64,000 nt of DNA, taken from an uncultured Alphaproteobacteria bacterium (GTDB lineage Bacteria; Pseudomonadota; Alphaproteobacteria; Geminicoccales; Geminicoccaceae). Where the stretch lies: positions 1 to 64,000 of the forward strand of contig CALKJU010000020.1 in NCBI GenBank assembly GCA_937995535.1. Reading direction: 5' to 3'. The notes beneath the pieces were generated by a model. The model ran no database searches. It was not told the origin of the DNA and saw only the letters and a list, made by a program, of their open reading frames with translations. Shown one piece after another: positions 1 through 64,000 of the stretch. Every line of letters begins with the position of its first letter. Positions within the stretch are counted from its first letter, which is position 1. The position numbers and the translations under genes were made by a program.

Positions 1-1
1 C

Positions 2-229
2 GCCGATCCGGCCACGGCCGGTGCCGCGCTCCAGGACCGGGCGCGGATCCGCGCGCTCGGCAGCCTCGCCCTGCTCGGCCTCGCCGCCGGCCATCGCCCC
101 TCCGGCACCAACGAACCCGAGGCCGGAGACCGGTCCCGCGCGGCCGATACGCGTCAAGGCGAGGTGCACGAACGAACCCGTCACGCCCGCGGGCAGGGCC
201 GCGCGGCGCACGCGTTCCAGCGCGGCTGA
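2..229 (+). CDS. 3' end of an unrecognised gene (partial)
   Basis: An open frame enters from the left edge and stops at TGA 227-229, leaving about 75 residues rich in Ala, Arg and Gly. Third codon positions are almost all G or C, as in the real genes here, and it ends 18 bases short of the convergent rlmE stop, which suits a genuine 3' end. I recognise no domain; the last 40 residues are low-complexity and charged. Because spurious open frames are common at this GC content, it may be only chance. Confidence 0.4.
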   Translation, partial: ADPATAGAALQDRARIRALGSLALLGLAAGHRPSGTNEPEAGDRSRAADTRQGEVHERTRHARGQGRAAHAFQRG

Positions 230-247
230 GATCGGCCCGACGGTCCC

Positions 248-886
248 TCAGTCCGGCGGGCGGCGGTCGAGAGCGAGAAGAAAGATCTCCGAGGAATCCG
301 AGCGGGTTGCCGCCGGGCGGAGCAGGCGCGTGCCGCGGAACAGGGGTCGGGCGGCATCCTGCAGCCGCGCCTCGGCACCGCGCACAAGCTTGACAAGGCA
401 CGCCCCGCCGGGCGCGAGCACCTCTGCGGCGAACGCCAGAACGGCCTCGCCCAGCGCCTCGGCGCGCAGGCGGTCGACGGCGCGGGTGCCGGTGGCGGGG
501 GCCGCCATGTCACTCAGCACGAGGTCGACCGGCCCGGCGAGCCGGGTGACGATCTCCCGTTGCGTGTCCGGGTTGAGGAAATCACCCTGCACGACGGCGA
601 CATCGGGGATCGGTGTCATCGGCAGGAGGTCGACGGCGATGACGCGGCAACCGCGCTGGGCGGCGTACTGGCTCCAGCTGCCGGGCGCGGCGCCGAGGTC
701 GGCCACCCGCCGCCCCGGCTTGAGCAGGTGGAAGCGGGCGTCGATCTCGGCCAGCTTGTACACGGAGCGCGCCCGGTAGCCCTCGCGCTTGGCCCGCGCG
801 ACGTAAGGATCGTTGAGCTGCCGTTGCAGCCAGCGGGTCGAGGCGAGCGGCCGTCCCTTGGCGGTCCGGACCGGCGTTCGCGCCAC
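248..886 (-). CDS. rlmE: 23S rRNA (uridine-2'-O-)-methyltransferase RlmE/FtsJ
   Basis: RlmE methylates the 2'-OH of U2552 in 23S rRNA using SAM, a late step in 50S maturation. The 212-residue product has the family's Rossmann fold with SAM motif I DLGAAPGSW, preceded by the basic segment ARAKREGYRARSVYKL typical of RrmJ proteins, then DLVLSDMA and a C-terminal SDSSEIFLLA strand. I chose the GTG at 886 because it follows an AGGG-type ribosome-binding site and lies just after the ppx stop; more upstream starts would run deep into ppx. It sits 13 bases downstream of ppx on the same strand, the common alphaproteobacterial ppx-rlmE pair. Confidence 0.9.
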   Translation of the reverse strand: MARTPVRTAKGRPLASTRWLQRQLNDPYVARAKREGYRARSVYKLAEIDARFHLLKPGRRVADLGAAPGSWSQYAAQRGCRVIAVDLLPMTPIPDVAVVQGDFLNPDTQREIVTRLAGPVDLVLSDMAAPATGTRAVDRLRAEALGEAVLAFAAEVLAPGGACLVKLVRGAEARLQDAARPLFRGTRLLRPAATRSDSSEIFLLALDRRPPD

Positions 887-899
887 CCTATGCCGGCCC

Positions 900-1928
900 T
901 CAGGCGGCGCGATCGGCGGCGAGCCGCGCCGCGTCGAGCGACTGGCCGACCAGCTCGGCGAGGATCCCCTCACGCAGGCCGCGGTCGGCGACGCGCAACC
1001 GGGCGACCGGCCAGGTCGCATGGATCGCATCGAGGATCGCGCAGCCGGCGACGACCAGATCGGCGCGGCCGCGGCCGATGCAGGGATGCGCGGCACGCTG
1101 CTCGTTGCTCAGCGCGCGCAATTGTCGTCCCACTTCCGCCACGGCGGCGAACGGCAGCGCCAGCCCGTCGACGCGCTGCCGATCATAGCGCTGCAGGCCG
1201 AGGTGGACGGCGGCGAGGGTCGTCACCGTGCCCGACGTCCCGATCATCAGCGCCGAATCGAGCTTGCCTCCCAGCCCGCCGATCCGCCGCAGCGCATGGC
1301 CCAGCGCGTCGCGCGCCATCGCGACCATTTCGGTGTACCGGGCGACGCCACCGTCGGCGCCGAACTCCTCGGACAGGGTGACCACGCCCAGCGGCACGGA
1401 CACGGAGCGGCCGACGCCCGAGATCCGGTCCAGCCACATCACCTCGGTGCTGCCGCCGCCGATGTCGACCATGATCACGGCGCGCGCCTCGGCCTCGATC
1501 AGCGGCAAACAGCCGAGCAGGGCGAGCCGCGCCTCCTCCTCGTGATCGACGACCTCGAGGCGCAGGCCGCAATGGCGCTCGACCGCGACGAGGAACTCGG
1601 CGCCGTTGCTGGCGCGCCGGCAGGCCTCGGTGGCGACGGCGCGCAGCCGGGCGACCCGGTGGCGACGGATCACCCGGGCGCAGATCCTGAGGGCGGCGAG
1701 GGTCCGCGTCATTGCCGCCTCGCCGAGCCGCCCCGACGCCGCCAGGCCCTCACCCAGCCTTACGATACGCGAGAAGCTGTCGATGACGGTGAAGCCTAGC
1801 CCGCCCGGACGCGCCACGAGCAACCGGCAGTTGTTCGTGCCGAGATCCAGTGCCGCGATCGGACGCTCGCGCCACCCCCGCGCTGCCGCCAGAGATCCCG
1901 ACAGGTCCGAGCCGCCGACGTCGTTCAT
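900..1928 (-). CDS. ppx: exopolyphosphatase / Ppx-GppA family phosphatase
   Basis: A member of the actin-fold ASKHA superfamily that hydrolyses terminal phosphates of polyphosphate or pppGpp. The 342-residue protein shows the first phosphate loop ALDLGTNNCRLLVA near residue 27, the glycine-rich DIGGGSTEV near 150 and GTSGTVTTLA near 230. It is the short (about 340-residue) Ppx form without the C-terminal HD domain, so polyphosphate versus pppGpp specificity cannot be decided. The ATG at 1928 is preceded by GGGGAG. Likely co-transcribed with rlmE. Confidence 0.85.
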   Translation of the reverse strand: MNDVGGSDLSGSLAAARGWRERPIAALDLGTNNCRLLVARPGGLGFTVIDSFSRIVRLGEGLAASGRLGEAAMTRTLAALRICARVIRRHRVARLRAVATEACRRASNGAEFLVAVERHCGLRLEVVDHEEEARLALLGCLPLIEAEARAVIMVDIGGGSTEVMWLDRISGVGRSVSVPLGVVTLSEEFGADGGVARYTEMVAMARDALGHALRRIGGLGGKLDSALMIGTSGTVTTLAAVHLGLQRYDRQRVDGLALPFAAVAEVGRQLRALSNEQRAAHPCIGRGRADLVVAGCAILDAIHATWPVARLRVADRGLREGILAELVGQSLDAARLAADRAA

Positions 1929-2062
1929 GGCTCCCCGTTCGTCACAGCGTCGTTCATCGTACCGGTGCAACCCTCGGTGACAAGCGCCTTTGCCACATGG
2001 CGGCCTTGCGGCACCCAGGTCGCCTTGCTAGGCGGGGCCGGCAAGCGGGGAGTAAGCCGGTG

Positions 2063-2302
2063 ATGGCGCAGGCGGTGGTCGCGCAGAAGGGGCCGTTCGA
2101 GGTCGAACTGGTCGCCGGACGCAGTTACTGGTGGTGTGCGTGCGGCCGCAGCCGCCGCCAGCCGTTCTGCGACGGTTCGCACAAGGATACGGGCATGGAG
2201 CCCGTCAAGCACGTCGCCGCGGCGAGCGGCCCGGCATGGCTCTGCGGCTGCAAGCAGACCAGAGACGCGCCCTTCTGCGACGGTAGCCACAACGCGCTGT
2301 GA
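2063..2302 (+). CDS. tandem CDGSH iron-sulfur protein
   Basis: A 79-residue protein made almost wholly of two CDGSH zinc-finger-type motifs that in this family ligate [2Fe-2S] clusters through three Cys and one His. Motif 1 uses C25, C27, C36 and H40; motif 2 uses C61, C63, C72 and H76, each as C-x-C-x8-C-x3-H with PFCDGSH. Family members act in redox or iron-sulfur transfer; no specific role can be assigned. GGGGAG lies 7-8 bases before the ATG at 2063. Its TGA overlaps the ATG of the lipoprotein gene, suggesting translational coupling. Confidence 0.85.
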   Translation: MAQAVVAQKGPFEVELVAGRSYWWCACGRSRRQPFCDGSHKDTGMEPVKHVAAASGPAWLCGCKQTRDAPFCDGSHNAL

Positions 2303-2829
2303 TGCGCCGGGCGCGCACTGGCCTCGTCGGCGTCGCGCTCGTCGCGGCGGCGCTCAGCGCCTGCAGCGGGACCCCGCAGCCGCGCGGACGGTGCCCCGAC
2401 GTGCGCATTCTCGCCGGGCTCGACACGAACAACGTCTATCGTGGCGGCACCCCGGCCGGTGCGGCGGAGGACCTCGTCTACACCGCGGCGCTGCAGAACA
2501 TCGACGGCGGCTGCACCTACGCGGACGATGGGCTGACGCTCAGCGTGACGATCGACGTGATCGTCGATCCCGGGCCGGCGCATCGTGGGCCGAGCATCGC
2601 GGTACCCTGGTTCGTCGCCGTTGCCGCACCCGACGGTAGGATCATCGACAAGCAGCCCTTCACCGCCACGGTGGCGGTCGACGAGAGTGGCGAGCCGCGC
2701 GGCTCGCGCGAGGCGATCGAGCAGCGCTTCGCCGGCGTGGGCCCGGATCGCGGCCCGGCCTACCGGATCTTCCTCGGCCTCGAGGTCGACCGGGACGAGG
2801 CCCTGCGCCGCCGCGCCCTGCTCCCCTAA
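2302..2829 (+). CDS. hypothetical lipoprotein
   Basis: A 175-residue predicted lipoprotein. It begins with a basic n-region, a hydrophobic stretch and a lipobox ending LSAC near residue 21. The mature part contains two further Cys (near residues 30 and 71) and looks beta-rich, with regularly spaced valines. I do not recognise the family; alphaproteobacteria have many short lipoproteins of this layout. The ATG overlaps the upstream CDGSH stop (TGATG). Its stop overlaps the convergent adenine deaminase stop by four bases. Confidence 0.72.
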   Translation: MRRARTGLVGVALVAAALSACSGTPQPRGRCPDVRILAGLDTNNVYRGGTPAGAAEDLVYTAALQNIDGGCTYADDGLTLSVTIDVIVDPGPAHRGPSIAVPWFVAVAAPDGRIIDKQPFTATVAVDESGEPRGSREAIEQRFAGVGPDRGPAYRIFLGLEVDRDEALRRRALLP

Positions 2830-4541
2830 GGCTCGATCAGCTTGAGGCCGGTGCCGGTCGCGGCGACGAGGCCGCGGTCGGTGAGCTTCAGGTGCGGGAT
2901 CACAGGCAAGGGCAGGAAGGCGAGCTGCAGGAACGGCTCGTCGAGCGTGCAGCCGATCGCCCGGGCGGCCTCGCGCACCGGGACCATGCGCTCGCGGACA
3001 TGATCGAAGCCGCGATCGCTCATCAGCCCGGCGACTGGTAGCGCCAGGTCGGCCAGCACCGCCCCGCGGCGGACCACCGCGACGCCGCCCTGCAGCTCGA
3101 TCAGCCGGTTGACCGCGAGCGCCATGTCGGCGTCCTCGTCGCCGACGACGATCAGGTTGTGGCTGTCGTGCCCGACGCTGCTGGCGATGGCGCCGCGCAG
3201 CGGACCGAAGCCCTGGACGAAGCCGCGCCCGACGTTGCCGTTGACGCCGTGCCGCTCGAGGACGGCGAGCTTGTGCAGCCCGCGCGCCGGGTCGGCCAGA
3301 CGTCGGCCGCCGCGCGACGGTGGCTCGGCGCTCAACCGTTCGGTGATGATGCTGTGCGGGACGACCCCGATGACCGGCGTCGTGCCAGGGCCGCCGCGGA
3401 TCTCGAACAGCTCGGGAGCTACGGGCGCCCGGCGCACCGAGCCGTAGCCGACCGGCGCCGGATGCGCCCGGCCGGCGAACAGCTCGGACGTCACCGGCCG
3501 ACCGCCGCAGATGACGGCCGCGACCGCGACGCTCTCCAGATCATCGAGGAGGAGCAGGTCGGCGCGCTTGCCGGGGGCGAGCAGGCCGCGGTCGCGCAGG
3601 CCGAAGATGGTGGCCGCGCCGAGCGTCGCCGCGCGCCATGCGGCCATCGCCGGCGCGCCGTGCGCGATGGCCTTGCGCAAGGCGTGGTCGACATGGCCGT
3701 CGGTGACGATCTCGAGCGGGTTGCGGTCGTCGGTACAGAACGCGCAGCGCGGCCAGGTGGCGTCGGTCAGGACCGGGGCCAGTGCGGCGACATTCTTCGC
3801 CACCGAGCCCTCGCGCAGCAGCACCGCCATGCCCTTGGCGAGCTTCTCCGCGGCCTCCTCGGCGGTGCTGCACTCGTGGTCGGTGGCGATGCCGGTGGCG
3901 AGGTAGGCGTCGAGCGCGGGACCGCGCACGAGCGGCGCGTGCCCGTCGAGATGGTGGTCGGCGAACGCCTCGAGCTTCGCGAGCATCCCGGGGTCGCCCG
4001 CGAGGACACCCGGATAGTTCATCACCTCGGCAAGGCCCAGCGCCGCCGGGTCGCTGGCGAGCGGCAGGAGGTCCGCCGCCTCGAGCCGTGCGCCCGCCGT
4101 CTCGAGCTCGGTCGCCGGCACGCAGGAGCTGAGATTGACCCGCAGCGTCATGGCGAGGCTGCGCGCCGCGGCGAGGAAGTAGCGGATCCCGGCGAGCCCG
4201 GTGACGTTGGCGATCTCGTGCGGATCGCAGATCGCCGTGGTCGTGCCGCGCGGCAGCACGCCCTTCTCGAACTCGGCCGGCGTGACCATCGAGCTCTCGA
4301 CGTGGACGTGGGTGTCGATCAGCCCCGGCGCGGCGATCCGCCCGCGCCCGTCGATCTCCACCCGACCGCGCCAGCTCCCGAGGGTGCCGACGATCGTGTC
4401 GCCGCAGATCGCGAGGTCGGCCGGCGCGTGCAGGCGCCCGGTCGCGACATCCAGCAGCCGGACGTCGCGGACGACGAGATCGGCCGGCTCGCGGCCGAGC
4501 GCTTGGTCGATGCGGCGGCGCAAGGTGGCGGTGTCGCTCAT
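2826..4541 (-). CDS. ade: adenine deaminase
   Basis: Converts adenine to hypoxanthine and ammonia in purine salvage; an amidohydrolase-superfamily metalloenzyme in the cytoplasm. The 571 residues match the usual Ade length. Visible landmarks are the metal-binding GLIDTHVHVESSM near residue 93, PRGTTTAICDPHEIANV, the DHECSTAEEA segment, CAFCTDDRNP with the catalytic-side Asp, and the C-terminal region GVNGNVGRGFVQGFG and SVGHDSHNL characteristic of Ade rather than dihydroorotase or urease relatives. It is monocistronic, with a 135-base GC-rich gap to the DUF411 gene. Confidence 0.93.
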   Translation of the reverse strand: MSDTATLRRRIDQALGREPADLVVRDVRLLDVATGRLHAPADLAICGDTIVGTLGSWRGRVEIDGRGRIAAPGLIDTHVHVESSMVTPAEFEKGVLPRGTTTAICDPHEIANVTGLAGIRYFLAAARSLAMTLRVNLSSCVPATELETAGARLEAADLLPLASDPAALGLAEVMNYPGVLAGDPGMLAKLEAFADHHLDGHAPLVRGPALDAYLATGIATDHECSTAEEAAEKLAKGMAVLLREGSVAKNVAALAPVLTDATWPRCAFCTDDRNPLEIVTDGHVDHALRKAIAHGAPAMAAWRAATLGAATIFGLRDRGLLAPGKRADLLLLDDLESVAVAAVICGGRPVTSELFAGRAHPAPVGYGSVRRAPVAPELFEIRGGPGTTPVIGVVPHSIITERLSAEPPSRGGRRLADPARGLHKLAVLERHGVNGNVGRGFVQGFGPLRGAIASSVGHDSHNLIVVGDEDADMALAVNRLIELQGGVAVVRRGAVLADLALPVAGLMSDRGFDHVRERMVPVREAARAIGCTLDEPFLQLAFLPLPVIPHLKLTDRGLVAATGTGLKLIEP

Positions 4542-4676
4542 GCAGTCCCCGCGGCCAGGTTGGGCACGGTAGCAATGATAGCGCCGCCGGCGTCCTCGCT
4601 CGACCGTGTCGCGAGGCCGGTGGGCGCACCCGCCGCAACCGCCCGGGCGGGTACCGCAGGCGCGCCGTTCCCTGAC

Positions 4677-5117
4677 TCAGCCGAACACGTAGCGGCTCCC
4701 ATCGGCGCGGAACGCGATCACGGCGAAGGGCTCCGGCGCCGTGCCGGCGATTTCCATGCCCGGCGACCCGACCGGCATGCCCGGCACCGCGATGCCGCGG
4801 ATCGCCGGACGCTCCTCGAGCAGCCGCAGGATCTGCGCTGCCGGGACATGGCCCTCGACGACATAGCCCGCGATCTCCGCCGTGTGGCAGGCCCCGAGGT
4901 CGGGCGGCACGCCCGCGGCTGCGCGGATTCCCGCCAAGTCGTCGACCTCGTGAACAACGACCGTGAGGCCCGCCGCGCGGACATGGTCGGCCCAGGCCGA
5001 GCAGCAGCCGCAGCCGCGGTTCTTCCAGACTTCCAGGGTCGCGTCCGCGGCCCGTGCCGGTGCCGCGGCAAGCAGAAGGGTGGTGGCCAGCAGGTGGCGA
5101 CGAGAGAGAGCCGGCAT
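4677..5117 (-). CDS. DUF411 family exported metal-binding protein
   Basis: A 146-residue protein with a twin-Arg-containing signal peptide ending ARAAD and then the DUF411 signature: KNRGCGCCSAW with C-x-CC, later GACHTAEIAGYVVEGH and GIAVPGMPVGSPGME. DUF411 proteins are small periplasmic proteins commonly encoded with copper or other heavy-metal resistance genes; their cysteines suggest metal binding. The ATG at 5117 opens the signal peptide directly. It is the last gene of the leftward merT-merP-GDCCVxC set, 35 bases downstream of its neighbour, so it may be part of a metal-handling operon. Confidence 0.85.
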   Translation of the reverse strand: MPALSRRHLLATTLLLAAAPARAADATLEVWKNRGCGCCSAWADHVRAAGLTVVVHEVDDLAGIRAAAGVPPDLGACHTAEIAGYVVEGHVPAAQILRLLEERPAIRGIAVPGMPVGSPGMEIAGTAPEPFAVIAFRADGSRYVFG

Positions 5118-5152
5118 GGTGATCGTTCCTGAAAGCGACCTGAGTCGGCAAC

Positions 5153-5386
5153 CTAGCAGCGGGTGGTGCGACAGCCCATGCCCGGCGAGCGGTTCGCGTC
5201 GGCCTGCATCGGTGGACAAGGCACGTCGCCGAACGAGCAGAACACGCAGCAATGGCCGGGTTGCGGCCGGAGCTGGCGGCCGCAGCCGGCGCAGGGATGA
5301 AAGAACAGGCAGGCGTCGGTCGGCATGGTGAGCGTCTCGCGCCTGCCGCAGTGCGGGCAGGTCAGCGTCGAGCGCAGTCGGGACAT
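5153..5386 (-). CDS. GDCCVxC-domain small protein
   Basis: A 77-residue, Cys-rich soluble protein. It has two C-x2-C pairs (C10/C13 and C32/C35) that look like a zinc ribbon, then GHCCVFCSFGDVPCPP at 44-59, the hallmark of the GDCCVxC family, which often lies in mer operons and in some bacteria is a selenoprotein. The usual Asp of GDCC is His here. The function of the family is not established; a role in handling soft metals is inferred from context. It starts 6 bases after the merP stop, so the two are almost certainly co-transcribed. Confidence 0.8.
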   Translation of the reverse strand: MSRLRSTLTCPHCGRRETLTMPTDACLFFHPCAGCGRQLRPQPGHCCVFCSFGDVPCPPMQADANRSPGMGCRTTRC

Positions 5387-5392
5387 CCGCCG

Positions 5393-5677
5393 CTACTCCA
5401 CCGCGCGCGCCGGATAGCCGGCGTCGGTCGCGGCCGCGGCGAGCTGCTCGACCGACGCGCGGGTGTCGTCGTAGGTCACCGTCGCCGTGTGCGCGTCGGT
5501 GTCGACCACCACCGCGGCGACCCCGGGCACGGCCTCGATCGCCCGGGCCACGGTGATCTTGCACAGGGCGCAGGTCGTGTTGTCGACGGCAAGAGTGACG
5601 CTGCGCTCGGCCGCGGCGGCTGGCAGGACTGCGGCGACGAGTGCGATGAGGGCGGCGAAGGCGAGCTTGCGGACCAT
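5393..5677 (-). CDS. merP: MerP-like periplasmic heavy-metal-binding protein
   Basis: A 94-residue exported HMA-domain protein. A signal peptide runs to about AAAAE, followed by a beta-alpha-beta metal-binding fold with C36 and C39 in NTTCALC. MerP binds Hg(II) in the periplasm and hands it to MerT. The canonical motif is GMTCAAC; Asn-Thr replaces Gly-Met here, so specificity could differ. It follows merT by 9 bases, matching the classical merTP order, which is the best support for mercury over copper. Confidence 0.8.
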   Translation of the reverse strand: MVRKLAFAALIALVAAVLPAAAAERSVTLAVDNTTCALCKITVARAIEAVPGVAAVVVDTDAHTATVTYDDTRASVEQLAAAATDAGYPARAVE

Positions 5678-5686
5678 GGCGACACC

Positions 5687-6067
5687 TCAGACAAGCAGGG
5701 GGACGAGAAGATCGGCAGCGACGGCCGCGCTGACGAGCAGCGTCGCCAGCCACAGGCCGGCGCGGGTCGCGCGGCTCGGGCCGTGGGCGCACGCACCGTC
5801 GGTGGCGCAGCGCCGTGCCGGCGGCCCGTAGATCCGCCAGAAGCCGACGCCGACGAGCAGCGTCGCGACGGCGAGAAAGACCGGCTGGTAGGGCGCCAGC
5901 GCGGTCAGCTGGCCGATCCAGGCGCCGCTGACGCCGAGCGTCAGCAGGGCCAGCGGCAGGACGCAGCAGGTCGAGGCGAGCACGCCGCCGAGCAGACCGC
6001 CGGCCGCGAGCCAACCGACCGTCTCGGGCGCGCGATCATCTGTCGAGGACGGGTGTGCAACGGCCAT
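5687..6067 (-). CDS. merT: mercuric transport inner-membrane protein MerT
   Basis: A 126-residue membrane protein that imports Hg(II) from MerP. Predicted helices lie at about 18-50, 60-80 and 103-126. The first contains the paired cysteines C34-C35 (ASTCCVLPLALL), and the cytoplasmic loop after the second holds C87 and C93, both MerT signatures. I chose the ATG at 6067, not the in-frame one at 6100, because AAGGAGAT sits 4-5 bases upstream and because the 6100 start would overlap the MerR operator spacing. First gene of the leftward operon. Confidence 0.86.
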   Translation of the reverse strand: MAVAHPSSTDDRAPETVGWLAAGGLLGGVLASTCCVLPLALLTLGVSGAWIGQLTALAPYQPVFLAVATLLVGVGFWRIYGPPARRCATDGACAHGPSRATRAGLWLATLLVSAAVAADLLVPLLV

Positions 6068-6100
6068 CGGGATCTCCTTTGCGTGGCCGTTCTGTGCCAT

Positions 6101-6115
6101 CTGTAGCCGCTACAG
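6101..6115. promoter_or_regulatory. MerR-type operator in the merT/merR divergent promoter
   Basis: A perfect 15-base dyad, CTGTAGC-C-GCTACAG, lies between divergent merT and merR. Read leftward it is flanked by TTGCTC as a -35 element and CACAGA 19 bases later as a weak -10, the over-long 19-base spacing that MerR-family activators correct by DNA distortion. The dyad placement inside the spacer is as in known mer promoters. The weak -10 match keeps confidence moderate. Confidence 0.6.
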
Positions 6116-6139
6116 GAGCAAGCCCGACGGAGATCACGG

Positions 6140-6553
6140 ATGCGCGAGGTCGGGATCGGCGGCGCGGCGCGGGTGAGCGGGGTACATGTGGAGACGATCC
6201 GCTACTATGAGCGGATCGGGCTGGTCGTGGCTCCGCCGCGCAGCTCGGCCGGGCAGCGCCGCTACGGGCCGGTCGAGTTGCGTCGGCTGCGCTTCGTCCG
6301 TCGCGCCCGCGCGCTTGGCTTCTCGCTCGACGAGATCCGCGCCCTGCTGGCGCTCGGGGCCGGCGGCCACGCCTGTGCCGAGGTGCGCGACATCGCGCAG
6401 CGCCACCTTGACGAGATTGGCCGCAAGATCGCCGACCTCGAGCGCATGCGGGCGACGCTCGCCGCGACGGTGGCGCTGTGCGCCGGGGACGCGGCGCCGG
6501 ACTGCCCGATCCTCGAGGCGCTGAGTGACACCGAGCCGGTCGCCGGGGGATGA
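6140..6553 (+). CDS. merR: MerR family transcriptional regulator (Hg-type)
   Basis: A 137-residue regulator with an N-terminal MerR winged helix (GGAARVSGVHVETIRYYE, then the wing GQRRYG) and a dimerising coiled coil to about residue 110. C79, C114 and C122 fall where the three Hg(II)-binding cysteines of Tn501 MerR lie (HACAEV and DCPILEAL), favouring mercury as ligand. It is divergent from merT across the dyad at 6101-6115, so it likely controls both sides. Its stop overlaps the ATG of the phosphatase gene (ATGA). Confidence 0.87.
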   Translation: MREVGIGGAARVSGVHVETIRYYERIGLVVAPPRSSAGQRRYGPVELRRLRFVRRARALGFSLDEIRALLALGAGGHACAEVRDIAQRHLDEIGRKIADLERMRATLAATVALCAGDAAPDCPILEALSDTEPVAGG

Positions 6554-7032
6554 GCGCCGGACTCGTGATCGCGTCCCTCGATCTCCCGAGCGGTGGACGG
6601 CTTGGATTGTGCCGCCTGCCCGGCGCCGATGGGCACCTCGCCTGCGACCTCGTGACCATCGTCGCTTGGCGGCCGAAGCTGGTCCTGTCGCTGACCGAAG
6701 CCGGCGAGATGGGGCCGTGCAGCGACCTCGGCGATCGCCTCGCGGCCGCCGGCATCGGCTGGCGGCACTGGCCGATCCGCGACTTCGACGTGCCGCCGGC
6801 AGGGTGCGACTGGCCGATCCTCGCGAAGACGCTGCACGGGATCCTCGACGGCGGCGGCGCCCTGCTCGTCCACTGCCGCGGCGGCCGCGGCCGGTCGGGC
6901 ATGGTGGCGCTGCGGCTGCTGGTCGAGCGCGGCGAGGACCTCCGCGCGGCGCTGACGCGGCTGCGTGCGGTCCGGCCCGGTGTGGTCGAGACCGACGCAC
7001 AGCTCCTGTGGGCCGCGGGCGGACGGGGCTGA
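6550..7032 (+). CDS. dual-specificity / tyrosine phosphatase-like protein
   Basis: A 160-residue protein with the phosphatase P-loop HCRGGRGRSG at 108-117: nucleophile C109, phosphate-binding R115. An upstream WPIRDFDVP (residues 74-82) supplies a candidate general-acid Asp, as in the CDKN3/KAP-like subgroup of dual-specificity phosphatases. Substrate unknown; it could act on a protein or small phosphoester. The start ATG overlaps the merR stop, so it is translationally coupled to merR, an unusual partner for mer regulation. Confidence 0.8.
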   Translation: MSAGLVIASLDLPSGGRLGLCRLPGADGHLACDLVTIVAWRPKLVLSLTEAGEMGPCSDLGDRLAAAGIGWRHWPIRDFDVPPAGCDWPILAKTLHGILDGGGALLVHCRGGRGRSGMVALRLLVERGEDLRAALTRLRAVRPGVVETDAQLLWAAGGRG

Positions 7033-7190
7033 GCAGGCTCGCCCGTCGGCGAGGTCGAGTGCCTGCTCGATGCGCCGCAATAGCGGTGCGCCCGCGCGTG
7101 GTCTGTCCAAGGTCGGCGTCGCTCGCGAAGCTTGATATCGCTCTCGGCAGGGAGGCAGTGAACAATAACGCTCACCGAGGGACTCAACTG

Positions 7191-8003
7191 ATGAGGTGCA
7201 AGTACAAGGTCGGCATCATCCTGGCCGTTGTTGGAGGGATCGTCGTCGCCGGCCTGCCGGCACTCGCCGACGACGACGAGAGGAGCGACTACGCGCCCCA
7301 CAAGCCCGAGGCGCAGCAGTTCGTCCACGGGGCGCCGAGCATTCCATCCGAGGCGTGGACGTTGGCCGCCGGCGGCCGCATCTACGACACTTGGTGGGAT
7401 GCGCTGGATCGTCCGGAACCGGAGGAGACCAACCCAGCCTACCCTGTCGCCGTCAACGCCAAGCAGAGCGGCGGCGTGACCTGGCGCTGCAAGGAGTGTC
7501 ACGGCTGGGACTATCTCGGCAAGGACGGCATCTACCGCAAGGGCAGCCACTTCACCGGGATCAAGGGGATCATGGACGCCGCCGGGCGGCCGGTCGCGGA
7601 GCTGGCGGCGCTCCTGCGCGACGCGAACCATCCCTACACGCGCGACATGATCAGCGACGAGGAGATGCTGCGTGTCGCGGCCTTCGTCAGCCGCGGCCTG
7701 GTCGACATGCGGACGTTCATCGACTACGAGACGCGCAAGGTGAACGCAGGCGACGTCGAGCGTGGGCGCGAGCTCTTCCAGACGATCTGCGCCGCGTGTC
7801 ACGGCTTCGACGGGCGGCTGCTCGACTGGGGCGAGGACGGCGGGCACAGCTATGTCGGGACCGAGGCCGCCGAGGTGCCCGACGAGGTGATGAACAAGAT
7901 CCTCAACGCGCATCCCGGCGTGCAGATGGTCAACCTGCGCGCCCTGCCGCTCGACGACGCGATCGCGGTCCTCGCCTACGCGGCGACGCTGCCGGTCGAG
8001 TAA
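7191..8003 (+). CDS. exported dihaem cytochrome c
   Basis: A 270-residue periplasmic electron carrier. The signal peptide ends near ALAD at residues 24-27. Two haem c sites are visible: C100-x2-C103-H104 (CKECH) and C200-x2-C203-H204 (CAACH). An acidic linker follows the signal peptide. The partner oxidoreductase is not evident among neighbours, so the pathway is unknown. I chose the ATG at 7191, which opens a compact signal peptide; upstream in-frame sequence is intergenic. The downstream TRIC-type gene is convergent. Confidence 0.86.
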   Translation: MRCKYKVGIILAVVGGIVVAGLPALADDDERSDYAPHKPEAQQFVHGAPSIPSEAWTLAAGGRIYDTWWDALDRPEPEETNPAYPVAVNAKQSGGVTWRCKECHGWDYLGKDGIYRKGSHFTGIKGIMDAAGRPVAELAALLRDANHPYTRDMISDEEMLRVAAFVSRGLVDMRTFIDYETRKVNAGDVERGRELFQTICAACHGFDGRLLDWGEDGGHSYVGTEAAEVPDEVMNKILNAHPGVQMVNLRALPLDDAIAVLAYAATLPVE

Positions 8004-8025
8004 GGGAACCGCCTCCGGCTGCGCC

Positions 8026-8721
8026 TCACGGCGGATAGTCGCGCCCGGGGCGGGGCCGGTAGACCGGCAGGGAGAGGCCCTTGGCGAGGGCCAGCGCGCG
8101 CAGCGCGAAACCGGCGGCGACGGCGGCGAGCAGCACGAGGTCCGATGCCACCGCCAGCCGGTCGAGGGTGACGTAGACCGCCGCGGCGAGCACCGCCGCG
8201 GTGACGTAGATCTCGCGGCGCAGGATCAGCGGCAGCTCGGCGCACAGCAGGTCACGCAGAATGCCGCCGAAGGTGGCCGTCATGGTGCCGAGCAGCACCG
8301 CGACCACGGCCGGGACTTCATGGAGCAGCGCGATTCGCGCGCCGAGGCCGGCGAACAGGGCGAGGCCCAGCGCGTCCAGCCAGAGGAGCAGGCGATAGCG
8401 GGACTCGATCCGGTGCGCGACGAAGAAGACGAGCACGGCGACGGCCGTGGTGACGGCAAGGTAGAGCGGCTGGCCGACCCAGAAGACCGGCAGGCGGCCG
8501 ATCAGCAGATCGCGCAGCGTGCCGCCGCCGATCCCGGTCACCGCGGCGAGTAGCGCGAAGCCGACGATGTCGAGCTGCTTGCGCGATGCGGTCAGCGCCC
8601 CGGTTGCGGCGAACACGGCGACGCCGAGGAGATCGAGCGCCGCGACGAGTGATGCGAGCAAGCGCGGATCCCGTGCGCGGGTTGACCCCGTGGTCCTTCG
8701 GGTCAGATGGTAGAAAGTCAA
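8026..8721 (-). CDS. UPF0126/TRIC family membrane channel
   Basis: A 231-residue integral membrane protein with about seven helices arranged as two internal repeats. Each repeat carries the family's glycine motif: TGIGGGTLRDLLIG in the first half and TATFGGILRDLLC in the second. Bacterial homologues are trimeric intracellular cation (TRIC)-like channels passing K+ or other cations. The first 20 residues are polar, and the true start may be internal. The ATG at 8721 lies just before the divergent DUF6152 gene, so promoters overlap here. Confidence 0.86.
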   Translation of the reverse strand: MTFYHLTRRTTGSTRARDPRLLASLVAALDLLGVAVFAATGALTASRKQLDIVGFALLAAVTGIGGGTLRDLLIGRLPVFWVGQPLYLAVTTAVAVLVFFVAHRIESRYRLLLWLDALGLALFAGLGARIALLHEVPAVVAVLLGTMTATFGGILRDLLCAELPLILRREIYVTAAVLAAAVYVTLDRLAVASDLVLLAAVAAGFALRALALAKGLSLPVYRPRPGRDYPP

Positions 8722-8745
8722 CTGCCATCAGGGGAAGGGACCGCG

Positions 8746-9102
8746 ATGCCGCTCGACCGCCGCCACCTCCTGCTGGGCGCCGCAGGTGTCGTCGCCGCCG
8801 GCCCCGCGCTCGGCCATCACGGCTGGAGCGGCTACGACGCTGGGACGGTCCTGACACTGACCGGCCCGGTCCGCGAGATCACCTTCGCCAACCCGCACTG
8901 CACCGCGCTGGTCGAGGCGGACGGCAAGGTGTGGACCTGCGTGCTGGCGCCCCTGTCGCGAATGAGCCTGCGCGGCCTGCCTGCCGGCTCGATCGAGGTC
9001 GGGGAGACCGTGACGGTCGTCGGGTACCCGCACCGCACCGAGAGCAGCGAGATGCGCGCCGAGCGCATCACGGTAAAAGGGCAGACGGTCGAGCTGCGCT
9101 GA
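8746..9102 (+). CDS. DUF6152 family exported protein
   Basis: A 118-residue protein with a twin-arginine-like leader (DRRHLLLGAAG) and a mature start at about GHHGWSGYD, the typical DUF6152 opening. The rest is a small beta-barrel-like domain including TGPVREITFANPH, VWTCVLAP and VGYPHR. No biochemical function is established. The ATG at 8746 follows GGGGAAGGGA and is preferred over the in-frame ATG at 8707. Its TGA overlaps the ATG of the DUF6644 gene, and the two families commonly occur together. Confidence 0.76.
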   Translation: MPLDRRHLLLGAAGVVAAGPALGHHGWSGYDAGTVLTLTGPVREITFANPHCTALVEADGKVWTCVLAPLSRMSLRGLPAGSIEVGETVTVVGYPHRTESSEMRAERITVKGQTVELR

Positions 9103-9602
9103 TGGAGCACGGGCTGGCCGAGGCTCCGGCTTGGCTCGTCGCGCTCGAGACCTCCGGCCTCGGCCATGCCCTGCGCAGCTCGCTGTGGCTGTATCCGGTC
9201 GTCGAGACCCTGCACATCATCGGTTTCGCCCTGCTCGTCGGCGCCATCGTCGCGTTCGACCTGCGCCTGGTCACCGCCGACGGCGACTTCGACGTCGAGC
9301 GCTGGGTGCGGCGGCTGATCCCCGTGGCTGCGACGGGGCTGATCCTGGCCATGGCGATGGGGTCCTTGCTGTTCACCTCCGAGGCCACCGCCTTCGCCCG
9401 CAACCCGGTGTTCCTGGCCAAGATGACGTTACTCGTGCTGGCGCTGCTCAACGTCGTCTGGTTCCATCTCGGGCCGCTGCGGCTGCGGCGAGCGATCGGG
9501 CCGAGCGTCGGCATCCCGGCCGCGATGCGCGCCTCGGCGGCCCTGTCGATGGCCGGCTGGCTCGCCGTGCTCGTCTGCGGCCGGCTGATCGCCTATGTCT
9601 GA
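9102..9602 (+). CDS. DUF6644 family membrane protein
   Basis: A 166-residue protein with four predicted membrane helices, opening with a short amphipathic segment and then SSLWLYPVVETLHIIGFALLVG, a signature of DUF6644. Function unknown. TGATG overlap with the DUF6152 gene suggests the two products act as a unit, perhaps an exported domain plus membrane partner. The stop overlaps the convergent DUF190 stop by ten bases. Confidence 0.76.
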   Translation: MEHGLAEAPAWLVALETSGLGHALRSSLWLYPVVETLHIIGFALLVGAIVAFDLRLVTADGDFDVERWVRRLIPVAATGLILAMAMGSLLFTSEATAFARNPVFLAKMTLLVLALLNVVWFHLGPLRLRRAIGPSVGIPAAMRASAALSMAGWLAVLVCGRLIAYV

Positions 9603-9946
9603 GGCGCCGCGCGGTCCCGCTTCAGGTACGGGACGATCTCGACGTCGTCGATCACCGACAGGCCGTACTCCACCATGTCCGGGAGTTCGGCCAGGAGCAG
9701 CTCGATCTTCTCCGCGCTGTCGACGACCTCGACGAGGATCGGGAGATCCTCCGAGATCTCCAGGATCGAGGGGCGTCGCAGGGTGGTCACCCGGCCATAG
9801 CCCATGGCACCGCGGAACACGGTGGCGCCGACGAGACCGAGCTCGCGCGCCTTGAAGACGATCGCCTCGAACAGGGGCCGCCCGCCGTGGCGCTCGCGCT
9901 CGTTGACGAAGATCCGCAGGCGCCGCGCCGGCTGGCGTGCGTCCAT
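9593..9946 (-). CDS. DUF190 family protein
   Basis: A 117-residue cytoplasmic protein of the DUF190 family, which has a PII-like ferredoxin fold. Visible family segments are RIFVNERERHGGRPLFEAIV, GATVFRGAMGYG and LPILVEVVDS. DUF190 genes are frequent companions of crcB and are thought to modulate it. It starts 12 bases after the crcB stop on the same strand, consistent with a two-gene fluoride-export operon. Confidence 0.86.
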   Translation of the reverse strand: MDARQPARRLRIFVNERERHGGRPLFEAIVFKARELGLVGATVFRGAMGYGRVTTLRRPSILEISEDLPILVEVVDSAEKIELLLAELPDMVEYGLSVIDDVEIVPYLKRDRAAPQT

Positions 9947-9957
9947 CCCGGTGATCC

Positions 9958-10350
9958 TCAGCTGCGGTTGAGCATCAAGGCGCTGGCATGGCCGAGCCAG
10001 ACGGCGCCGAGACACACGACCAGAGAGAGGGTAACATTGGCGGCCGCCTCGGGCCAGTTCCCCTCGCGCGCCAGCGCCAGCGTCTGCAGGCTGAACGAGG
10101 AGAACGTGGTGTAGCCGCCGCAGAAGCCGACCATCAGCAGGAGCCTGGTCTCGGGCGACGCCAGGATCCGCCCATCCGGTCCGGTGAGCGTGGCGATCAG
10201 GCCGATGAGGAAGCTGCCGCTGACATTGGCGAGGATCGTCGCCCAAGGGAATGTCGCCAACCCAAGGGCGGCGAAGAGCTCGCTGAGCCAGTACCGACAC
10301 AGGCTACCGACAGCACCGCCCAGCGCGACGGCCAGCGAGTTGCCGAGCAT
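9958..10350 (-). CDS. crcB: fluoride channel CrcB/Fluc
   Basis: A 130-residue, four-helix fluoride exporter that works as an antiparallel dimer. Family motifs are clear: GGAVGSLCRYWLS near residue 11, WATILANVSGSFLIG near 36 and GFCGGYTTFSSFS near 74. It removes cytoplasmic fluoride down its electrochemical gradient. Followed by the DUF190 gene. I searched the 70 bases upstream for the crcB (fluoride) riboswitch and found no convincing core. Confidence 0.95.
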   Translation of the reverse strand: MLGNSLAVALGGAVGSLCRYWLSELFAALGLATFPWATILANVSGSFLIGLIATLTGPDGRILASPETRLLLMVGFCGGYTTFSSFSLQTLALAREGNWPEAAANVTLSLVVCLGAVWLGHASALMLNRS

Positions 10351-10420
10351 CGGCGATCGTCACACCGCGTTCGGGGCGCCGACCGCTCGCGGCGGAGGCG
10401 CGCCGTCGGCACGGGCACCC

Positions 10421-10747
10421 TCAGTGGCCCACCGTCCAAGGGCGCGTCGAGACATGCGCATGCTGGTTGCCGACGAGCCGGCGCAACCGCGGGTCGGGTG
10501 GCCCGTGCGCGTGGCCGCCATGATGGTGGTCGCCCTCGTGCCGCACGATCTTCGGCTCGTGCGCGGCACGTTCGTTGCGGCTGTGCAGCCGGCTGCGGGT
10601 CCTGTCCATGCCGAGGGCCGGGCGACCGAGCCCGCGCGGCGCGCTGCTGCCGCATGCCGGGCAGGGATTCGGCGCCGCGGCCTCGCTCATCGGACGCCAG
10701 GCCTCGAAGGTGCCGCACTGGGGGCATTCGTACTCGTAACGGGGCAT
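10421..10747 (-). CDS. fmdB: FmdB-type zinc-ribbon regulatory protein
   Basis: A 108-residue protein whose first 40 residues form the FmdB/CxxC zinc ribbon MPRYEYECPQCG...PCPACG (C8, C11, C29, C32). The rest is polar and His-rich (GDHHHGGHAHG), perhaps metal-binding. In Methylophilus, fmdB lies in the formamide/acetamide utilisation cluster and was proposed to be regulatory. Here it is the last gene of the formamidase-AmiS unit, 31 bases after amiS, which supports the assignment. Confidence 0.82.
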   Translation of the reverse strand: MPRYEYECPQCGTFEAWRPMSEAAAPNPCPACGSSAPRGLGRPALGMDRTRSRLHSRNERAAHEPKIVRHEGDHHHGGHAHGPPDPRLRRLVGNQHAHVSTRPWTVGH

Positions 10748-10778
10748 GAGATGTTCTCCACGCGGGGCCGGCTGGCGC

Positions 10779-11345
10779 TCAGCCGTTCGGGGCGGGTGCG
10801 CCGGTGGCGGTCGCCGCCGCCTGCGCCGCCGGGCCCATGACACCCTGCAGCAAGAGGAAGCCCGGCAGCCAGCCGGTGAGCACGCCCTGGGCGACGGTCA
10901 TCATCCCTGTGACCTTGGCGATCGGCTTCTGCTGCGCGAGCAACAGGAAGAACATGAACCACAGCACCGCCCAGGCGAACCAGCAGAGGCCGAACCAGAT
11001 GTCCCAGCCGGTCTGGGCCGAGGCCAGCGTCTCCCAGCCGATCGGCACGATCGTGATGGCGACGAACAGGCTGAACCAGCCGAGCCCGCGCCCGTCGGCC
11101 TCGTTGTAGCGGTTCCACGCCACCCACAGATAGGTGAACGAGAACAGCAAGGTCAGCGCCGCAGCCTTGATCGAGCCCGCGTCCGCGCCGGGCCCGAAGG
11201 CGAAGTAGAGCGCGACGGAGGCGGTCAGCAAGCCGACGAAGATGTTGATCACCGAGATCTCACGGTCTCCGATCTTGCCCAGGATCCAGAGCCCGTTCAG
11301 GAACAGGACTGCGCCGACATAGAGCAGCGCCATGCCGAGCAGCAT
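10779..11345 (-). CDS. amiS: AmiS/UreI family amide or urea channel
   Basis: A 188-residue protein with about six membrane helices. AmiS/UreI landmarks are MLLGMALLYVGAVLFLNG at the N-terminus, LLFSFTYLWVAWN in the middle and a WFAWAVLWFMFFLL helix. Family members conduct short-chain amides or urea. Lying between formamidase and FmdB, it most likely admits formamide or acetamide. The final residues are Ala/Pro-rich and unstructured. Confidence 0.87.
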   Translation of the reverse strand: MLLGMALLYVGAVLFLNGLWILGKIGDREISVINIFVGLLTASVALYFAFGPGADAGSIKAAALTLLFSFTYLWVAWNRYNEADGRGLGWFSLFVAITIVPIGWETLASAQTGWDIWFGLCWFAWAVLWFMFFLLLAQQKPIAKVTGMMTVAQGVLTGWLPGFLLLQGVMGPAAQAAATATGAPAPNG

Positions 11346-11420
11346 CGATGCCTCCCCCGTTGGATGATGCGCGCAGCGGGCGCCAGAGCCATGACGGCCC
11401 CAGCGCCCGCGGTGCTCACG

Positions 11421-12647
11421 TCAGGTGGCGCGGGCCACGTCGGTTCCCGTCGGCACGCCGCGGACCGGGCCGCCGGCATTCGGCCGGATATCGAAATCGA
11501 AGATCCCGGTGGGGATCGCCAGCGTGGCGCAGGCGTTCGGGATGTCGACGATGCCGCTGATCCGCCCCTCGCAGGGCGCGGTGCCGATGATGACGTAGGC
11601 CTGCTCGCCGGTGTAGCCGAACTTCTTCAGGTACTCGATGGCGTTGAGGCAGGCGCGGCGGTAGGCGACGTGCGCGTCGAGGTAGTATTGTTTGCCGGTG
11701 AACTCGTCGACCGAGATGCCCTCGAAGACGAGATACTCGCCGAATTTGGGCTCGCAAGGGCTGGGGATGAAGATCGGGTTGGTAACCCCGTACTTCGCCA
11801 TGCCACCCTTGATGATGTCGACGTGGACGTCGATCCAGCCGGCCATCTCGATGGCCCCGCAGAAGGTGATCTCGCCGTCGCCCTGCGACCAGTGGATGTC
11901 GCCCATCGAGAGCCCGGCACCCTTCTGGTAGACCGGGAAGAACACGCGCGAGCCGCGCGACAGATTCTTGATGTCGCAGTTTCCGCCGTGCTCGCGCGGC
12001 GGCACCGTGCGGGCGGCCTCCTTGGCCGCCCTGCCGGCCGCCTGGCCGGTCATCTGGCCCATCAGCGCGTGCTCCGCCTGCGGCGGCGCCGCGAGCGGCG
12101 GGACGCGGTTCGGGTCGGTCGCGATCAGCTCGGCTTCGCGCTTGTTCCACTTTTCAAGCAGCTCGCGCGACGGCAGGCAGCCGATCAGGCCCGGATGGAC
12201 CAGGCCGGCCCAGCGTACGCCCGGCACGTGCCGCGACGTGCAGTAAAGCCCGTGCAGGTCCCAGATCGCCTTGCAGGCCCTCGGATAATGCTCGGTGAGG
12301 AACCCGCCGCCGTTCTCCTTGGCGAAGATCCCGGTAAAGCCCCACTCCGAGCCGGGCAGGGGCCCGACGTCGAGGAGGTCGACGACCAGCAGATCACCCG
12401 CCTCGGCGCCCTCGACCCCGACCGGGCCGCTCAGGTAATGCACCCGCGGCAGGATGACGTCGCGGATCTCGTTGGCGTCGTCGTTGCTGGAGATCTGGCC
12501 ACCTGTCCAGTCGTAGCATTCCATGCGGAACTCGGCGCCCGGCTTGACCCACTCGACGATCGGGATGTCAGGGTGCCAGCGATTATGCGGCTTGACCGCG
12601 AGCTCGGACGGATGCTTCGACAGGTCGATCTTGAACAGCGTCTTCAT
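11421..12647 (-). CDS. fmdA: formamidase (acetamidase/formamidase family)
   Basis: A 408-residue cytoplasmic amidohydrolase that hydrolyses formamide, and often other short amides, to the acid and ammonia. Length and motifs match FmdA/AmdA: RWHPDIPIVEWVKPGAEFRMEC, DWTGGQISSNDDA, GGNCDIKNLSRG, MGDIHWSQGDGEI and GVTNPIFIPSP. The upstream gap (12648-12771) is AT-richer and holds a 10-base palindrome CAAAGCTTTG (12753-12762) that could be an operator. The LuxR regulator is encoded just upstream on the same strand and probably controls this nitrogen-acquisition unit. Confidence 0.93.
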   Translation of the reverse strand: MKTLFKIDLSKHPSELAVKPHNRWHPDIPIVEWVKPGAEFRMECYDWTGGQISSNDDANEIRDVILPRVHYLSGPVGVEGAEAGDLLVVDLLDVGPLPGSEWGFTGIFAKENGGGFLTEHYPRACKAIWDLHGLYCTSRHVPGVRWAGLVHPGLIGCLPSRELLEKWNKREAELIATDPNRVPPLAAPPQAEHALMGQMTGQAAGRAAKEAARTVPPREHGGNCDIKNLSRGSRVFFPVYQKGAGLSMGDIHWSQGDGEITFCGAIEMAGWIDVHVDIIKGGMAKYGVTNPIFIPSPCEPKFGEYLVFEGISVDEFTGKQYYLDAHVAYRRACLNAIEYLKKFGYTGEQAYVIIGTAPCEGRISGIVDIPNACATLAIPTGIFDFDIRPNAGGPVRGVPTGTDVARAT

Positions 12648-12771
12648 GTCTCCTCCCCTGCAGGCGCGTTCCGCAAAGGGGCACGACGGCCCCCCTGAGC
12701 CTCATATCTTGGTAAGGAGCCGGCGCCGCTGCCGCATCGTCCGGACGGCTGACAAAGCTTTGATGTTATTC

Positions 12772-13926
12772 CTATGAGGGCCGGACGTCGCGCAATCCCG
12801 GCGCCGCCAGGCCGCCGATCAGCCGCATCAGCGCGGCCTGGCTGTGGGTTCCGGTCTTGGCGAACACATGTCGCAGTTGGGTGCGGACGGTGCTGTGGCT
12901 GACGCCGAGCCGTGTCGCCGCCGCGGCGAGATCGGCGCCCGACAGCAGCTGCGCGCAGAGACGCGATTCCGCCTGGGTGAGCCCGAAGGCGCGGGCCAGG
13001 TCGGCCACCGCGTCGCGGTCGTCGCTACCGAGCCCGGGGCTGATGATCGCCACCAGGCGCTCCGGCTCGGCGAGTTGCCCGCCGGCGTCCGTTCGCGCGC
13101 CGAGCGGCGCCACGTGCAACACGAGCGGCTGGTGCCCCTGGCCGCGTTGCAGCGTCACCCGGCCGCCCGCCCCGCCGCCGGCGCTCGGGGCCAGCGCCGC
13201 GGCGTGGATCTCGCGGCGCAGCACGCCGAGATCGGCGCCGCCGGCGGCGACTAACCGGCCGCCGACGAGCCGAAGCCCGACACCGCGGGCGAGCTGCGCA
13301 TCGGCCGCAGCATTCATGGTCACGAGGCGGCCGTCGCGATCGACGATCCATACCGCGAGCGGCAGGGCGTCGAGCAGGTCGCGCAGGGCACTGTGCGTGG
13401 CACAGCGGCGGAGCAGATGGCGGCGAAGATGCAGGGCGCGACCGAGATGCGGCAGGAGGCGCCGCAGGTCGGCGACGTCGCGATCGTCGAACTCCGGTTG
13501 GCCCGGCGCGCGCATGACGCTGAGGAAGATCGTCTCCTGGCCGAGGCGCAGCGGCACGCCGCAGAGCCGGTGATAGCAGTCCTGTGGGCGCAGATAGTCA
13601 GAGTAGAACTCGGTGCGAACCAGCTCCCAGCCGGGAATGATGCTGTGGCCGACGTGGACGCGACCGGTCTCGTAGGCCGGAGAATATCCCAGCCACGGAT
13701 TCCGCGCAGCGTAGTAATCGATGTAGCTCTGCCGAAAAAGACTGTCGAGGCCAACCTCGAGGGTCCACGACCCTTTCCGAGTGTGGAAGTCGTGACTGAT
13801 CAAGGCAGTCGCGACGGCTCCGAAGTCGCGGCGGATACGCGCCAGTACCTGCACCAGCTCGCTCTCGTCGCCAATCCCCAGATAGACGAGATCCGCAATC
13901 TCGTCCAACCAAGTGTCGGCGCGCAT
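12772..13926 (-). CDS. LuxR-family regulator with N-terminal sensor region
   Basis: A 384-residue transcription factor. The C-terminal helix-turn-helix (about 315-375) contains GLTQAESRLCAQLLSG, LGVSHSTVRTQLRHVFAKTGTHSQ, a typical LuxR/GerE domain. The N-terminal 170 residues look autoinducer/GAF-like, and a PAS-like stretch ALPLAVWIVDRDGRLVTMNAAA follows. The ligand is unknown. The ATG at 13926 has GGGAGG upstream. It directly precedes the formamidase unit on the same strand, which suggests local, amide-responsive control (inference). Confidence 0.82.
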   Translation of the reverse strand: MRADTWLDEIADLVYLGIGDESELVQVLARIRRDFGAVATALISHDFHTRKGSWTLEVGLDSLFRQSYIDYYAARNPWLGYSPAYETGRVHVGHSIIPGWELVRTEFYSDYLRPQDCYHRLCGVPLRLGQETIFLSVMRAPGQPEFDDRDVADLRRLLPHLGRALHLRRHLLRRCATHSALRDLLDALPLAVWIVDRDGRLVTMNAAADAQLARGVGLRLVGGRLVAAGGADLGVLRREIHAAALAPSAGGGAGGRVTLQRGQGHQPLVLHVAPLGARTDAGGQLAEPERLVAIISPGLGSDDRDAVADLARAFGLTQAESRLCAQLLSGADLAAAATRLGVSHSTVRTQLRHVFAKTGTHSQAALMRLIGGLAAPGLRDVRPS

Positions 13927-14337
13927 ACGGCCTCCCTCATCACCGAAGCGTGCGAGACAAGATGAGATCGAGCTTCTCGACTGCAAAAGTATGCCGTGTT
14001 GGATGAGCCCCTCGGCCAGAATTCAGATTCAATATCGAAACGTTTCGTTACACAGGAGAGGTTGGCAGTCAATAGCCTTCGCTTTGTTCGCTGCTCGAGG
14101 GCGAGGTCAGAATGTTATAACGTTGTGTGCTGCTTTCCGACCGGGGAAGCGGGCTGCCGCTCGACAGGCTGTCGCGGGCCGATGGGCGCCGCTGATCGCG
14201 TTCTCTTCATCCGTGGGTCGACCATGGTGCCGGCGGCGACACCGTCCGCGCGGGCAGGTTCGCGGCGCCGGCCATCGACCGCGGATACGCCCGCTTCCCG
14301 GGCTTGCTGTGGCGGACGCCCGGCGCAGGTCTGCGTC
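13927..14337. other. intergenic region with two palindromes, AT-richer than surroundings
   Basis: No gene is supported here. The stretch 13960-14130 is visibly less GC-rich than its flanks and is probably the promoter region of the LuxR gene. It holds a perfect 12-base palindrome CGAAACGTTTCG (14036-14047), about 110 bases upstream of that gene's start, and GTTATAAC (14114-14121). Either could be an operator. Confidence 0.5.
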
Positions 14338-16782
14338 CTACGCTGTCAGCGCCGCGTTGCCCGGATCGTAGGGGCTCTCGGCGATGACGCGGGCGGGGCG
14401 CAGTTCGCCGAGGAGGCGGACGTGGCAGGGCGTGCCCGGGACGACGTGCTCGGGGCGGAGATAGCCCTGCATCAGCGATTTTCCGACGAAATGGCCATAG
14501 CCGCCGGCGGTGCCGCGTCCGACCACGGCACCGTCGATGTAGACCGGCTCGTTGCCGAAGCTGTCGGCGTCGTCGGCCTCGATCTCGACGCAGGCGAACC
14601 GCCAGGGCATGCCCTGCGCCTTCTGGCGGAGCAGCGCCTCGCGCCCGATGAACTCGCCCTTGTCGAGACGCACGAAGCGCTCCATCCCGGCTTCGAGCAG
14701 CGAGTTCTCGGCATTCAGATCGGTGCCCCAGAGCCGGTAGCTCTTCTCCAGCCGCAAGGAGTCCATGGCGCGCAGGCCGACGAGCCGGATGTCGCGCGAC
14801 CGGCCGGCGTCCAGGAGCGCGTCGAACAGGTGGACCTGGTACTCGATCGGGTGGTGCAGCTCCCAGCCCAGGGAGCCCACGAAGTTGACCCTGAGCGCGC
14901 GCACCGACGGACAGAAGCCCACCGGGATCTCCTGCGCCGTCAGCCACGGGAAGGCGGCGTTCGAGACGTCCGCGTCGGCGAGCTCCTGGAGCACCGCGCG
15001 CGCCTCCGGGCCGGCGAGGATCAGCACCCCGTACTGCGGCGTCACGTCCTTCAAGAACACCGACCCGTCGCGGGGCACGGACCTGGTCAGAAGATCCCAG
15101 TCGTAATCGTGCGCGGCGCCGGGACCGACGAGATAGAAGCGCTCGCCCCACAGCCCGTCGGGCAGCCGGGTGATGGTCCATTCCGAGCGCACCGAGCCCG
15201 AGCGGTTGAGCGCGTGGCACAAGGCGATCCGGCCGACCTTGCGCGGCACGGCATTGGCCACCAGACGGTCGAGCCAGCCGCGCGCCCCCGGCCCCTCGAC
15301 CTCGTACTTGGCGAAGGAGGAGAGCTCCATAAGCCCGACGCGCTCGCGCATGGCGCGGACCTCGTCGCCGACGATCCCGAACCAGTCGGCCCGGCGGAAC
15401 GTCCAGTGGTCCTTCCGCTCGCCGCCGGGCGGGGCGAAGAACTGCGGCCGCTCCCAGCCGAAGCGCTGCCCCCAGACGGCACCGGCGCGATCCAGGCGGT
15501 CGTAGATCGGCGGTGCCTTCGCCGGGCGGCCGGCCGGCCGCTCCTCGTGCGGGTAGTGGATGATGAAGACGTGCGCGTAGGCCTCCTCGTTCTTGAGCTT
15601 CGCGTATTTCTTGGAGACGACGCCGAAGCGGCGCGGATCGACGCCGGTCATGTCGACCGAGGGCTCGCCGTCGACGATCCAGTTGGCCAACTGCCACCCC
15701 GCCCCGCCCGCGGCCGTGATCCCGAAGCTGTGCCCTTCGCTGATCCAGAAGTTCGGCAGGCCGAAGGCCGGGCCGACCAGCGGGTTGCCGTCCGGCGTGT
15801 AGGCGATCGGACCATTGACGATCTGCTTGATGCCGACCTTCTCAAGCGACGGCACCCGGCGCATCGCCGCCTCGACATGGACCATGATCCGCTCGAGGTC
15901 GCCGGGGAACAGGTCCTTCTCGAAGCTCGCCGGCACTCCGTCGATGAAGCAGGCCGGCGCGTCCTTCTCGTAAGGCCCGAGGATCCAGCCGCGCCGCTCC
16001 TCGCGGAAATAGTAGCGCTCGTCCGGCTCGCGCAGGATCGGCAGCTCCTGATGGCCGGCAGCGCGGTATTCGGCCAGTACCGGGTCGACGTCGAACACGA
16101 CGTACTGGTGCTCGACCGGGATCACCGGGATCTGCAGCCCGACCATCGCCGCCGTCGTGCGCGCATAGTTGCCGGTGGCACAGATCACGTGCTCGCAGCG
16201 GATCCTGTCAGCGCTCGCGGTGGTCACGACCCACTCGCCGCCTTCCCGCGTGATGGCCGTGACCGGCGTGTGCTGGTGGATCGTCGCCCCCATCAGCCGC
16301 GCACCCTTGGCCAGCGCCATGGTCACGTCGGCCGGGGCGATGTGCCCGTCGGTCGGGTGCCACAGCGCGCCGACCAGCCCCTCCATGCGCGCCAGCGGCC
16401 AGAGCTTCCTGATCTCGTCGACGCCGATCAGGTGGCACTCGACGCCGATGGTCTCCGCCGTGCACTGGTAGTTGCGATACTCGTCCATTCGGTCGCGAGT
16501 GCGGGCGAGGCGCAGATTGCCGGTCTTGCGGAAGGACACGTCCTGGCCGGTCTCGGCCTCCAGCTTCTGGTACAGCTCGACCGAGTATTTGTGCAGCTGG
16601 CCGACCGCGTAGCTCATGTTGAAGAGCGGCAGGAGCCCGGCCGCGTGCCAGGTCGAGCCGGCGGTGAGTTCGGTGCGCTCGAGCAGCATGGCGTCGGTCC
16701 AGCCGCGTTTGGCCAGATGGTAGAGCGCCGCCACGCCGACCGCCCCGCCGCCGATCACCACCGCCCGCGCCGTTGTCCGCAT
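14338..16782 (-). CDS. FAD-dependent dimethylglycine/sarcosine dehydrogenase-like protein
   Basis: An 814-residue two-part enzyme. Residues 1-430 form a D-amino-acid-oxidase-type flavoprotein with VIGGGAVGVAALYHLAKRGW for FAD and STWHAAGLL, whose H46 is the residue covalently flavinylated in dimethylglycine and sarcosine dehydrogenases. Residues 430-814 form GcvT-like folate-binding domains (VGLMELSSFAKYEV, LRVNFVGSLGWELH, a C-terminal barrel). It likely oxidatively demethylates an N-methylated amine, passing the one-carbon unit to tetrahydrofolate. Substrate is not decidable. The ATG at 16782 follows GGGAGGCGGAG; an adjacent GTG at 16785 is less likely. Confidence 0.9.
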   Translation of the reverse strand: MRTTARAVVIGGGAVGVAALYHLAKRGWTDAMLLERTELTAGSTWHAAGLLPLFNMSYAVGQLHKYSVELYQKLEAETGQDVSFRKTGNLRLARTRDRMDEYRNYQCTAETIGVECHLIGVDEIRKLWPLARMEGLVGALWHPTDGHIAPADVTMALAKGARLMGATIHQHTPVTAITREGGEWVVTTASADRIRCEHVICATGNYARTTAAMVGLQIPVIPVEHQYVVFDVDPVLAEYRAAGHQELPILREPDERYYFREERRGWILGPYEKDAPACFIDGVPASFEKDLFPGDLERIMVHVEAAMRRVPSLEKVGIKQIVNGPIAYTPDGNPLVGPAFGLPNFWISEGHSFGITAAGGAGWQLANWIVDGEPSVDMTGVDPRRFGVVSKKYAKLKNEEAYAHVFIIHYPHEERPAGRPAKAPPIYDRLDRAGAVWGQRFGWERPQFFAPPGGERKDHWTFRRADWFGIVGDEVRAMRERVGLMELSSFAKYEVEGPGARGWLDRLVANAVPRKVGRIALCHALNRSGSVRSEWTITRLPDGLWGERFYLVGPGAAHDYDWDLLTRSVPRDGSVFLKDVTPQYGVLILAGPEARAVLQELADADVSNAAFPWLTAQEIPVGFCPSVRALRVNFVGSLGWELHHPIEYQVHLFDALLDAGRSRDIRLVGLRAMDSLRLEKSYRLWGTDLNAENSLLEAGMERFVRLDKGEFIGREALLRQKAQGMPWRFACVEIEADDADSFGNEPVYIDGAVVGRGTAGGYGHFVGKSLMQGYLRPEHVVPGTPCHVRLLGELRPARVIAESPYDPGNAALTA

Positions 16783-17353
16783 CACTCCGCCTCCCAGCCG
16801 CCGGCGGCGAGGCTAGCCGCCGTCGTCCGCGCGTCTTTGGCCCGTTCGTCACACCGGCGGCGATCGCAGGCAAGCCCGAGCGGTCAACGGCAGGTTCGTC
16901 AGCTCCGCATCGGCGCAACGGGCCCGCTCGTGGGCCGCTTGGGCAGGCGAGTGCTAACGGCGGCGCATCATCCCTGCGAAGCGGCTTTGTCCAACGCAGC
17001 CAGCAGCGACGGGTGGAGGACAAACAAGGGGTCACGTCACCGGCGATCCGCTGCCGCAATGCTCTCTCCTCGAAGCGCTAGCCGGATCGCGGGAACGGTT
17101 AGGAGCTTCGTCCTCGGCGCGACGTGTCGCAGGGACCTTGTCGGTTCTCAGATCAAGCTTCGCTGACGGATGGTCGCAGCGAGACCTTGCTCCTGAAACG
17201 GCAAGGATCGGCGCGCGAGGGTTCCTGCGCGTCAAACCCCTGCCCATAGGCCACGACTGGCGGCTGGCCGCCAGCCGGTGCGATGAAGATCCCAACAGAG
17301 AATGCTCCGTTGGTGGGCCCCGCAGCAGCGACGGAGATGTGACCACGAGGGAG
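16783..17353. other. 571-base gap without a recognisable gene
   Basis: Upstream of the dehydrogenase and downstream of the arsenite-type carrier. Short open frames on both strands have no start context, domain or codon pattern that persuades me. The dehydrogenase promoter should lie at its left end. No hairpin with a T-tract or repeat stood out. It may hold decayed sequence. Confidence 0.55.
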
Positions 17354-18367
17354 TCATCGGTCGCTCGATGGGCTTGTAGGGGGCCACGTCGTCTGCAGCC
17401 GCTTCAGGAGGTTGAGGACGATGATCAGGACGGGCAGTTCGATCGCGGGGCCGATCACGACCGTCAGGGCGATCAGAGGGCTGGCGAAGGCGGTGACCGC
17501 CACGGCCAGGGAGACCTCGGAGTTCCGCGCCATCGTCGTGAAGACCAGGAGCGCGGTCTGCGGATAGGTCAGGTTCGCCATCCGGCTGAGCGTCAGCGCG
17601 ACCGCCAAGATCACGACGAAGAAGGCGGCGCCAGGACCGATCATCAGCAGGATCACGCCGGGGTTGTAGAGCAGCACGCTGCCCTGCGAGGCGAACATCG
17701 CCGCGATGACCAGCATCAGCGCGCCGGTCTTGAGCGGGCCGAGCGGCAAATGCTCTGCGAGCCCCATGTCGCTGCCGGTCCTCGCGGCAAAGATCTGCCG
17801 CGTGCTCCAGGCGAGCGCGTAGGGAAGCACGAGGAACAGGCCAACGCTGCGCAGAATGATTCCGAGGTCCAAGGCCACGATCTGGCCCGCGAGAACCCAG
17901 AGATAGAGCGGTATGAGCAGGATCTGGAGAAGAATGTTCCAGACCAGGAGGCTGACGCCGAGTTCTACGTCGCCACCGGCGAGGTCCGTGAACACGAGGT
18001 ACCAGCCGATGCACGGCGTGACGAGATAGAGGATCAGCCCCACCCAGATTTCCGGGTGATCACGCAAGAACAGCCAGCCAAGACCCCAGGCGAGGAGCGG
18101 CGTGAACAGGAAGTTCAGGGCAAGCGCGATGATCGTCGGCCGCCGCTGTCGGAAGGCCTCGAGGATGTTACGTTCGCGCACGCCCAGCATGACGAGGTAG
18201 ATGACGACGAAGACTCCAAGGCTGACGAGCCAGCCCAGCCTGGAGGCCAAGGCCGGCGTCAGTTCCGCAAGCAGCAGGCCGATCCCGATCGCTCCGAGGA
18301 GCAGAACGGGTTGCATGCGGTCGAGCGGGCCGAGTTGCTTCGCCTCTGGGGGCCGATCGTTCGGCAT
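17354..18367 (-). CDS. arsenite-type efflux carrier (ACR3/BASS superfamily)
   Basis: A 337-residue, ten-helix membrane protein of the bile acid/arsenite (SBF-fold) superfamily. Helix 4 carries YLVTPCIGWYLVFTDLA, placing a Cys where ACR3 has its essential thiol; MARNSEVSLAVAVTAFASP and GPAIELPVLI near the C-terminus match arsenic-resistance members. It probably exports As(III), but a different substrate is possible. No arsR or arsC is adjacent, which is unusual for ars loci. Start chosen at 18367 because upstream in-frame sequence is not protein-like. Confidence 0.8.
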   Translation of the reverse strand: MPNDRPPEAKQLGPLDRMQPVLLLGAIGIGLLLAELTPALASRLGWLVSLGVFVVIYLVMLGVRERNILEAFRQRRPTIIALALNFLFTPLLAWGLGWLFLRDHPEIWVGLILYLVTPCIGWYLVFTDLAGGDVELGVSLLVWNILLQILLIPLYLWVLAGQIVALDLGIILRSVGLFLVLPYALAWSTRQIFAARTGSDMGLAEHLPLGPLKTGALMLVIAAMFASQGSVLLYNPGVILLMIGPGAAFFVVILAVALTLSRMANLTYPQTALLVFTTMARNSEVSLAVAVTAFASPLIALTVVIGPAIELPVLIIVLNLLKRLQTTWPPTSPSSDR

Positions 18368-18966
18368 AGGACGTGTCCCGATCCTTGATGTGCGGCTTGG
18401 CAACGGGTGCCCGGCACGAGCTTTCGAACCGGACCTGGATCGCCTGAGGCTGGCCCGTGTCAGGTTCGCGGCCGCGGCTCCGGATTCCACAGCGGCGTAG
18501 AGATTGGCTTGTGTCCACGGGTAGAGGGGTCGGTGACCGACGGGCTGCGATGATCCGGCTGGCCTTCCTGCATGCCCCGGCAACGCGTGCTCGCGCAAGC
18601 CTCGGTTGCTGAACGGCCTTTTGCCGTCTTGTCTTGCGGCCTGGCCCTGTCCAGGCGGCGAGCAGCTCGCGCGCGGGCGGTGCCATCATGGCAAATGCCG
18701 CCTTGCGGACCGGAAGGCGCTGGCCCCCGCATGCGCGTGGGCCCGAGCACGGCCTCGGACCCTGGGCGCTACGAGAACGCCGTGCAAAGGAGCCCGATCA
18801 CGCCACCTGACGAGCGGCGTAGCGCTCAAGGCGGAACCAGACAGAGACGGCGCAACGCGATTGACAGATCAGGCCAACCAGCCTCCGGGCGAGCCGGGGC
18901 GGTGCACGACGAAACAAACAGGGGCGCCCGGATCCCGGGCGCCCCTGCCGCAAAGGGCTCAGCCGC
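18368..18966. other. 599-base gap; holds a terminator, otherwise no gene seen
   Basis: The left side should hold the carrier's promoter and the right side the phoX terminator at 18905-18947. Open frames here have poor amino-acid composition (Arg/Pro/Ser-rich) and no ribosome-binding site. I see no tRNA, repeat or remnant I can name. Confidence 0.5.
18905..18947 (-). terminator. Rho-independent terminator of phoX
   Basis: A perfect 13-bp stem (18919-18931 with 18935-18947, CAGGGGCGCCCGG) closes a 3-base loop. Read leftward it is followed by TTTGTTTCG. It sits about 20 bases past the phoX stop, the expected place. Confidence 0.78.
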
Positions 18967-20851
18967 TCAGTTGGTCAGCGTGGTCGCCGTCGGCAGACCC
19001 TTCACATATCCCAGCGGCGCGATCTGACGATTGCCCCACTTCGCCTCGACGACCGGCATCAGCTCGGCCCGACGCGGGAACTTCTCGTCGAGCTTGAAGT
19101 CACCCACGTGCTGCGCGTTGGTCAGCGCGTAGGCGTGGCCACCGACATTCTCGTGGATCCGCAGCCCGGTCAGCTCAGCACCGGCCGGCGCGGTCAGCAG
19201 CCGCACCGGCTTTTCCATGCCGTCCTGCCAGGCCCAGAGGACGTTGTTGAGGTGCATCCGCGAGCTGTCCTCGCCGATGAACAGGGTCTTGTAGGCCGAC
19301 GACCAGTAGAGGTTGTCGGCGTTGCCAATGTGCTCGACGCTGGCGGTGTTGCCCCACTCGTCAGGCTCGGCGAGGTCGACGCCGAGCAGACCCTTCGGCA
19401 CGCTCATCGACACCGGCACATAGGCGCTGTCGATCGGGTTGCCGTCCGTGTCGACCTGCGCACCCGCCAGCGGCATCGCGTAGACACCGCCCGCCTTGAT
19501 CTTGGGCAGCCGAATCTGGTCTCCGGCCGCGCCGGTGCCCGCGCCTTCCTCCATCCCTTTCGAAATGTCGGTGATGGCGACGAAGGCGCGCATGCCCTCG
19601 GGATCGAAGGCCAAGCCCTCGGCCTTGTTGAATTCGGTCGTGGCGCCCTTGTAGCCGGCGTAGCGCATGGTTTCGAGGAAGGCCGCGGCGGTCTCGTTCT
19701 TCACCTTCAGGTATTCCGGCGTCTTGGCCGACCCGGCGAAGACCTCGACGAAGCCGTCCTTGGGCTCGTCGGACACCTCAAAGATGTCAGAAAACTTGAT
19801 CCCGCCGTCGACCATCGCGCGGATCTCGTCGTCGGTGGCGTGCCCGAGCTTGATCCACTTCAGATCGAAGCTGCCACCGGCCTCGGCGCTATCCGGAGGA
19901 CAGGTCACCGGCGCGATCGGCCACGAACATCGTCATGTGGCGGTTCTCGCCGTCATGGGCGCTGATCAGGGTCCGCTGGTCGCCCAGCACCTGCGCGAGT
20001 TCGAAGGTCCCGCGCCCCATCGCGAAGTGCTTGACCACCTTGGTCGCACCGTCGGCACCGATGCTGATCTCCGGCGTGATGCCGCGCCAGTACGGCGAGG
20101 CCAGCTTGCGGCCGCCATGATAGATGTGGGTCAGGCCGCCCAGGTCGTCGCTGCGGCCGGTGGGATCCACGGCGCGATCGGCTTCGACCTGACGGGCATC
20201 AACCTCGTAGTTCTCCTCCGAGGACATGAACGTGCCCCAGGGCGTGGTGTTGGCGTTGCACGCCCAGACCAGGCCGCCCACCGCCGAGAAGTCGATCGGG
20301 CGCTGCGCGACCGGCGTCAGTTTGCCGCTCGCCGGATCCTGTACGACCTCGGTCAGCACCATCGTGGTCGGCAGGTTCGAACCCCAGTTGCCCTCCTTGC
20401 CGTTGGCGTGGGTGAACTGCCAAGCCGGATGGGCTTCAACCTCGGAGCCGTCGGCCAGGAGCCAGTCATACTCGAACTGGTTCACGAGGTAGAGCTTGCC
20501 GCCGATGTTGGTCAGCATCGAGCCGTCGGGCTCTTCCGACACGAGCGGCTGCGACGGGTCGGTCGGGTCGGCAATCGGGCGCATCGCGTCGTCGTAGAGC
20601 GTGGCCGTCGGGCTGGCGTTGAGGCCAACCTTGGTCCGGTTGGTCATGACCATTTCATAGGCGAGCGGCGATTCCGTCACCGTCCCGTCCGAGTAGGTGG
20701 TGCGGACGCGGGCGGTCGAGAACATCTCGCTTTTTTCGGCCAGCGTTTCGGGATGTTTCGAAGCGATCCATTCGACCTTTTCGACCGACTGGGCGAGCGC
20801 GCCGCTCGCCAGAACCGTGCTGACGAGCAGGCTTGTTGTAAACACGCGCAT
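18967..20851 (-). pseudogene. phoX: PhoX-family (DUF839) alkaline phosphatase, frameshifted
   Basis: Two abutting frames together make one PhoX-like exported phosphatase of about 625 residues. The first (from 20851) has a signal peptide ending ALAQ and PhoX segments WACNANTTPWGTFMSSEEN and RGTFELAQVLGD; it stops at 19889-19891 right after VADRAGDLSSG. The second resumes as GGSFDLKWIKLGHATDDEI and runs through VAITDISKG, LYWSSAYKTLFIGEDS and LTNAQHVGDF to 18967. A single +1 slip restores the frame, but the joint also looks short of a few residues normally between these motifs. A decayed gene or an assembly error are both possible. The ATG at 20851 has AGGGAG upstream. Confidence 0.8.
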
Positions 20852-21111
20852 GGGCGACTCCATCTCCCTGGAAACGACGGCGAGGCGGTATCGCGGTTGG
20901 GATTCAACTTTGCGACAGCGGTGGCAGGAACCCGTCCTGCACGCTTTCTGACCCGGCGCCCCCTCACCGGCGGGCGGGACGGGGGGCAGCAGGTTTGTCG
21001 GGCGCGGGCGGCGCAGGCTCTATCCCGTTCGGGCACGGGGCGACAGGCCGTGCGGCCATGGACGCTTTCCGCGCCGCAACAGGCAAGCCTCGGCATCTGG
21101 AACAGGAATGG

Positions 21112-21205
21112 TGGCGGAGGGGATGGGATTCGAACCCACGATAGGGCTTTAGGGCCCTATAACGGTTTAGCAAACCGCCGCCTTCAGCCGCTCGGCCACC
21201 CCTCC
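21112..21205 (-). tRNA. tRNA-Ser (GCT)
   Basis: A class II tRNA with a 7-bp acceptor stem (GGAGGGG with CCCCTCC), anticodon loop TTTGCTAAA giving anticodon GCT, a long variable arm (TATAGGGCCC-TAAAGCCCTA region) and the T-loop GGTTCGAATCC. The CCA is encoded (21112-21114). Reads AGC and AGU codons. Confidence 0.97.
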
Positions 21206-21364
21206 GCGGCTGCTGGTATGTAGGGGGGGCGGGGAGGCGGCGTCAATCACGGCGCCGGGTCGCTCGCGCCTCGTGCGGCGATTCTCGCCATGTCCGCCGT
21301 GCCGCTGGCGGACTAGGTTCGAAAACGTCGCGGGGTCGCTGTTAGAGGGAGGCGCACGGGCGGC

Positions 21365-21736
21365 ATGGGCAAGCGTGTTCTCGTCGTCGACGACGAGCCC
21401 AACATCGTGATGTCGCTGGAGTTCCTGATGAAGCGGGCCGGCTTCGAGGTCCAGGTGGCGCGCAACGGGCGCGAGGCGCTGGCGGCGCTCGAGGGCGCCC
21501 CGCCCGACCTGCTGCTCCTCGACGTGATGATGCCCGAGCTCGACGGCTACGAGGTGTGCGAGCGGATCCGGCAGCGGCCGGAGTGGAACGCGACCAAGAT
21601 CATCATGCTGACGGCGCGCGGCCGCGATGCCGAGCGGCAGCGCGGCCTCGCGCTCGGTGCCGACCGCTACGTGACCAAGCCCTTCTCGACCCGGGAGCTG
21701 GTCGAGCAGGCGAAGCAGCTGCTCGGCGTCGCCTGA
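21365..21736 (+). CDS. single-domain response regulator
   Basis: A 123-residue CheY-like receiver with no output domain. Acidic pocket residues are D9-D10-E11, the phosphoacceptor is D53 (LLLLDVMMPELDG), and T83 and K105 (VTKPF) complete the switch. It is encoded upstream of the SSS-histidine kinase and is its likely phosphorylation partner. Lacking DNA-binding output, it must act by protein contact or as a phosphate relay, unlike CrbR in the related CrbSR system, which has a LuxR output domain. Confidence 0.93.
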   Translation: MGKRVLVVDDEPNIVMSLEFLMKRAGFEVQVARNGREALAALEGAPPDLLLLDVMMPELDGYEVCERIRQRPEWNATKIIMLTARGRDAERQRGLALGADRYVTKPFSTRELVEQAKQLLGVA

Positions 21737-21860
21737 GGCGCGGCGCGGCCGCCGGTTGGGTCGCGCACCCGAACGCGCTATCAGGACGGCACCGCGGTCT
21801 TCGCCGGCGGCCGGTCGTCCGTCGGCGGCTCGCGGCGGGCCAGAGCGGGCGGAACGGGCC

Positions 21861-22064
21861 ATGGCACGACAACGACAGGGGCGGCTGCTCGGGGCGCTGC
21901 TGCTCCTCCTGTTCCTGCTGCTCGGCTACCCGGCCGTGCTCGTCGTCGAGGAACTCCAGCACCATCTCGGGCGACCGGTCCTGCCGGTGTGGGTGTTCGG
22001 CACCTGGGGGCTGATCATCCTCGCGGCAGCGCTGATCCTCGAGCAGCCGCGCGAGCGCCGTTGA
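21861..22064 (+). CDS. small two-helix membrane protein before the SSS kinase
   Basis: A 67-residue protein with a basic N-terminus, one helix at about 9-28 and a second at about 44-60 (VWVFGTWGLIILAAALIL), and a charged tail. The layout resembles small subunits that accompany solute:sodium symporters. Its TGA overlaps the ATG of the SSS-kinase (TGATG), strong evidence for coupled synthesis and perhaps a complex. I do not recognise a named family. Confidence 0.72.
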   Translation: MARQRQGRLLGALLLLLFLLLGYPAVLVVEELQHHLGRPVLPVWVFGTWGLIILAAALILEQPRERR

Positions 22065-24772
22065 TGCTACCGGCCGGCCTCGTCCTGCTTCTCTCGCTGG
22101 CCTACCTCGTGGGCCTGTTCGCGATCGCCTCCTGGGGCGACCGGCGCGCCGAGGCGGGCCGCAGCCTGATCGCCAACCCGCTCGTCTACACGCTCAGCCT
22201 CGCCGTCTACTGCACGGCGTGGACGTTCTACGGCAGCGTCGGCCTCGCCGGTACGGGCGGCCTTGCATTCCTTCCGGTCTATCTCGGCCCGACCCTGGTC
22301 TGCCTGCTCTTCCCGCTCCTGCTGCACAAGATGGTGCACACGGCCAAGGCCTACGGGATCACGTCGATCGCCGACTTCCTGGCGGCGCGGTTCGGCAAGA
22401 GCGCAGCGCTCGCCGGTCTCGTCACGATCGTCGCCGCGATCGCGGTGCTGCCCTACATCGCGCTGCAGCTCAAGGCGGTCTCGGCGAGCATCGCGGTCGC
22501 CACCGGGCTCTCGGCCGAAGTCGGGGCGCCGGGGCTCGGCATCGACACGGCCCTGCTCGTGGCAATCCTGATGGCCGCCTTCGCCGTGCTGTTCGGCACT
22601 CGGCACATCGACGCCGCGGAGCACCATCCGGGAATGGTGCTCGCGGTGGCCTTTGAGAGCACCGTCAAGCTGCTGACGTTCCTGATCGCCGGCACGATCA
22701 TCGTCTACGGCCTGTTCGACGGTTTCGGCGATATCTTCGCGCGCGCGCTGGATGCCGAGCTCGGCCATCTGCTCGACGTCTCCGGACCTGGCTTCAGCCA
22801 TGCCGACTGGCTGCTGCTGACCCTGCTGTCGGCCGCGGCCTTCCTCGTCCTGCCGCGCCAGTTCCAGGTCGCGGTGATCGAGAACGTCGATCCCGACCAC
22901 ATCCGCCGCGCCAGCTGGCTGATGCCGCTCTACCTGCTGCTGATCAACCTGTTCGTCCTGCCGGTGGCGATCGCGGGCGTGCTCCTGAGCGGCCGGCCGG
23001 ACGACATGACGGTGCTGATCCTGGCCGAGCGCACCGGGCTCGACTGGCTGGTCATGCTGGTCTTCCTGGGCGGCCTCTCGGCGGCGACGGCGATGATCAT
23101 CGTCGAGAGCGTGGCGCTCGCGACCATGATCTCGAACGACCTCGTCATCCCCGTCCTGCTGCGCTGGCCGGCGCTCGGCTTCGCCCAGCGGCCCGACCTC
23201 AGCGGCGTGGTGCTCCTCGTCCGCCGCGCCGGGATCGTCGTCCTGTTGCTCCTCGGCTATGGCTTCTACCGCCTCGTCGGGACCGGCTACGGGCTGGTCG
23301 GCATCGGCCTGATCGCGTTCTGCGGCGTGGCCCAGTTCGTGCCGCCGATCCTGGCCGCTCTCTACGTCCGCGATGCCAACCTGACCGGCGCCATGATCGG
23401 CCTCGCCGGCGGCTTTTTGGTCTGGCTCTACACGCTCGTCCTGCCGGCGATGATCCCGCCGGACAGCGCCCTGCTGACCGCCGGCCCGTTCGGCATCGGC
23501 CTGCTGCGGCCGCAGGCCTTGCTCGGCCTCGAGCTGCTCAATCCGGTCAGCCACGCGCTGGTCTGGAGCTGGACGGTGAATCTCGGCGGCCTCCTGCTCG
23601 GCTCGCTGCTCGCCACCCAGAGCGACCTCGAGCGGGTCCAGGCGTTGCAGTTCGTCGACGTCTACCAGCGCGCCGGCGTCACCCGGCCATGGCATGGTGA
23701 GGCGCGCGTCGAGGATCTGCGCGCGCTGCTCGCCCGCTTCCTCGGCAAGCGGCGGGCCGACGCTGCCTTGGCGCTCGACGCTCGTCAGCGCGGTCGCACA
23801 GCGGCCGGCAATGCGTCCGCCGACGCGGCGCTCGTGCAGCTCGCCGAGCGGCAGCTCGCGCGGGCCATCGGCACGGCCTCGGCGCGCGTGATGGTCGCCT
23901 CGGTGGTTCGTGGCGAGGTGGTCGGCCCCCAGGAGGTCATGGAGATCCTCGACGAGGCCTCGCAGATCATGGAATATAGCCGGCGGCTCGAGCAGAAGTC
24001 GCGCGAACTCGAGGCGGCGACGGCGGAACTCCGTCAGGCCAACGAGCGGCTCCGCCAGCTCGACCACATGAAGGACGAGTTCATCGCCACGGTCAGCCAC
24101 GAGCTGCGCACGCCGCTGACCTCGATTCGCTCGTTCTCGGAGATCCTGCGTGACGTGCCTGACCTCGCCGAAGACGAACGCGCGCAGTTTCTCGATGTGC
24201 TGGTCAAGGAGTCCGAGCGCCTCACCCGGCTGATCAACGACATTCTGGACGTGTCGAAGATCGAGGCGGGCAAGATGGACTGGCATCTGAGCCGCTTCGA
24301 TCTCGATGCGGTGATCGAGGACGCGATCGCCGCGACCGCCGGTCTGTTCCGCGAGCGCGGGATCGTCATCGAGCGGCGGCTCGCGGGCGGGCTGCCCGAG
24401 ATCGAGGCCGATCGCGACCGGCTCCAGCAGGTCGTCATCAACCTGTTGTCGAACGCGGCCAAATTCGTGCCGGAGAAGGGGGGACGGGTGATCGTGACGA
24501 GCGGCGTCGAGGACGGCGTCGTGACCTTCGCCATCGCCGACAACGGCCCAGGGATCCCGGCGCAGTACCTGCAGACGATCTTCGAGCGCTTCCACCAAGT
24601 CGGCGACACGCTGACCAGCAAGCCCAAGGGAACCGGGCTCGGGCTCACCATCTGCCGCCACATCGTGGAACATTTCGGCGGCCGGATCTGGGCCGAATCA
24701 CCACCCGGCCAGGGCGCCGTGTTCCGCTTCGTCCTGCCCGTCGCGACGCCGCTCGCGCGGGCTGCGGAATAG
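22064..24772 (+). CDS. sodium:solute symporter-histidine kinase fusion (CrbS-like)
   Basis: A 902-residue hybrid. Residues 1-510 are an SLC5/SSS transporter with about 13 helices. Residues 530-640 match the STAC linker (MEILDEASQIMEYSRRLEQK), then a coiled coil. The kinase core has the phosphoacceptor H679 in ATVSHELRTPLTS, the N box NLLSNAAKF, DNGPGIP and GTGLGLTICRHIVEHFGG. Relatives such as CrbS couple acetate or other solute sensing to gene control. There is no PAS domain. It is translated with the small membrane protein and probably signals to the CheY-like regulator. The ligand is unknown; converges on mlaC. Confidence 0.93.
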   Translation: MLPAGLVLLLSLAYLVGLFAIASWGDRRAEAGRSLIANPLVYTLSLAVYCTAWTFYGSVGLAGTGGLAFLPVYLGPTLVCLLFPLLLHKMVHTAKAYGITSIADFLAARFGKSAALAGLVTIVAAIAVLPYIALQLKAVSASIAVATGLSAEVGAPGLGIDTALLVAILMAAFAVLFGTRHIDAAEHHPGMVLAVAFESTVKLLTFLIAGTIIVYGLFDGFGDIFARALDAELGHLLDVSGPGFSHADWLLLTLLSAAAFLVLPRQFQVAVIENVDPDHIRRASWLMPLYLLLINLFVLPVAIAGVLLSGRPDDMTVLILAERTGLDWLVMLVFLGGLSAATAMIIVESVALATMISNDLVIPVLLRWPALGFAQRPDLSGVVLLVRRAGIVVLLLLGYGFYRLVGTGYGLVGIGLIAFCGVAQFVPPILAALYVRDANLTGAMIGLAGGFLVWLYTLVLPAMIPPDSALLTAGPFGIGLLRPQALLGLELLNPVSHALVWSWTVNLGGLLLGSLLATQSDLERVQALQFVDVYQRAGVTRPWHGEARVEDLRALLARFLGKRRADAALALDARQRGRTAAGNASADAALVQLAERQLARAIGTASARVMVASVVRGEVVGPQEVMEILDEASQIMEYSRRLEQKSRELEAATAELRQANERLRQLDHMKDEFIATVSHELRTPLTSIRSFSEILRDVPDLAEDERAQFLDVLVKESERLTRLINDILDVSKIEAGKMDWHLSRFDLDAVIEDAIAATAGLFRERGIVIERRLAGGLPEIEADRDRLQQVVINLLSNAAKFVPEKGGRVIVTSGVEDGVVTFAIADNGPGIPAQYLQTIFERFHQVGDTLTSKPKGTGLGLTICRHIVEHFGGRIWAESPPGQGAVFRFVLPVATPLARAAE

Positions 24773-24777
24773 GCGCG

Positions 24778-25416
24778 CTAGCTCTGGCCGTGCAGTCGCT
24801 CGCGCATGTCCGCGATCAGGCCGTCGATGCCCTTCTGACCGACCACGGAGCCGACCTCCGAGCGCTGCGTCACCACCATGCTCACGCCCTCGGCGATGAT
24901 GTCGATGATCGCGAAGCGGTCGTCGGTGCGGCGCACGCGCCAGTCGACGGCGACCGGACCCGAGCCGGCGTTCGGCCGATTGATCCGGGTCGCGACCAGC
25001 GTGTCGCGCTCGTCGACCGCGCGCTCGCCGACGATGTCGAAGGTCTCGCCGCCATAGCCGTCGAGGCGCTCGGCCATGGTGCTCACCACGAGTTCGCGGA
25101 ACAGCTGGAGGTAGTCCGTGCGCTGCTCCGCGCTCGCCTGGCGCCAGTAGGGACCGAGGACCAGACGCCCGACCAGGGCCAGGTCGGTGGCATCGTCCAG
25201 CACGTCGACCAGCGCCTCGAGACGTTCGGGCTTCGGCACGCCAGGCCGCTTGAGGATCGCCACGGTTTGGTCGCCGACCCGTTGGATGAAGGCGGCGGGC
25301 GTCCGCGCGTCCGTGGCGGCGCCGGCGTGCGCGGCGCCGATCGGCAGCAGCGCCGCCGCGAGCAACAGGGTCCGGCGTGACAGGCGCTCAGTCCTCGCTC
25401 GCCGGATCCGGCTCAT
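24778..25416 (-). CDS. mlaC: MlaC-like periplasmic phospholipid carrier
   Basis: A 212-residue exported protein of the MlaC/Ttg2D family, which shuttles phospholipids between MlaA at the outer membrane and the MlaFEDB transporter. A signal peptide (SRRTLLLAAALLPIGAAHA) precedes the MlaC fold, with segments LVLGPYWRQASAEQR, FRELVVSTMAERL and FAIIDIIAEGVSM. The ATG at 25416 has AGGAGA at ideal spacing and overlaps mlaA by 29 bases, so the two are coupled. The ABC components are not in this window. Confidence 0.9.
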   Translation of the reverse strand: MSRIRRARTERLSRRTLLLAAALLPIGAAHAGAATDARTPAAFIQRVGDQTVAILKRPGVPKPERLEALVDVLDDATDLALVGRLVLGPYWRQASAEQRTDYLQLFRELVVSTMAERLDGYGGETFDIVGERAVDERDTLVATRINRPNAGSGPVAVDWRVRRTDDRFAIIDIIAEGVSMVVTQRSEVGSVVGQKGIDGLIADMRERLHGQS

Positions 25417-26173
25417 TGAAGATCTCCTCGTACGCAGCGTCATCGCCCGTTACCTGCCCGTCGCGGATCTCCGCCGCCCGCCGTTGCAGGTAGGCGCTGC
25501 GGAATGTGGCGTAGCGATCGAGACTGTTGGCCCGCACGTCGTTGATGAGGGGGGTCAGCCGCTCCCGCATGTCCACGCCATCGACCGCCCTGACGGCGAT
25601 CGTTCCCTCGGTACCGAGGTTGGGTGGCAGTGGCTGCGTGGCAAGGAAGTCGACGCCCATGCCGGCGGTGTCGCGGACGGTCGACGGCCCGAGCAGCGGC
25701 AGCATCAGGAAGGGGCCCGGGGCGACGCCCCAGTGGCCGAGTGTCTGGCCGAAATCCTCGACCCGTCGCTCGTAGCCGAACTCGGTGGCGAGATCGAACA
25801 GCCCCCCGACGCCGACGAGCGTGTTGATCATGAACCGGCCGAGCGCCGTACCGGCGGTCTCGCCTTTACCCTGCAGGCCGGCGTTCATCACGGTCACCGG
25901 CTCCCTCAGGTTATTGAGAACGTTGCGGACACCGGTACGGATCGGTCGGGGGAGGTGGCCGTAAACGATCGAGGCCGGCTCGATGACCATCAGATCAGCC
26001 AGCTCGTTCAGCCCGAACACGGTGCGGTTGAAGGGTTCCCAAGGGTCGTAGACGTCGCTTTGCGGCGACGACGCGCACCCCGATGCGGCCAGGGCGATGG
26101 CCAGGGCGGTCGCCGCGGCGCGGGCCGGTCCGCGCGGCGCGGGCCCTCGCCCGGCGCGCTCTCGCCATATCAT
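25388..26173 (-). CDS. mlaA: MlaA/VacJ outer-membrane lipoprotein
   Basis: A 261-residue lipoprotein that removes misplaced phospholipids from the outer leaflet. The signal peptide ends in a lipobox ASGC near residue 33. MlaA signatures follow: YDPWEPFNRTVFGLN, GRFMINTLVGVGGLFDLA, DFGQTLGHWGV and LMLPLLGPSTVRD. The acidic C-terminal tail (DDAAYEEIFNEPDPASED) is typical of alphaproteobacterial forms. First gene of mlaA-mlaC. Confidence 0.92.
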   Translation of the reverse strand: MIWRERAGRGPAPRGPARAAATALAIALAASGCASSPQSDVYDPWEPFNRTVFGLNELADLMVIEPASIVYGHLPRPIRTGVRNVLNNLREPVTVMNAGLQGKGETAGTALGRFMINTLVGVGGLFDLATEFGYERRVEDFGQTLGHWGVAPGPFLMLPLLGPSTVRDTAGMGVDFLATQPLPPNLGTEGTIAVRAVDGVDMRERLTPLINDVRANSLDRYATFRSAYLQRRAAEIRDGQVTGDDAAYEEIFNEPDPASED

Positions 26174-26370
26174 CGGGTGCTCCCGCTCCGTCCGTCGCCT
26201 GCCGCCGCCGACATAGAAGGGCCCCGGCTGGCTTTCAATTGCTGCCGACCGTCGTCCCGCCACAGCCCGCGCATACGTCGATATGGCGGGCACCGGATCC
26301 GACGCGCGTCCAGGGCCGATCCTTGGTACCAGGATCTTTACAAATCCTTGACCAAAAGGATGCAGCGTCG

Positions 26371-26640
26371 ATGGTCGGCAACACCCATGTCGTCTCGCTG
26401 CTCGGCCTGCGCCGCCGGCTCCGGACCCTCCTCGGCGACGACAACATCCTGTTCCAGCGTCTGGACGCGGCGATCCGCCGGCAGGATCAGGCCTCGATCG
26501 AGGCGGCGATGGCGGCGATGCGCCTTTATCCATCGCCGGTGCAGCGCGCGGTCGAGCAGGCGATGCTCGACTGGCTGAGCGAGGCGACCGATCCGACCAC
26601 GCTCGCGGAGATGCCGCCGGCCAGCCCGTCGCTCCACTAG
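26371..26640 (+). CDS. small hypothetical protein
   Basis: An 89-residue soluble, helical protein with repeated basic and amphipathic segments (GLRRRLRTLLGDDN, FQRLDAAIRRQDQASIEAAMAAM). AAAAGGA sits 10 bases before the ATG at 26371 and the codon pattern is GC3-rich, so it looks real. I do not recognise it. The divergent mlaA gene starts about 200 bases to the left, so this region holds both promoters. Confidence 0.6.
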   Translation: MVGNTHVVSLLGLRRRLRTLLGDDNILFQRLDAAIRRQDQASIEAAMAAMRLYPSPVQRAVEQAMLDWLSEATDPTTLAEMPPASPSLH

Positions 26641-26815
26641 CCGGCGCGGCGCGCGGCCGCGACATCTCGCTGTCAAGAAACTCAGGACAACCGGACGGAC
26701 CGACGGCCGCGGCTGGCCCTGTGCGGGCGCGTCGGGCCGGTGCGTGGTCCGGGTCGCGCGAGCGCGCGCTACCGACGATGGCCGCGGTTCGGTCGGCGGA
26801 GCTGGTTGACGGCAA

Positions 26816-26839
26816 GAGATAAAGACATCTACATATCTC
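26816..26839. promoter_or_regulatory. candidate operator of the ArsR-methyltransferase/met operon
   Basis: An inverted repeat GAGATA-N12-TATCTC lies immediately before the regulator gene, with TTGACG (26806-26811) as a likely -35 and an AT-rich -10 region around 26829-26836. The spacer AAGACATCTACA is itself partly palindromic. AT-rich dyads of this kind are expected for ArsR-family binding; autoregulation is inferred. Transcription would start almost at the first ATG. Confidence 0.45.
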
Positions 26840-26842
26840 CGC

Positions 26843-27853
26843 ATGGCTATGGCAATCGCGATGTCGGCGGAAGGGGCCTCGATCGACCGACTGCTCGCCG
26901 CACTGCGCGCAGTGGCCGAGCCGTCACGTCTCCGTCTGCTCGCGATCTGCGCCCAGGGCGAGTGGACCGTCTCCGAGCTGACCCAGGTCATGGCGCAGAG
27001 CCAGCCGCGCATCTCGCGCCATCTGAAGCTCCTCGCCGAGGCGGGGCTGGTCGAGCGGTTCCGGGAGGGCAGCTGGGTGTTCTATCGACGCGCGCGCGTC
27101 GGGGAGCCGGCACGCCTCGCCCGCGCCCTGCTGCGCATGCTTCCGGAACAGGATGCGCAGCTCGGCCTCGATCGCCGCCGTCTGGCGGCCGTGCGCGAGG
27201 CCCGCCGCCGTCTGGCCGAGAGCTATTTCGACGGCCATGCCGGGCGTTGGGACAGCGAGCGCGACCTCGGCGTCGACGGAGCGCGGGTCGAGGCGGAGCT
27301 GACCCGCCTGTTCGCCGACCTGCGGCCGTCGAGCCTGCTTGACGTGGGCACCGGGACCGGTCGGATCCTCCAGGTGCTGGCTCCGCATGTCGGGCGCGCC
27401 CTCGGCATCGATCTGAGCCACGACATGCTCGCCGTGGCGCGCGCCAATCTCGACCGACGGCTGGCGCGGAACTGCGAGGTCCGCCATGGCGACATGTACC
27501 AGCTTCCGATCCAGGACCGCTCCTTCGCCGCGGTGACGCTCCACCAGGTCCTTCATTTCGCGGACGACCCGTTCGCGGTCCTGAGCGAGGCGCGGCGCGT
27601 GCTGCAGCCGGGCGGGCGGCTCGTGGTCGTCGACCTGGCCGCGCATCAGCATGAGGAACTGCGCAGCGAGAAACGCCATCGTCGCCTCGGCTTCCGCGAC
27701 GACGAGATCGAGGGGTGGCTGACCGAGCTGGGTCTGCAACCGGCGCCGCCGATCCGCCTCGACGGTCCGGCGCTCAGCGTGGTCCTCTGGTCCGCAAGCT
27801 GCGCCGCGGCCGAGCCGCCCTTGGCGCGTGACATCGAGCGGAGCGCCGCATGA
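26843..27853 (+). CDS. fused ArsR-type regulator/SAM-dependent methyltransferase
   Basis: A 336-residue two-domain protein. Residues 12-90 are an ArsR winged helix (LRAVAEPSRLRLLAIC, MAQSQPRISRHLKLLAEAGLV) without obvious metal-site cysteines. Residues 125-300 are a class I methyltransferase with LLDVGTGTGRILQVL and IDLSHDML. Leading metF and metH, it most likely senses SAM or SAH and represses the methionine-cycle genes, comparable in role to the ArsR-family SahR. Starts at 26843, 26849 or 26861 are all possible; no ribosome-binding site is visible, so leaderless translation is plausible. The stop overlaps metF (ATGA). Confidence 0.89.
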   Translation: MAMAIAMSAEGASIDRLLAALRAVAEPSRLRLLAICAQGEWTVSELTQVMAQSQPRISRHLKLLAEAGLVERFREGSWVFYRRARVGEPARLARALLRMLPEQDAQLGLDRRRLAAVREARRRLAESYFDGHAGRWDSERDLGVDGARVEAELTRLFADLRPSSLLDVGTGTGRILQVLAPHVGRALGIDLSHDMLAVARANLDRRLARNCEVRHGDMYQLPIQDRSFAAVTLHQVLHFADDPFAVLSEARRVLQPGGRLVVVDLAAHQHEELRSEKRHRRLGFRDDEIEGWLTELGLQPAPPIRLDGPALSVVLWSASCAAAEPPLARDIERSAA

Positions 27854-28776
27854 CGGCGGAAGGGTCGAGTGCGGCGCGAGCCGCCCATGCCGGTGCGTGG
27901 TTCGGCGCCACGCTGCCGGTGGTGGAGCTGTCGATCGAGATCTTCCCGCCGAAGACGCCCGAGGCGAGCGAGCGATTGTGGCGCAACCTGACCTTGTTCG
28001 CAGCGGCGCGGCCGCGCTTCATCTCCGTCACCTGCGGTGCCGGCGGCTCGGGACAGGACGGCACCTTTCCGCTGGTCCTCGCCGTCCGCGACCGCTTCGG
28101 CCTGCCGGTCGCCGCGCATCTGACCTGCGCCGCCGCTTCCTGCGCCGGGGTCGACGCCATCGCCCGCGCCTACTGGGACAACGGCATCCGCCACATCGTG
28201 GCGCTGCGCGGCGATCCGCCGACCGTCGGCGAGCGCTACGAGCCGCGCGCCGACGGCTACGCCTACGCCAGCGATCTCGTCGCCGGCCTGCGCCGCATCG
28301 GCGAGTTCGAGATCAGCGTCGGTTGCTACCCGGAGGTTCACCCGGAGGCCGGTGGAGCATTGGCCGATCTCGAGAATCTCAAGCGCAAGGTCGACGCCGG
28401 CGCGACCCGCCTGATCGCCCAGTACTGCTTCGACACCGAGCGCATCCTGCGCTTCCGCGACGCCCTCGCGATCGCCGGCATCGAGGCCGAGTTCGTGCCC
28501 GGCATCATGCCGATCCACAGCTTCAGCCAGGTGCGCCGGTTCAGCAATGCCTGCGGTGCTTCGATCCCGGCTTGGCTCGACGACCTGTTCGCCGGCGTCG
28601 ACGAGAAGTCGCAGCTGCACGCGATGCTCGCCGCCAGTGTGGCCGTGGAGCAGTGTCGCCGGCTCGCCGCCGAGGGCCTCTCAAAGCTCCACGTCTACGC
28701 GCTCAACCGCGCCGAGCTGCCGCAGGCGCTGCTGCGCCTGCTCGGCATTTCGGTGCCGGTCCCGGCGGCCGCCTGA
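27850..28776 (+). CDS. metF: methylenetetrahydrofolate reductase
   Basis: A 308-residue flavoenzyme reducing 5,10-methylene-THF to 5-methyl-THF, the methyl donor for MetH. Family motifs are clear: LSIEIFPPKT near residue 27, FISVTCGAGGS, VAAHLTCAA, IRHIVALRGDPP (the LRGD segment), GCYPEVHPEA, ITQ-equivalent RLIAQYCFD and VPGIMPI. It starts inside the regulator's stop codon and is 9 bases upstream of metH, so the three genes form one operon. Confidence 0.93.
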   Translation: MTAEGSSAARAAHAGAWFGATLPVVELSIEIFPPKTPEASERLWRNLTLFAAARPRFISVTCGAGGSGQDGTFPLVLAVRDRFGLPVAAHLTCAAASCAGVDAIARAYWDNGIRHIVALRGDPPTVGERYEPRADGYAYASDLVAGLRRIGEFEISVGCYPEVHPEAGGALADLENLKRKVDAGATRLIAQYCFDTERILRFRDALAIAGIEAEFVPGIMPIHSFSQVRRFSNACGASIPAWLDDLFAGVDEKSQLHAMLAASVAVEQCRRLAAEGLSKLHVYALNRAELPQALLRLLGISVPVPAAA

Positions 28777-28785
28777 GATCCGGCC

Positions 28786-31700
28786 ATGGCCGATCTCCTC
28801 GACTATGTGCGCGACCGCGTGCTGCTCCTCGACGGTGCGATGGGCAGCCAGATCCAGAGCCGCAACCTGTCGGTCGAGGAGGATTTCTGGGGGCAGGAGA
28901 ACTGCTCGGAAATCCTCAATCTGTCGCGGCCGGATCTGATCCGCGAGATCCATCGGAGCTATCTGGACGCCGGTGCCGACGCGCTGGAGACGAACAGCTT
29001 CGGCGGCTCGCCGATCACCCTCGGCGAGTTCGGACTGGCCGAGCGAGCGTACGAGATCAACCGACGCGCGGCCGAACTCGCACGCGAGGCGATCGCGAAG
29101 CGCTGCGCCGACGGGCGGACCCGGTTCGTCATCGGCGCGATCGGCCCTGGTACCCGCCTGCCGAGCCTCGGTCACGTCACCTACGATGAACTGGAGGATG
29201 CATTCGCCGTCCAGGCCGAAGGGCTGATCGCCGGCTCGGCCGATGCGCTGCTCATCGAGACCTGCCAGGACCCGTTGCAGATCAAGGCCGCCGTCAATGG
29301 TTGCCGGCGGGCCCTGGCGCGGTTCGGTGGCCGGTTGCCGCTGATGGTTCAGGTGACGATCGAGACCACCGGGGCGATGCTGGTTGGTACCGACATCGCC
29401 GCCGCCACGGTGATCGTCGAGGCGCTCCAGGTCGACACGCTCGGGCTCAACTGCGCCACCGGCCCGAAGGAGATGGCCGAGCATGTCCGCCACCTCGCGG
29501 CGAACTGGGCCGGGCCGATCTCGGTGCTGCCGAACGCGGGGCTGCCCGAGCTCCGCTGCGGACACACGCACTACCCGCTCCGCCCCGACGAGCTCGCCCG
29601 TTGGCTCGAGCGCTTCGTGAGCGAGGACGGTGTCGCGATCATCGGCGGTTGCTGCGGCACGACGGCCGAGCACATCGCGGCGGTGGACGCCATGTTGCAG
29701 CGCCTCGCCGAGGATGGATTCCGCCCGCGGCCGCAGGCGCGGCGGGTGACGGCGCAGCCCGCGCTCGCCTCGCTTTTCTCCGCCGTGCCGCTGCGCCAGG
29801 AGAACGCCTACCTGGCGATCGGCGAGCGCTGCAACGCCAATGGCAGCAAGCGCTTCCGCGAGCTGCAGGCGGCCGGCGACTGGGACGGCTGCGTTGCCAT
29901 GGCCCGCGAGCAGGCTCGCGAGGGAAGTCACGCGATCGACCTCTGCACGGCCTATGTCGGCCGCGACGAGAAGGCCGAGATGGTCGAGATCGCGAGCCGG
30001 ATGCGTGGCCAGGTGGACGCGCCGCTGGTGTTCGACTCGACGGAGCTGCCGGTACTCGAGGCGGCGGCCCGCCTCTACGGCGGCAAGGGCGTGATCAACT
30101 CGATCAACTTCGAGGACGGCGAAGAGCCGGCGGCGGCCCGCCTGCGGCTCGCCCGGACCTTCGGCCAAGCGGTCATCGCGCTCACCATCGACGAGCAGGG
30201 GATGGCCAAGACGGCCGAGGAAAAGCTGCGCATCGCGCGCCGCCTCGTCGCCTTCGCCTGCGACCGGTTCGGTCTGCCGCGCCACGATCTGCTGATCGAT
30301 CCGCTGACGTTCACCATTGCCACGGGCAATGAAGACGACCGGAAGTTGGGCCTGTCGACCCTGGACGCGATCGAGCGCATCCGCGAAGCCTTTCCCGACG
30401 TCCAGATCATCTTGGGCCTCTCGAACATCTCGTTCGGCCTCAACGCCGCTGCCCGGCACGTGCTCAACTCGGTGTTCCTCGACCACGCGCTGCGCCGCGG
30501 CATGACCGGTGCCATCGTCCATGCCTCGAAGATCGTCCCGTTGCACAAGATCCCTGCCGAGGAGGTCGCCGCCGCCGAAGACCTGATCTTCGACCGCCGC
30601 CGCGACGGCTACGACCCGCTGCAGGCGTTCATGGCGCTGTTCGCCGAGCGCAAGGCGGCGGACACGGTCGGCCGGCAGCGGCCGACGGCCGTCGAGGAGC
30701 GCCTTGCGCAACGCATCGTCGACGGCGATCGTCAGGGCCTGGAGGCGGATCTCGAGGAGGCCCTGCGGACCTACCCACCGCTCGACATCATCAACCGCTT
30801 CCTGCTCGACGGCATGCGCACCGTCGGCGAGCTGTTCGGCGCCGGCAAGATGCAGCTCCCCTTCGTCCTGCAGTCGGCCGAGACGATGAAGAAGGCGGTG
30901 GCCTATCTCGAGCCCTACATGGAGCGCGTGGACGGCACTGCGCGCGGCACCATCGTCCTCGCCACCGTGAAGGGCGACGTCCACGACATCGGCAAGAACC
31001 TCGTCGACATCATCTTGACCAACAACGGGTACAGGGTGGTCAACCTGGGCATCAAGCAGCCGTTGCAGGCGATCCTCGAGGCCGCCAACGACCATCGCGC
31101 GGACGCCATCGGCATGTCCGGCCTGCTCGTGAAATCGACCGTGATCATGAAAGAGAATCTCGAGGAGATGCGGCGTCAGGGGGTGCGCCTGCCGGTACTG
31201 CTCGGCGGTGCCGCGCTGACCCGCGCCTTCGTCGAGGAAGATTGCTGGCGCGCCTATGGCGAAGGTCCGGTCGCCTACGCCCGCGACGCCTTCGACGGGC
31301 TGCATCTGATGGATCGGGTGGTCGGCGGCCAGTTCGCGGCCCACGTCGCCGAGCGCGCGGGGGCTGCGCGCGGACGCAGCCGACCCGGGCGCAAGCCACG
31401 CACGCTGGCCTACGCCAACGGCAACGTCGCGCCCCCGGCGCGGCCAGTCGATCTCGAGGAGATCCGCGTCCGCCGGCACGAATTGGCGCGCGCTCTGCGG
31501 CCACCGACGCCGCCTTTCTGGGGGCCGCGGCTGATCGAGCATGTTCCCGTCAAGGCCCTGCTGCCCTGGCTGAACGAGCAGATGCTCTATCAGTTCCACT
31601 GGGGCTACGAGAAGCAGGGCCGGCGGCTCGAGGAGTTCCTCGCCCGGGCGCAGAAGGAACTGCGCCCGGTGCTTGCCGACCTCGTCGCCCGGGCCGAGGC

Positions 31701-32292
31701 GGAGGCGGTGTTCGCGCCAGCGGCGGCCTATGGCTACTGGCCGGCCGCCGCCGAGGGCAACGACATCGTCCTGTTCGAGCCGGACGGTGCCCGCGAGCTG
31801 ACCCGCTTCCGCCTGCCGCGCCAGTCCAGGGAAGGCGGGCTGTGCATCGCCGACTTCCTGCGCGATGTCGACGATCCACCGCGTGACGTGCTGGCGCTGC
31901 AGGTCGTGACGGTGGGGCAACGCGCCTCGGAGGTCGCTCGTGCCTGGTTCGCCGCGGACCGCTACCAGGACTATGTCCGCCTGCACGGTCTAGGGGTCGA
32001 GTTGGCCGAGGCGCTGGCCGAGTACGTACATGCGACGATCCGCGCCGAGCTGGGCTTCGCCCACGAGGACGCACGCGAAATGCGGGCGGTTCTCCGCCAG
32101 GGCTATCGCGGCGCGCGCTACAGCTTCGGCTACCCGGCCTGCCCGAACCTCGCCGATCAGGGGCCACTGCTCGAGCTGTTGCAGGCCGGGCGGATCGGCG
32201 TCGAACTCGGCGAGGAGTGCCAGCTCTGGCCCGAGCAGAGCACCTCGGCGATCGTGCTCCACCACCCGCAGGCGCGGTATTTCAACGTCTGA
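28786..32292 (+). CDS. metH: cobalamin-dependent methionine synthase
   Basis: A full-length 1168-residue MetH that moves the methyl group of methyl-THF to homocysteine via B12. Domains in order: homocysteine module (1-320; zinc ligands C223, C289, C290 in LNCATGP and GGCCGT), pterin-binding barrel (about 350-610), B12 cap and Rossmann domains (about 650-880) with DVHDIG whose H733 is the lower axial cobalt ligand, and the reactivation domain (about 900-1168) ending with RGARYSFGYPACP for SAM-dependent repair. All modules are in one chain, unlike split alphaproteobacterial forms. Confidence 0.97.
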   Translation: MADLLDYVRDRVLLLDGAMGSQIQSRNLSVEEDFWGQENCSEILNLSRPDLIREIHRSYLDAGADALETNSFGGSPITLGEFGLAERAYEINRRAAELAREAIAKRCADGRTRFVIGAIGPGTRLPSLGHVTYDELEDAFAVQAEGLIAGSADALLIETCQDPLQIKAAVNGCRRALARFGGRLPLMVQVTIETTGAMLVGTDIAAATVIVEALQVDTLGLNCATGPKEMAEHVRHLAANWAGPISVLPNAGLPELRCGHTHYPLRPDELARWLERFVSEDGVAIIGGCCGTTAEHIAAVDAMLQRLAEDGFRPRPQARRVTAQPALASLFSAVPLRQENAYLAIGERCNANGSKRFRELQAAGDWDGCVAMAREQAREGSHAIDLCTAYVGRDEKAEMVEIASRMRGQVDAPLVFDSTELPVLEAAARLYGGKGVINSINFEDGEEPAAARLRLARTFGQAVIALTIDEQGMAKTAEEKLRIARRLVAFACDRFGLPRHDLLIDPLTFTIATGNEDDRKLGLSTLDAIERIREAFPDVQIILGLSNISFGLNAAARHVLNSVFLDHALRRGMTGAIVHASKIVPLHKIPAEEVAAAEDLIFDRRRDGYDPLQAFMALFAERKAADTVGRQRPTAVEERLAQRIVDGDRQGLEADLEEALRTYPPLDIINRFLLDGMRTVGELFGAGKMQLPFVLQSAETMKKAVAYLEPYMERVDGTARGTIVLATVKGDVHDIGKNLVDIILTNNGYRVVNLGIKQPLQAILEAANDHRADAIGMSGLLVKSTVIMKENLEEMRRQGVRLPVLLGGAALTRAFVEEDCWRAYGEGPVAYARDAFDGLHLMDRVVGGQFAAHVAERAGAARGRSRPGRKPRTLAYANGNVAPPARPVDLEEIRVRRHELARALRPPTPPFWGPRLIEHVPVKALLPWLNEQMLYQFHWGYEKQGRRLEEFLARAQKELRPVLADLVARAEAEAVFAPAAAYGYWPAAAEGNDIVLFEPDGARELTRFRLPRQSREGGLCIADFLRDVDDPPRDVLALQVVTVGQRASEVARAWFAADRYQDYVRLHGLGVELAEALAEYVHATIRAELGFAHEDAREMRAVLRQGYRGARYSFGYPACPNLADQGPLLELLQAGRIGVELGEECQLWPEQSTSAIVLHHPQARYFNV

Positions 32293-32406
32293 TCGGATGC
32301 TTGTGGCGAACCGCGACCGGTCGCGCCGTTAATCTTCTGGAATGGATCACGCGCTAGCTTCCGCTTCCGGGTTGCCAGCCGGCGCTCCGCGTGTACGTGT
32401 AGGCAG

Positions 32407-33924
32407 ATGCACCTCGACAAGCCCCGGTTGGTATATCTACTGCTGATTGCGGCCCTGGTGGGCAGCTTGCTCGGTCCCGGCGCCGCTGCTTGGGCGACGA
32501 CGCCGAGCGCGGCCTCGGCGGCCGGCGGCCCGTACGCTGGCACGGCGCACGCTTGGCGCGGCGATGCTGTGGCGGACCTGCGCCGGACCAACCTTGCGCG
32601 GGTGCTCGCGGCGGCGGGCGATGCGCTGCCGGCGGACGCGGGCGACGCCGAGATCGAGGCCGCCTTCATCGCCTATCTGAGCCGGCTCGCCGGCGAGTCC
32701 GTGACCGACGCGACGCGTCTGCGCGCGGCGGCGGTGCTCGCCGAGCCGGTCGGCGACGATCCGATGACGCTGCGGTTGCTCGAGCTCCGCCTTGTCGCCG
32801 CCGCTGGCGGCTGGCGACCGGTCGAGACGCGCACGGCCCAGCCGGCGCCCATGGTACCTCCGCCCTCTCCGGCTGAACTCATGGTGGTGGCGTTCGTGCA
32901 CGGCGAGCAGGCCGCCCGCGCGCAGCTGGCAGCGCCGGCGGCGCAGGCGGGCAAGCCGGAGCTGGTCGAGGCGACCCTGCGCCGCAGGCTGGCACAGTCG
33001 GGCGACTTGCGCGACCGCGAGCCGACCGTCACCGGTGTCAAGCGTTTCCAGGCACGGCACGGCCTCGCCGCCGACGGCGTGGTCGGCGCCCGCACCCTCG
33101 CCGCGCTGAACACACCGGTGGCGAGTCAGATCCGCCAGCTCGAGCTCAACCGGGCCCGCAGCCGCGACGACGCGCTGCGCCGCAGTGCACCTCGCTATGT
33201 CGAGGTCAACATCCCCGCCTACGAGCTGCGCCTGGTCGAGAACGGCGAGGTGGTCCTCCGCTCGCGGGTGATCGTCGGCGATGCCGACACACCGACCCCG
33301 GTATTCGACGATCAGATCCGCTATATCGAGCTCAACCCTTACTGGTACGTGCCGGCGAGCATCGTCCCGGAGCTCGTGCGCCAGGCGGGCGGCGATCCGA
33401 GCTACTTCGAGAGGCACAACTACATTGTGCGCGGCGGGCCGGGTACCGGCGAGCCGCTGCGCCTCGTGCAGCGCCCAGGGCCCGGCAACGCCCTCGGCCG
33501 GATGAAGTTCCTCTTTCCCAACCATCACGCCGTGTACCTGCACGACACCTCGCAGCCGCGCCTGTTCGGGCGCGCCGAGCGCAGCCTCAGCCACGGCTGC
33601 GTGCGGGTCGAGAAGCCGATGGAGCTGGCGGTCGCGCTGCTGGCCAGGGATGGATGGGACGAGGCGCGCATCCAGGCCGCCCTGGCGCGCGGCAAGACGC
33701 AGCGGATCGAGCTGTCCGAGCCGGTGCCGGTGCTGCTCGAGTACCGCACCGCTTTCCTCGACGACGCTGGGGTCCTGCAGTTCCGGCCGGACATCTACGG
33801 CCACGACACCGCCGGCATCGGCACATTCGCCGACCCGGGCCGCTCGACCGTGCCACGGGCGATGGCACGTCCGGAGCCGGGCCCGCGGGTCGCCGCTGTC
33901 GAGGAGGCGGTCGACCAGCCTTGA
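32407..33924 (+). CDS. L,D-transpeptidase (YcbB/LdtD-like)
   Basis: A 505-residue periplasmic enzyme forming 3-3 peptidoglycan cross-links or anchoring proteins to the wall. A signal peptide or anchor at about 10-36 is followed by a helical region, a peptidoglycan-binding domain (VKRFQARHGLAADGVVGART, about 213-240) and a YkuD catalytic domain with HDTSQPRLFG and SHGCVRV, giving catalytic H396 and C398. The order matches LdtD/YcbB. Independent gene with about 115 bases of upstream sequence. Confidence 0.92.
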   Translation: MHLDKPRLVYLLLIAALVGSLLGPGAAAWATTPSAASAAGGPYAGTAHAWRGDAVADLRRTNLARVLAAAGDALPADAGDAEIEAAFIAYLSRLAGESVTDATRLRAAAVLAEPVGDDPMTLRLLELRLVAAAGGWRPVETRTAQPAPMVPPPSPAELMVVAFVHGEQAARAQLAAPAAQAGKPELVEATLRRRLAQSGDLRDREPTVTGVKRFQARHGLAADGVVGARTLAALNTPVASQIRQLELNRARSRDDALRRSAPRYVEVNIPAYELRLVENGEVVLRSRVIVGDADTPTPVFDDQIRYIELNPYWYVPASIVPELVRQAGGDPSYFERHNYIVRGGPGTGEPLRLVQRPGPGNALGRMKFLFPNHHAVYLHDTSQPRLFGRAERSLSHGCVRVEKPMELAVALLARDGWDEARIQAALARGKTQRIELSEPVPVLLEYRTAFLDDAGVLQFRPDIYGHDTAGIGTFADPGRSTVPRAMARPEPGPRVAAVEEAVDQP

Positions 33925-34036
33925 GCCGGCGGCGGCGAGGTCCGATCGGCGTCGTCGGGTGCGGATCGCGGAACAAATCGTTGCCCGCAAACGTCGGGAC
34001 GGCGTAGCTTGAGCATTCGTATCGATGGAGAGCGCT

Positions 34037-34753
34037 ATGCCGGGACCGGCGCAAGCCGGGGCCGCGCGGCAGGCGGGAATGTATCCGTTCGATCTGCCCG
34101 ATGGCTCCTACCTCTTTCGTGACGGCCGGATCGAGCCGCTGAGCGAGGTCGAACCCGGCCGCGTGCCGGTGCTGGCGCTCGGCGCGAACGGCGCGCCGAG
34201 CCAGCTCGCGCGCAAGTTCCCCGGGCGCGGCGCGAGGATCCCCGTCACGCGTGCGATCCTGCGCGATCACGCCGTCGTCTATTCGGCGCATCTCGCGAGC
34301 TACGGGGCCCTGCCGGCGACCCTGGCGCGCCATCCCGGGAGCGTCGCCTGGGTGTTCGTCACCTGGCTCGATGAGGCCCAGCTCCTCCAAATGCACGCCA
34401 GCGAAGGCGTCGGCGCGAGTTACGATCTCGTCCGGCTGCACGATGCGCCGGTCGACGACGAGGTGCTGGGTCGGCTGGCCGAGGTGGTCGGGTATGTGAG
34501 CCGAGCCGGGGCGCTGCTGCATGGCCGCCAGCCGATCCGTGTCGCCGAGATCCCGACCGTCGGCTGTGCCTTGCCCGCGCTGACCCAGCGCGCGGCCTTG
34601 CGCTGGGTGCAACGACGCCTCGCCCCATTCCTCGATCATCTGGCGTTCCTGCGACGGATCGCGGAGGATGCGAGCTTCCGGCGGGCGACCAACGTGGCCC
34701 TCCGCCAACTCGCGGGCCAGCCGGCGGTGCGGTGGGCTCCCGCCGTCGCCTGA
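34037..34753 (+). CDS. conserved hypothetical, possible gamma-glutamylcyclotransferase-like fold
   Basis: A 238-residue cytoplasmic protein. The segment VPVLALGANGAPSQLARKF recalls the YGSN-type phosphate loop of gamma-glutamylcyclotransferase/AIG2-like proteins, followed by HAVVYSAHLASYGALPATL and TWLDEAQLLQMHASEG. The match is weak and function is not assigned. GGAGAG lies 4-5 bases before the ATG at 34037, preferred over the ATG at 34025, which has none. Convergent with the DUF924 gene. Confidence 0.7.
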   Translation: MPGPAQAGAARQAGMYPFDLPDGSYLFRDGRIEPLSEVEPGRVPVLALGANGAPSQLARKFPGRGARIPVTRAILRDHAVVYSAHLASYGALPATLARHPGSVAWVFVTWLDEAQLLQMHASEGVGASYDLVRLHDAPVDDEVLGRLAEVVGYVSRAGALLHGRQPIRVAEIPTVGCALPALTQRAALRWVQRRLAPFLDHLAFLRRIAEDASFRRATNVALRQLAGQPAVRWAPAVA

Positions 34754-34769
34754 GGCGCCGGCCCGGGCA

Positions 34770-35306
34770 CTAGAACGCGGAGCCCGGCTGGGTCAGAAAG
34801 GCCTGTTCTTGGGCGGTGCTCGGCCGGCCGAGCACGGCGTTGCGATGCGGGAAGCGTCCGAAGCGTACGATGATCTCGTGGTGGCGGACGGCGTAGTCGA
34901 GCAGCTCGGGATCGCCCAGGGCGGTGAACAAGGCGAGCGAGCGCTCCTGATCGGCCAGCTGCTCGCTGTGCTCGAAGGGCAGATAGAAGAACATGCGTCG
35001 CGCGGGCTCGACCTGATGGTCGTGGCCGAGTGCCAGCGCGCGGTCCGCAACGACGCGCGCCTTGGCGTCGGCAGCGAACGCCGCCGCCGTGCCGCGATAG
35101 ATGTTGCGTGGAAACTGATCGAGCAGGATCACGAGCGCCAGAGCGCCCTCGGGCGTCTCCAGCCAGTCGTCGAGCGCGCCTTCGCCCGCGGCGGCGACGA
35201 GTGCGCCGAACCGCTCGCGGAGTTCCGCGTCCAGCATGCGATCGGAGCTGAACCAGAGCGGCTCGACCCGCTCGGAGAACCAGAAGGCGAGGACTTCGTC
35301 GACCAT
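34770..35306 (-). CDS. DUF924 family protein
   Basis: A 178-residue all-helical protein with clear DUF924 signatures: VLAFWFSERVEPLWF at the start, LALVILLDQFPRNIYRGTAAAFA in the middle, FFYLPFEHSEQLADQERS and HHEIIVRFGRFPHRNAVLGR at the end. The fold is TPR-like; no enzymatic role is established. It lies 32 bases downstream of the adenylate cyclase on the same strand and may be co-transcribed. Confidence 0.88.
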   Translation of the reverse strand: MVDEVLAFWFSERVEPLWFSSDRMLDAELRERFGALVAAAGEGALDDWLETPEGALALVILLDQFPRNIYRGTAAAFAADAKARVVADRALALGHDHQVEPARRMFFYLPFEHSEQLADQERSLALFTALGDPELLDYAVRHHEIIVRFGRFPHRNAVLGRPSTAQEQAFLTQPGSAF

Positions 35307-35338
35307 GCTGCGTGCTCCGCCCGTCCGCCGATCCCAGT

Positions 35339-37231
35339 CTAGCCGCGAGCGTCCCGCACCGCGACCTGCGCAGGCCCCGGCGCGGTCCTCGGAACGATCA
35401 CCTCGTCGATCGCGACGACCGCGACCGGCTCGTCGTGGCCGGGCAGTCGATGCCGGCCGAGTGGGCGCAGCCGGAAGTCCGCACCGAGGCGATCCGCCGT
35501 CCAGCCGCTGGCGAGGATCGCCACCTCGGCGCCGGGCGCCACGAGCTTGCCCAGCGCCTCGATCCGTTGGGCGATGTTCACTGCCTCGCCGACGACGGTG
35601 AAGTTCAGGCGGGTCGGGCTGCCGAGGCTGCCGATCACGACCTCGCCCGTGTGCAGCCCGACGCGCAGCCGGACAGCTGGCCTGTGCCGGGCGTTGTCGG
35701 CGTGCAGCGCGTCCCGGATGGCGAGCGCCGCACGCGCCGCGGCCCGCGCGCCCTCGTCGGGATCGGCGTTGACCCAGACCGCCATGACCGCATCGCCGAT
35801 GAACTTGTCGACAACGCCGGCCTCGGCCTCGATGCAGGCCGTGAGCAGGCTCAAATGGTGGTTGAGGAACGCCGCGCACGCCTCGGCCGACAGGCCCGCG
35901 GCAACCTGGCTGAACCCGACCATGTCGGTGAACATGATGGTGACGATGCGCTCGCGCGAGCGCAGCACTTCGGCCTCGCCCTGGCTCAGCGCGATCTCGA
36001 CGACGCGCCGCGGCACGAAGCGGGCGAACAGGCGCAGCGCCGTGGCGGACCGGGCGAGGGCGTCGATCGCATCGTCGAGTTCGACGATCCGCGAGCGCAT
36101 CGGCATGATCAGGCGATCCGTCTCCAATCGGCTTACCGCGTGCGCCAGCCGCGCCAGCTCGTCCACGGGCTGCCGTAACCGGCGTCCGATCAGCACGGCG
36201 GCGAGCAGGGTCGAGGCCAATGCGCCGAGACTGACGATGGCCGCGAGTGCCAGCCGGCGTACCTCGGCCATGACGCTGGCTGCCGGGAGGTAGGCCCCGA
36301 CCAGCCAGGGCTGGTCGAGGGTCGGCAGGTCCAGAGGCCGGTAGAGCACGGCGTACCGCGTGCCGCCGACCTCGACTTGCCGGCCGAAGGCCTCGCCGGG
36401 GAGCTTCATCCAGCCTTGTCCGGGGTCGGTCGTCTCTCGGCCGTCGCCGGTCCACATCGCCGACAGCACCGGATCGCCGATCTCGGCGATCGTCGGCAGC
36501 GGTGCCGCCGCGGTGAAGCGCATGTCGTCGGAAGCGAGGCGATGATGCGCGATCACGTGGTCCTGGCCGTAGAGGATGAACGATGTTTCGCGAAGGTCGC
36601 GGCCGAGCTGGGCGATGAATGCCGACAAGATCTCGAGGCGGATCGTGGCAGCGATGGCACCGAGCGGGCGACCGTCACGGCGCACCGGCACGACGTAGGT
36701 CACCATGGTGGTGCGCGCGGCGTCGATGTAGATCGGCCGCCCCCAATAGGGCGCATCGCGACTGGCGCTGTCGCGGACGGCCGGCCCGACGACCGGATCG
36801 TGCAGCCACAGTCCGCGCTCGGTCGTGATGTCGTCGGTCGCCGCCCGATAGGCCACGACCGTCCAACCGTCGGGATGGGCGAAAGCGAGGCCGTTGAGCT
36901 GTGGGGCGGCGACGATGGCGTAGCGCATCACCCGCTCGATCGCCGCCGCGTCGTGCGGGTTGAGCCGGCCCACCGCCATCTGGTCGGCGAGAAAGCCCGC
37001 CGCGGCCTGCGCCGGGGCCAGATAGTCCTCCGTACGCCGGACCAGGGCGGTCACCGCGAGCCGGCTCTTATCGGCGAGCAGCGCCTGGGTGTTGCGCACG
37101 CCGGAGCCGAAGGCGACGGCGAACACGACGAGCAGCGGCAGCCCGGTCAGGCCGGCCAACAGCAGGGCGAGCAGGGTCGCGAACGAGAGGCGGAACCGGT
37201 CTCCTCGCGCGCGGCTCTCGGGCGCTGCCAT
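35339..37231 (-). CDS. membrane-bound class III adenylate/guanylate cyclase with Cache sensor
   Basis: A 630-residue receptor cyclase. Helix 1 (about 17-42) and helix 2 (about 335-355) flank a large periplasmic dCache domain (about 45-330). A short HAMP-like linker leads to the cyclase domain (about 430-600) with FTDMVGFSQVAAGLS, VDKFIGDAVMAVW, VGLHTGEVVIGSLGSP and NFTVVGEAVNIAQRIEAL, which hold the metal-binding Asp residues and the transition-state Asn/Arg. The likely product is cAMP. A CRP-like receptor is encoded about 4 kb away. The stimulus is unknown. Confidence 0.93.
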   Translation of the reverse strand: MAAPESRARGDRFRLSFATLLALLLAGLTGLPLLVVFAVAFGSGVRNTQALLADKSRLAVTALVRRTEDYLAPAQAAAGFLADQMAVGRLNPHDAAAIERVMRYAIVAAPQLNGLAFAHPDGWTVVAYRAATDDITTERGLWLHDPVVGPAVRDSASRDAPYWGRPIYIDAARTTMVTYVVPVRRDGRPLGAIAATIRLEILSAFIAQLGRDLRETSFILYGQDHVIAHHRLASDDMRFTAAAPLPTIAEIGDPVLSAMWTGDGRETTDPGQGWMKLPGEAFGRQVEVGGTRYAVLYRPLDLPTLDQPWLVGAYLPAASVMAEVRRLALAAIVSLGALASTLLAAVLIGRRLRQPVDELARLAHAVSRLETDRLIMPMRSRIVELDDAIDALARSATALRLFARFVPRRVVEIALSQGEAEVLRSRERIVTIMFTDMVGFSQVAAGLSAEACAAFLNHHLSLLTACIEAEAGVVDKFIGDAVMAVWVNADPDEGARAAARAALAIRDALHADNARHRPAVRLRVGLHTGEVVIGSLGSPTRLNFTVVGEAVNIAQRIEALGKLVAPGAEVAILASGWTADRLGADFRLRPLGRHRLPGHDEPVAVVAIDEVIVPRTAPGPAQVAVRDARG

Positions 37232-37296
37232 GGCGCGATCCTAGAAGGCCGGCGACAGCGCTGCTAGAAGCCGGCCGCGGCATCCGGAGCAGGGGC

Positions 37297-38616
37297 ATGA
37301 TCCCACGCTACAGCCGGCCGGAGATGGCGCGCCTGTTCGCGCCCGAGACGCGGCTGGGCCTGTGGCTCGACGTCGAGCTGGCGGTGGCCGAGGCGATGGC
37401 CGAGCTGGACCTCGCGCCGCAAGAGGTCGTCGCCCGCCTCGCGGCGACGGCACGCGCGCGGCGCATGGCGATCGTCGATCCGGCCCGGGTCGAGACGATC
37501 GAGCAGGTGACCCGCCACGACGTGATCGCCTTCCTCACGCGGGTCGAGGAGGTCTGCGGGGTCGACGCGCGCGTGCTGCATCAGGGCATGACCTCCTCGG
37601 ACCTGCTCGACACGACGCTGGCGCTGCAGCTCAAGGAGGCCGGTGCCCTGCTGCTCGGCGGGATCGACGGCCTGCTCGGCGCGCTGCGCCGCCGGGCGCA
37701 GGAGCACAAGACGACACCCTGCATCGGCCGCAGCCACGGCATCCATGCCGAGCCGACCACCTTCGGCCTCAAGCTGCTGGGTCATCACGCGGCGTTCCAG
37801 CGCGCCCGGGGGCGCCTCGCCCGGGCGATCGACGAGGTCGCGACCTGCGCGCTCTCGGGCGCGGTCGGCACCTTCGCCAACATCGACCCGCGGGTCGAGG
37901 CGCGGGTCGCGGCGCGCCTCGGCCTCGTGCCCGAGCCGATCTCGACCCAGGTGATCCCGCGCGACCGGCACGCGGCGTTGGCGGCCGCGCTGGCGCTGCT
38001 CGCCAGTTCGATCGAGAACCTCGCCACCGAGATCCGCCATCTGCAGCGCACCGAGGTCGGCGAGGTCGAGGAGCCGTTCGCGGCCGGGCAGAAGGGCAGC
38101 TCGGCCATGCCGCACAAGCGCAACCCGGTGCTGTCGGAAAACCTGACCGGGCTCGCGCGGATGATCCGGGCGGCGGTGATCCCGGCGCTCGAGAACGTCG
38201 TGCTCTGGCACGAGCGCGACATCGCGCACAGCTCGGTCGAGCGGGTGATGCTGCCCGACAGCCTGATCCTCACCGACTTCGCCCTGCACCGTCTGGCCGG
38301 CCTCGTTGACCGCCTGGTCGTCTATCCGGAGGCAATGCGCCGTAATCTCGAGGCCACGCAGGGCCTGTGGGCCTCGCAGCGGGTGTTGCTGGCGTTGACC
38401 GAGGCCGGCCTCGCCCGGCAGGAGGCCTACGAACTGGTCCAGCGCCAGGCGATGCGCGCCTGGAGCGAGCGCCGCCCGCTGCGCGAGCTGCTCGCCGGCG
38501 ACCCCGAGATCACCCGCCACCTCGATCCTGCGGCGCTCGACGCGCTGTTCGATCTCGGTTTCCACCTCCGCCATGTCGACCTGCTGTTCGAGCGCGTGCT
38601 GGGTGACGGGCGGTGA
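37297..38616 (+). CDS. purB: adenylosuccinate lyase
   Basis: A 439-residue tetrameric lyase acting twice in purine synthesis, releasing fumarate from SAICAR and adenylosuccinate. The fumarase/aspartase signature [11 protein letters not shown] is at about 268, with the catalytic loop; [14 protein letters not shown] and [11 protein letters not shown] supply the active-site histidine. Length and layout match the B. subtilis-type PurB. Its stop overlaps the GTG of the following small gene. Confidence 0.97.
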
Positions 38617-39149
38617 GGGTCCTGGCCGCGGTGCTGGCGCTGCTGGTGGCCGCACCGGCGCCGGCCGGCATCCTCGTCGAGGGTGAGCTGGCAGGGCGGC
38701 CGGTGCGGGTCGAACTCGGCGAGCGGCGCGATCGCGCCCTGGTGACCCTCGGCGGCGAGCGCCGGCTGGTGGAACTGGCCGCGCCACCGCCGCCGCCGGC
38801 CGGCTTCCGCCTCGCGCCGTGGAGCGCCGGCCCGGTGATCGCCGGCTACGGTAGCACCTACAATGTGCTGACCCGCGATGCGGCGATCTGCGCCGAGGTG
38901 CTCTCCGCCCCCTGGATGACGCCGTTCCTGCGCCCGGCGGTGACGGCGCTGGCGCTGCTGCAGGCGCGCGAGCCCGGTCTCGCGCCCGTTGCCCGCGACG
39001 GCTGCGGCCCTCTGCCCTTCACGCTGCTCGCCGGCAATGGCTGGCCGCTGTTCGCCGGCGGGAAGGACGCGCCGCTCTTCGCGACCACCCGGCTGAGCTT
39101 TGGGCACCCGACCCCGACCGAGCTGCGTGCAGCCGCACCGGCACCGTGA
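38613..39149 (+). CDS. hypothetical exported protein
   Basis: A 178-residue protein with a signal peptide ([18 protein letters not shown]) and no membrane helices after it. Two cysteines (near residues 93 and 130) could form a disulfide. I recognise no family. It starts with GTG inside the purB stop (GTGA), so it is translationally coupled to purB, yet nothing in it suggests purine metabolism. Confidence 0.7.
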   Translation: MRVLAAVLALLVAAPAPAGILVEGELAGRPVRVELGERRDRALVTLGGERRLVELAAPPPPPAGFRLAPWSAGPVIAGYGSTYNVLTRDAAICAEVLSAPWMTPFLRPAVTALALLQAREPGLAPVARDGCGPLPFTLLAGNGWPLFAGGKDAPLFATTRLSFGHPTPTELRAAAPAP

Positions 39150-39171
39150 GCCTGCCGCGTCCACCCGCGGC

Positions 39172-40158
39172 TCAGATCAGGCGGCTGGCGCGGAAGCTGG
39201 TGTGGCGGTTGCGACCGACGACGACATGGTCGTGCAGCGCGATGCCGACCGCCTGGAGCGCCGCCACCACCTGACGGGTCATCTCGATGTCGGGGGCGGA
39301 CGGCGTGGGGTCGCCGCTCGGGTGGTTGTGGACCATGATGATCGCCGAGGCGCCCAGCTCGAGAGCGCGGCGCACCACCTCGCGCGGGTAGAGCGGCGTG
39401 TGGTCGACGGTGCCGCGGCTCTGCACCTCGTCGCGCAGCAGCACGTTCTTGCGGTCGAGGAACAGGATCCGGAAATGCTCGGTCGGCTCGTGCGCCATGG
39501 CGAGCTGAAGGTAGTCGATCAGCGCCGTCCACGAGCCGATCAGCGGCCGCTCGCGGACCTCTTCCTTCAATACGCGCTGTAAAAGTTCGTGGATCGCCTT
39601 GAGCAGCACGCGCGTGAAGAGCAGGTCGTCGTGGCGGATCTGCGCCGGCGCCTCGCCGTCGCCGGCGGGTGGCGGAGCGAGCACGGCCATGCAGTCGGCG
39701 TAGCGCTCGGGCGGGGCCGCGAGCAGCGGGCCGAGGCCGCCGAAGCGCTCGATCATCGCCTTGGCGAGCGGCTTGGTGTCGCGCCGGTGGATCGAGAAGA
39801 ACAGCAACAGCTCTAGCAGCTCGTAGTCGGCCAGCGCCGCCGGGCCGACCTCGGCGAAGCGCTGCCGCAGGCGCTCGCGATGGCCGAGATAGTGCTTCTT
39901 CGCCGGCGGCGTCGCCGGCGGGGTGTAGGCCGGGGCCGCGGCGTCGGCGAGGCCCGGCGGCGCGGTCCCGTCACTCAGGATCCAGCGCCGGCGGCTGGCG
40001 CTCCACCGGCCGCCATGGCGGCGGATCAGCTCGCGGTGCGGATAGGTGTCGCCCTCGACCAGCCACTCGCCCGGCGCCGTGTCCGAAGCGATGAGGCGCA
40101 GGCCGACAGCGCCGAGAGCGGCATCGAGCGTCGCGCGCGCGGCGGGGTCCCCGTCCAT
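39172..40158 (-). CDS. radC: RadC/JAB1-domain protein with N-terminal extension
   Basis: A 328-residue protein. Residues 90-328 are RadC: GHRERLRQRFAEVGPAALADYELLELLLF (helix-hairpin-helix region), RGTVDHTPLYPREVVRRALE, and the JAB1/MPN metalloprotease motif HNHPSGDPTPSAPD, the likely zinc site. Despite its name RadC has no proven repair role. Residues 1-88 are an unusual extension containing YPHRELIRRHGGRWSASRRRW, then a Pro/Ala linker. The ATG at 40158 is the first that gives a full extension. Divergent from the cinA-like gene. Confidence 0.86.
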   Translation of the reverse strand: MDGDPAARATLDAALGAVGLRLIASDTAPGEWLVEGDTYPHRELIRRHGGRWSASRRRWILSDGTAPPGLADAAAPAYTPPATPPAKKHYLGHRERLRQRFAEVGPAALADYELLELLLFFSIHRRDTKPLAKAMIERFGGLGPLLAAPPERYADCMAVLAPPPAGDGEAPAQIRHDDLLFTRVLLKAIHELLQRVLKEEVRERPLIGSWTALIDYLQLAMAHEPTEHFRILFLDRKNVLLRDEVQSRGTVDHTPLYPREVVRRALELGASAIIMVHNHPSGDPTPSAPDIEMTRQVVAALQAVGIALHDHVVVGRNRHTSFRASRLI

Positions 40159-40270
40159 CGTAATGCGATAGCGGAACGCGGTGTTCTCTCGCAACAGTTG
40201 AGTGCGGTGACGTCGACGGCCAGGCGGCCGAAGCCTAGAGTGCGGGCGGACCTCGGAGGCGGCGCGCGTG

Positions 40271-41020
40271 ATGCATGAGGACAGCCCGACAGCCTGCCTG
40301 ATCATCGTCGGCAACGAGATCCTCTCCGGCCGCACCCAGGACGGCAACCTCGCCTGGCTGGCGCAGCGTCTGGGCGAGATCGGAATCCGCATGCGCGAGG
40401 CGCGCATCGTACCGGACGAGGCCGACGCCATCGCCGAGGCGGTGAACGAGACGCGACGGCGCTACAGCTACGTGTTCACCACGGGCGGGATCGGGCCGAC
40501 GCATGACGACATCACCGCCGCCAGCGTCGCCAAGGCGCTGGGGCTGCCGTTTGGCCGCCACCCGGAGGCCGAACGCCGGCTGCGCGCCTACTACCCGCCG
40601 GAGAAGCTCAACGAGGCGCGGCTCAAGATGGCCGAGACGCCGGAGGGTGCGGAGCTGATCGACAACCCGGTCTCGGTGGCGCCGGGCTTCCGGGTCGAGA
40701 ATGTCCATGTGCTCCCGGGCGTGCCGAAGATCATGCAGGCGATGGTCGAGGGGCTGCTGCCGCGGCTCCGCGGCGGCCCGCCGGTCCTCTCGCGGACGGT
40801 CGTCGTGTTCTGCCCGGAGGGCGAGATCGCGCAGCCTTTGGCCGCCATCCAGGCCCGCCACCCTCAGGTCGAGATCGGCAGCTACCCGCACATGCGCTTC
40901 GAGCGCTTCGGCACCAGCCTGGTCTTCCGCGGCACCGACGCCGCAGCGCTCGACGCGGCCGTGGCCGAGCTGCTGGCGGTGGCGCAGGAGCGTGGCGTGG
41001 CGACCGAGGCGCTGGCGTGA
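40271..41020 (+). CDS. CinA-N / molybdopterin-binding domain protein
   Basis: A 249-residue protein of the competence/damage-inducible protein A N-terminal (MoaB/Mog-like) family. Signatures are IIVGNEILSGRTQDGN near residue 11 and VFTTGGIGPTHDDITAASVAKALG near 70. It lacks the C-terminal nicotinamide-nucleotide amidohydrolase domain of full CinA. Stand-alone forms are common in alphaproteobacteria; nucleotide-pyrophosphatase activity is reported for relatives, so function is tentative. ATG 40271 follows an in-frame GTG at 40268. Confidence 0.88.
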   Translation: MHEDSPTACLIIVGNEILSGRTQDGNLAWLAQRLGEIGIRMREARIVPDEADAIAEAVNETRRRYSYVFTTGGIGPTHDDITAASVAKALGLPFGRHPEAERRLRAYYPPEKLNEARLKMAETPEGAELIDNPVSVAPGFRVENVHVLPGVPKIMQAMVEGLLPRLRGGPPVLSRTVVVFCPEGEIAQPLAAIQARHPQVEIGSYPHMRFERFGTSLVFRGTDAAALDAAVAELLAVAQERGVATEALA

Positions 41021-41064
41021 GCCGCTTTCATCGACGGGCTCGCGGCTGCTAGCCTGCCGCGACT

Positions 41065-41151
41065 GCCCGCTTGGCGGAACCGGTAGACGCGCGGGACTTA
41101 AAATCCCGGGGCCGCGAGGCCGTGAGGGTTCGAGTCCCTCAGCGGGCACCA
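41065..41151 (+). tRNA. tRNA-Leu (TAA)
   Basis: A class II tRNA with acceptor stem GCCCGCT/AGCGGGC, anticodon loop CTTAAAA giving anticodon TAA, a long variable arm (GGGGCCGCGAGGCCGTG region) and T-loop GGTTCGAGTCC. CCA is encoded (41149-41151). Reads UUA and UUG. Confidence 0.97.
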
Positions 41152-41165
41152 TCGGCTAAAGGCTT

Positions 41166-41864
41166 TCACCGCCCGCTCATGGCCTTGCGGCGCCAGGCGA
41201 CGAGCTCGGCGAGGTCGGGGATGACCAGTGCACCGCGGGTCTGCACGACGAGGCCCGCCTGCTGCAGGTGCGAGACGATGCGCGAGACCTGCTCGCGGGT
41301 GGTGTTGACGCGGGCCGCGATCTCGCCCCGGCGCGGCGACGGGCGCAGCACGACCCGGCCCTCCGCGACGCCCGCGTCACGCGCCAGACGCTCCAGCTCG
41401 GCGCAGACCCGGACCTCGACGGTGTAGGCGAGCTCGGTGATCCGCGCCGACAGCGCCCGCACATAGTAGGCGAGGCGACGGAGCGTCGCGTCGGTCATGG
41501 TCGGATAGCGGCGCAGCGCCTGCCGGTAGTCCGACGCGGTCAACGTGCCGACCAGCGTCGGCTCGGCGGCGATCACGGTGGCCGAGCGCGGCTGGGCGTC
41601 GATCGCCGCCAGCTCGCCGAAGCTGGCACCGGCGTACAGGTCGCGGAACGACACCTCCCGCCCGCCCTCGCCGTACACGGCCACGGTGACGCGGCCCTCG
41701 AGGATCATCAGTACGTCGCTGGTGGGGTCCTGGTCGGCCAGGATGACCTGGCGTCGCGCATAGCTGCGCAGGTGGACGAGCGGCTCGATCTCACGCAGCT
41801 CGACCTCGGAAAGCCCGGCCAGGATGTCGACCCGGGCGAGAAGCGTGCGCGTGCGCTCGTCCAT
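41166..41864 (-). CDS. Crp/Fnr family regulator, CRP-like (cAMP-binding pocket)
   Basis: A 232-residue regulator. Residues 20-140 are a cyclic-nucleotide-binding domain with FGELAAIDAQPRSATV, the phosphate-binding cassette of true cAMP binders (Glu, Arg, Ser). The C-terminal winged helix (about 150-225) includes RRGEIAARVNTTREQVSRIVSHLQQAGLV. No Fnr-type cysteines are present. A perfect CRP-consensus site lies about 105 bases upstream, so autoregulation is likely, and the cyclase at 35339-37231 may supply its ligand. Confidence 0.92.
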   Translation of the reverse strand: MDERTRTLLARVDILAGLSEVELREIEPLVHLRSYARRQVILADQDPTSDVLMILEGRVTVAVYGEGGREVSFRDLYAGASFGELAAIDAQPRSATVIAAEPTLVGTLTASDYRQALRRYPTMTDATLRRLAYYVRALSARITELAYTVEVRVCAELERLARDAGVAEGRVVLRPSPRRGEIAARVNTTREQVSRIVSHLQQAGLVVQTRGALVIPDLAELVAWRRKAMSGR

Positions 41865-41961
41865 CGCGGCGCCGTCGATCCGCTGCTCGGCGTTGCTGCC
41901 CCGGCGATGTTCCGCCGTGGGCTCGCGGCCGGCAATGGCGGATGAAAGATTCTGCGCCGAC

Positions 41962-41977
41962 TGTGACCACCGTCACA
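41962..41977. promoter_or_regulatory. perfect CRP-consensus binding site
   Basis: TGTGA-N6-TCACA (spacer CCACCG) matches the CRP consensus half-sites exactly. It lies about 105 bases upstream of the CRP-like gene (leftward). Rightward, its centre at 41969.5 is 41.5 bases from 42011, with TAGATC at 41999-42004 as a possible -10, the class II activator geometry. Confidence 0.72.
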
Positions 41978-42010
41978 TTCGCGGCAGCGGCTCGCCGCTA
42001 GATCGATGGT

Positions 42011-42065
42011 GCCTCCCTGATCTCTGCTTCTCACTTGCGGGCCCTCCGGGGCCCGCTCTTCTTTT
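42011..42065 (+). ncRNA. candidate CRP-controlled small RNA
   Basis: A roughly 55-nt transcript is predicted between the CRP site and a terminator in a gap where no rightward gene ends. It would begin GCCTCCCTGATCTC, whose CCTCCC can pair with Shine-Dalgarno sequences, as in several alphaproteobacterial anti-SD sRNAs, then a CT-rich linker and the terminator hairpin. The start is inferred from CRP geometry; expression is not shown. Confidence 0.4.
42037..42065 (+). terminator. Rho-independent terminator, rightward
   Basis: An 8-bp GC stem GCGGGCCC/GGGCCCGC with a TCCG loop is followed by TCTTCTTTT. The T-tract is only on the rightward side, so it does not serve znuA (leftward). The only rightward gene before it is tRNA-Leu, 0.9 kb away. 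Confidence 0.72.
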
Positions 42066-42077
42066 CCGGCGCCCTGT

Positions 42078-43076
42078 TCAGCTCGCCGCGCCGAGGCAGT
42101 CCGCCAGCGCCGCGGCGTTGGCGCGCATGAGATCCGCGTAGCGCCCGCCGGATGCCGGCCAGGCCTCCGTACCCAGAGGATCGAGCACGCCGGCGCGTGC
42201 GCCCGTGCCCGCGACGAGGACCTCGACCAGGTCGGTGCGGTATTGCGGCTCGGCGAAAATGCAGACGGCGCCACGCTCGGCGATGGTCCGACGCAGCTCG
42301 CTCAGCCGCTGCGCGCTGGGCGGCCGGTCCGGGCTGACGGTGATCGAGCCGGCGGCGCGCAGGCCGAGTTCGCGCTCCATGTACTGCCAGGCGTCGTGGG
42401 CGACGACGAACGGCCGCTCGCGGACGGGCTTCAGTGTCTGCTCGAGCTCGTCGGCGAGGGCCCGCAGCGCGGCCCGAGCACTGGCCGCGTTCGCGGCGTA
42501 GGTGGTCGCATTGCCGGGATCGATCTCGGCCAGCGCCGTCGCCACGGCGTCGACGATCACCCCGGCGTTGGCGACGCTCAGCCAGATGTGCGCGTCGATC
42601 GGCTGGTCCTCGGCCGCGGCGTGCGTGTGCTCATGCTCCTCATCATGGCCGTGGTCGTCATGCGCCGTCGCGCCGTCCTCGTGGTCGTCGTCATGGTCAT
42701 GCTCGGCCCAGACACCGCCCTCGCGGGCCGGGAGCAGCGTCATCCCCGGCACGGCGGTGAGCTGGACCTGGCGGGCGCCGCCGGCCAGGCTCGCGAGCGG
42801 GCGGACCAGATAGGTCTCCAGATCCGGCCCGACCCATACGACGAGTTGCGCCTCCTGGAGCGCTGCCGCCTCGGACGGGCGCATCTGGTAGCCATGCGGC
42901 GAGGTGCCTGGTGGCACGAGCAGGATCGGCTCGGCGACGCCCGCCATCACCTCGCCGACGAGAGCATGCACGGGCGGGATGCTGGCGACGACGCGCGGCG
43001 CCGCGTCGGCAGCGCAAGCGATACCGAGCAGTGCGGCGGCGCCGAGGGCGACGAGCGGTCGGTGGTGATTGCGCAC
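42078..43076 (-). CDS. znuA: zinc ABC transporter substrate-binding protein
   Basis: A 332-residue periplasmic zinc-binding protein delivering Zn(II) to ZnuBC. A signal peptide (RPLVALGAAALLGIACAADA) precedes the cluster A-I fold: SIPPVHALVGEVM, PPGTSPHGYQMRPS (zinc His), a His/Asp-rich loop of about 30 residues (HDHDDDHEDG, HGHDEEHEHTH) diagnostic of zinc binding, DAHIWLS and VAHDAWQYM. The GTG at 43076 has GGAGG about 10 bases upstream and is preferred over a TTG at 43112. Divergent from znuC across a Zur box. Confidence 0.93.
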   Translation of the reverse strand: MRNHHRPLVALGAAALLGIACAADAAPRVVASIPPVHALVGEVMAGVAEPILLVPPGTSPHGYQMRPSEAAALQEAQLVVWVGPDLETYLVRPLASLAGGARQVQLTAVPGMTLLPAREGGVWAEHDHDDDHEDGATAHDDHGHDEEHEHTHAAAEDQPIDAHIWLSVANAGVIVDAVATALAEIDPGNATTYAANAASARAALRALADELEQTLKPVRERPFVVAHDAWQYMERELGLRAAGSITVSPDRPPSAQRLSELRRTIAERGAVCIFAEPQYRTDLVEVLVAGTGARAGVLDPLGTEAWPASGGRYADLMRANAAALADCLGAAS

Positions 43077-43123
43077 TGGCGGGGTGCCTCCGGACGGTGC
43101 TATCTCCGACAACCGGAGACGTA

Positions 43124-43140
43124 ACGTTATACACTAACAG
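43124..43140. promoter_or_regulatory. Zur box between znuA and znuC
   Basis: The 17-mer ACGTTATACACTAACAG agrees with the alphaproteobacterial Zur consensus ATGTTATANTATAACAT at 12 of 16 defined positions. Its place, 48 bases before znuA and touching the znuC start, suits zinc-dependent repression of both directions. The consensus is from memory of the family. Confidence 0.65.
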
Positions 43141-43928
43141 TGGCAAGCCTCGCTCCGTCCACGCCGCTCGTCGCGGCGCACGGCATCGTGCTACGCCGCG
43201 CCGGCCGGCTGGTCCTCGACCAGGTCGACGTCACGGTCGCGCGGGGCGAGATCGTGACCCTGATCGGCCCCAACGGGGCCGGGAAGTCGACCCTGGTGCG
43301 GGTGGTCCTCGGCCTCGTCCAGCCCGACACCGGCACGGTCGTTCGCGCACCCGGCGTCCGGGTCGGCTATGTGCCGCAGCACTTCGCGGTCGATCCGGTG
43401 TTGCCGTTGAGCGTTCATGGTTTTCTCCGGCTCGCCGGGCCGCACGATCGGCGTCGGCTGGCCGACGCGCTGGCGCGCGTCGGTCTCGACGACCTGCTCG
43501 ACCGGCCGATGCATGTGCTCTCCGGTGGCGAGCTGCACCGCGTCGCGCTTGCGCGCGCGCTGCTCCGCGAGCCGGATCTCCTCGTCCTCGACGAGCCGGT
43601 CGCTGGCGTCGACGTGGCTGGGCAGGTCGAGCTCTACGAGTTGATCGCGCGCGTGCGCGACGACAGCGGTGCCGGTATCCTGCTCGTCAGCCACGATCTG
43701 CATCTGGTCATGGCCCGCACGGACCGGGTGGTGTGCATCGCCGGCCATGTGTGTTGCTCGGGCCACCCGGTCGAGGTCGCGCGCGACCCCGCCTTCGCCC
43801 GACTGTTCGGGCACCGGCTGGCCGACGCGCTGGCGCTCTACCGGCACGATCTCGCCCACCATCAGCACGTGCACGGGCACGCCGCGCCGCCGGAAGCGAC
43901 GACCGCATCAACCGTCGGCGGGGCGTGA
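43140..43928 (+). CDS. znuC: zinc ABC transporter ATP-binding protein
   Basis: A 262-residue ATPase energising zinc import. Walker A GPNGAGKST near residue 43, signature LSGGELHRVALARALL, Walker B DLLVLDEPVAGVD and the switch His in LLVSHDLH are all present. The C-terminal tail is His-rich (HDLAHHQHVHGH), common in ZnuC. The only start that keeps the first beta strand is the GTG at 43140, which has no ribosome-binding site and overlaps the Zur box; it may be leaderless. Confidence 0.93.
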   Translation: MASLAPSTPLVAAHGIVLRRAGRLVLDQVDVTVARGEIVTLIGPNGAGKSTLVRVVLGLVQPDTGTVVRAPGVRVGYVPQHFAVDPVLPLSVHGFLRLAGPHDRRRLADALARVGLDDLLDRPMHVLSGGELHRVALARALLREPDLLVLDEPVAGVDVAGQVELYELIARVRDDSGAGILLVSHDLHLVMARTDRVVCIAGHVCCSGHPVEVARDPAFARLFGHRLADALALYRHDLAHHQHVHGHAAPPEATTASTVGGA

Positions 43929-44722
43929 TGCTCGACGACTTCCTGCTGCGCAGCCTCGTCGGCGGCATGGCGATCGCCGCCGCCGCCGGACCGCTCGGCG
44001 CGTTCGTCGTCTGGCGCCGCATGGCATTCTTGGGCGAGGCGCTCGCCAACGCAGCGCTGCTCGGTGTCGTCCTCGGGGTGCTGTTGCGGGTCAGCACCCT
44101 GCCGGTGGTGGTTCTTGTCGTGGTCCTGCTGGCGCTGGTGCTGACTGCGCTGGAGCGGCGCCGCATCCTGCCCGTCGACACCTTGCTCGCCATCCTCTCG
44201 CACGGTGCCTTGGCGACGGGGCTCGTGCTGCTCGCTTTCCTCGACCGCTTCCGCGTCGATCTGATGAGCTACCTGTTCGGCGACATCCTGGCCGTGTCGA
44301 CGGGCGACCTGACGCTCATCCTGGCGGTTCTGGCCGGCGTCACCTTGAGCCTCGGCACCTTCTGGCGGTCGTTCCTGGCCATCACCGTCGATGCCGAGAT
44401 CGCCGCGGTCGAGGGCGTGCCGGTCGATCGCTGCCGGCTGCTGCTGACGCTCCTGCTCGCCGCAGTGATCGCCGTCGGCATGAAGCTTGTGGGCATTCTG
44501 CTGGTCGTCTCCCTGCTCATCGTCCCGGCGGCGGCGGCGCGCCGCCTCGCGGCGAGCCCGGCGCAGATGGCTTTGCTGGCCGCGATCGCCGGGATGATCT
44601 GCGTCGTCGGCGGGTTGCTCCTGTCGTTGCGTCTCGACCTCCCCGCCGGCCCGGCGATCGTGGTCGTGGCGGTGGCGTTGTTCGCCACAGCGCAGCTCGT
44701 TCCGGCACGCGGTAGCCGGTGA
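43928..44722 (+). CDS. znuB: zinc ABC transporter permease
   Basis: A 264-residue ABC-3 family permease with about eight helices. Family features include GPLGAFVVWRRMAFLGEALANAALLG near the N-terminus (the ATPase-coupling region), LMSYLFGDILAVS in the middle and GMKLVGILLVVSLLIVPAAAA near the end. The ATG overlaps the znuC stop (TGATG). Confidence 0.94.
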   Translation: MLDDFLLRSLVGGMAIAAAAGPLGAFVVWRRMAFLGEALANAALLGVVLGVLLRVSTLPVVVLVVVLLALVLTALERRRILPVDTLLAILSHGALATGLVLLAFLDRFRVDLMSYLFGDILAVSTGDLTLILAVLAGVTLSLGTFWRSFLAITVDAEIAAVEGVPVDRCRLLLTLLLAAVIAVGMKLVGILLVVSLLIVPAAAARRLAASPAQMALLAAIAGMICVVGGLLLSLRLDLPAGPAIVVVAVALFATAQLVPARGSR

Positions 44723-44783
44723 AGCGGTGGTCGGGGCACAACGCGGCGGCTATGCTCGCGCCATGGAAGAGGTCGTGTCGAGG

Positions 44784-45266
44784 ATGAGCGATCCGTTTCC
44801 CGCCGTGGCACACGACCATCGCCGCTGCGTCGACGAGGCTCTCACCGAGGCGGCGCGGCTCTGCGAGGGGCGTGGCGTCCGTCTGACCGCGCTGCGCCGC
44901 CGCGTGCTGGAGCTGGTCTGGCAGAGTCACGCTCCGGTCGGGGCCTACCGGGTGATGGAGCTGCTCGGCGCCGAGCGCGGCAGCGTGGCGCCGCCGACCG
45001 TCTACCGCGCGCTCGATTTCCTCGTGCAGCACGGGCTCGTGCATCGCATCGAGAGCCTCAATGCGTTCATCGGTTGCCGCGCGCCGGCGGCCAGTCACCG
45101 TGCCTTCTTCCTGATCTGCCGCGCCTGCCGCGAGGTCGCCGAACTCGACGATGCCGAACTGGCCCGCACCCTCGACCGGCGCGCCGTCGCGGCCGGGTTC
45201 ATGGTCGAGGAGGCGCGCGTCGAGGTGACCGGCACCTGCGCCCGCTGCCGGCGGATGGCGGCGTGA
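44784..45266 (+). CDS. zur: zinc uptake regulator Zur (Fur family)
   Basis: A 160-residue Fur-family repressor that senses zinc. The N-terminal winged helix has GVRLTALRRRVLELVW and PTVYRALDFLVQHGLVH. Structural zinc is likely held by two CxxC motifs, CRACREVAEL and CARCRR at the C-terminus. The ATG at 44784 gives the usual Zur start before HDHRRCVDEAL and has GGAAGAGG about 10 bases upstream; an ATG at 44763 is possible. Encoded directly after znuB and presumably binds the box at 43124-43140. Confidence 0.9.
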   Translation: MSDPFPAVAHDHRRCVDEALTEAARLCEGRGVRLTALRRRVLELVWQSHAPVGAYRVMELLGAERGSVAPPTVYRALDFLVQHGLVHRIESLNAFIGCRAPAASHRAFFLICRACREVAELDDAELARTLDRRAVAAGFMVEEARVEVTGTCARCRRMAA

Positions 45267-45853
45267 CGGCGCGTCTCGCGACCATTGCCGTCCCGCTTGT
45301 TCTCGTCGCCACGACGGCGCGCGCGCACCCGCACATCTGGATCGACGCCGACGCCGAACTGCGATTCACCGACGGCCGGCTGGTGGCCATCGAGCAGCGT
45401 TGGGTGTTCGACGAGGTGTTCAGCGACTTCATCCTCCAGGAGCACGATCGTGACGGCGACGGCCGCTTCGACGCCGAGGAGACCGCCGCGGTCCGTCGCG
45501 AGGCGTTCGAGTCGCTGGTCGAGCTGGATTGGCTGACCCATCTGCGGGTCGGCGCCGAGCGCATCGCCCTGCCCGAGGCGCAGGCATTCACCGTCGCCGT
45601 CGAGGACGGCCTGGTCGCCTACCGCTTCACCCTGCCGCTGCCCGAACCGGCCGATCCGAGCGGCCGGCCGGTCGTCCTCTCGCTCTACGACGAGACCTAT
45701 TACATCGACATCCTGCTCGCCGGCGAGGAGCCGATCCGGCTCGCCGGCGCGCCCGACGCCTGCCGCTGGGCGCTGTTCGAGGACGCCGCGAACCCGATCT
45801 ACTTCGGCATGATCCACCCGCAGGCCGTGGACCTGACCTGTGGCGCGTCCTAG
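45263..45853 (+). CDS. DUF1007 family periplasmic protein
   Basis: A 196-residue exported protein. A signal peptide ends at TARA and the mature chain opens HPHIWIDADAELRF, the DUF1007 signature with potential metal-binding His. Residues 62-73 (DRDGDGRFDAEE) form an EF-hand-like calcium loop. DUF1007 genes typically precede NicO-type nickel/cobalt exporters, as here. The GTG start lies inside the zur stop (GTGA). Confidence 0.87.
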   Translation: MTARLATIAVPLVLVATTARAHPHIWIDADAELRFTDGRLVAIEQRWVFDEVFSDFILQEHDRDGDGRFDAEETAAVRREAFESLVELDWLTHLRVGAERIALPEAQAFTVAVEDGLVAYRFTLPLPEPADPSGRPVVLSLYDETYYIDILLAGEEPIRLAGAPDACRWALFEDAANPIYFGMIHPQAVDLTCGAS

Positions 45854-46697
45854 CCGCCTGCTGCTCGCCCTGATCGTGCTCCTCGTGGTGCTCGGCGCCG
45901 GAGTGGCGCTCGTCGAGGGCGGCGCTGGGCGTGCCGCGGCCGGCGCCCTGCTCGACTTCCAGCGCGAGGCCAACCGCACGATCGCGCAGCAGCTGCGGGC
46001 GATCCGCGACGGCACGACGACCGGTCCACTGCTCGGCGGCATGGCGCTGGCCTTTCTGTACGGCGCGCTGCACGCTGCCGGGCCGGGTCACGGCAAGCTG
46101 GTCGTGGTCAGCTATTTCTTGGCCCGTGACGCGCGCATCGGCCGCGGCCTGCTGATGGGCGCGCAGATCGCCGTGATGCACGTGCTTTCGGCGGTGGTGA
46201 TCGTGGTCTTCGCCGACTTCCTGCTGCGTCGCGGCCTCGGTGGGGCGCCGGCCGAGACGCTCGAGGTACGCCTCGCCAGCTACGCGCTGATCCTGCTGAT
46301 CGGCCTCGCCATGCTGGCGCGCGGCGCGCACCGCGCCCGCGTCGCGACGACCGAGGCGCATCACGATCACGCCTGCGGCTGCGGCGCGCGCCATGGCGAG
46401 AGCGGGCTGCTCTCGCTCGGTGTCGGCCTCGTGCCCTGCACCGGCTCCTTGCTCATCCTGCTCTACAGCATGGCCAACGGGATCCTCGCCGCCGGCATCG
46501 CGCTCGTGGCGATGGTCGCTTGCGGCATGGCGGTCACCATGGGGGCGCTGGGGCTCGCCAGCGTGCTCACGCGTCGCCTCGTTGCCGGACGCCTCGCGGG
46601 CGGGGTCGGCCGGGCAGCGCTCGCCCTCGACCTCGCCGGTGCCATGGCGATCACACTGCTCGGCGCCACGCTCCTCGCCGGCGCGCTGCGCGTATGA
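45840..46697 (+). CDS. NicO/RcnA-type nickel/cobalt exporter
   Basis: A 285-residue membrane protein with six or seven helices. Family motifs are [19 protein letters not shown] near residue 77 and [19 protein letters not shown] near 200; the loop between carries [13 protein letters not shown], a likely metal ligand cluster. NicO proteins export Ni or Co, but zinc is conceivable given the zur-znu context. Starts with GTG overlapping DUF1007 by 14 bases. Confidence 0.89.
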
Positions 46698-47266
46698 CCC
46701 GCCGGCTGGTCGTCGGCATCACCGGCGCCTCAGGCGTCGTGTACGGCGTGCGCGTACTGGAGCTCCTCCGCGACGCGGGTATCGAGACGCATCTCGTCCT
46801 GACCCGCTCGGCCGTCCTCACGATCGGCCACGAGCTCGAGCGCAAGGTCGACGAGATCCGCGCGCTGGCGAGCGTCGTCCATCCGCTGAGCGACGTCGGC
46901 GCTTCGATCGCCTCCGGGTCCTTTCGCACTGACGGAATGATCGTCGCGCCCTGCTCGATGCACACGCTTGCCGCCGTGGCCACCGGCAACTGCGACAACC
47001 TGCTGACGCGCGCCGCGGACGTGACCCTCAAGGAGCGCCGCCGATTGGTCCTGATGGTCCGCGAGACGCCGTTGCATCTGGGCCACCTGCGCAACATGGC
47101 GGCGGTGACCGAGATGGGCGCCATCGTCGCCCCGCCGGTGCCGGGGTTCTACGCCCGCCCGCAGACAGTCGCCGAGCTGGTCGATCACACGGTCGGTCGC
47201 GCGCTCGACCTGTTCGGCCTCGACGCCCCCGGCGTGACCCGCTGGCGTGAGGGCGAGGGTCGCTGA
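46694..47266 (+). CDS. ubiX: flavin prenyltransferase UbiX
   Basis: A 190-residue enzyme that prenylates FMN to make the cofactor of UbiD decarboxylases in ubiquinone synthesis. Motifs: [18 protein letters not shown] at the N-terminus, [47 protein letters not shown] (split across the active site) and [10 protein letters not shown]. Starts inside the nicO stop (ATGA); ubiD is not in the window. Confidence 0.94.
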
Positions 47267-47270
47267 GGTC

Positions 47271-49481
47271 TTAGAAGAGGAAGACGACGAGACACAAGGT
47301 GCCGAGCCATGTGCCCAGCACCTTCTGCGCCGGTGGCAGCATCGCAATCGCGCGCCATCCGGCTTCGCCCTGCGTGTGCGGCTGGTACTCGTCAGCCACG
47401 CCGAGGCTCACGAGGGGGACCATGCAATCGAGCGAATAGAGCCAATGATGGAACCCGCGCCACGGATGCTCGTCCTTCTGCTCGAAACCAGGAGCGACGG
47501 CGAGGAAAGGCCGATTGCCCCTGTTGTGCCAATCGAGGCGGTAGTCCGACCATCCGGCGCGCGCCCAGCGTCGGCCGTAGCCGTAGTATGTCGCTGCCGC
47601 AGCGAGCCATACGGTCAGGAAGGCGAGCATGGCGAACTCGGGATTGGCGCCGTAATTCGCAGGAAAATAATATAGGAAGAGCACGGTCAGTACGACAACA
47701 CGAGTCAGCGCGCTGGCTTTATCCCAAGCGTTCCCGCCGCGCAGGTCGTCGATACTCGCGTCCCACTTCCGCGAGAGATTCTCGAAAGTCTTGCGCCCCT
47801 TCATCCCGAGCGCCTCGAAGAGATAGCCGCGATCGAGGAAATAGCGTTCCGTGAAGCCGTACGCCTCCGGCGAAGGTGTCACCTGCGCTTGTGGCCAGTT
47901 GGAGACCTGAGCGGCCTCACGTAACCAGTCCGGCTCCGCGGACCGCCCGTCCTCGAGCAGCAGCGGCCCGGTTACCGGGCGGAAGTCCGCGGTACTCCAG
48001 CGGAAGCTTGGCCCGCTCCAGCCGACACAGCGGGCATCATCCGTCAGCCCTTCGAGTGGCAGGTTCCACACGAGCGCCCCGGCGGTGCTGCTCGTCAGGT
48101 CGACGCGAAGCTTGGCCGCAACGGAGGCACTCCGATGTGGCGCACAGGCGGTCGGCTCGAGCTGGCTGGTTGCGTGGAGGTGCCTGGTTGGTCCGACGAG
48201 GCCGTCCATGTCCGCCTCGATCGCGGCGGTCACGAGCAGGCGCGAAGCGACCGTGGAGTGCGTGAGGTCCAGATCGAAGGTGTAGGCGCTTCGCAGCAGT
48301 CGCTCGTCGACGAGCAAGTAGGCCGACCCGTCGATCCGCATGCCCATGAAGCGGAAGCTCGGTCGGCCGTCCCCGCCGAGCGGGCTGCGCGGTGCCTCCC
48401 GACCGGCGACAAGCGAGAACTTCAGATTGCCGACGATCTTGTTATGGGCGACGAACCAAAGAGGAGTCTTCACTTCGCCGTCCGCGACGCTGTAGGGCCG
48501 CACCTCCTCGATGTAGAGTGAGTCGCTGAGGCTATTGGCGTCGACGATGAACTCTGCGGGTTGATCGAGACCGCGCACGCGTAATGGGCCGATCGCGTTG
48601 TCATTGATCTTGATTCGATTGGTAACTTTCAGATCAAGTAGTTCGAAGCTCTGCATCCTATTGAAATACGCGGTGAACTCGTCAACGGCTATGCCGAACA
48701 CCAGAGCGTGCCCGTCGAACACGGAGGTGCTGAGCGCTATGTAGGTTGCGCCCCGCCGTCGGCCGTTTGGCGCCGGTGCCTCCATCGCGTCGCCCGCCCT
48801 GATCTCCAGGGGCCCCTCGAATCGGGTCGCCGCGAAGGACAGACTCACGTGAGGCCGCGCGGGGAGCACCCAGCGCGTCGACTGTTTGAAGGTCACGCCA
48901 CGGACCCAGAGGGCCGGGGTCAACAGTCGGAGTGCGGGACTGGTGGGATCGGGCGGGCAATGCGGGGGGCGATCCGTGTCCCCGCCCGCCCGCGTCAGGT
49001 GGACGACGAGCGCACGCCTGATCTCCACGCTTGCGAGGTCGGCGTCGTTGTTGGGCTTGGCCGGACATTCGTCGGGGAAGATCGCGGGCAGTTCGAGGTC
49101 GATGGTGCGGAACTGGTCAGGTACGGTCTCGTCCGCGGCGGCGATGATTCCGCCGACGCCGTCGATCGACATCTCGATGTCCCGGAACACGATCTTGGCG
49201 GTGGTCGCGACCGGTTGTGGCCAGATCTCGACGAGCGTGAGCGGTGGCAGCGGGGCCCGGCGTTGGCCGGTCGGCGGCAGGCGCCAGTCCAGGGTGGTCG
49301 GCTGGCGGTCGGTCAGGACCCGCTGCATCGCCGCGCAGAACGCCTGCCATTCGTCGATCTCGATGGCACGTTCGCAGGTGAGGGGACGAACGGCGCCAGC
49401 GGTGTCGATCCGCGGTGCCGCGAGCGCGACGCTCGGTACAAGAGCCGCGACGGCCGCTGCCAACAGGAACGCGCGCCGCAT
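47271..49481 (-). CDS. orphan exported/membrane protein with beta-rich ectodomain
   Basis: A 736-residue protein not assignable to a named family. A signal peptide (1-21) is followed by about 530 residues of beta-rich sequence with degenerate pentapeptide-like or beta-solenoid character (SFELLDLKVTNRIKIND, FVAHNKIVGNLKFSLV). Then come two adjacent helices (VVVLTVLFLYYFP, FAMLAFLTVWLAAAATYYG), a segment LYSLDCMVPLVSLG and a final helix. That C-terminal layout resembles the tail of membrane-anchored pentapeptide-repeat proteins. Its base composition is lower in GC than neighbours, suggesting transfer. GGGGGA precedes the ATG. Confidence 0.76.
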   Translation of the reverse strand: MRRAFLLAAAVAALVPSVALAAPRIDTAGAVRPLTCERAIEIDEWQAFCAAMQRVLTDRQPTTLDWRLPPTGQRRAPLPPLTLVEIWPQPVATTAKIVFRDIEMSIDGVGGIIAAADETVPDQFRTIDLELPAIFPDECPAKPNNDADLASVEIRRALVVHLTRAGGDTDRPPHCPPDPTSPALRLLTPALWVRGVTFKQSTRWVLPARPHVSLSFAATRFEGPLEIRAGDAMEAPAPNGRRRGATYIALSTSVFDGHALVFGIAVDEFTAYFNRMQSFELLDLKVTNRIKINDNAIGPLRVRGLDQPAEFIVDANSLSDSLYIEEVRPYSVADGEVKTPLWFVAHNKIVGNLKFSLVAGREAPRSPLGGDGRPSFRFMGMRIDGSAYLLVDERLLRSAYTFDLDLTHSTVASRLLVTAAIEADMDGLVGPTRHLHATSQLEPTACAPHRSASVAAKLRVDLTSSTAGALVWNLPLEGLTDDARCVGWSGPSFRWSTADFRPVTGPLLLEDGRSAEPDWLREAAQVSNWPQAQVTPSPEAYGFTERYFLDRGYLFEALGMKGRKTFENLSRKWDASIDDLRGGNAWDKASALTRVVVLTVLFLYYFPANYGANPEFAMLAFLTVWLAAAATYYGYGRRWARAGWSDYRLDWHNRGNRPFLAVAPGFEQKDEHPWRGFHHWLYSLDCMVPLVSLGVADEYQPHTQGEAGWRAIAMLPPAQKVLGTWLGTLCLVVFLF

Positions 49482-49595
49482 CCCAATCCCCCACGCCGCC
49501 GCGGTTGGAGTCGGGCTGATCGGGCCGAGCTGAGCGCGCCGGTGTCGTTTCGCGCCGGCGTCGCTAGAACCTCAAGAGGTCACGTTTGCCGAACG

Positions 49596-49718
49596 TCAGC
49601 TGCACTGCGGCGGACGGCAGGCCTGTGCGAGCGAGGGCTGTGCGCCCAGCGTCGACACACCGACCACACCCGCAGCGAAGCCGAGCAACCCAACGGCAAG
49701 AAGCAAGATCCTAACCAT
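49596..49718 (-). CDS. tiny exported peptide (40 residues)
   Basis: A short gene outside usual length cut-offs. The ATG at 49718 is 6-7 bases after GGGGGGA (a second ATG at 49724 is too close). The product is a textbook signal peptide, MVRILLLAVGLLGFAAGVVG, then a short tail ending ACRPPQCS, so the mature peptide would be under 20 residues with two Cys. A good promoter lies just upstream. It is 115 bases upstream of the orphan gene on the same strand and could share its transcript. Function unknown. Confidence 0.57.
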   Translation of the reverse strand: MVRILLLAVGLLGFAAGVVGVSTLGAQPSLAQACRPPQCS

Positions 49719-49739
49719 CGACATTCCCCCCAGAGCAAA

Positions 49740-49768
49740 ATAATACAACGATCTGTGGAGATAGGCAA
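49740..49768 (-). promoter_or_regulatory. sigma-70-type promoter of the tiny peptide gene
   Basis: Read leftward: -35 TTGCCT (49763-49768), 17-base spacer, -10 TATTAT (49740-49745). Predicted start near 49733 gives a 15-base leader containing GGGGGGA before the ATG at 49718. Confidence 0.57.
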
Positions 49769-49810
49769 TCCGAAGTTGCGCTTTGGCGAAGCGGTTGCCG
49801 CCCTACGCGG

Positions 49811-51319
49811 CTATTTGCGCACCAAAGCGCCGAGGATGCCGCGAACGATGGCGTTGCCGACCTGGCGGCCGACGGTGCTGCTGACGCTACGTGCCGCCGA
49901 CTTGGCGATCGCCTCGGCGAGGCCCTGGCGCCGGCCGTCGCCGACCAGGATCGATTCCAGGACCCCCCCGCCGGCGCTCGGCGATGCCGGCTTGGTCGTG
50001 TTGCGACGCGCCGGAGCGGTCGTGGCTGTCGCCGCCGACTCGGCGGTGCGTCGCTGCAGCATCTCGAAGGCCGAATCGCGGTCGATGGCGAGATCGTAAC
50101 GGCCCCGGGCCGGACTCTCCGCCTGGACCGCGGCGCGCTCCTCCGGGCTGACCGGGCCCAGCCGGCCACGCGGCGGGCAGATCCGCGCGCGGTCGACGAT
50201 GCCCGGTGTGCCGCCGGGCTGAAGGGTCGAGACCAGGGCTTCGCCGACCGCGAGCTCGGTGATGACCGCGTCGGTGCGGAACGCCGGATTGGCGCGGAAG
50301 GTCTCGGCCGCCGCCCTGACCGCGCGCTGGTCGCGCGGGGTGAAGGCGCGCAGCGCGTGCTGCACGCGGTTGCCGAGCTGGCCCAGAACCGTCTCCGGGA
50401 CGTCGAGCGGGTTCTGGGTGACGAAGTACACGCCGACGCCCTTGGAGCGGACCAGGCGCACGACCTGCTCGATCTTTTCTTGCAGCGCCTTGGGTGCGTC
50501 GTTGAACAGCAGATGCGCCTCATCGAAGAAGAACACCAGCTTGGGCTTGGGCGGGTCTCCGACCTCGGGCAGCTCCTCGAACAGCTCGGCCAGCAGCCAG
50601 AGCAGGAAGGTGGCGTAGAGGCGGGGGCTACGCATCAGCTCGTCGGCGGCCAGGATGCTGACATAGCCGCGCCCGCCGGCGTCGGTCCGCATCAGGTCGC
50701 GCAGGTCCAGCGCCGGCTCGCCGAAGAAGCGCTCGCCGCCCTGCTGCTCGAGCGCGAGGAGTTGGCGCTGGATGGCGCCCACCGAGGCCGCGCTGACGTT
50801 TCCGTAGGCGACGCGCAGCGCCGCAGCATTCTCGCCGACGAAGGTAAGGAGCGCGCGAAGGTCCTTGAGATCCAGCAGCGGCAGGCCCTGATCGTCGGCG
50901 AGCTTGAAGGCCAGTGCCAGGACGCCTTCCTGGGTGTCGTTGAGGTCGAGCAGCCGGGCGAGGAGGAGCGGACCCATCTCGCTCACCGTGGTCCGCACCG
51001 GGTGCCCCTGTCGACCGAACAGATCCCAGAAGATCACCGGCGATGCGGCGAAGCTGAACGGCTCGTCGCCGAGTTCCGCGGCGCGCTGGACGAACTTCGG
51101 ATTGTCGGCACCGGCCTGGCTGATGCCGGCCAGGTCGCCCTTGACGTCGGCGGCGAACACCGGAACGCCGGCGCGGCTGAAGCCCTCCGCCATGACCTGC
51201 AGGGTGACGGTCTTGCCGGTGCCGGTCGCGCCGGCGACGAGGCCGTGCCGGTTGGCGAGGCCGAGGTGCAGGAACTGCGCCGTCTCGCCCTTGCCGAGAA
51301 GCAGCTTATCCGGCGTCAT
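49811..51319 (-). CDS. HerA-like ATPase, DUF853/YjgR family
   Basis: A 502-residue cytoplasmic P-loop ATPase. It opens LLLGKGETAQFLHLGLANRHGLVAGATGTGKT (Walker A near 32-40), then VFAADVKGDLAGISQAG, and Walker B LVFFFDEAHLLF near 280, with YFVTQNPLDVPETVLGQLGNR as sensor. The C-terminal 100 residues are Ala/Arg-rich and disordered before an amphipathic end (VGNAIVRGILGALVRK). DUF853 members are related to HerA/VirB4 ATPases; their role is unknown. Confidence 0.91.
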   Translation of the reverse strand: MTPDKLLLGKGETAQFLHLGLANRHGLVAGATGTGKTVTLQVMAEGFSRAGVPVFAADVKGDLAGISQAGADNPKFVQRAAELGDEPFSFAASPVIFWDLFGRQGHPVRTTVSEMGPLLLARLLDLNDTQEGVLALAFKLADDQGLPLLDLKDLRALLTFVGENAAALRVAYGNVSAASVGAIQRQLLALEQQGGERFFGEPALDLRDLMRTDAGGRGYVSILAADELMRSPRLYATFLLWLLAELFEELPEVGDPPKPKLVFFFDEAHLLFNDAPKALQEKIEQVVRLVRSKGVGVYFVTQNPLDVPETVLGQLGNRVQHALRAFTPRDQRAVRAAAETFRANPAFRTDAVITELAVGEALVSTLQPGGTPGIVDRARICPPRGRLGPVSPEERAAVQAESPARGRYDLAIDRDSAFEMLQRRTAESAATATTAPARRNTTKPASPSAGGGVLESILVGDGRRQGLAEAIAKSAARSVSSTVGRQVGNAIVRGILGALVRK

Positions 51320-51476
51320 GACCCTCCTGTCCCGCGCGACGCGTCGATTATGGCACTATGGCCGAGGCTGCCCGTGGCGCAAGGCGCGGCGCGGCGGGCT
51401 GACGCCGTCCGGCATGCCGGCTAGAGGAACCTCAGGACGATCGCGGCGGTACGATCGGCAACGAGGGGAGAGCGCC

Positions 51477-51857
51477 GTGGAAGATCTGGTCGCGCAGGTC
51501 GTCGCGCTCACGGGGATCGACCCGCTCACCGTGCAGGCCGTGATCCTGGGCCTACTCGAACTCGCGCTGCAGACGCTCGGGCCGGACGGCACCGGGCTGC
51601 TGAACCGTGTGCCGGGCGCGACCGAGCTGTTGGCGCAGGGCCTCCTCGACACCAGCGGCGCATCCCTGGCGAGCCTGCTCGGCCAACCCGTCGACACCGC
51701 GGAGGCGCTGCTGGAGCTCGCCCGCGACAGCGGGTTGACGCCCGACCAGCTCGGCAGCATCGCCGATCTGCTGCTCGACCACGTCGAGCGGAGCGCCGGC
51801 GCCGATGTCGCCGACCGCCTGTACATGGCACTGCCCGGTCTGGGACGGCTCGGCTGA
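51477..51857 (+). CDS. small hypothetical helical protein
   Basis: A 126-residue, Leu- and Gly-rich protein without signal peptide or cysteines. Its middle resembles two helical repeats (GLLNRVPGATELLAQGLLD, LTPDQLGSIADLLLDHVERS). No family recognised. The GTG at 51477 follows GGGGAGA. It is divergent from the DUF853 ATPase gene across about 157 bases. Confidence 0.6.
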   Translation: MEDLVAQVVALTGIDPLTVQAVILGLLELALQTLGPDGTGLLNRVPGATELLAQGLLDTSGASLASLLGQPVDTAEALLELARDSGLTPDQLGSIADLLLDHVERSAGADVADRLYMALPGLGRLG

Positions 51858-52121
51858 CCGTCCGAGCTCAGGGAACCCAGAGGCCGCGCCGCGCCGTGCC
51901 GCCGTCCGGCGGCGCGGACGGTGGTCGGCAAGATGTGCAGTTGGCGGCGGCCGATGACCTTGAGGGCGGCCGCGAGCGCACCAAAGTTCATGGCAAAGCC
52001 GCTACCCGCGGTCCTGCGGCCGATCGCGCAGCAGTCGCAGAGCTGGTATGGCCGGGGGCTGGGCGCGGCGGCGCGGAAGCGAACGGCACCGCAACTGCAC
52101 GAGCCCTACAGAGTGATCGGC

Positions 52122-52649
52122 ATGGCGTTGGTCCCTCCGATGCAGCGCGGCCAGACGGATGAGCCGGGCGACAGGAGGCGGTCGCATTCGCGTCTCGCCC
52201 TCGTGGGTGTGCTGGCGCTGATGGTGCTGTCGTCGTCGGCACGGCCGGCTGCGCCGCTCGATCCCGCGACCGTGGAGCGCACCGGACGGCCCAACGACTT
52301 CCTGATCTGCCCGGACGGCGCCTGCGCCGCTCCGGCGGACCGGCTGGCGCCGAGCCTGGCCGCTCCGCCCGAGGCCGTTCTCTCGGCATGGCGGGAAGTG
52401 ATCCTGGCGGCACCGCGTACGGTGGTCACGACCGTCGACGCAGAACGACTGATGCTCGAGGCGGAGCAACGCTCCGCGCTGTTCGGCTTCGTCGACCGGA
52501 TCGCCGTGCGGGTCGTCGCGCTGCCGGATGGGCGCAGCAGCTTCGCCGCCTACAGTCGCAGCGAGACCGGCTACTGGGACCTGGGCGTGAACCGCCGCCG
52601 CCTCGGCGAATGGGCGGCGGCGGTCGAACGCCGGCTTGCCGACGGCTGA
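52122..52649 (+). CDS. DUF1499 family protein with N-terminal membrane anchor
   Basis: A 175-residue protein. A hydrophobic segment (LALVGVLALMVLSSS) near residue 30 could be a signal or anchor. The rest matches DUF1499: NDFLICPDGAC, APRTVVTTVDAERLMLEAEQRSALFGFVDRIAVRV, and FAAYSRSETGYWDLGVNRRRL. Function unknown. The start is uncertain: ATGs at 52122 and 52140 are in frame, neither with a strong ribosome-binding site. Confidence 0.76.
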   Translation: MALVPPMQRGQTDEPGDRRRSHSRLALVGVLALMVLSSSARPAAPLDPATVERTGRPNDFLICPDGACAAPADRLAPSLAAPPEAVLSAWREVILAAPRTVVTTVDAERLMLEAEQRSALFGFVDRIAVRVVALPDGRSSFAAYSRSETGYWDLGVNRRRLGEWAAAVERRLADG

Positions 52650-52657
52650 GGTCCGGC

Positions 52658-53170
52658 TCAGGCGGTGCCTTCCAGGGCGGCGCGCAGCCGCGCCTCGCGC
52701 TCCGCCGGCAGTGACGTCTGCAGGATCGTGCCGCGAAGGTCCTTGAAGCGCTCCAGCACCTTGTCGGCCGTGACCTTCTCGACCAGGAGGAACAGGGCCG
52801 AGCTGTTCGGCTTGATGGTGCTGCCGAGCTGCTTGATGAAGTCGTCGTTGATGCCGTAGTCGCCGAGCTTGCCGGCGAGCGCGCCACTCGCCGCCCCGAC
52901 CCCGGCGCCGACCGCCATGCCGGCCAGCGGGTTGAGGAACAGCAGGCCGATCAGGCCGCCCCACAGGGCGCCCGTGGCGCCGCCGCTGGTCGCGCCGAGC
53001 TTCACCAGCGGCACCGACTGGTGGAGATGCACCTGCCCCTCGGCGTCGCGGACGACCACGCAGGCGTCTGACAGCTTAATGAGATACTCCTTCTGTAACG
53101 AGGTCAGCTCGGCGAGCACCCGGCTCGCCGTGGTGGGATCGTCGAACGCAACGCAGATAAGATCGGCCAA
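52658..53170 (-). CDS. DUF1269 family protein
   Basis: A 170-residue protein. The N-terminal part (DLICVAFDDPTTASRVLAELTSLQKE) and the C-terminal part (SSALFLLVEKVTADKVLERF) are soluble and similar in layout; between them lies a Gly/Ala-rich hydrophobic stretch (about 70-105, LWGGLIGLLFLNPLAG, GVGAASGALAG) likely to insert in membrane. This is typical DUF1269. A TTG start at 53170 is chosen because GGGAGG sits 7 bases upstream; no ATG is available. Confidence 0.78.
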   Translation of the reverse strand: MADLICVAFDDPTTASRVLAELTSLQKEYLIKLSDACVVVRDAEGQVHLHQSVPLVKLGATSGGATGALWGGLIGLLFLNPLAGMAVGAGVGAASGALAGKLGDYGINDDFIKQLGSTIKPNSSALFLLVEKVTADKVLERFKDLRGTILQTSLPAEREARLRAALEGTA

Positions 53171-53354
53171 GGCGCTGCCTCCCAAGAGGTTTCAGGACTC
53201 GCCGGGACCGGCCGGTCGCGGCGGACCGAAATCTGGGGTTGCTCCTCCTCATAAGCAATCATGAACTTTGCGCGACCGCCGGGGTTCCAGCTTGACAGCC
53301 AGCGAGGGCCTCGGGACGCTGCCGCGCGTGGTCACCGGGTTGGGAGGAACGTCG

Positions 53355-54941
53355 ATGCGGCACAAGATCGCTTGGCTTGCCGGTGTGGCCGTGGTGGCGC
53401 TCGGGGTAGGCGGCGCGCTGGCCGCGACGCCGGCCGACACCTTCGTCATGGCCAAGCAGATCGACGACATCATCACGCTCGACCCGGCCGAGGTGTTCGA
53501 GTTCACCGGCGGCGAGGTGATCGCCAACGTCTACGACCGGATCATGACGTTCGAGGCCGAGGACACCGAGACCCTCGTGCCGGGTGTCGCCGAGAGCTAT
53601 GCGGTCAGTGACGACGGGCGGACGATCACGCTCAAGATCCGCCAAGGGCTGACCTTCCACTCCGGTAACCCGCTGACCGCCCAGGATGTCGCCTACTCGC
53701 TGCAACGGGTCGTCAAGCTCGACAAGACCCCGGCCTTCATCCTGACCCAGCTCGGCTGGGACGGCAGCAACGTCGACGAGATGATCAAGGCCATCGACGA
53801 GAGCACGGTCGAGCTCAAGCTCGGCGAGGATTTCGCACCGACCTTCGTCCTCAACTGCCTGTCCGCCGGGGTCGGCTCGGTGGTCGACATGAAGCTCGTG
53901 CAAGAACACGAGAAGGACGGTGACATGGGCTACGGCTGGCTCAAGAGCGCCTCGGCCGGCTCCGGCCCGTTCTCGCTGCGCACCTGGAACCCGAACGAGG
54001 CGGTGCTGCTCGAGGCCAACCCCGACTACCGCCATGGCGCCCCGGCAATGAAGCGGGTGGCGCTGCGCCACGTCCCCGAGCCGGCAGCGCAGCGTCTGCT
54101 GCTCGAGAAGGGCGACATCGATATGGCCCGCAACCTCTCGGCCGATCAGATTCAAGGCCTGGAGGGCAACGCCGAGATCGCCATCGACACGCACCCGAAG
54201 GCGGATGTCTGGTATCTCGGTCTGAATCAGAAGGACGAGCGGCTGGCCAACCCGAAGGTCCGCCAGGCGATCCGCTGGCTGATCGACTATCACGGCATGG
54301 CCGACAGCTTCCTCAAGGGCCAGTTCAAGGTCCACCAGTCGTTCTGGCCGTCCGGGTTCTTCGCCTCGCTGACCGATACGCCGTTCCGCCTCGATGTCGA
54401 GAAGGGCAAGGCGCTGCTGGCCGAGGCTGGCTATCCGGACGGTTTCGAGGTGACCCTCGACGCGTCGAACGCCTACCCGTCCGCCGACATCGCGCAGTCG
54501 ATCCAGGCGACGATGGGGCAGGCGGGGATCAAGGTCTCGATCATCCCCGGCGAGCAGAAGCAGGTCATCACCAAGTACCGGGCACGGCAGCATCAGATCG
54601 TGGCCCTCTACTGGTCCCCCGACTACATGGATCCGCACAGCAACGCCGACAGCTTCGCCCGCAACCCTGACAACTCGGACGACGCCAAGTCCAAGCCGCT
54701 CGCCTGGCGGAACGCCTGGGAGATCCCCGAGATCACCGCGCTGACCGATGCCGCAGTGCGTGAGCGCGACGCCGAAAAGCGCAAGGAGATGTATCTCGAC
54801 CTCCAGCGCCGGCTGCAGGAGGACAGCCCCTTCGTGATCATGTTCCAGAACCTCAACCAGACCGCGCGACGCAGCAACGTCCAGGGCTTCGTCTCCGGGC
54901 CGACCTTCGACACGGTCTATTACCGCCTCGTCCAGAAGTGA
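53355..54941 (+). CDS. ABC transporter substrate-binding protein, oligopeptide type (family 5)
   Basis: A 528-residue periplasmic SBP_bac_5 protein. The signal peptide ends at about GGALAA. Family features include VMAKQIDDIITLDPAEVFEF, the signature segment LTFHSGNPLTAQDVAYSLQR and SGPFSLRTWNPNEAVLLEANPDY. Ligands in this family range from peptides to glutathione or opines, so specificity is open. The ATG at 53355 has GGGAGG. It leads the two permease genes. Confidence 0.94.
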   Translation: MRHKIAWLAGVAVVALGVGGALAATPADTFVMAKQIDDIITLDPAEVFEFTGGEVIANVYDRIMTFEAEDTETLVPGVAESYAVSDDGRTITLKIRQGLTFHSGNPLTAQDVAYSLQRVVKLDKTPAFILTQLGWDGSNVDEMIKAIDESTVELKLGEDFAPTFVLNCLSAGVGSVVDMKLVQEHEKDGDMGYGWLKSASAGSGPFSLRTWNPNEAVLLEANPDYRHGAPAMKRVALRHVPEPAAQRLLLEKGDIDMARNLSADQIQGLEGNAEIAIDTHPKADVWYLGLNQKDERLANPKVRQAIRWLIDYHGMADSFLKGQFKVHQSFWPSGFFASLTDTPFRLDVEKGKALLAEAGYPDGFEVTLDASNAYPSADIAQSIQATMGQAGIKVSIIPGEQKQVITKYRARQHQIVALYWSPDYMDPHSNADSFARNPDNSDDAKSKPLAWRNAWEIPEITALTDAAVRERDAEKRKEMYLDLQRRLQEDSPFVIMFQNLNQTARRSNVQGFVSGPTFDTVYYRLVQK

Positions 54942-54968
54942 GCCCGTGCGACTGAGCGCGCCGGCAGG

Positions 54969-56012
54969 GTGACCGCGGCCCCTGTGAGCGGCGGCCTCTG
55001 GGGCCGCCGTCTCGCCGGCGGCGCCGGCTTCCTCACCTCGATTCTGCTGACCTTCTTCGGCCTGCTTGCGGTCACGTTCGTGATCGGCCGGGTGGTGCCG
55101 ATCGACCCCGTCCTCGCCATCGTCGGCGACCGGGCGCTGCCGGAAGTCTACGAGCGGGTCCGTCTCGAGCTCGGGCTCGACAAGCCGCTCTGGCACCAGT
55201 TCGCGATTTATCTGGGCAAGATCTTCGAGGGCGACTTCGGCACGTCCGTGCTCACCTCACGGCCCGTGCTCGACGACCTGCTACGCTTCTTTCCGGCGAC
55301 CATCGAGCTGGCGACGTTGGCGACACTGGTCGGCACGCTGCTCGGCGTTCCGGCGGGGGTGGTGTCCGCCGTGCACGCCGGCCGCTGGCCCGACCATGTC
55401 ATCCGCATCGTCGGCCTGATCGGCTATTCCGCGCCGGTGTTCTGGCTGGGCCTGATGGCGCTGGTGGTGTTCTACGCCAAGCTGGGCTGGGTTGCGGGCC
55501 CGGGCCGGCTCGACCTGTTCTACGACGGCCTCGTGCCCACGGTGACCGGCATGATGCTGATCGACGCGCCGCTCGCCGGGGAGTGGGAGGTGTTCCGCAA
55601 CGCCGTCGATCACATCATCCTGCCGGCCGGAATCCTCGCCTATTTCTCGATGGCCTACATCAGCCGGATGACGCGCAGCCTGATGCTCGGTGAGCTCAGC
55701 CAGGAGTACATCCTGACCGCCCGCATCAAGGGCGTGCCGGAATGGCGGGTGATCTGGCGGCACGCGCTGGGCAACGCGATGGTCCCGTTGGTCACCGTCG
55801 TGGCGCTGTCCTATGGCAGCCTGCTCGAGGGAGCGGTCCTGACCGAGACCGTGTTCGCCTGGCCCGGGCTCGGCCGCTACATCACCGAATCTCTTTTCAA
55901 CGTCGACATGAACGCCGTCCTCGGCGGGACGATCGTCGTCGGCTGTGTGTTCATCGGTCTGAACGTGCTGTCCGACCTGCTCTACCGCCTGCTCGACCCG
56001 CGCACCCGATGA
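54969..56012 (+). CDS. ABC transporter permease, DppB/OppB type
   Basis: A 347-residue permease with about six or seven helices. The N-terminal extra helix (FLTSILLTFFGLLAVTFVIGRVVPIDP) and the EAA-like loop (YILTARIKGVPEWRVIWRHALGNAMVPLVTVV) define the DppB class; FPATIELATLATLVGTLLGVPAGV is the pore-entry helix. GTG start 27 bases after the binding protein. Overlaps the next permease gene by four bases. Confidence 0.94.
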   Translation: MTAAPVSGGLWGRRLAGGAGFLTSILLTFFGLLAVTFVIGRVVPIDPVLAIVGDRALPEVYERVRLELGLDKPLWHQFAIYLGKIFEGDFGTSVLTSRPVLDDLLRFFPATIELATLATLVGTLLGVPAGVVSAVHAGRWPDHVIRIVGLIGYSAPVFWLGLMALVVFYAKLGWVAGPGRLDLFYDGLVPTVTGMMLIDAPLAGEWEVFRNAVDHIILPAGILAYFSMAYISRMTRSLMLGELSQEYILTARIKGVPEWRVIWRHALGNAMVPLVTVVALSYGSLLEGAVLTETVFAWPGLGRYITESLFNVDMNAVLGGTIVVGCVFIGLNVLSDLLYRLLDPRTR

Positions 56013-56908
56013 TCGCCGGGTGGCACGACTGGCTGCTCGCCGACACGCCGCGCTCGCGCGGCCAAGCGCGCCTCGGGCGCCTCTACATCTCGTGGCTCGC
56101 CTTGCGGCGCAATCCGCTCGCCGTGATCGGCCTCGCCATCGTCCTCCTCCTGCTGCTGATGGCGGCGCTGGCACCGCTGCTCGCCACCCATTCGCCGATC
56201 GCGCAGGACCTGACGAACCGGCTGCAGCCGCCCTCGGCGGCGCACTGGCTGGGCACCGACGAACTGGGCCGGGACATCTGGTCGCGGATCGTCCATGGCA
56301 GCCGGCTGACCCTGCTGATCGTCGTCCTGGTGGCGCTCACCGTGGGTCCCTTCGGGCTCGTGATCGGCACGCTGGCCGGCTATCTCGGCGGGTGGGTCGA
56401 CACGCTGCTGATGCGGCTCACCGACATCTTCCTCGCCTTTCCGCGCCTGATCCTGGCGCTCGCCTTCGTCGCCGCGCTGGGCCCCGGGATCGAGAACGCG
56501 GTTCTTGCCATAGCGATCACTCTCTGGCCCCCCTATGCCCGGCTGGCGCGAGCCGAGACGCTGACCATTCGCGGCAGCGACTTCATCGCCGCGGCGCAGA
56601 TGCAGGGCGCCTCGACGCCACGGATCATCGTCGGCCACATCGCCCCCCTGTGTCTCAGCTCGCTGATCGTGCGGCTCACCCTCGACATGGCCGGGATCAT
56701 CCTCACCGCGGCGGGCCTCGGTTTCCTCGGGCTGGGCGCGCAGCCGCCCCTGCCGGAATGGGGGGCGATGATCTCCAGCGGGCGCGGTTACGTGCTCGAC
56801 CAGTGGTGGCTGGCGGCGATGCCCGGCCTCGCCATCTTCATCGTCAGTCTCGGATTCAATCTGCTCGGCGACGGCCTGCGCGACGTGCTCGATCCGAAGC
56901 AGCGCTAG
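56009..56908 (+). CDS. ABC transporter permease, DppC/OppC type
   Basis: A 299-residue partner permease. Landmarks are the N-terminal helix (NPLAVIGLAIVLLLLLMAALAP), the periplasmic HWLGTDELGRDIWSRIVHGSRLTL hallmark of DppC (split here by the next helix), and the coupling loop FIAAAQMQGASTPRIIVGHIAP. No ATPase subunits follow, so energising proteins must be encoded elsewhere. Confidence 0.94.
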   Translation: MIAGWHDWLLADTPRSRGQARLGRLYISWLALRRNPLAVIGLAIVLLLLLMAALAPLLATHSPIAQDLTNRLQPPSAAHWLGTDELGRDIWSRIVHGSRLTLLIVVLVALTVGPFGLVIGTLAGYLGGWVDTLLMRLTDIFLAFPRLILALAFVAALGPGIENAVLAIAITLWPPYARLARAETLTIRGSDFIAAAQMQGASTPRIIVGHIAPLCLSSLIVRLTLDMAGIILTAAGLGFLGLGAQPPLPEWGAMISSGRGYVLDQWWLAAMPGLAIFIVSLGFNLLGDGLRDVLDPKQR

Positions 56909-56973
56909 GCTCGCGGCTCGCCGGCCGAGCCTCTACGATCCCGGGTCAGCGACCGGGGATCATGGAGGCAGGG

Positions 56974-57915
56974 GTGACGCGCATCGATCCGCACATGGCC
57001 GAGATTCTGAAGCTCGTGGCCGAGCTCGATCTGCCGCCGTTCGAGACGCTGAGCGCGGTCGAGGCGCGCGTCGTGGCCGAGGAGCGCAACCGCTTCTGGA
57101 ACGAGTGCAACCCGAGCGTGGCCGAGATGCGGGAGGTCGAGTTGCCCGGTCCCGGCGGCGCGCTGCGGCTGCGCCTCTACGTCCCGGACGGCGCCGGCGC
57201 GAGCGGCCCGGGCGTGCTCTACATCCACGGCGGTGGTTGGGTGATCTGCTCGCTCGAGACCCACGACGGCGTCTGCCGGCGCCTCGCCAACGCGTCGCGG
57301 CTGCGCGTCGCGAGCCTCGACTACCGCTTGGCGCCCGAGCATCCGTTTCCAGCACCGCTGGAGGACTGCGTCGCGGCTGCGCGGTGGCTCGCGACCCAGG
57401 GCGCCGTCCTCGGGATCGAGCCGCAGCGGATCGGGCTTGCCGGCGATTCCGCCGGCGCCAACCTCGCACTGGCGACGTTGCTGGCGCTGCGCGACGCTGG
57501 CGACCCGCTGCCGCGCACCGCGGCGCTGATCTACGGCGCCTACCAGTATGACTTCGCTGGCGGCTCCTACGATGCCTTCGGCGGCGGCGAATACATTCTC
57601 TCCGCCCCGACCATGTGCTGGTTCCGCGACCACTACCTGCCCGATCCGGCGCAGCGGCGGAACCCATTGGCCGCGCCGCTCCTGGCCGATCTCGGTGGCC
57701 TGCCGCCGCTCTACCTCTCCGCCGCCGAGCTCGACCCGCTGCGCGACGACACCGACGCGCTCGCCTGCAAGCTGGCCCGTGCCGGGGTCGACTTCGACTA
57801 CCGGCTGTGGCGCGGCGTGACCCACGCCTGCGTCATGTTCAGCCGCATGCTCCCGGAGGCCGACCGCCAGATCGCCGAGATCGCCGAGTTCCTGCAGCGG
57901 CGGATGGCGCGGTGA
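56974..57915 (+). CDS. alpha/beta hydrolase, HSL-type esterase
   Basis: A 313-residue carboxylesterase of the hormone-sensitive-lipase family. The oxyanion hole HGGGW (85-89), nucleophile S159 in GDSAGAN, acid in SAELDPLRDD and His in THACVMF form the triad; YRLAPEHPFPAPLEDC is diagnostic. Substrates are short acyl esters. I prefer the GTG at 56974, which has GGAGG five bases upstream, over the ATG at 56962. It follows the ABC permease by 65 bases and could process its cargo (speculative). Confidence 0.9.
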   Translation: MTRIDPHMAEILKLVAELDLPPFETLSAVEARVVAEERNRFWNECNPSVAEMREVELPGPGGALRLRLYVPDGAGASGPGVLYIHGGGWVICSLETHDGVCRRLANASRLRVASLDYRLAPEHPFPAPLEDCVAAARWLATQGAVLGIEPQRIGLAGDSAGANLALATLLALRDAGDPLPRTAALIYGAYQYDFAGGSYDAFGGGEYILSAPTMCWFRDHYLPDPAQRRNPLAAPLLADLGGLPPLYLSAAELDPLRDDTDALACKLARAGVDFDYRLWRGVTHACVMFSRMLPEADRQIAEIAEFLQRRMAR

Positions 57916-58038
57916 CCGCATCTCTCAACCATAGAATGCAACGGAGCCGCGATTGTGCTACGAAGCAAAGCGTTCGGCGCAAGTCGGCTGTACACTTCGT
58001 CGCCGTAGCGGGCTTGTCGACATGAGGGAACTTGCTTG

Positions 58039-58773
58039 ATGCGAGCTGGCTTCGCGATCTGTCTGCCGGTGGCCGTCCTCGTCACCTTGACGCTGACCGG
58101 CTGCTTGGTGACGACCACGAAGGGCACGGGGGGGACCGACGTCGCCGGGTCGGCGAGCCTTTCGGCACCGCCCGCGCAGGCGGCGGCGGACCTGCCGCGC
58201 TGCGCGGCGCCGCTGGGAACGCTCGCCTTGGCCGAAGGGCAATATGCCGGCCTCAGCGGAAGGGGTCTGACCTCGCCGATGCCGGTGCTCCGCCTGATGA
58301 TCCAGCAATCGGGCTGTTTCAACGTCGTCGACCGCGGCGTCGCCATCGGCCTGATCCAGCAGGAGCGGCAGCTCACGGGCGGGAGCGCTGCCGGCAGCCT
58401 CGTCGCCGCGCAGTACTTCCTGACCCCGGAGATCATCTTCGCCGACGACAACGCCGGTGGCTCGAGCGCGTCGATCAGCACCTTCACCAGCCTGCTGCCG
58501 AGCACACTGCGCGGCCTTGCCGGCAGTGTCGCCTACGACGATCAGGAGGTGCAGACCGTCCTGCTCTTGACCCAGGGCAGCACGGGCCTGCAGGTCGCGG
58601 CGGCCGAGGGCAGCGCCCAGACGCGCGATGTGGGTATCAACGGCGCCGTGCTCGGCTCCGGTTTCACCAGTGCCCGCTTCGGCAGCTATGCCGACACGGC
58701 GATCGGCAAGACGGTCGTCGCGGCGTTGGCCGACGCCTACGCCAAGCTGGTCCGTCAGCTCGCCGCGAGCTGA
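58039..58773 (+). CDS. CsgG/curli-type lipoprotein
   Basis: A 244-residue lipoprotein with lipobox LTGC near residue 22. The core resembles the CsgG/HfaB family: VLRLMIQQSGCFNVVDRGVAIGLIQQERQL (about 84-113) then AQYFLTPEIIFADDN and a C-terminal helix (TVVAALADAYAKLVRQL). Family members form outer-membrane secretion pores or assist envelope assembly, but this lacks obvious curli partners. The similarity is moderate. ATG 58039 follows a GAGGGA. Confidence 0.72.
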   Translation: MRAGFAICLPVAVLVTLTLTGCLVTTTKGTGGTDVAGSASLSAPPAQAAADLPRCAAPLGTLALAEGQYAGLSGRGLTSPMPVLRLMIQQSGCFNVVDRGVAIGLIQQERQLTGGSAAGSLVAAQYFLTPEIIFADDNAGGSSASISTFTSLLPSTLRGLAGSVAYDDQEVQTVLLLTQGSTGLQVAAAEGSAQTRDVGINGAVLGSGFTSARFGSYADTAIGKTVVAALADAYAKLVRQLAAS

Positions 58774-58779
58774 CGGCAG

Positions 58780-59136
58780 TCAGCGCACGGTCGTACCGCT
58801 ATCGAAGGCGCCCCCAGCCCGGGCGCACTGTTCGCGTGTCAGGAGCCGTGTCCCGACCCAGGACGGATCGCCGGGGACCTGGCAGTGGACCATCAGGCCG
58901 CCGCCGGTACCGTTCTGGTACACCAATGCTCGGCACGCCTCGTAGACGAGCTGCGCCACCACCGCGGTCTCGACCCCGTAGAGCCGGTCGAGGACGCAGC
59001 GCGCAACCGCGGGATCGAGCCGGAGCGGCTCGTGCTCCTGAGCCGCGGCCCCAACGGCCGCACCGAAACCGACCAAGCCCATGAGGAGCACGCCGAGCGT
59101 GGCGGCCGTCGAGCGTGCGACGGGCTTCGATCTCAT
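58780..59136 (-). CDS. exported companion of the caspase-like protein (C-x18-C tail)
   Basis: A 118-residue protein with signal peptide (ARSTAATLGVLLMGLVGFGAAVGAAAQ) and four cysteines in the mature part. Residues 85-110, CQVPGDPSWVGTRLLTREQ then Cys104, match the last 30 residues of the upstream caspase-like protein (both C-x18-C with P-x-DP-x-W). The start ATG overlaps the protease stop, so the two are translated together. I know no family name for this tail. Confidence 0.73.
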   Translation of the reverse strand: MRSKPVARSTAATLGVLLMGLVGFGAAVGAAAQEHEPLRLDPAVARCVLDRLYGVETAVVAQLVYEACRALVYQNGTGGGLMVHCQVPGDPSWVGTRLLTREQCARAGGAFDSGTTVR

Positions 59137-60599
59137 GGCAGCCGCCAAGCTCCCTTGATCGCGTTGCATTGCGCCACCGTGACCAGCCGCTCGTCCATCC
59201 AGGCGGGATCGTCCGGACCGCGGCAGAGCACGAGGCCGCCGGGCGGCGACGCCTTCGGCGTGGGCGCGGGTGCCGGCGCCTGGGCTGGCGGTGCCATCAC
59301 CTGCTTCGTCGTGGACTGTGCGGCAGGTGCCGCCGGGAGCCGGCGCGCCTCGTCCTCGAGACGCGCCATCGTGGCGTCATCGAGATAGCCGGTCGTCGGC
59401 AAGCCTCTCGACACCTGGAAGGCGGCGATCTGTGTGCGGGTTCGAGGGCCGAACACGCCATCGGCACCGCCGACGGGGTAGCCGAGCCGGGCAAGCAGAA
59501 GCTGGACGCGGGTCCGCGCGGCGCCGTCGAGTCCAAGCGCGCGCTCCGTGACGGCCTCGGGCGGGTCGGGAGGTGGCGGTGGGTCGGGCTTCGAGGTGGT
59601 GGCCCGGTCGTCGCCTCCTGCGGTGCGCTGCGAGCGGTCGAGATCGTCGAGCTGCAGCCGGGCCATGGTGGCGAACGAGCCCTCCGGATAGCGCTTCAGG
59701 TAGTCGCCGAGGGCGCGCTGCTTGGTGCCCGGATCGGCGATCCGCTGGGTCGCGTCCCAGAGGCGCTGCTCGTCGGTCGTCAGCGCCACGACGAGATCGG
59801 GCGCCGGCGTCACCGTCTCGGCGGGTGTGGGCGTCGGTGGCACGAAATAGAAGTCGCCGACCAGCGAGGAATGGTCCCAAGGCACCTGGGCCCGGTCCGT
59901 CGCGGCGATGACGTCCTGGCGGACACGGGTCATGAGCTGGCGGATCTCGAGGCCGGGGGTGCGCAGATACTTCAGGAGCGCCGTCGTGAACGGGCTGTTC
60001 GGCCCGGTACCGTCGAGCGCCACATTCTCGGGCTCGGTGGCGTAGGCGATCAGCGTACCGACGCCGCTGCGGATCGCCGCGAGCCCGCTCGACACCGAGC
60101 GCGAGCGGGTGATCTTGCGCGCGAGCTGCTGGGCGAACGGATTGTCGCGGCAGGCATCGAGGACGACGATGCTGGTCCGGTCCGAGCTCTCGAGCAGGCT
60201 CAACACCTGCTTCACCTTCAGCGTCTCGAAGTCGAGATCGCTCTCGTGCTCGAGGCGCGCGTCGACCGGCACGAGGTAGTTCTCCCCGCCGACCTGCATC
60301 CCGTGCCCGGCATAGTAGAAGAGAGCGACTGCGGCGCCGTCGAGGGCACGGGCGAAGTCGCGCAGCAGGGCTGTCGTCGAGGCCGCGTCGAGGTCGATCC
60401 CCTCGAACACCTCGAAGCTCAACTCGCGCAGGGTCGCCGCCACGGCACGGCCATCGTTCGCCGCGTTGGCCAGGGCCGGCACGGTTCGATAGGCGCCGTT
60501 GCCGACGACGAGCGCCACGCGCTCGGCAGCCCGGACGGCGCTGGCGAACGAGAGCAGCACCAGCACGAGGGCGAGCGACAGCAGCGCCGGACGCGTCAT
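59133..60599 (-). CDS. exported caspase-like (C14) protease with peptidoglycan-binding domain
   Basis: A 488-residue secreted or periplasmic protein. The signal peptide ends AVRA (residue 25). The caspase/orthocaspase p20-like domain (26-255) begins RVALVVGNGAY and carries the dyad H99 (YYAGHGM) and C150 (VVLDACRDNP). A helical linker with TPR-like character (278-320) and a Pro-rich stretch lead to a peptidoglycan-binding domain (354-415, LLARLGYPVGGADGVFGPRT). The last 30 residues are a C459-x18-C478 module shared with the adjacent gene product. The dyad is intact, so activity is plausible. Confidence 0.93.
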   Translation of the reverse strand: MTRPALLSLALVLVLLSFASAVRAAERVALVVGNGAYRTVPALANAANDGRAVAATLRELSFEVFEGIDLDAASTTALLRDFARALDGAAVALFYYAGHGMQVGGENYLVPVDARLEHESDLDFETLKVKQVLSLLESSDRTSIVVLDACRDNPFAQQLARKITRSRSVSSGLAAIRSGVGTLIAYATEPENVALDGTGPNSPFTTALLKYLRTPGLEIRQLMTRVRQDVIAATDRAQVPWDHSSLVGDFYFVPPTPTPAETVTPAPDLVVALTTDEQRLWDATQRIADPGTKQRALGDYLKRYPEGSFATMARLQLDDLDRSQRTAGGDDRATTSKPDPPPPPDPPEAVTERALGLDGAARTRVQLLLARLGYPVGGADGVFGPRTRTQIAAFQVSRGLPTTGYLDDATMARLEDEARRLPAAPAAQSTTKQVMAPPAQAPAPAPTPKASPPGGLVLCRGPDDPAWMDERLVTVAQCNAIKGAWRLP

Positions 60600-60731
60600 G
60601 CTTGCATTCTAGCCGGCTCGGACGGCGCGCTCATCAGTCACGTGCCGCGTGGGGCGGGCGCCCGGCGACTCGCGGCCGGCGCGCGGCCTTGTGACTGGTC
60701 CGTGCTCGCCGGCACGGCGCACAGTCCGGCC

Positions 60732-61433
60732 ATGCGCACGCCCCGCCGTTCGGTCCTGCTCGCAACCGCTGGGCTCCTTCCGCGGGCTTGGGCTCGCGCA
60801 AGCGAGCCAGCCCAGGTGCTTGTCGAGCTGTTCACCTCGCAGGGCTGCAGCTCCTGCCCACCGGCCGACGCGCTGCTGGCCGAGCTGGCCGGGGATCCCG
60901 CCGTCCTGCCGCTGGCCTTCCACGTCACCTATTGGGACCGACTCGGCTGGACGGACGCCTTCGCCGATCTGCGGTTCGATCAGCGCCAGCGCGCCTACGC
61001 CAAGGTGCTGGGCGTTCCGCGTGTCTACACGCCGCAGGCGGTGGTGGCGGGCGAGCTCGACGTCTTGGGCTCCAGCCGTACCCGGCTGCTGGCAGCGATC
61101 GGCGTCGCGCGGACGCATGGCGAAGCGCGGCCGCTGCACCTCGAGGCGAACGGCAGGGTGGCCGTTCCCGCGGATCTCGAGCGGGGCGGGATGGAACTTT
61201 GGGCGGCGGCGTGGGATGGGCCGCGCACGGTGGCGATCGAGCGCGGTGAGAACGCCGGGCGAACGCTCACCTACCAGCATGTCGTGCGATGGCTGCAGTG
61301 TTGGGCGGACGCGCCCACGCTGCTGGCCCTGCCTGTGGACGAGCTGCGCAGCGCCGGTCTCGCCGGCGTCGCGGTGGTGGCGCAGCGCCGCGCGGACGGC
61401 CGGGTGCTCGCGGTCGGACGTTTGCCCCTCTAG
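60732..61433 (+). CDS. DUF1223 family exported protein
   Basis: A 233-residue protein with a signal peptide (RRSVLLATAGLLPRAWA) and the DUF1223 thioredoxin-like domain: ELFTSQGCSSCPPADALL (CxxC), HVTYWDRLGWTDAFA and GVPRVYTPQAVVAG. The redox motif suggests a periplasmic disulfide-related or protective role, unproven. Divergent from the caspase-like gene (133-base gap), convergent with the 94-residue gene. Confidence 0.88.
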   Translation: MRTPRRSVLLATAGLLPRAWARASEPAQVLVELFTSQGCSSCPPADALLAELAGDPAVLPLAFHVTYWDRLGWTDAFADLRFDQRQRAYAKVLGVPRVYTPQAVVAGELDVLGSSRTRLLAAIGVARTHGEARPLHLEANGRVAVPADLERGGMELWAAAWDGPRTVAIERGENAGRTLTYQHVVRWLQCWADAPTLLALPVDELRSAGLAGVAVVAQRRADGRVLAVGRLPL

Positions 61434-61435
61434 GC

Positions 61436-61720
61436 TCAGCAGGTGGTCTTGTCGGCGGAGGTGGGGCACTCCTTGAAGGTGAACGGCGCCAGCGGATCGT
61501 CGCGCCACACGTCGAAAACCCGCTCGTCGGCGCAATGGGCCTTGGCCATGACGATCTGCCGCCCGTCCACCGTCCGCTCGACCACCTGACTGACGAAGCG
61601 CAGCTCGCAGTTCTCGACCAGCGCGATCTCGTCGGCGAGCTGGGCCTGCCAGGACGGCTCCTGGCCATGGGCGTTCGCCGCGATCATCGCGACGATGGTG
61701 GCAAGCGCGGGCAGGCGCAT
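61436..61720 (-). CDS. small hypothetical exported protein
   Basis: A 94-residue protein: signal peptide MRLPALATIVAMIAANAHG, then a short mature domain with four cysteines (C38, C63, C86, C94) that could form two disulfides. No family recognised. The ATG at 61720 opens the signal peptide directly. It lies 91 bases downstream of the ankyrin lipoprotein gene on the same strand. Confidence 0.66.
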   Translation of the reverse strand: MRLPALATIVAMIAANAHGQEPSWQAQLADEIALVENCELRFVSQVVERTVDGRQIVMAKAHCADERVFDVWRDDPLAPFTFKECPTSADKTTC

Positions 61721-61811
61721 CGCGGATCTCCCGGACGAACGGCGACGCCACCGATGTACTCGCTCGGCGCGCCCGTCGTCTTGCGCCACGTCACGCGCAC
61801 CGGGCGGCGCG

Positions 61812-63122
61812 CTAGATGGCCGACGGGTCGGCGCTGATATCCTCGTCCGCCGGAGCCTCCGTGTCGCTCGCTCGCGGCTCGACGGCCGACCCTGCCGCGG
61901 ACGCCCGGGCCTGCTCGCGCTCAGCCTTGAGGCGTTCCTTCGCCAGCCGCTCGGCGGCCTTGCGCCGCTCGCGCTCGGCGGCGACCTCGGCCTTCGAGCG
62001 CACCGTTGTCAGCGCCGTGACGAGATCGCTGCGGCCCCGATCCCGGGCCAGGGCGAGCGCCGCCGGATCGCGCGGCGCGCCCTCCTCGAGCAGGGCCGCG
62101 ACCGTCTCGACGCTGCCCGCCTCGGTGGCGACCAGCAGCGGCGTGCGTCCGGCCGGATCGGCGCGGCGCGGGTCGGCACCGCAGCGCATCAGGCCGCGCG
62201 TGCCACTCGCATCCCCCTGGCTCGCCGCGACATGTAGCGGCGTGGTTCCCTCCGGGCCGGTCACATCCGCGACGGCGCCCGCCTCGCAGAGCGCGCGCAC
62301 CGCGCGCGAGCGCCTCTCGCGCGCCGCCAGGAGCAGCGGCGGGACGCCGCTCGGGCCGGCCTCGTTCGGGTCGGCACCGAATGCCACGAGGTCCTTGATG
62401 AGGTCGCCGTTGTTCGCAAGCACCGCGCGCTCGAGCAGCGAGCGCCCGTCGCGGTCGACCACGTCGCGGCGCGCACCGGCCACGAGCAGTGCCGTGGCGA
62501 CGTCGGGACGATCCTTGAGACGCAGCGCGAGGAAGATCGGGGCATCGCCGTCCTGCGTCGGCAGATCGGGATCGGCGCCTCGCTCGATGAGCAGCAGCGC
62601 CGAGTCGGCATGTCCGCCGGCCAGCGCCGTCTGCAGAGGGGTGGCGAGGCGCCTGCCGCGCGTGGCGTCGACGGGCGCGCCGCCTTCCACGAGAAGACGG
62701 ACGAGTTCGGTGCGACCCTCCCCGGCCGCAACGTGCAGCGGGGTCGTGCCGTCCCGGGCGCGCGGTGCGGGATCGGCGCCGGCCGCCAGCAGGCGCTGGA
62801 CGAGGTCGGCACGGCCGCTGCCGATCGCGAGGTCGAGCGCCGCGGTCGGACGCTTGCCGACGGCGATGCTCGGATCGGCCCCGGCGGCCAGCAGCGCGTC
62901 GATCGCCGCCAGATCGCGACGCGATACCGCCAACATCAGCGCTGTCCAGCCGGACTCCGGGTCGCGGGCGTTCACGTCGCCGCCGGCATCGAGCGCAGCG
63001 GCGATCGCGGCCACGTCGCCAGCGGCGGTGGCTGCCCTGAGCGCTTGGCTGCGCGGGTCGTCCGCGCACGCTGCGAGGAGCAGCAGCAGGGGCAGAAGGG
63101 CCCCGGTGCTCCGGCTGATCAT
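61812..63122 (-). CDS. ankyrin-repeat lipoprotein
   Basis: A 436-residue predicted lipoprotein (lipobox LAAC, near residue 19). About ten ankyrin repeats span residues 30-370, e.g. [29 protein letters not shown] and [22 protein letters not shown], separated by the usual 33-residue period. A charged coiled coil ([20 protein letters not shown]) and an acidic tail follow. Ankyrin arrays mediate protein contacts; here on the periplasmic face of a membrane. Divergent from pgk. Confidence 0.92.
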
Positions 63123-63271
63123 CGTGCGACCTCCAACGTATTCGGGCGAGATCCACGGCTCTTGGTGCGATCTGGACCATGCCCACGGCGCCCCGGCGTC
63201 GCAACCCTCCCGGCCTCGACGCCCGCGCGGGGTGCGTGCTAACGAAGTCGTCGCAGTACCCGGAGCCGCGC

Positions 63272-64000
63272 ATGCCCGAGCACGCCTTCCGTACCCTCGA
63301 CGACATCGACGCGCGCGGCCGACGCGTGCTTGTCCGCGTCGATTTCAACGTGCCGATGCAGGACGGCGAGGTGACCGACGCGACGCGGATCAGGCGGGCG
63401 GCGGCGACGCTCACCGAGCTCGCGGCGAAAGGAGCGCGGGTGATCGCGTTGTCCCATTTCGGGCGCCCCAAGGGCAAGCGCGAGAGCTCGATGTCGCTGG
63501 CGCCGATCGCGCGGGCCCTGTCGGCGGCGCTCGGCGGCAGGCCGGTGGCGTTCGCGGAGGACTGCATCGGCGAGCCGGCGCGCGCCGTGGTCGAGGGCCT
63601 CGCCGACGGGGAGATCGCCCTGCTTGAGAATCTGCGCTTCCATGCCGGCGAGGAACGGAACGACCCGGCCTTCGCCGATGCGCTGGCCGTGTTGGGCGAG
63701 CTCTACGTCAACGACGCCTTCTCCTGCTCGCACCGCGCGCACGCTTCGATCACCGGCCTGGCCGAACGGCTGCCCGCCTATGCCGGTCGCCTGATGCAGG
63801 CCGAGCTGGAGGCGCTGACCGCGGCGCTCGGCGGCGGCGAGCGCCCCGCTGCGGCGCTGGTCGGCGGCGCCAAGGTCTCCTCGAAGCTCGACGTCATCGG
63901 TCACGTGCTCGACCGGATTGACGTGCTGGTGATCGGCGGCGGGATGGCCAACACGTTCCTCAACGCGCAGGGCAAGCCCGTCGGCAGGTCGCTTTGCGAG
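63272..64000 (+). CDS. pgk: phosphoglycerate kinase (5' part)
   Basis: The first 243 residues of the glycolytic kinase making ATP from 1,3-bisphosphoglycerate; it runs off the right edge. Motifs visible are [60 protein letters not shown] and [13 protein letters not shown]. The ATG at 63272 has GGAG upstream. No frameshift is seen in the part shown. Confidence 0.96.

Follow-up and report, generated by a model that had tools for sequence, protein, structure and literature searches.

An exported orthocaspase-type protease and an overlapping small exported protein with a common C-terminal cysteine-pair module in the family Geminicoccaceae

Described protease systems and the gene pair

Bacterial caspase homologues are common in Alphaproteobacteria, but to our knowledge little has been established about what they cut, what regulates them and where they are located. 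For the C14 family, the available excerpt of an orthocaspase survey (PMC6426788) describes a pair of Asp residues in the pocket for a basic P1 residue, as expected for Arg/Lys specificity, and the excerpt of another (PMC3501461) reports a peptidoglycan-binding domain on 11 orthocaspase sequences; a cysteine-pair tail with a coupled tail-bearing companion was not found described in either excerpt. Small proteins made beside a secreted cysteine protease are known from the pairs SpeB-Spi, staphopain-staphostatin and Bfp-Bfi: Spi is a propeptide analogue resembling part of SpeB, Bfi of B. fragilis has 116-138 aa and is encoded within 35 bp of its protease, and these neighbours are co-transcribed where tested (PMC2873492). 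Type IX cargo, including the gingipains and the KLIKK proteases, offers a case of exported proteases that share a C-terminal module with one another and with further proteins; in the KLIKK proteases this module comprises 86 residues (PMC4404884).

The window analysed here, 64,000 nucleotides of contig CALKJU010000020.1 from an uncultured bacterium of the family Geminicoccaceae (genome G000), carries a gene pair that resembles each of these systems in part. The first gene (59133..60599, minus strand) encodes an exported caspase-like protease of 488 aa, consisting of a signal peptide, a p20 caspase domain (PF00656, Peptidase_C14, residues 27-251, E 2e-42), Pro-rich linkers, a PG_binding_1 domain (PF01471, residues 359-414, E 4.6e-15) and a C-terminal tail. 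The intact dyad described in the earlier note is present: His99 (YAGH99G; codon 60303..60305, minus strand) is invariant in the caspase alignment, and Cys150 (DAC150R; codon 60150..60152, minus strand) is invariant across five related caspases. D49 and D148, likewise invariant in the alignment, would form an acidic S1 pocket; their correspondence to TbMC2 Asp95 and Asp211 was drawn from spacing rather than from structure, residues 46 and 49 being separated like Cys92 and Asp95, and D148 preceding the catalytic Cys by two positions. No separate p10 domain was matched by the general Pfam and NCBIfam models, while a dedicated p10 model was used in the excerpted survey (PMC6426788). With its p20 domain, His-Cys dyad and predicted acidic S1 pocket, the protein is, judged from its sequence, of the orthocaspase type, and the signal peptide and additional C-terminal domains are also features shared with bacterial C14 proteins.

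The second gene (58780..59136, minus strand) encodes a small exported protein of 118 aa with four cysteines (47, 68, 85 and 104), hereafter the companion. As noticed earlier, it starts inside the stop codon of the protease gene, the companion ATG overlapping the protease TGA as ATGA. The GC content by codon position of the two genes is similar (0.73/0.53/0.88 for the protease and 0.74/0.55/0.84 for the companion), and both proteins have export-type N-termini, which were assigned by eye.

Several other features lie nearby. A 772-aa open frame (59115-61433, plus strand) covers part of the caspase gene in antisense and continues into a DUF1223 gene (60735-61433, plus strand); high GC content seems to account for the antisense portion, the real gene starting near 60735. 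Converging on the DUF1223 gene is a frame (61436-61717, minus strand) whose product is small, looks exported, contains several cysteines and matched nothing in Pfam. Elsewhere in the same genome, a second caspase, apparently split over two contig ends (C100 in L180 and C112 in L206), has a C-terminal part that by eye resembles the FGE-sulfatase type.

The shared tail and its distribution

The C-termini of the protease (residues 454-488; 59136..59240, minus strand) and of the companion (residues 79-111; 58804..58902, minus strand) have a common module, C-x7-W-x3-R-x2-T-x2-QC-x4-G. The cysteines of the module, C459 and C478 in the protease and C85 and C104 in the companion, are 19 positions apart in both, and the P-x-DP-x-W and QC-x4-G elements pointed out in the earlier note were recovered in both tails. 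The alignment of GGLVL-CRGPDDPAWMDERLVTVAQCNAIKGAW (protease) with GGLMVHCQVPGDPSWVGTRLLTREQCARAGGAF (companion) scored 74, against a best score of 44 among 2000 shuffles, so the likeness is above chance. When the companion tail was used as a query against the whole 3.9-Mb genome, the best other site was the one at the end of the adjacent protease (E 0.0015).

A clear match was found in one of 60 relatives, G017, which belongs to another genus (g7) of the same family. The G017 locus (L085, L142) has the same gene order: the gene for a caspase-like protein with the tail MVSCTAPSGAAWAGVRFLTYQQCSEIGGDWR is followed after 34 bases by one for an exported protein of 109 residues, which has four cysteines and the C-terminus FVKCEVASDPEWIGFRLITRKQCDALEGHIRP, and then by a convergent gene for a CsgG-like lipoprotein homologous to that of the window. 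All four tails are identical in the spacing C-x7-W-x3-R-x2-T-x2-QC and have one Arg invariant in 4/4 copies, and each of the six pairings beats every shuffle. A homologous protease beside a tail-bearing small protein therefore does exist elsewhere, contrary to the possibility left open in the earlier note that it never would, and the original sequence observation is confirmed and strengthened by an independent genus. In L142 (86-1423), the G017 caspase gene comes after a DUF1318 gene and a part resembling the C-terminus of YdbH, by name an envelope lipid-transport set, which was not seen beside the caspase of the window.

Over 248 residues, the protease of the window and that of G017 have 54% identity. 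The peptidoglycan-binding domain is present in the window protease and missing from that of G017, and consequently the tail has been kept while the middle domain has not. The two tail-bearing proteases are likely orthologous on the basis of their shared layout, their caspase domains lying in an unresolved fork of the tree. Both companions have a first cysteine pair spaced C-x20-C and a second spaced C-x18-C; apart from the C-x20-C spacing, their N-terminal halves have few residues in common, and 9% of shuffles reach their alignment score.

Outside this locus, the tail was searched for at several levels. A profile built from the four tails found, among 31 genomes of the family, exactly two copies in the window genome and two in G017, all at the pair locus, and none on the other caspases of the family. 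No convincing copy was found with the tail profile in 385 genomes of the class or in 398 genomes of the phylum, where in large genomes part of the first-look candidates was scored, which may have let a few copies escape. Among 80 caspase loci taken from public genomes, none carried the tail by the profile or by a loose C-x14-24-C rule. A search of the 385 class genomes with the DNA pattern for C-x7-W-x3-R-x2-T-x2-QC gave four other matches, no more than the reversed control, and none of the genomes containing them had a tail-profile match. Weak profile matches in G081, G487 and G024 were rejected, being in unlikely frames or without the cysteine pair; the remaining weak matches were screened for C-x16-20-C with a Trp, and none resembles the module. 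The earlier suggestion that the tail might recur on other caspase-like proteins is thus not borne out: it is confined to a single type of locus, shared by two genera within one family. The statement that no name has been described for it holds, since Pfam, NCBIfam and the PDB gave no match to the tail. As far as these searches extend, the tail appears as an undescribed, family-restricted module rather than a general caspase tail, and the protease and companion are a real but rare two-protein unit of two genera in one family.

Finding the tail at the pair locus alone is what would be expected if it were a structural end-cap copied to the neighbouring gene by local duplication, with no joint function of the two proteins. 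The scores of the four tails do not separate them clearly into protease and companion copies, the companion-companion pair scoring highest (84) and cross pairs reaching up to 79. However, both copies, with identical spacing, occur in two genera whose proteases are about 54% identical, the gene order is also kept in both, and the tails have persisted where the intervening peptidoglycan-binding domain was not kept in both; a duplication without function is therefore a less likely version, and we consider it quite improbable.

The companion protein and its possible action on the protease

In the AlphaFold model of the companion, for which the other three tail sequences were included in the input, helices at residues 42-52 (with C47) and 58-75 (with C68) are predicted to form an N-terminal helical hairpin (residues 42-75; 58912..59013, minus strand) with pLDDT of about 75-84 over most of its length; its C-x20-C pair has the same spacing in the G017 companion. 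The tail is modelled as a strand at residues 82-86 (with C85), a strand at 97-100, a helix at 101-106 (with C104) and a strand at 110-116. With moderate confidence (mean pLDDT 68, pTM 0.38), the companion tail would thus be a compact beta-beta-alpha-beta fold following a helical hairpin.

Apart from the catalytic cysteine, the mature chain of either protease has no cysteines but the tail pair (in that of the window, all cysteines are 150, 459 and 478). Together with the even cysteine counts and the export-type N-termini, this suggests periplasmic disulfides. Our preferred reading, held tentatively and with somewhat less than even confidence, is that the orthocaspase-type protease and a small accessory protein would be made together and exported together to the periplasm, where each C-terminal module of about 30 residues would fold as a beta-beta-alpha-beta mini-domain, its two cysteines joined in a closing disulfide. 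As a common docking domain, the tail would place both proteins at the same envelope component, and there the companion would act on the protease or next to it. The shared tail above chance, the conservation of the pair and the lipoprotein gene in a second genus, and the presence of two tails per genome argue for docking at the level of sequence, as does, in the predicted structure, the compact fold of the companion tail; the moderate quality of that model, which matches no solved fold, counts against it. It is probable that the tail serves to gather both proteins at one location.

The main rival is inhibitor or decoy action, a decoy or regulator role having been raised in the earlier note: the companion could be a dedicated protease inhibitor protecting the periplasm, its tail copy pairing with or replacing the enzyme's own tail. 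The size of the companion, its adjacency to the protease gene and its export fit this role, and the inhibitors of SpeB, the staphopains and Bfp are likewise small proteins encoded beside a cysteine protease (PMC2873492). However, those precedents belong to other protease families (C10, C47), and in the SpeB-Spi type the resemblance concerns the propeptide, beside the active site, whereas here it concerns the far C-terminal tail. The companion is also without similarity to known inhibitors: in Pfam and NCBIfam no family was matched above its cut-off, and no solved PDB fold matched the model with E below 1. A bait-loop version is conceivable, in which the invariant tail Arg, held by the disulfide, would face the putative pocket formed by D49 and D148, but this Arg may be structural. 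On balance, we regard inhibition as unlikely. A more elaborate form, in which the tail is a disulfide-held Arg pseudo-substrate loop serving as a cis latch on the orthocaspase, with the companion copy acting in trans as a dedicated regulator and the whole assembled at the CsgG-like lipoprotein, appears very improbable.

Two other relationships of the companion were considered and rejected. The four-cysteine family VF_A0006 (NF041602) is alike in its cysteine number and matches the companion weakly over residues 45-75 (E 0.0012), which excludes the tail; the score of 18.6 bits is far below the cut-off of 65, and the G017 companion has no match. A match on a Paracoccus plasmid (E 0.4) falls in a reading frame that seems to belong to a bigger protein of an unrelated kind. 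No relatives were found in the viral contigs searched.

The CsgG-like lipoprotein and the possible site of action

The gene convergent with the companion gene (58036..58773, plus strand; 6 bases between the two stops) encodes a CsgG-like lipoprotein with the lipobox LTGC23 and a match to PF03783 (E 1.9e-6; 27.8 bits against a gathering cut-off of 20.8). Its structural model is poor, with a mean pLDDT of 58 and values below 50 for residues 140-166 and 199-217, the putative pore-forming segments; a Foldseek search with this low-confidence model returned CsgG structures first (E 4e-6). The lipobox, the profile match and the predicted fold are common to CsgG-type lipoproteins. The homologue in G017 had no Pfam match at 0.01, and no curli genes were seen in the stretches read.

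Four genera of the family have a CsgG-like lipoprotein gene adjoining a caspase gene. In two of these genomes, G002 and G004, the lipoprotein homologue (L136 2665-3441; L186 3984-4775) lies 14 and 105 bases, respectively, from another caspase gene on the same strand (L136 939-2651; L186 4880-6481), and neither tail nor companion is present. In the caspase tree these two caspases belong to a clade different from that of the tail-bearing proteases, which means that the caspase-lipoprotein link has arisen or been retained repeatedly; in a small unrooted tree, the lipoproteins from the four linked loci do not cluster together. The linkage exists in two forms, with the tail and companion and without them. 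It is broader than the tail itself. The linked caspases of G002 and G004 share another C-terminal region after an SH3_3 domain, with a conserved cysteine pair of its own (RCQQD ... TTGC). Among the lipoprotein relatives examined outside the family, none has a caspase neighbour.

One module at the C-terminus of two exported proteins beside a CsgG-like gene could also be a secretion or surface-sorting signal for outer-membrane export through the lipoprotein, for which the C-terminal domain shared by type IX cargo, as described for gingipains and others in the excerpts of PMC4804311 and PMC4560394, is a precedent. However, the type IX domain is longer and occurs on many proteins per genome, as would be expected of a general sorting tail, whereas the tail described here has about 30 residues and is found on two proteins per genome. 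The peptidoglycan-binding domain of the window protease suggests retention, and the lipoprotein pore is itself putative given the poor model. As with duplication, we rate this version as less likely, indeed improbable.

Under the preferred docking reading, the CsgG-like outer-membrane lipoprotein would be the first candidate for the common partner. Since the pairs in G002 and G004 lack both tail and companion, it is not obviously the receptor of the tail and not an obligatory one, and the occurrence of the same lipoprotein type elsewhere without a caspase neighbour also counts against docking on it. A co-made partner with the same tail, kept in two genera, is nevertheless a concrete candidate for the regulator or a co-subunit of one exported caspase homologue, and because caspase genes are linked repeatedly to that of a CsgG-like lipoprotein, the outer membrane is indicated as the site of action.
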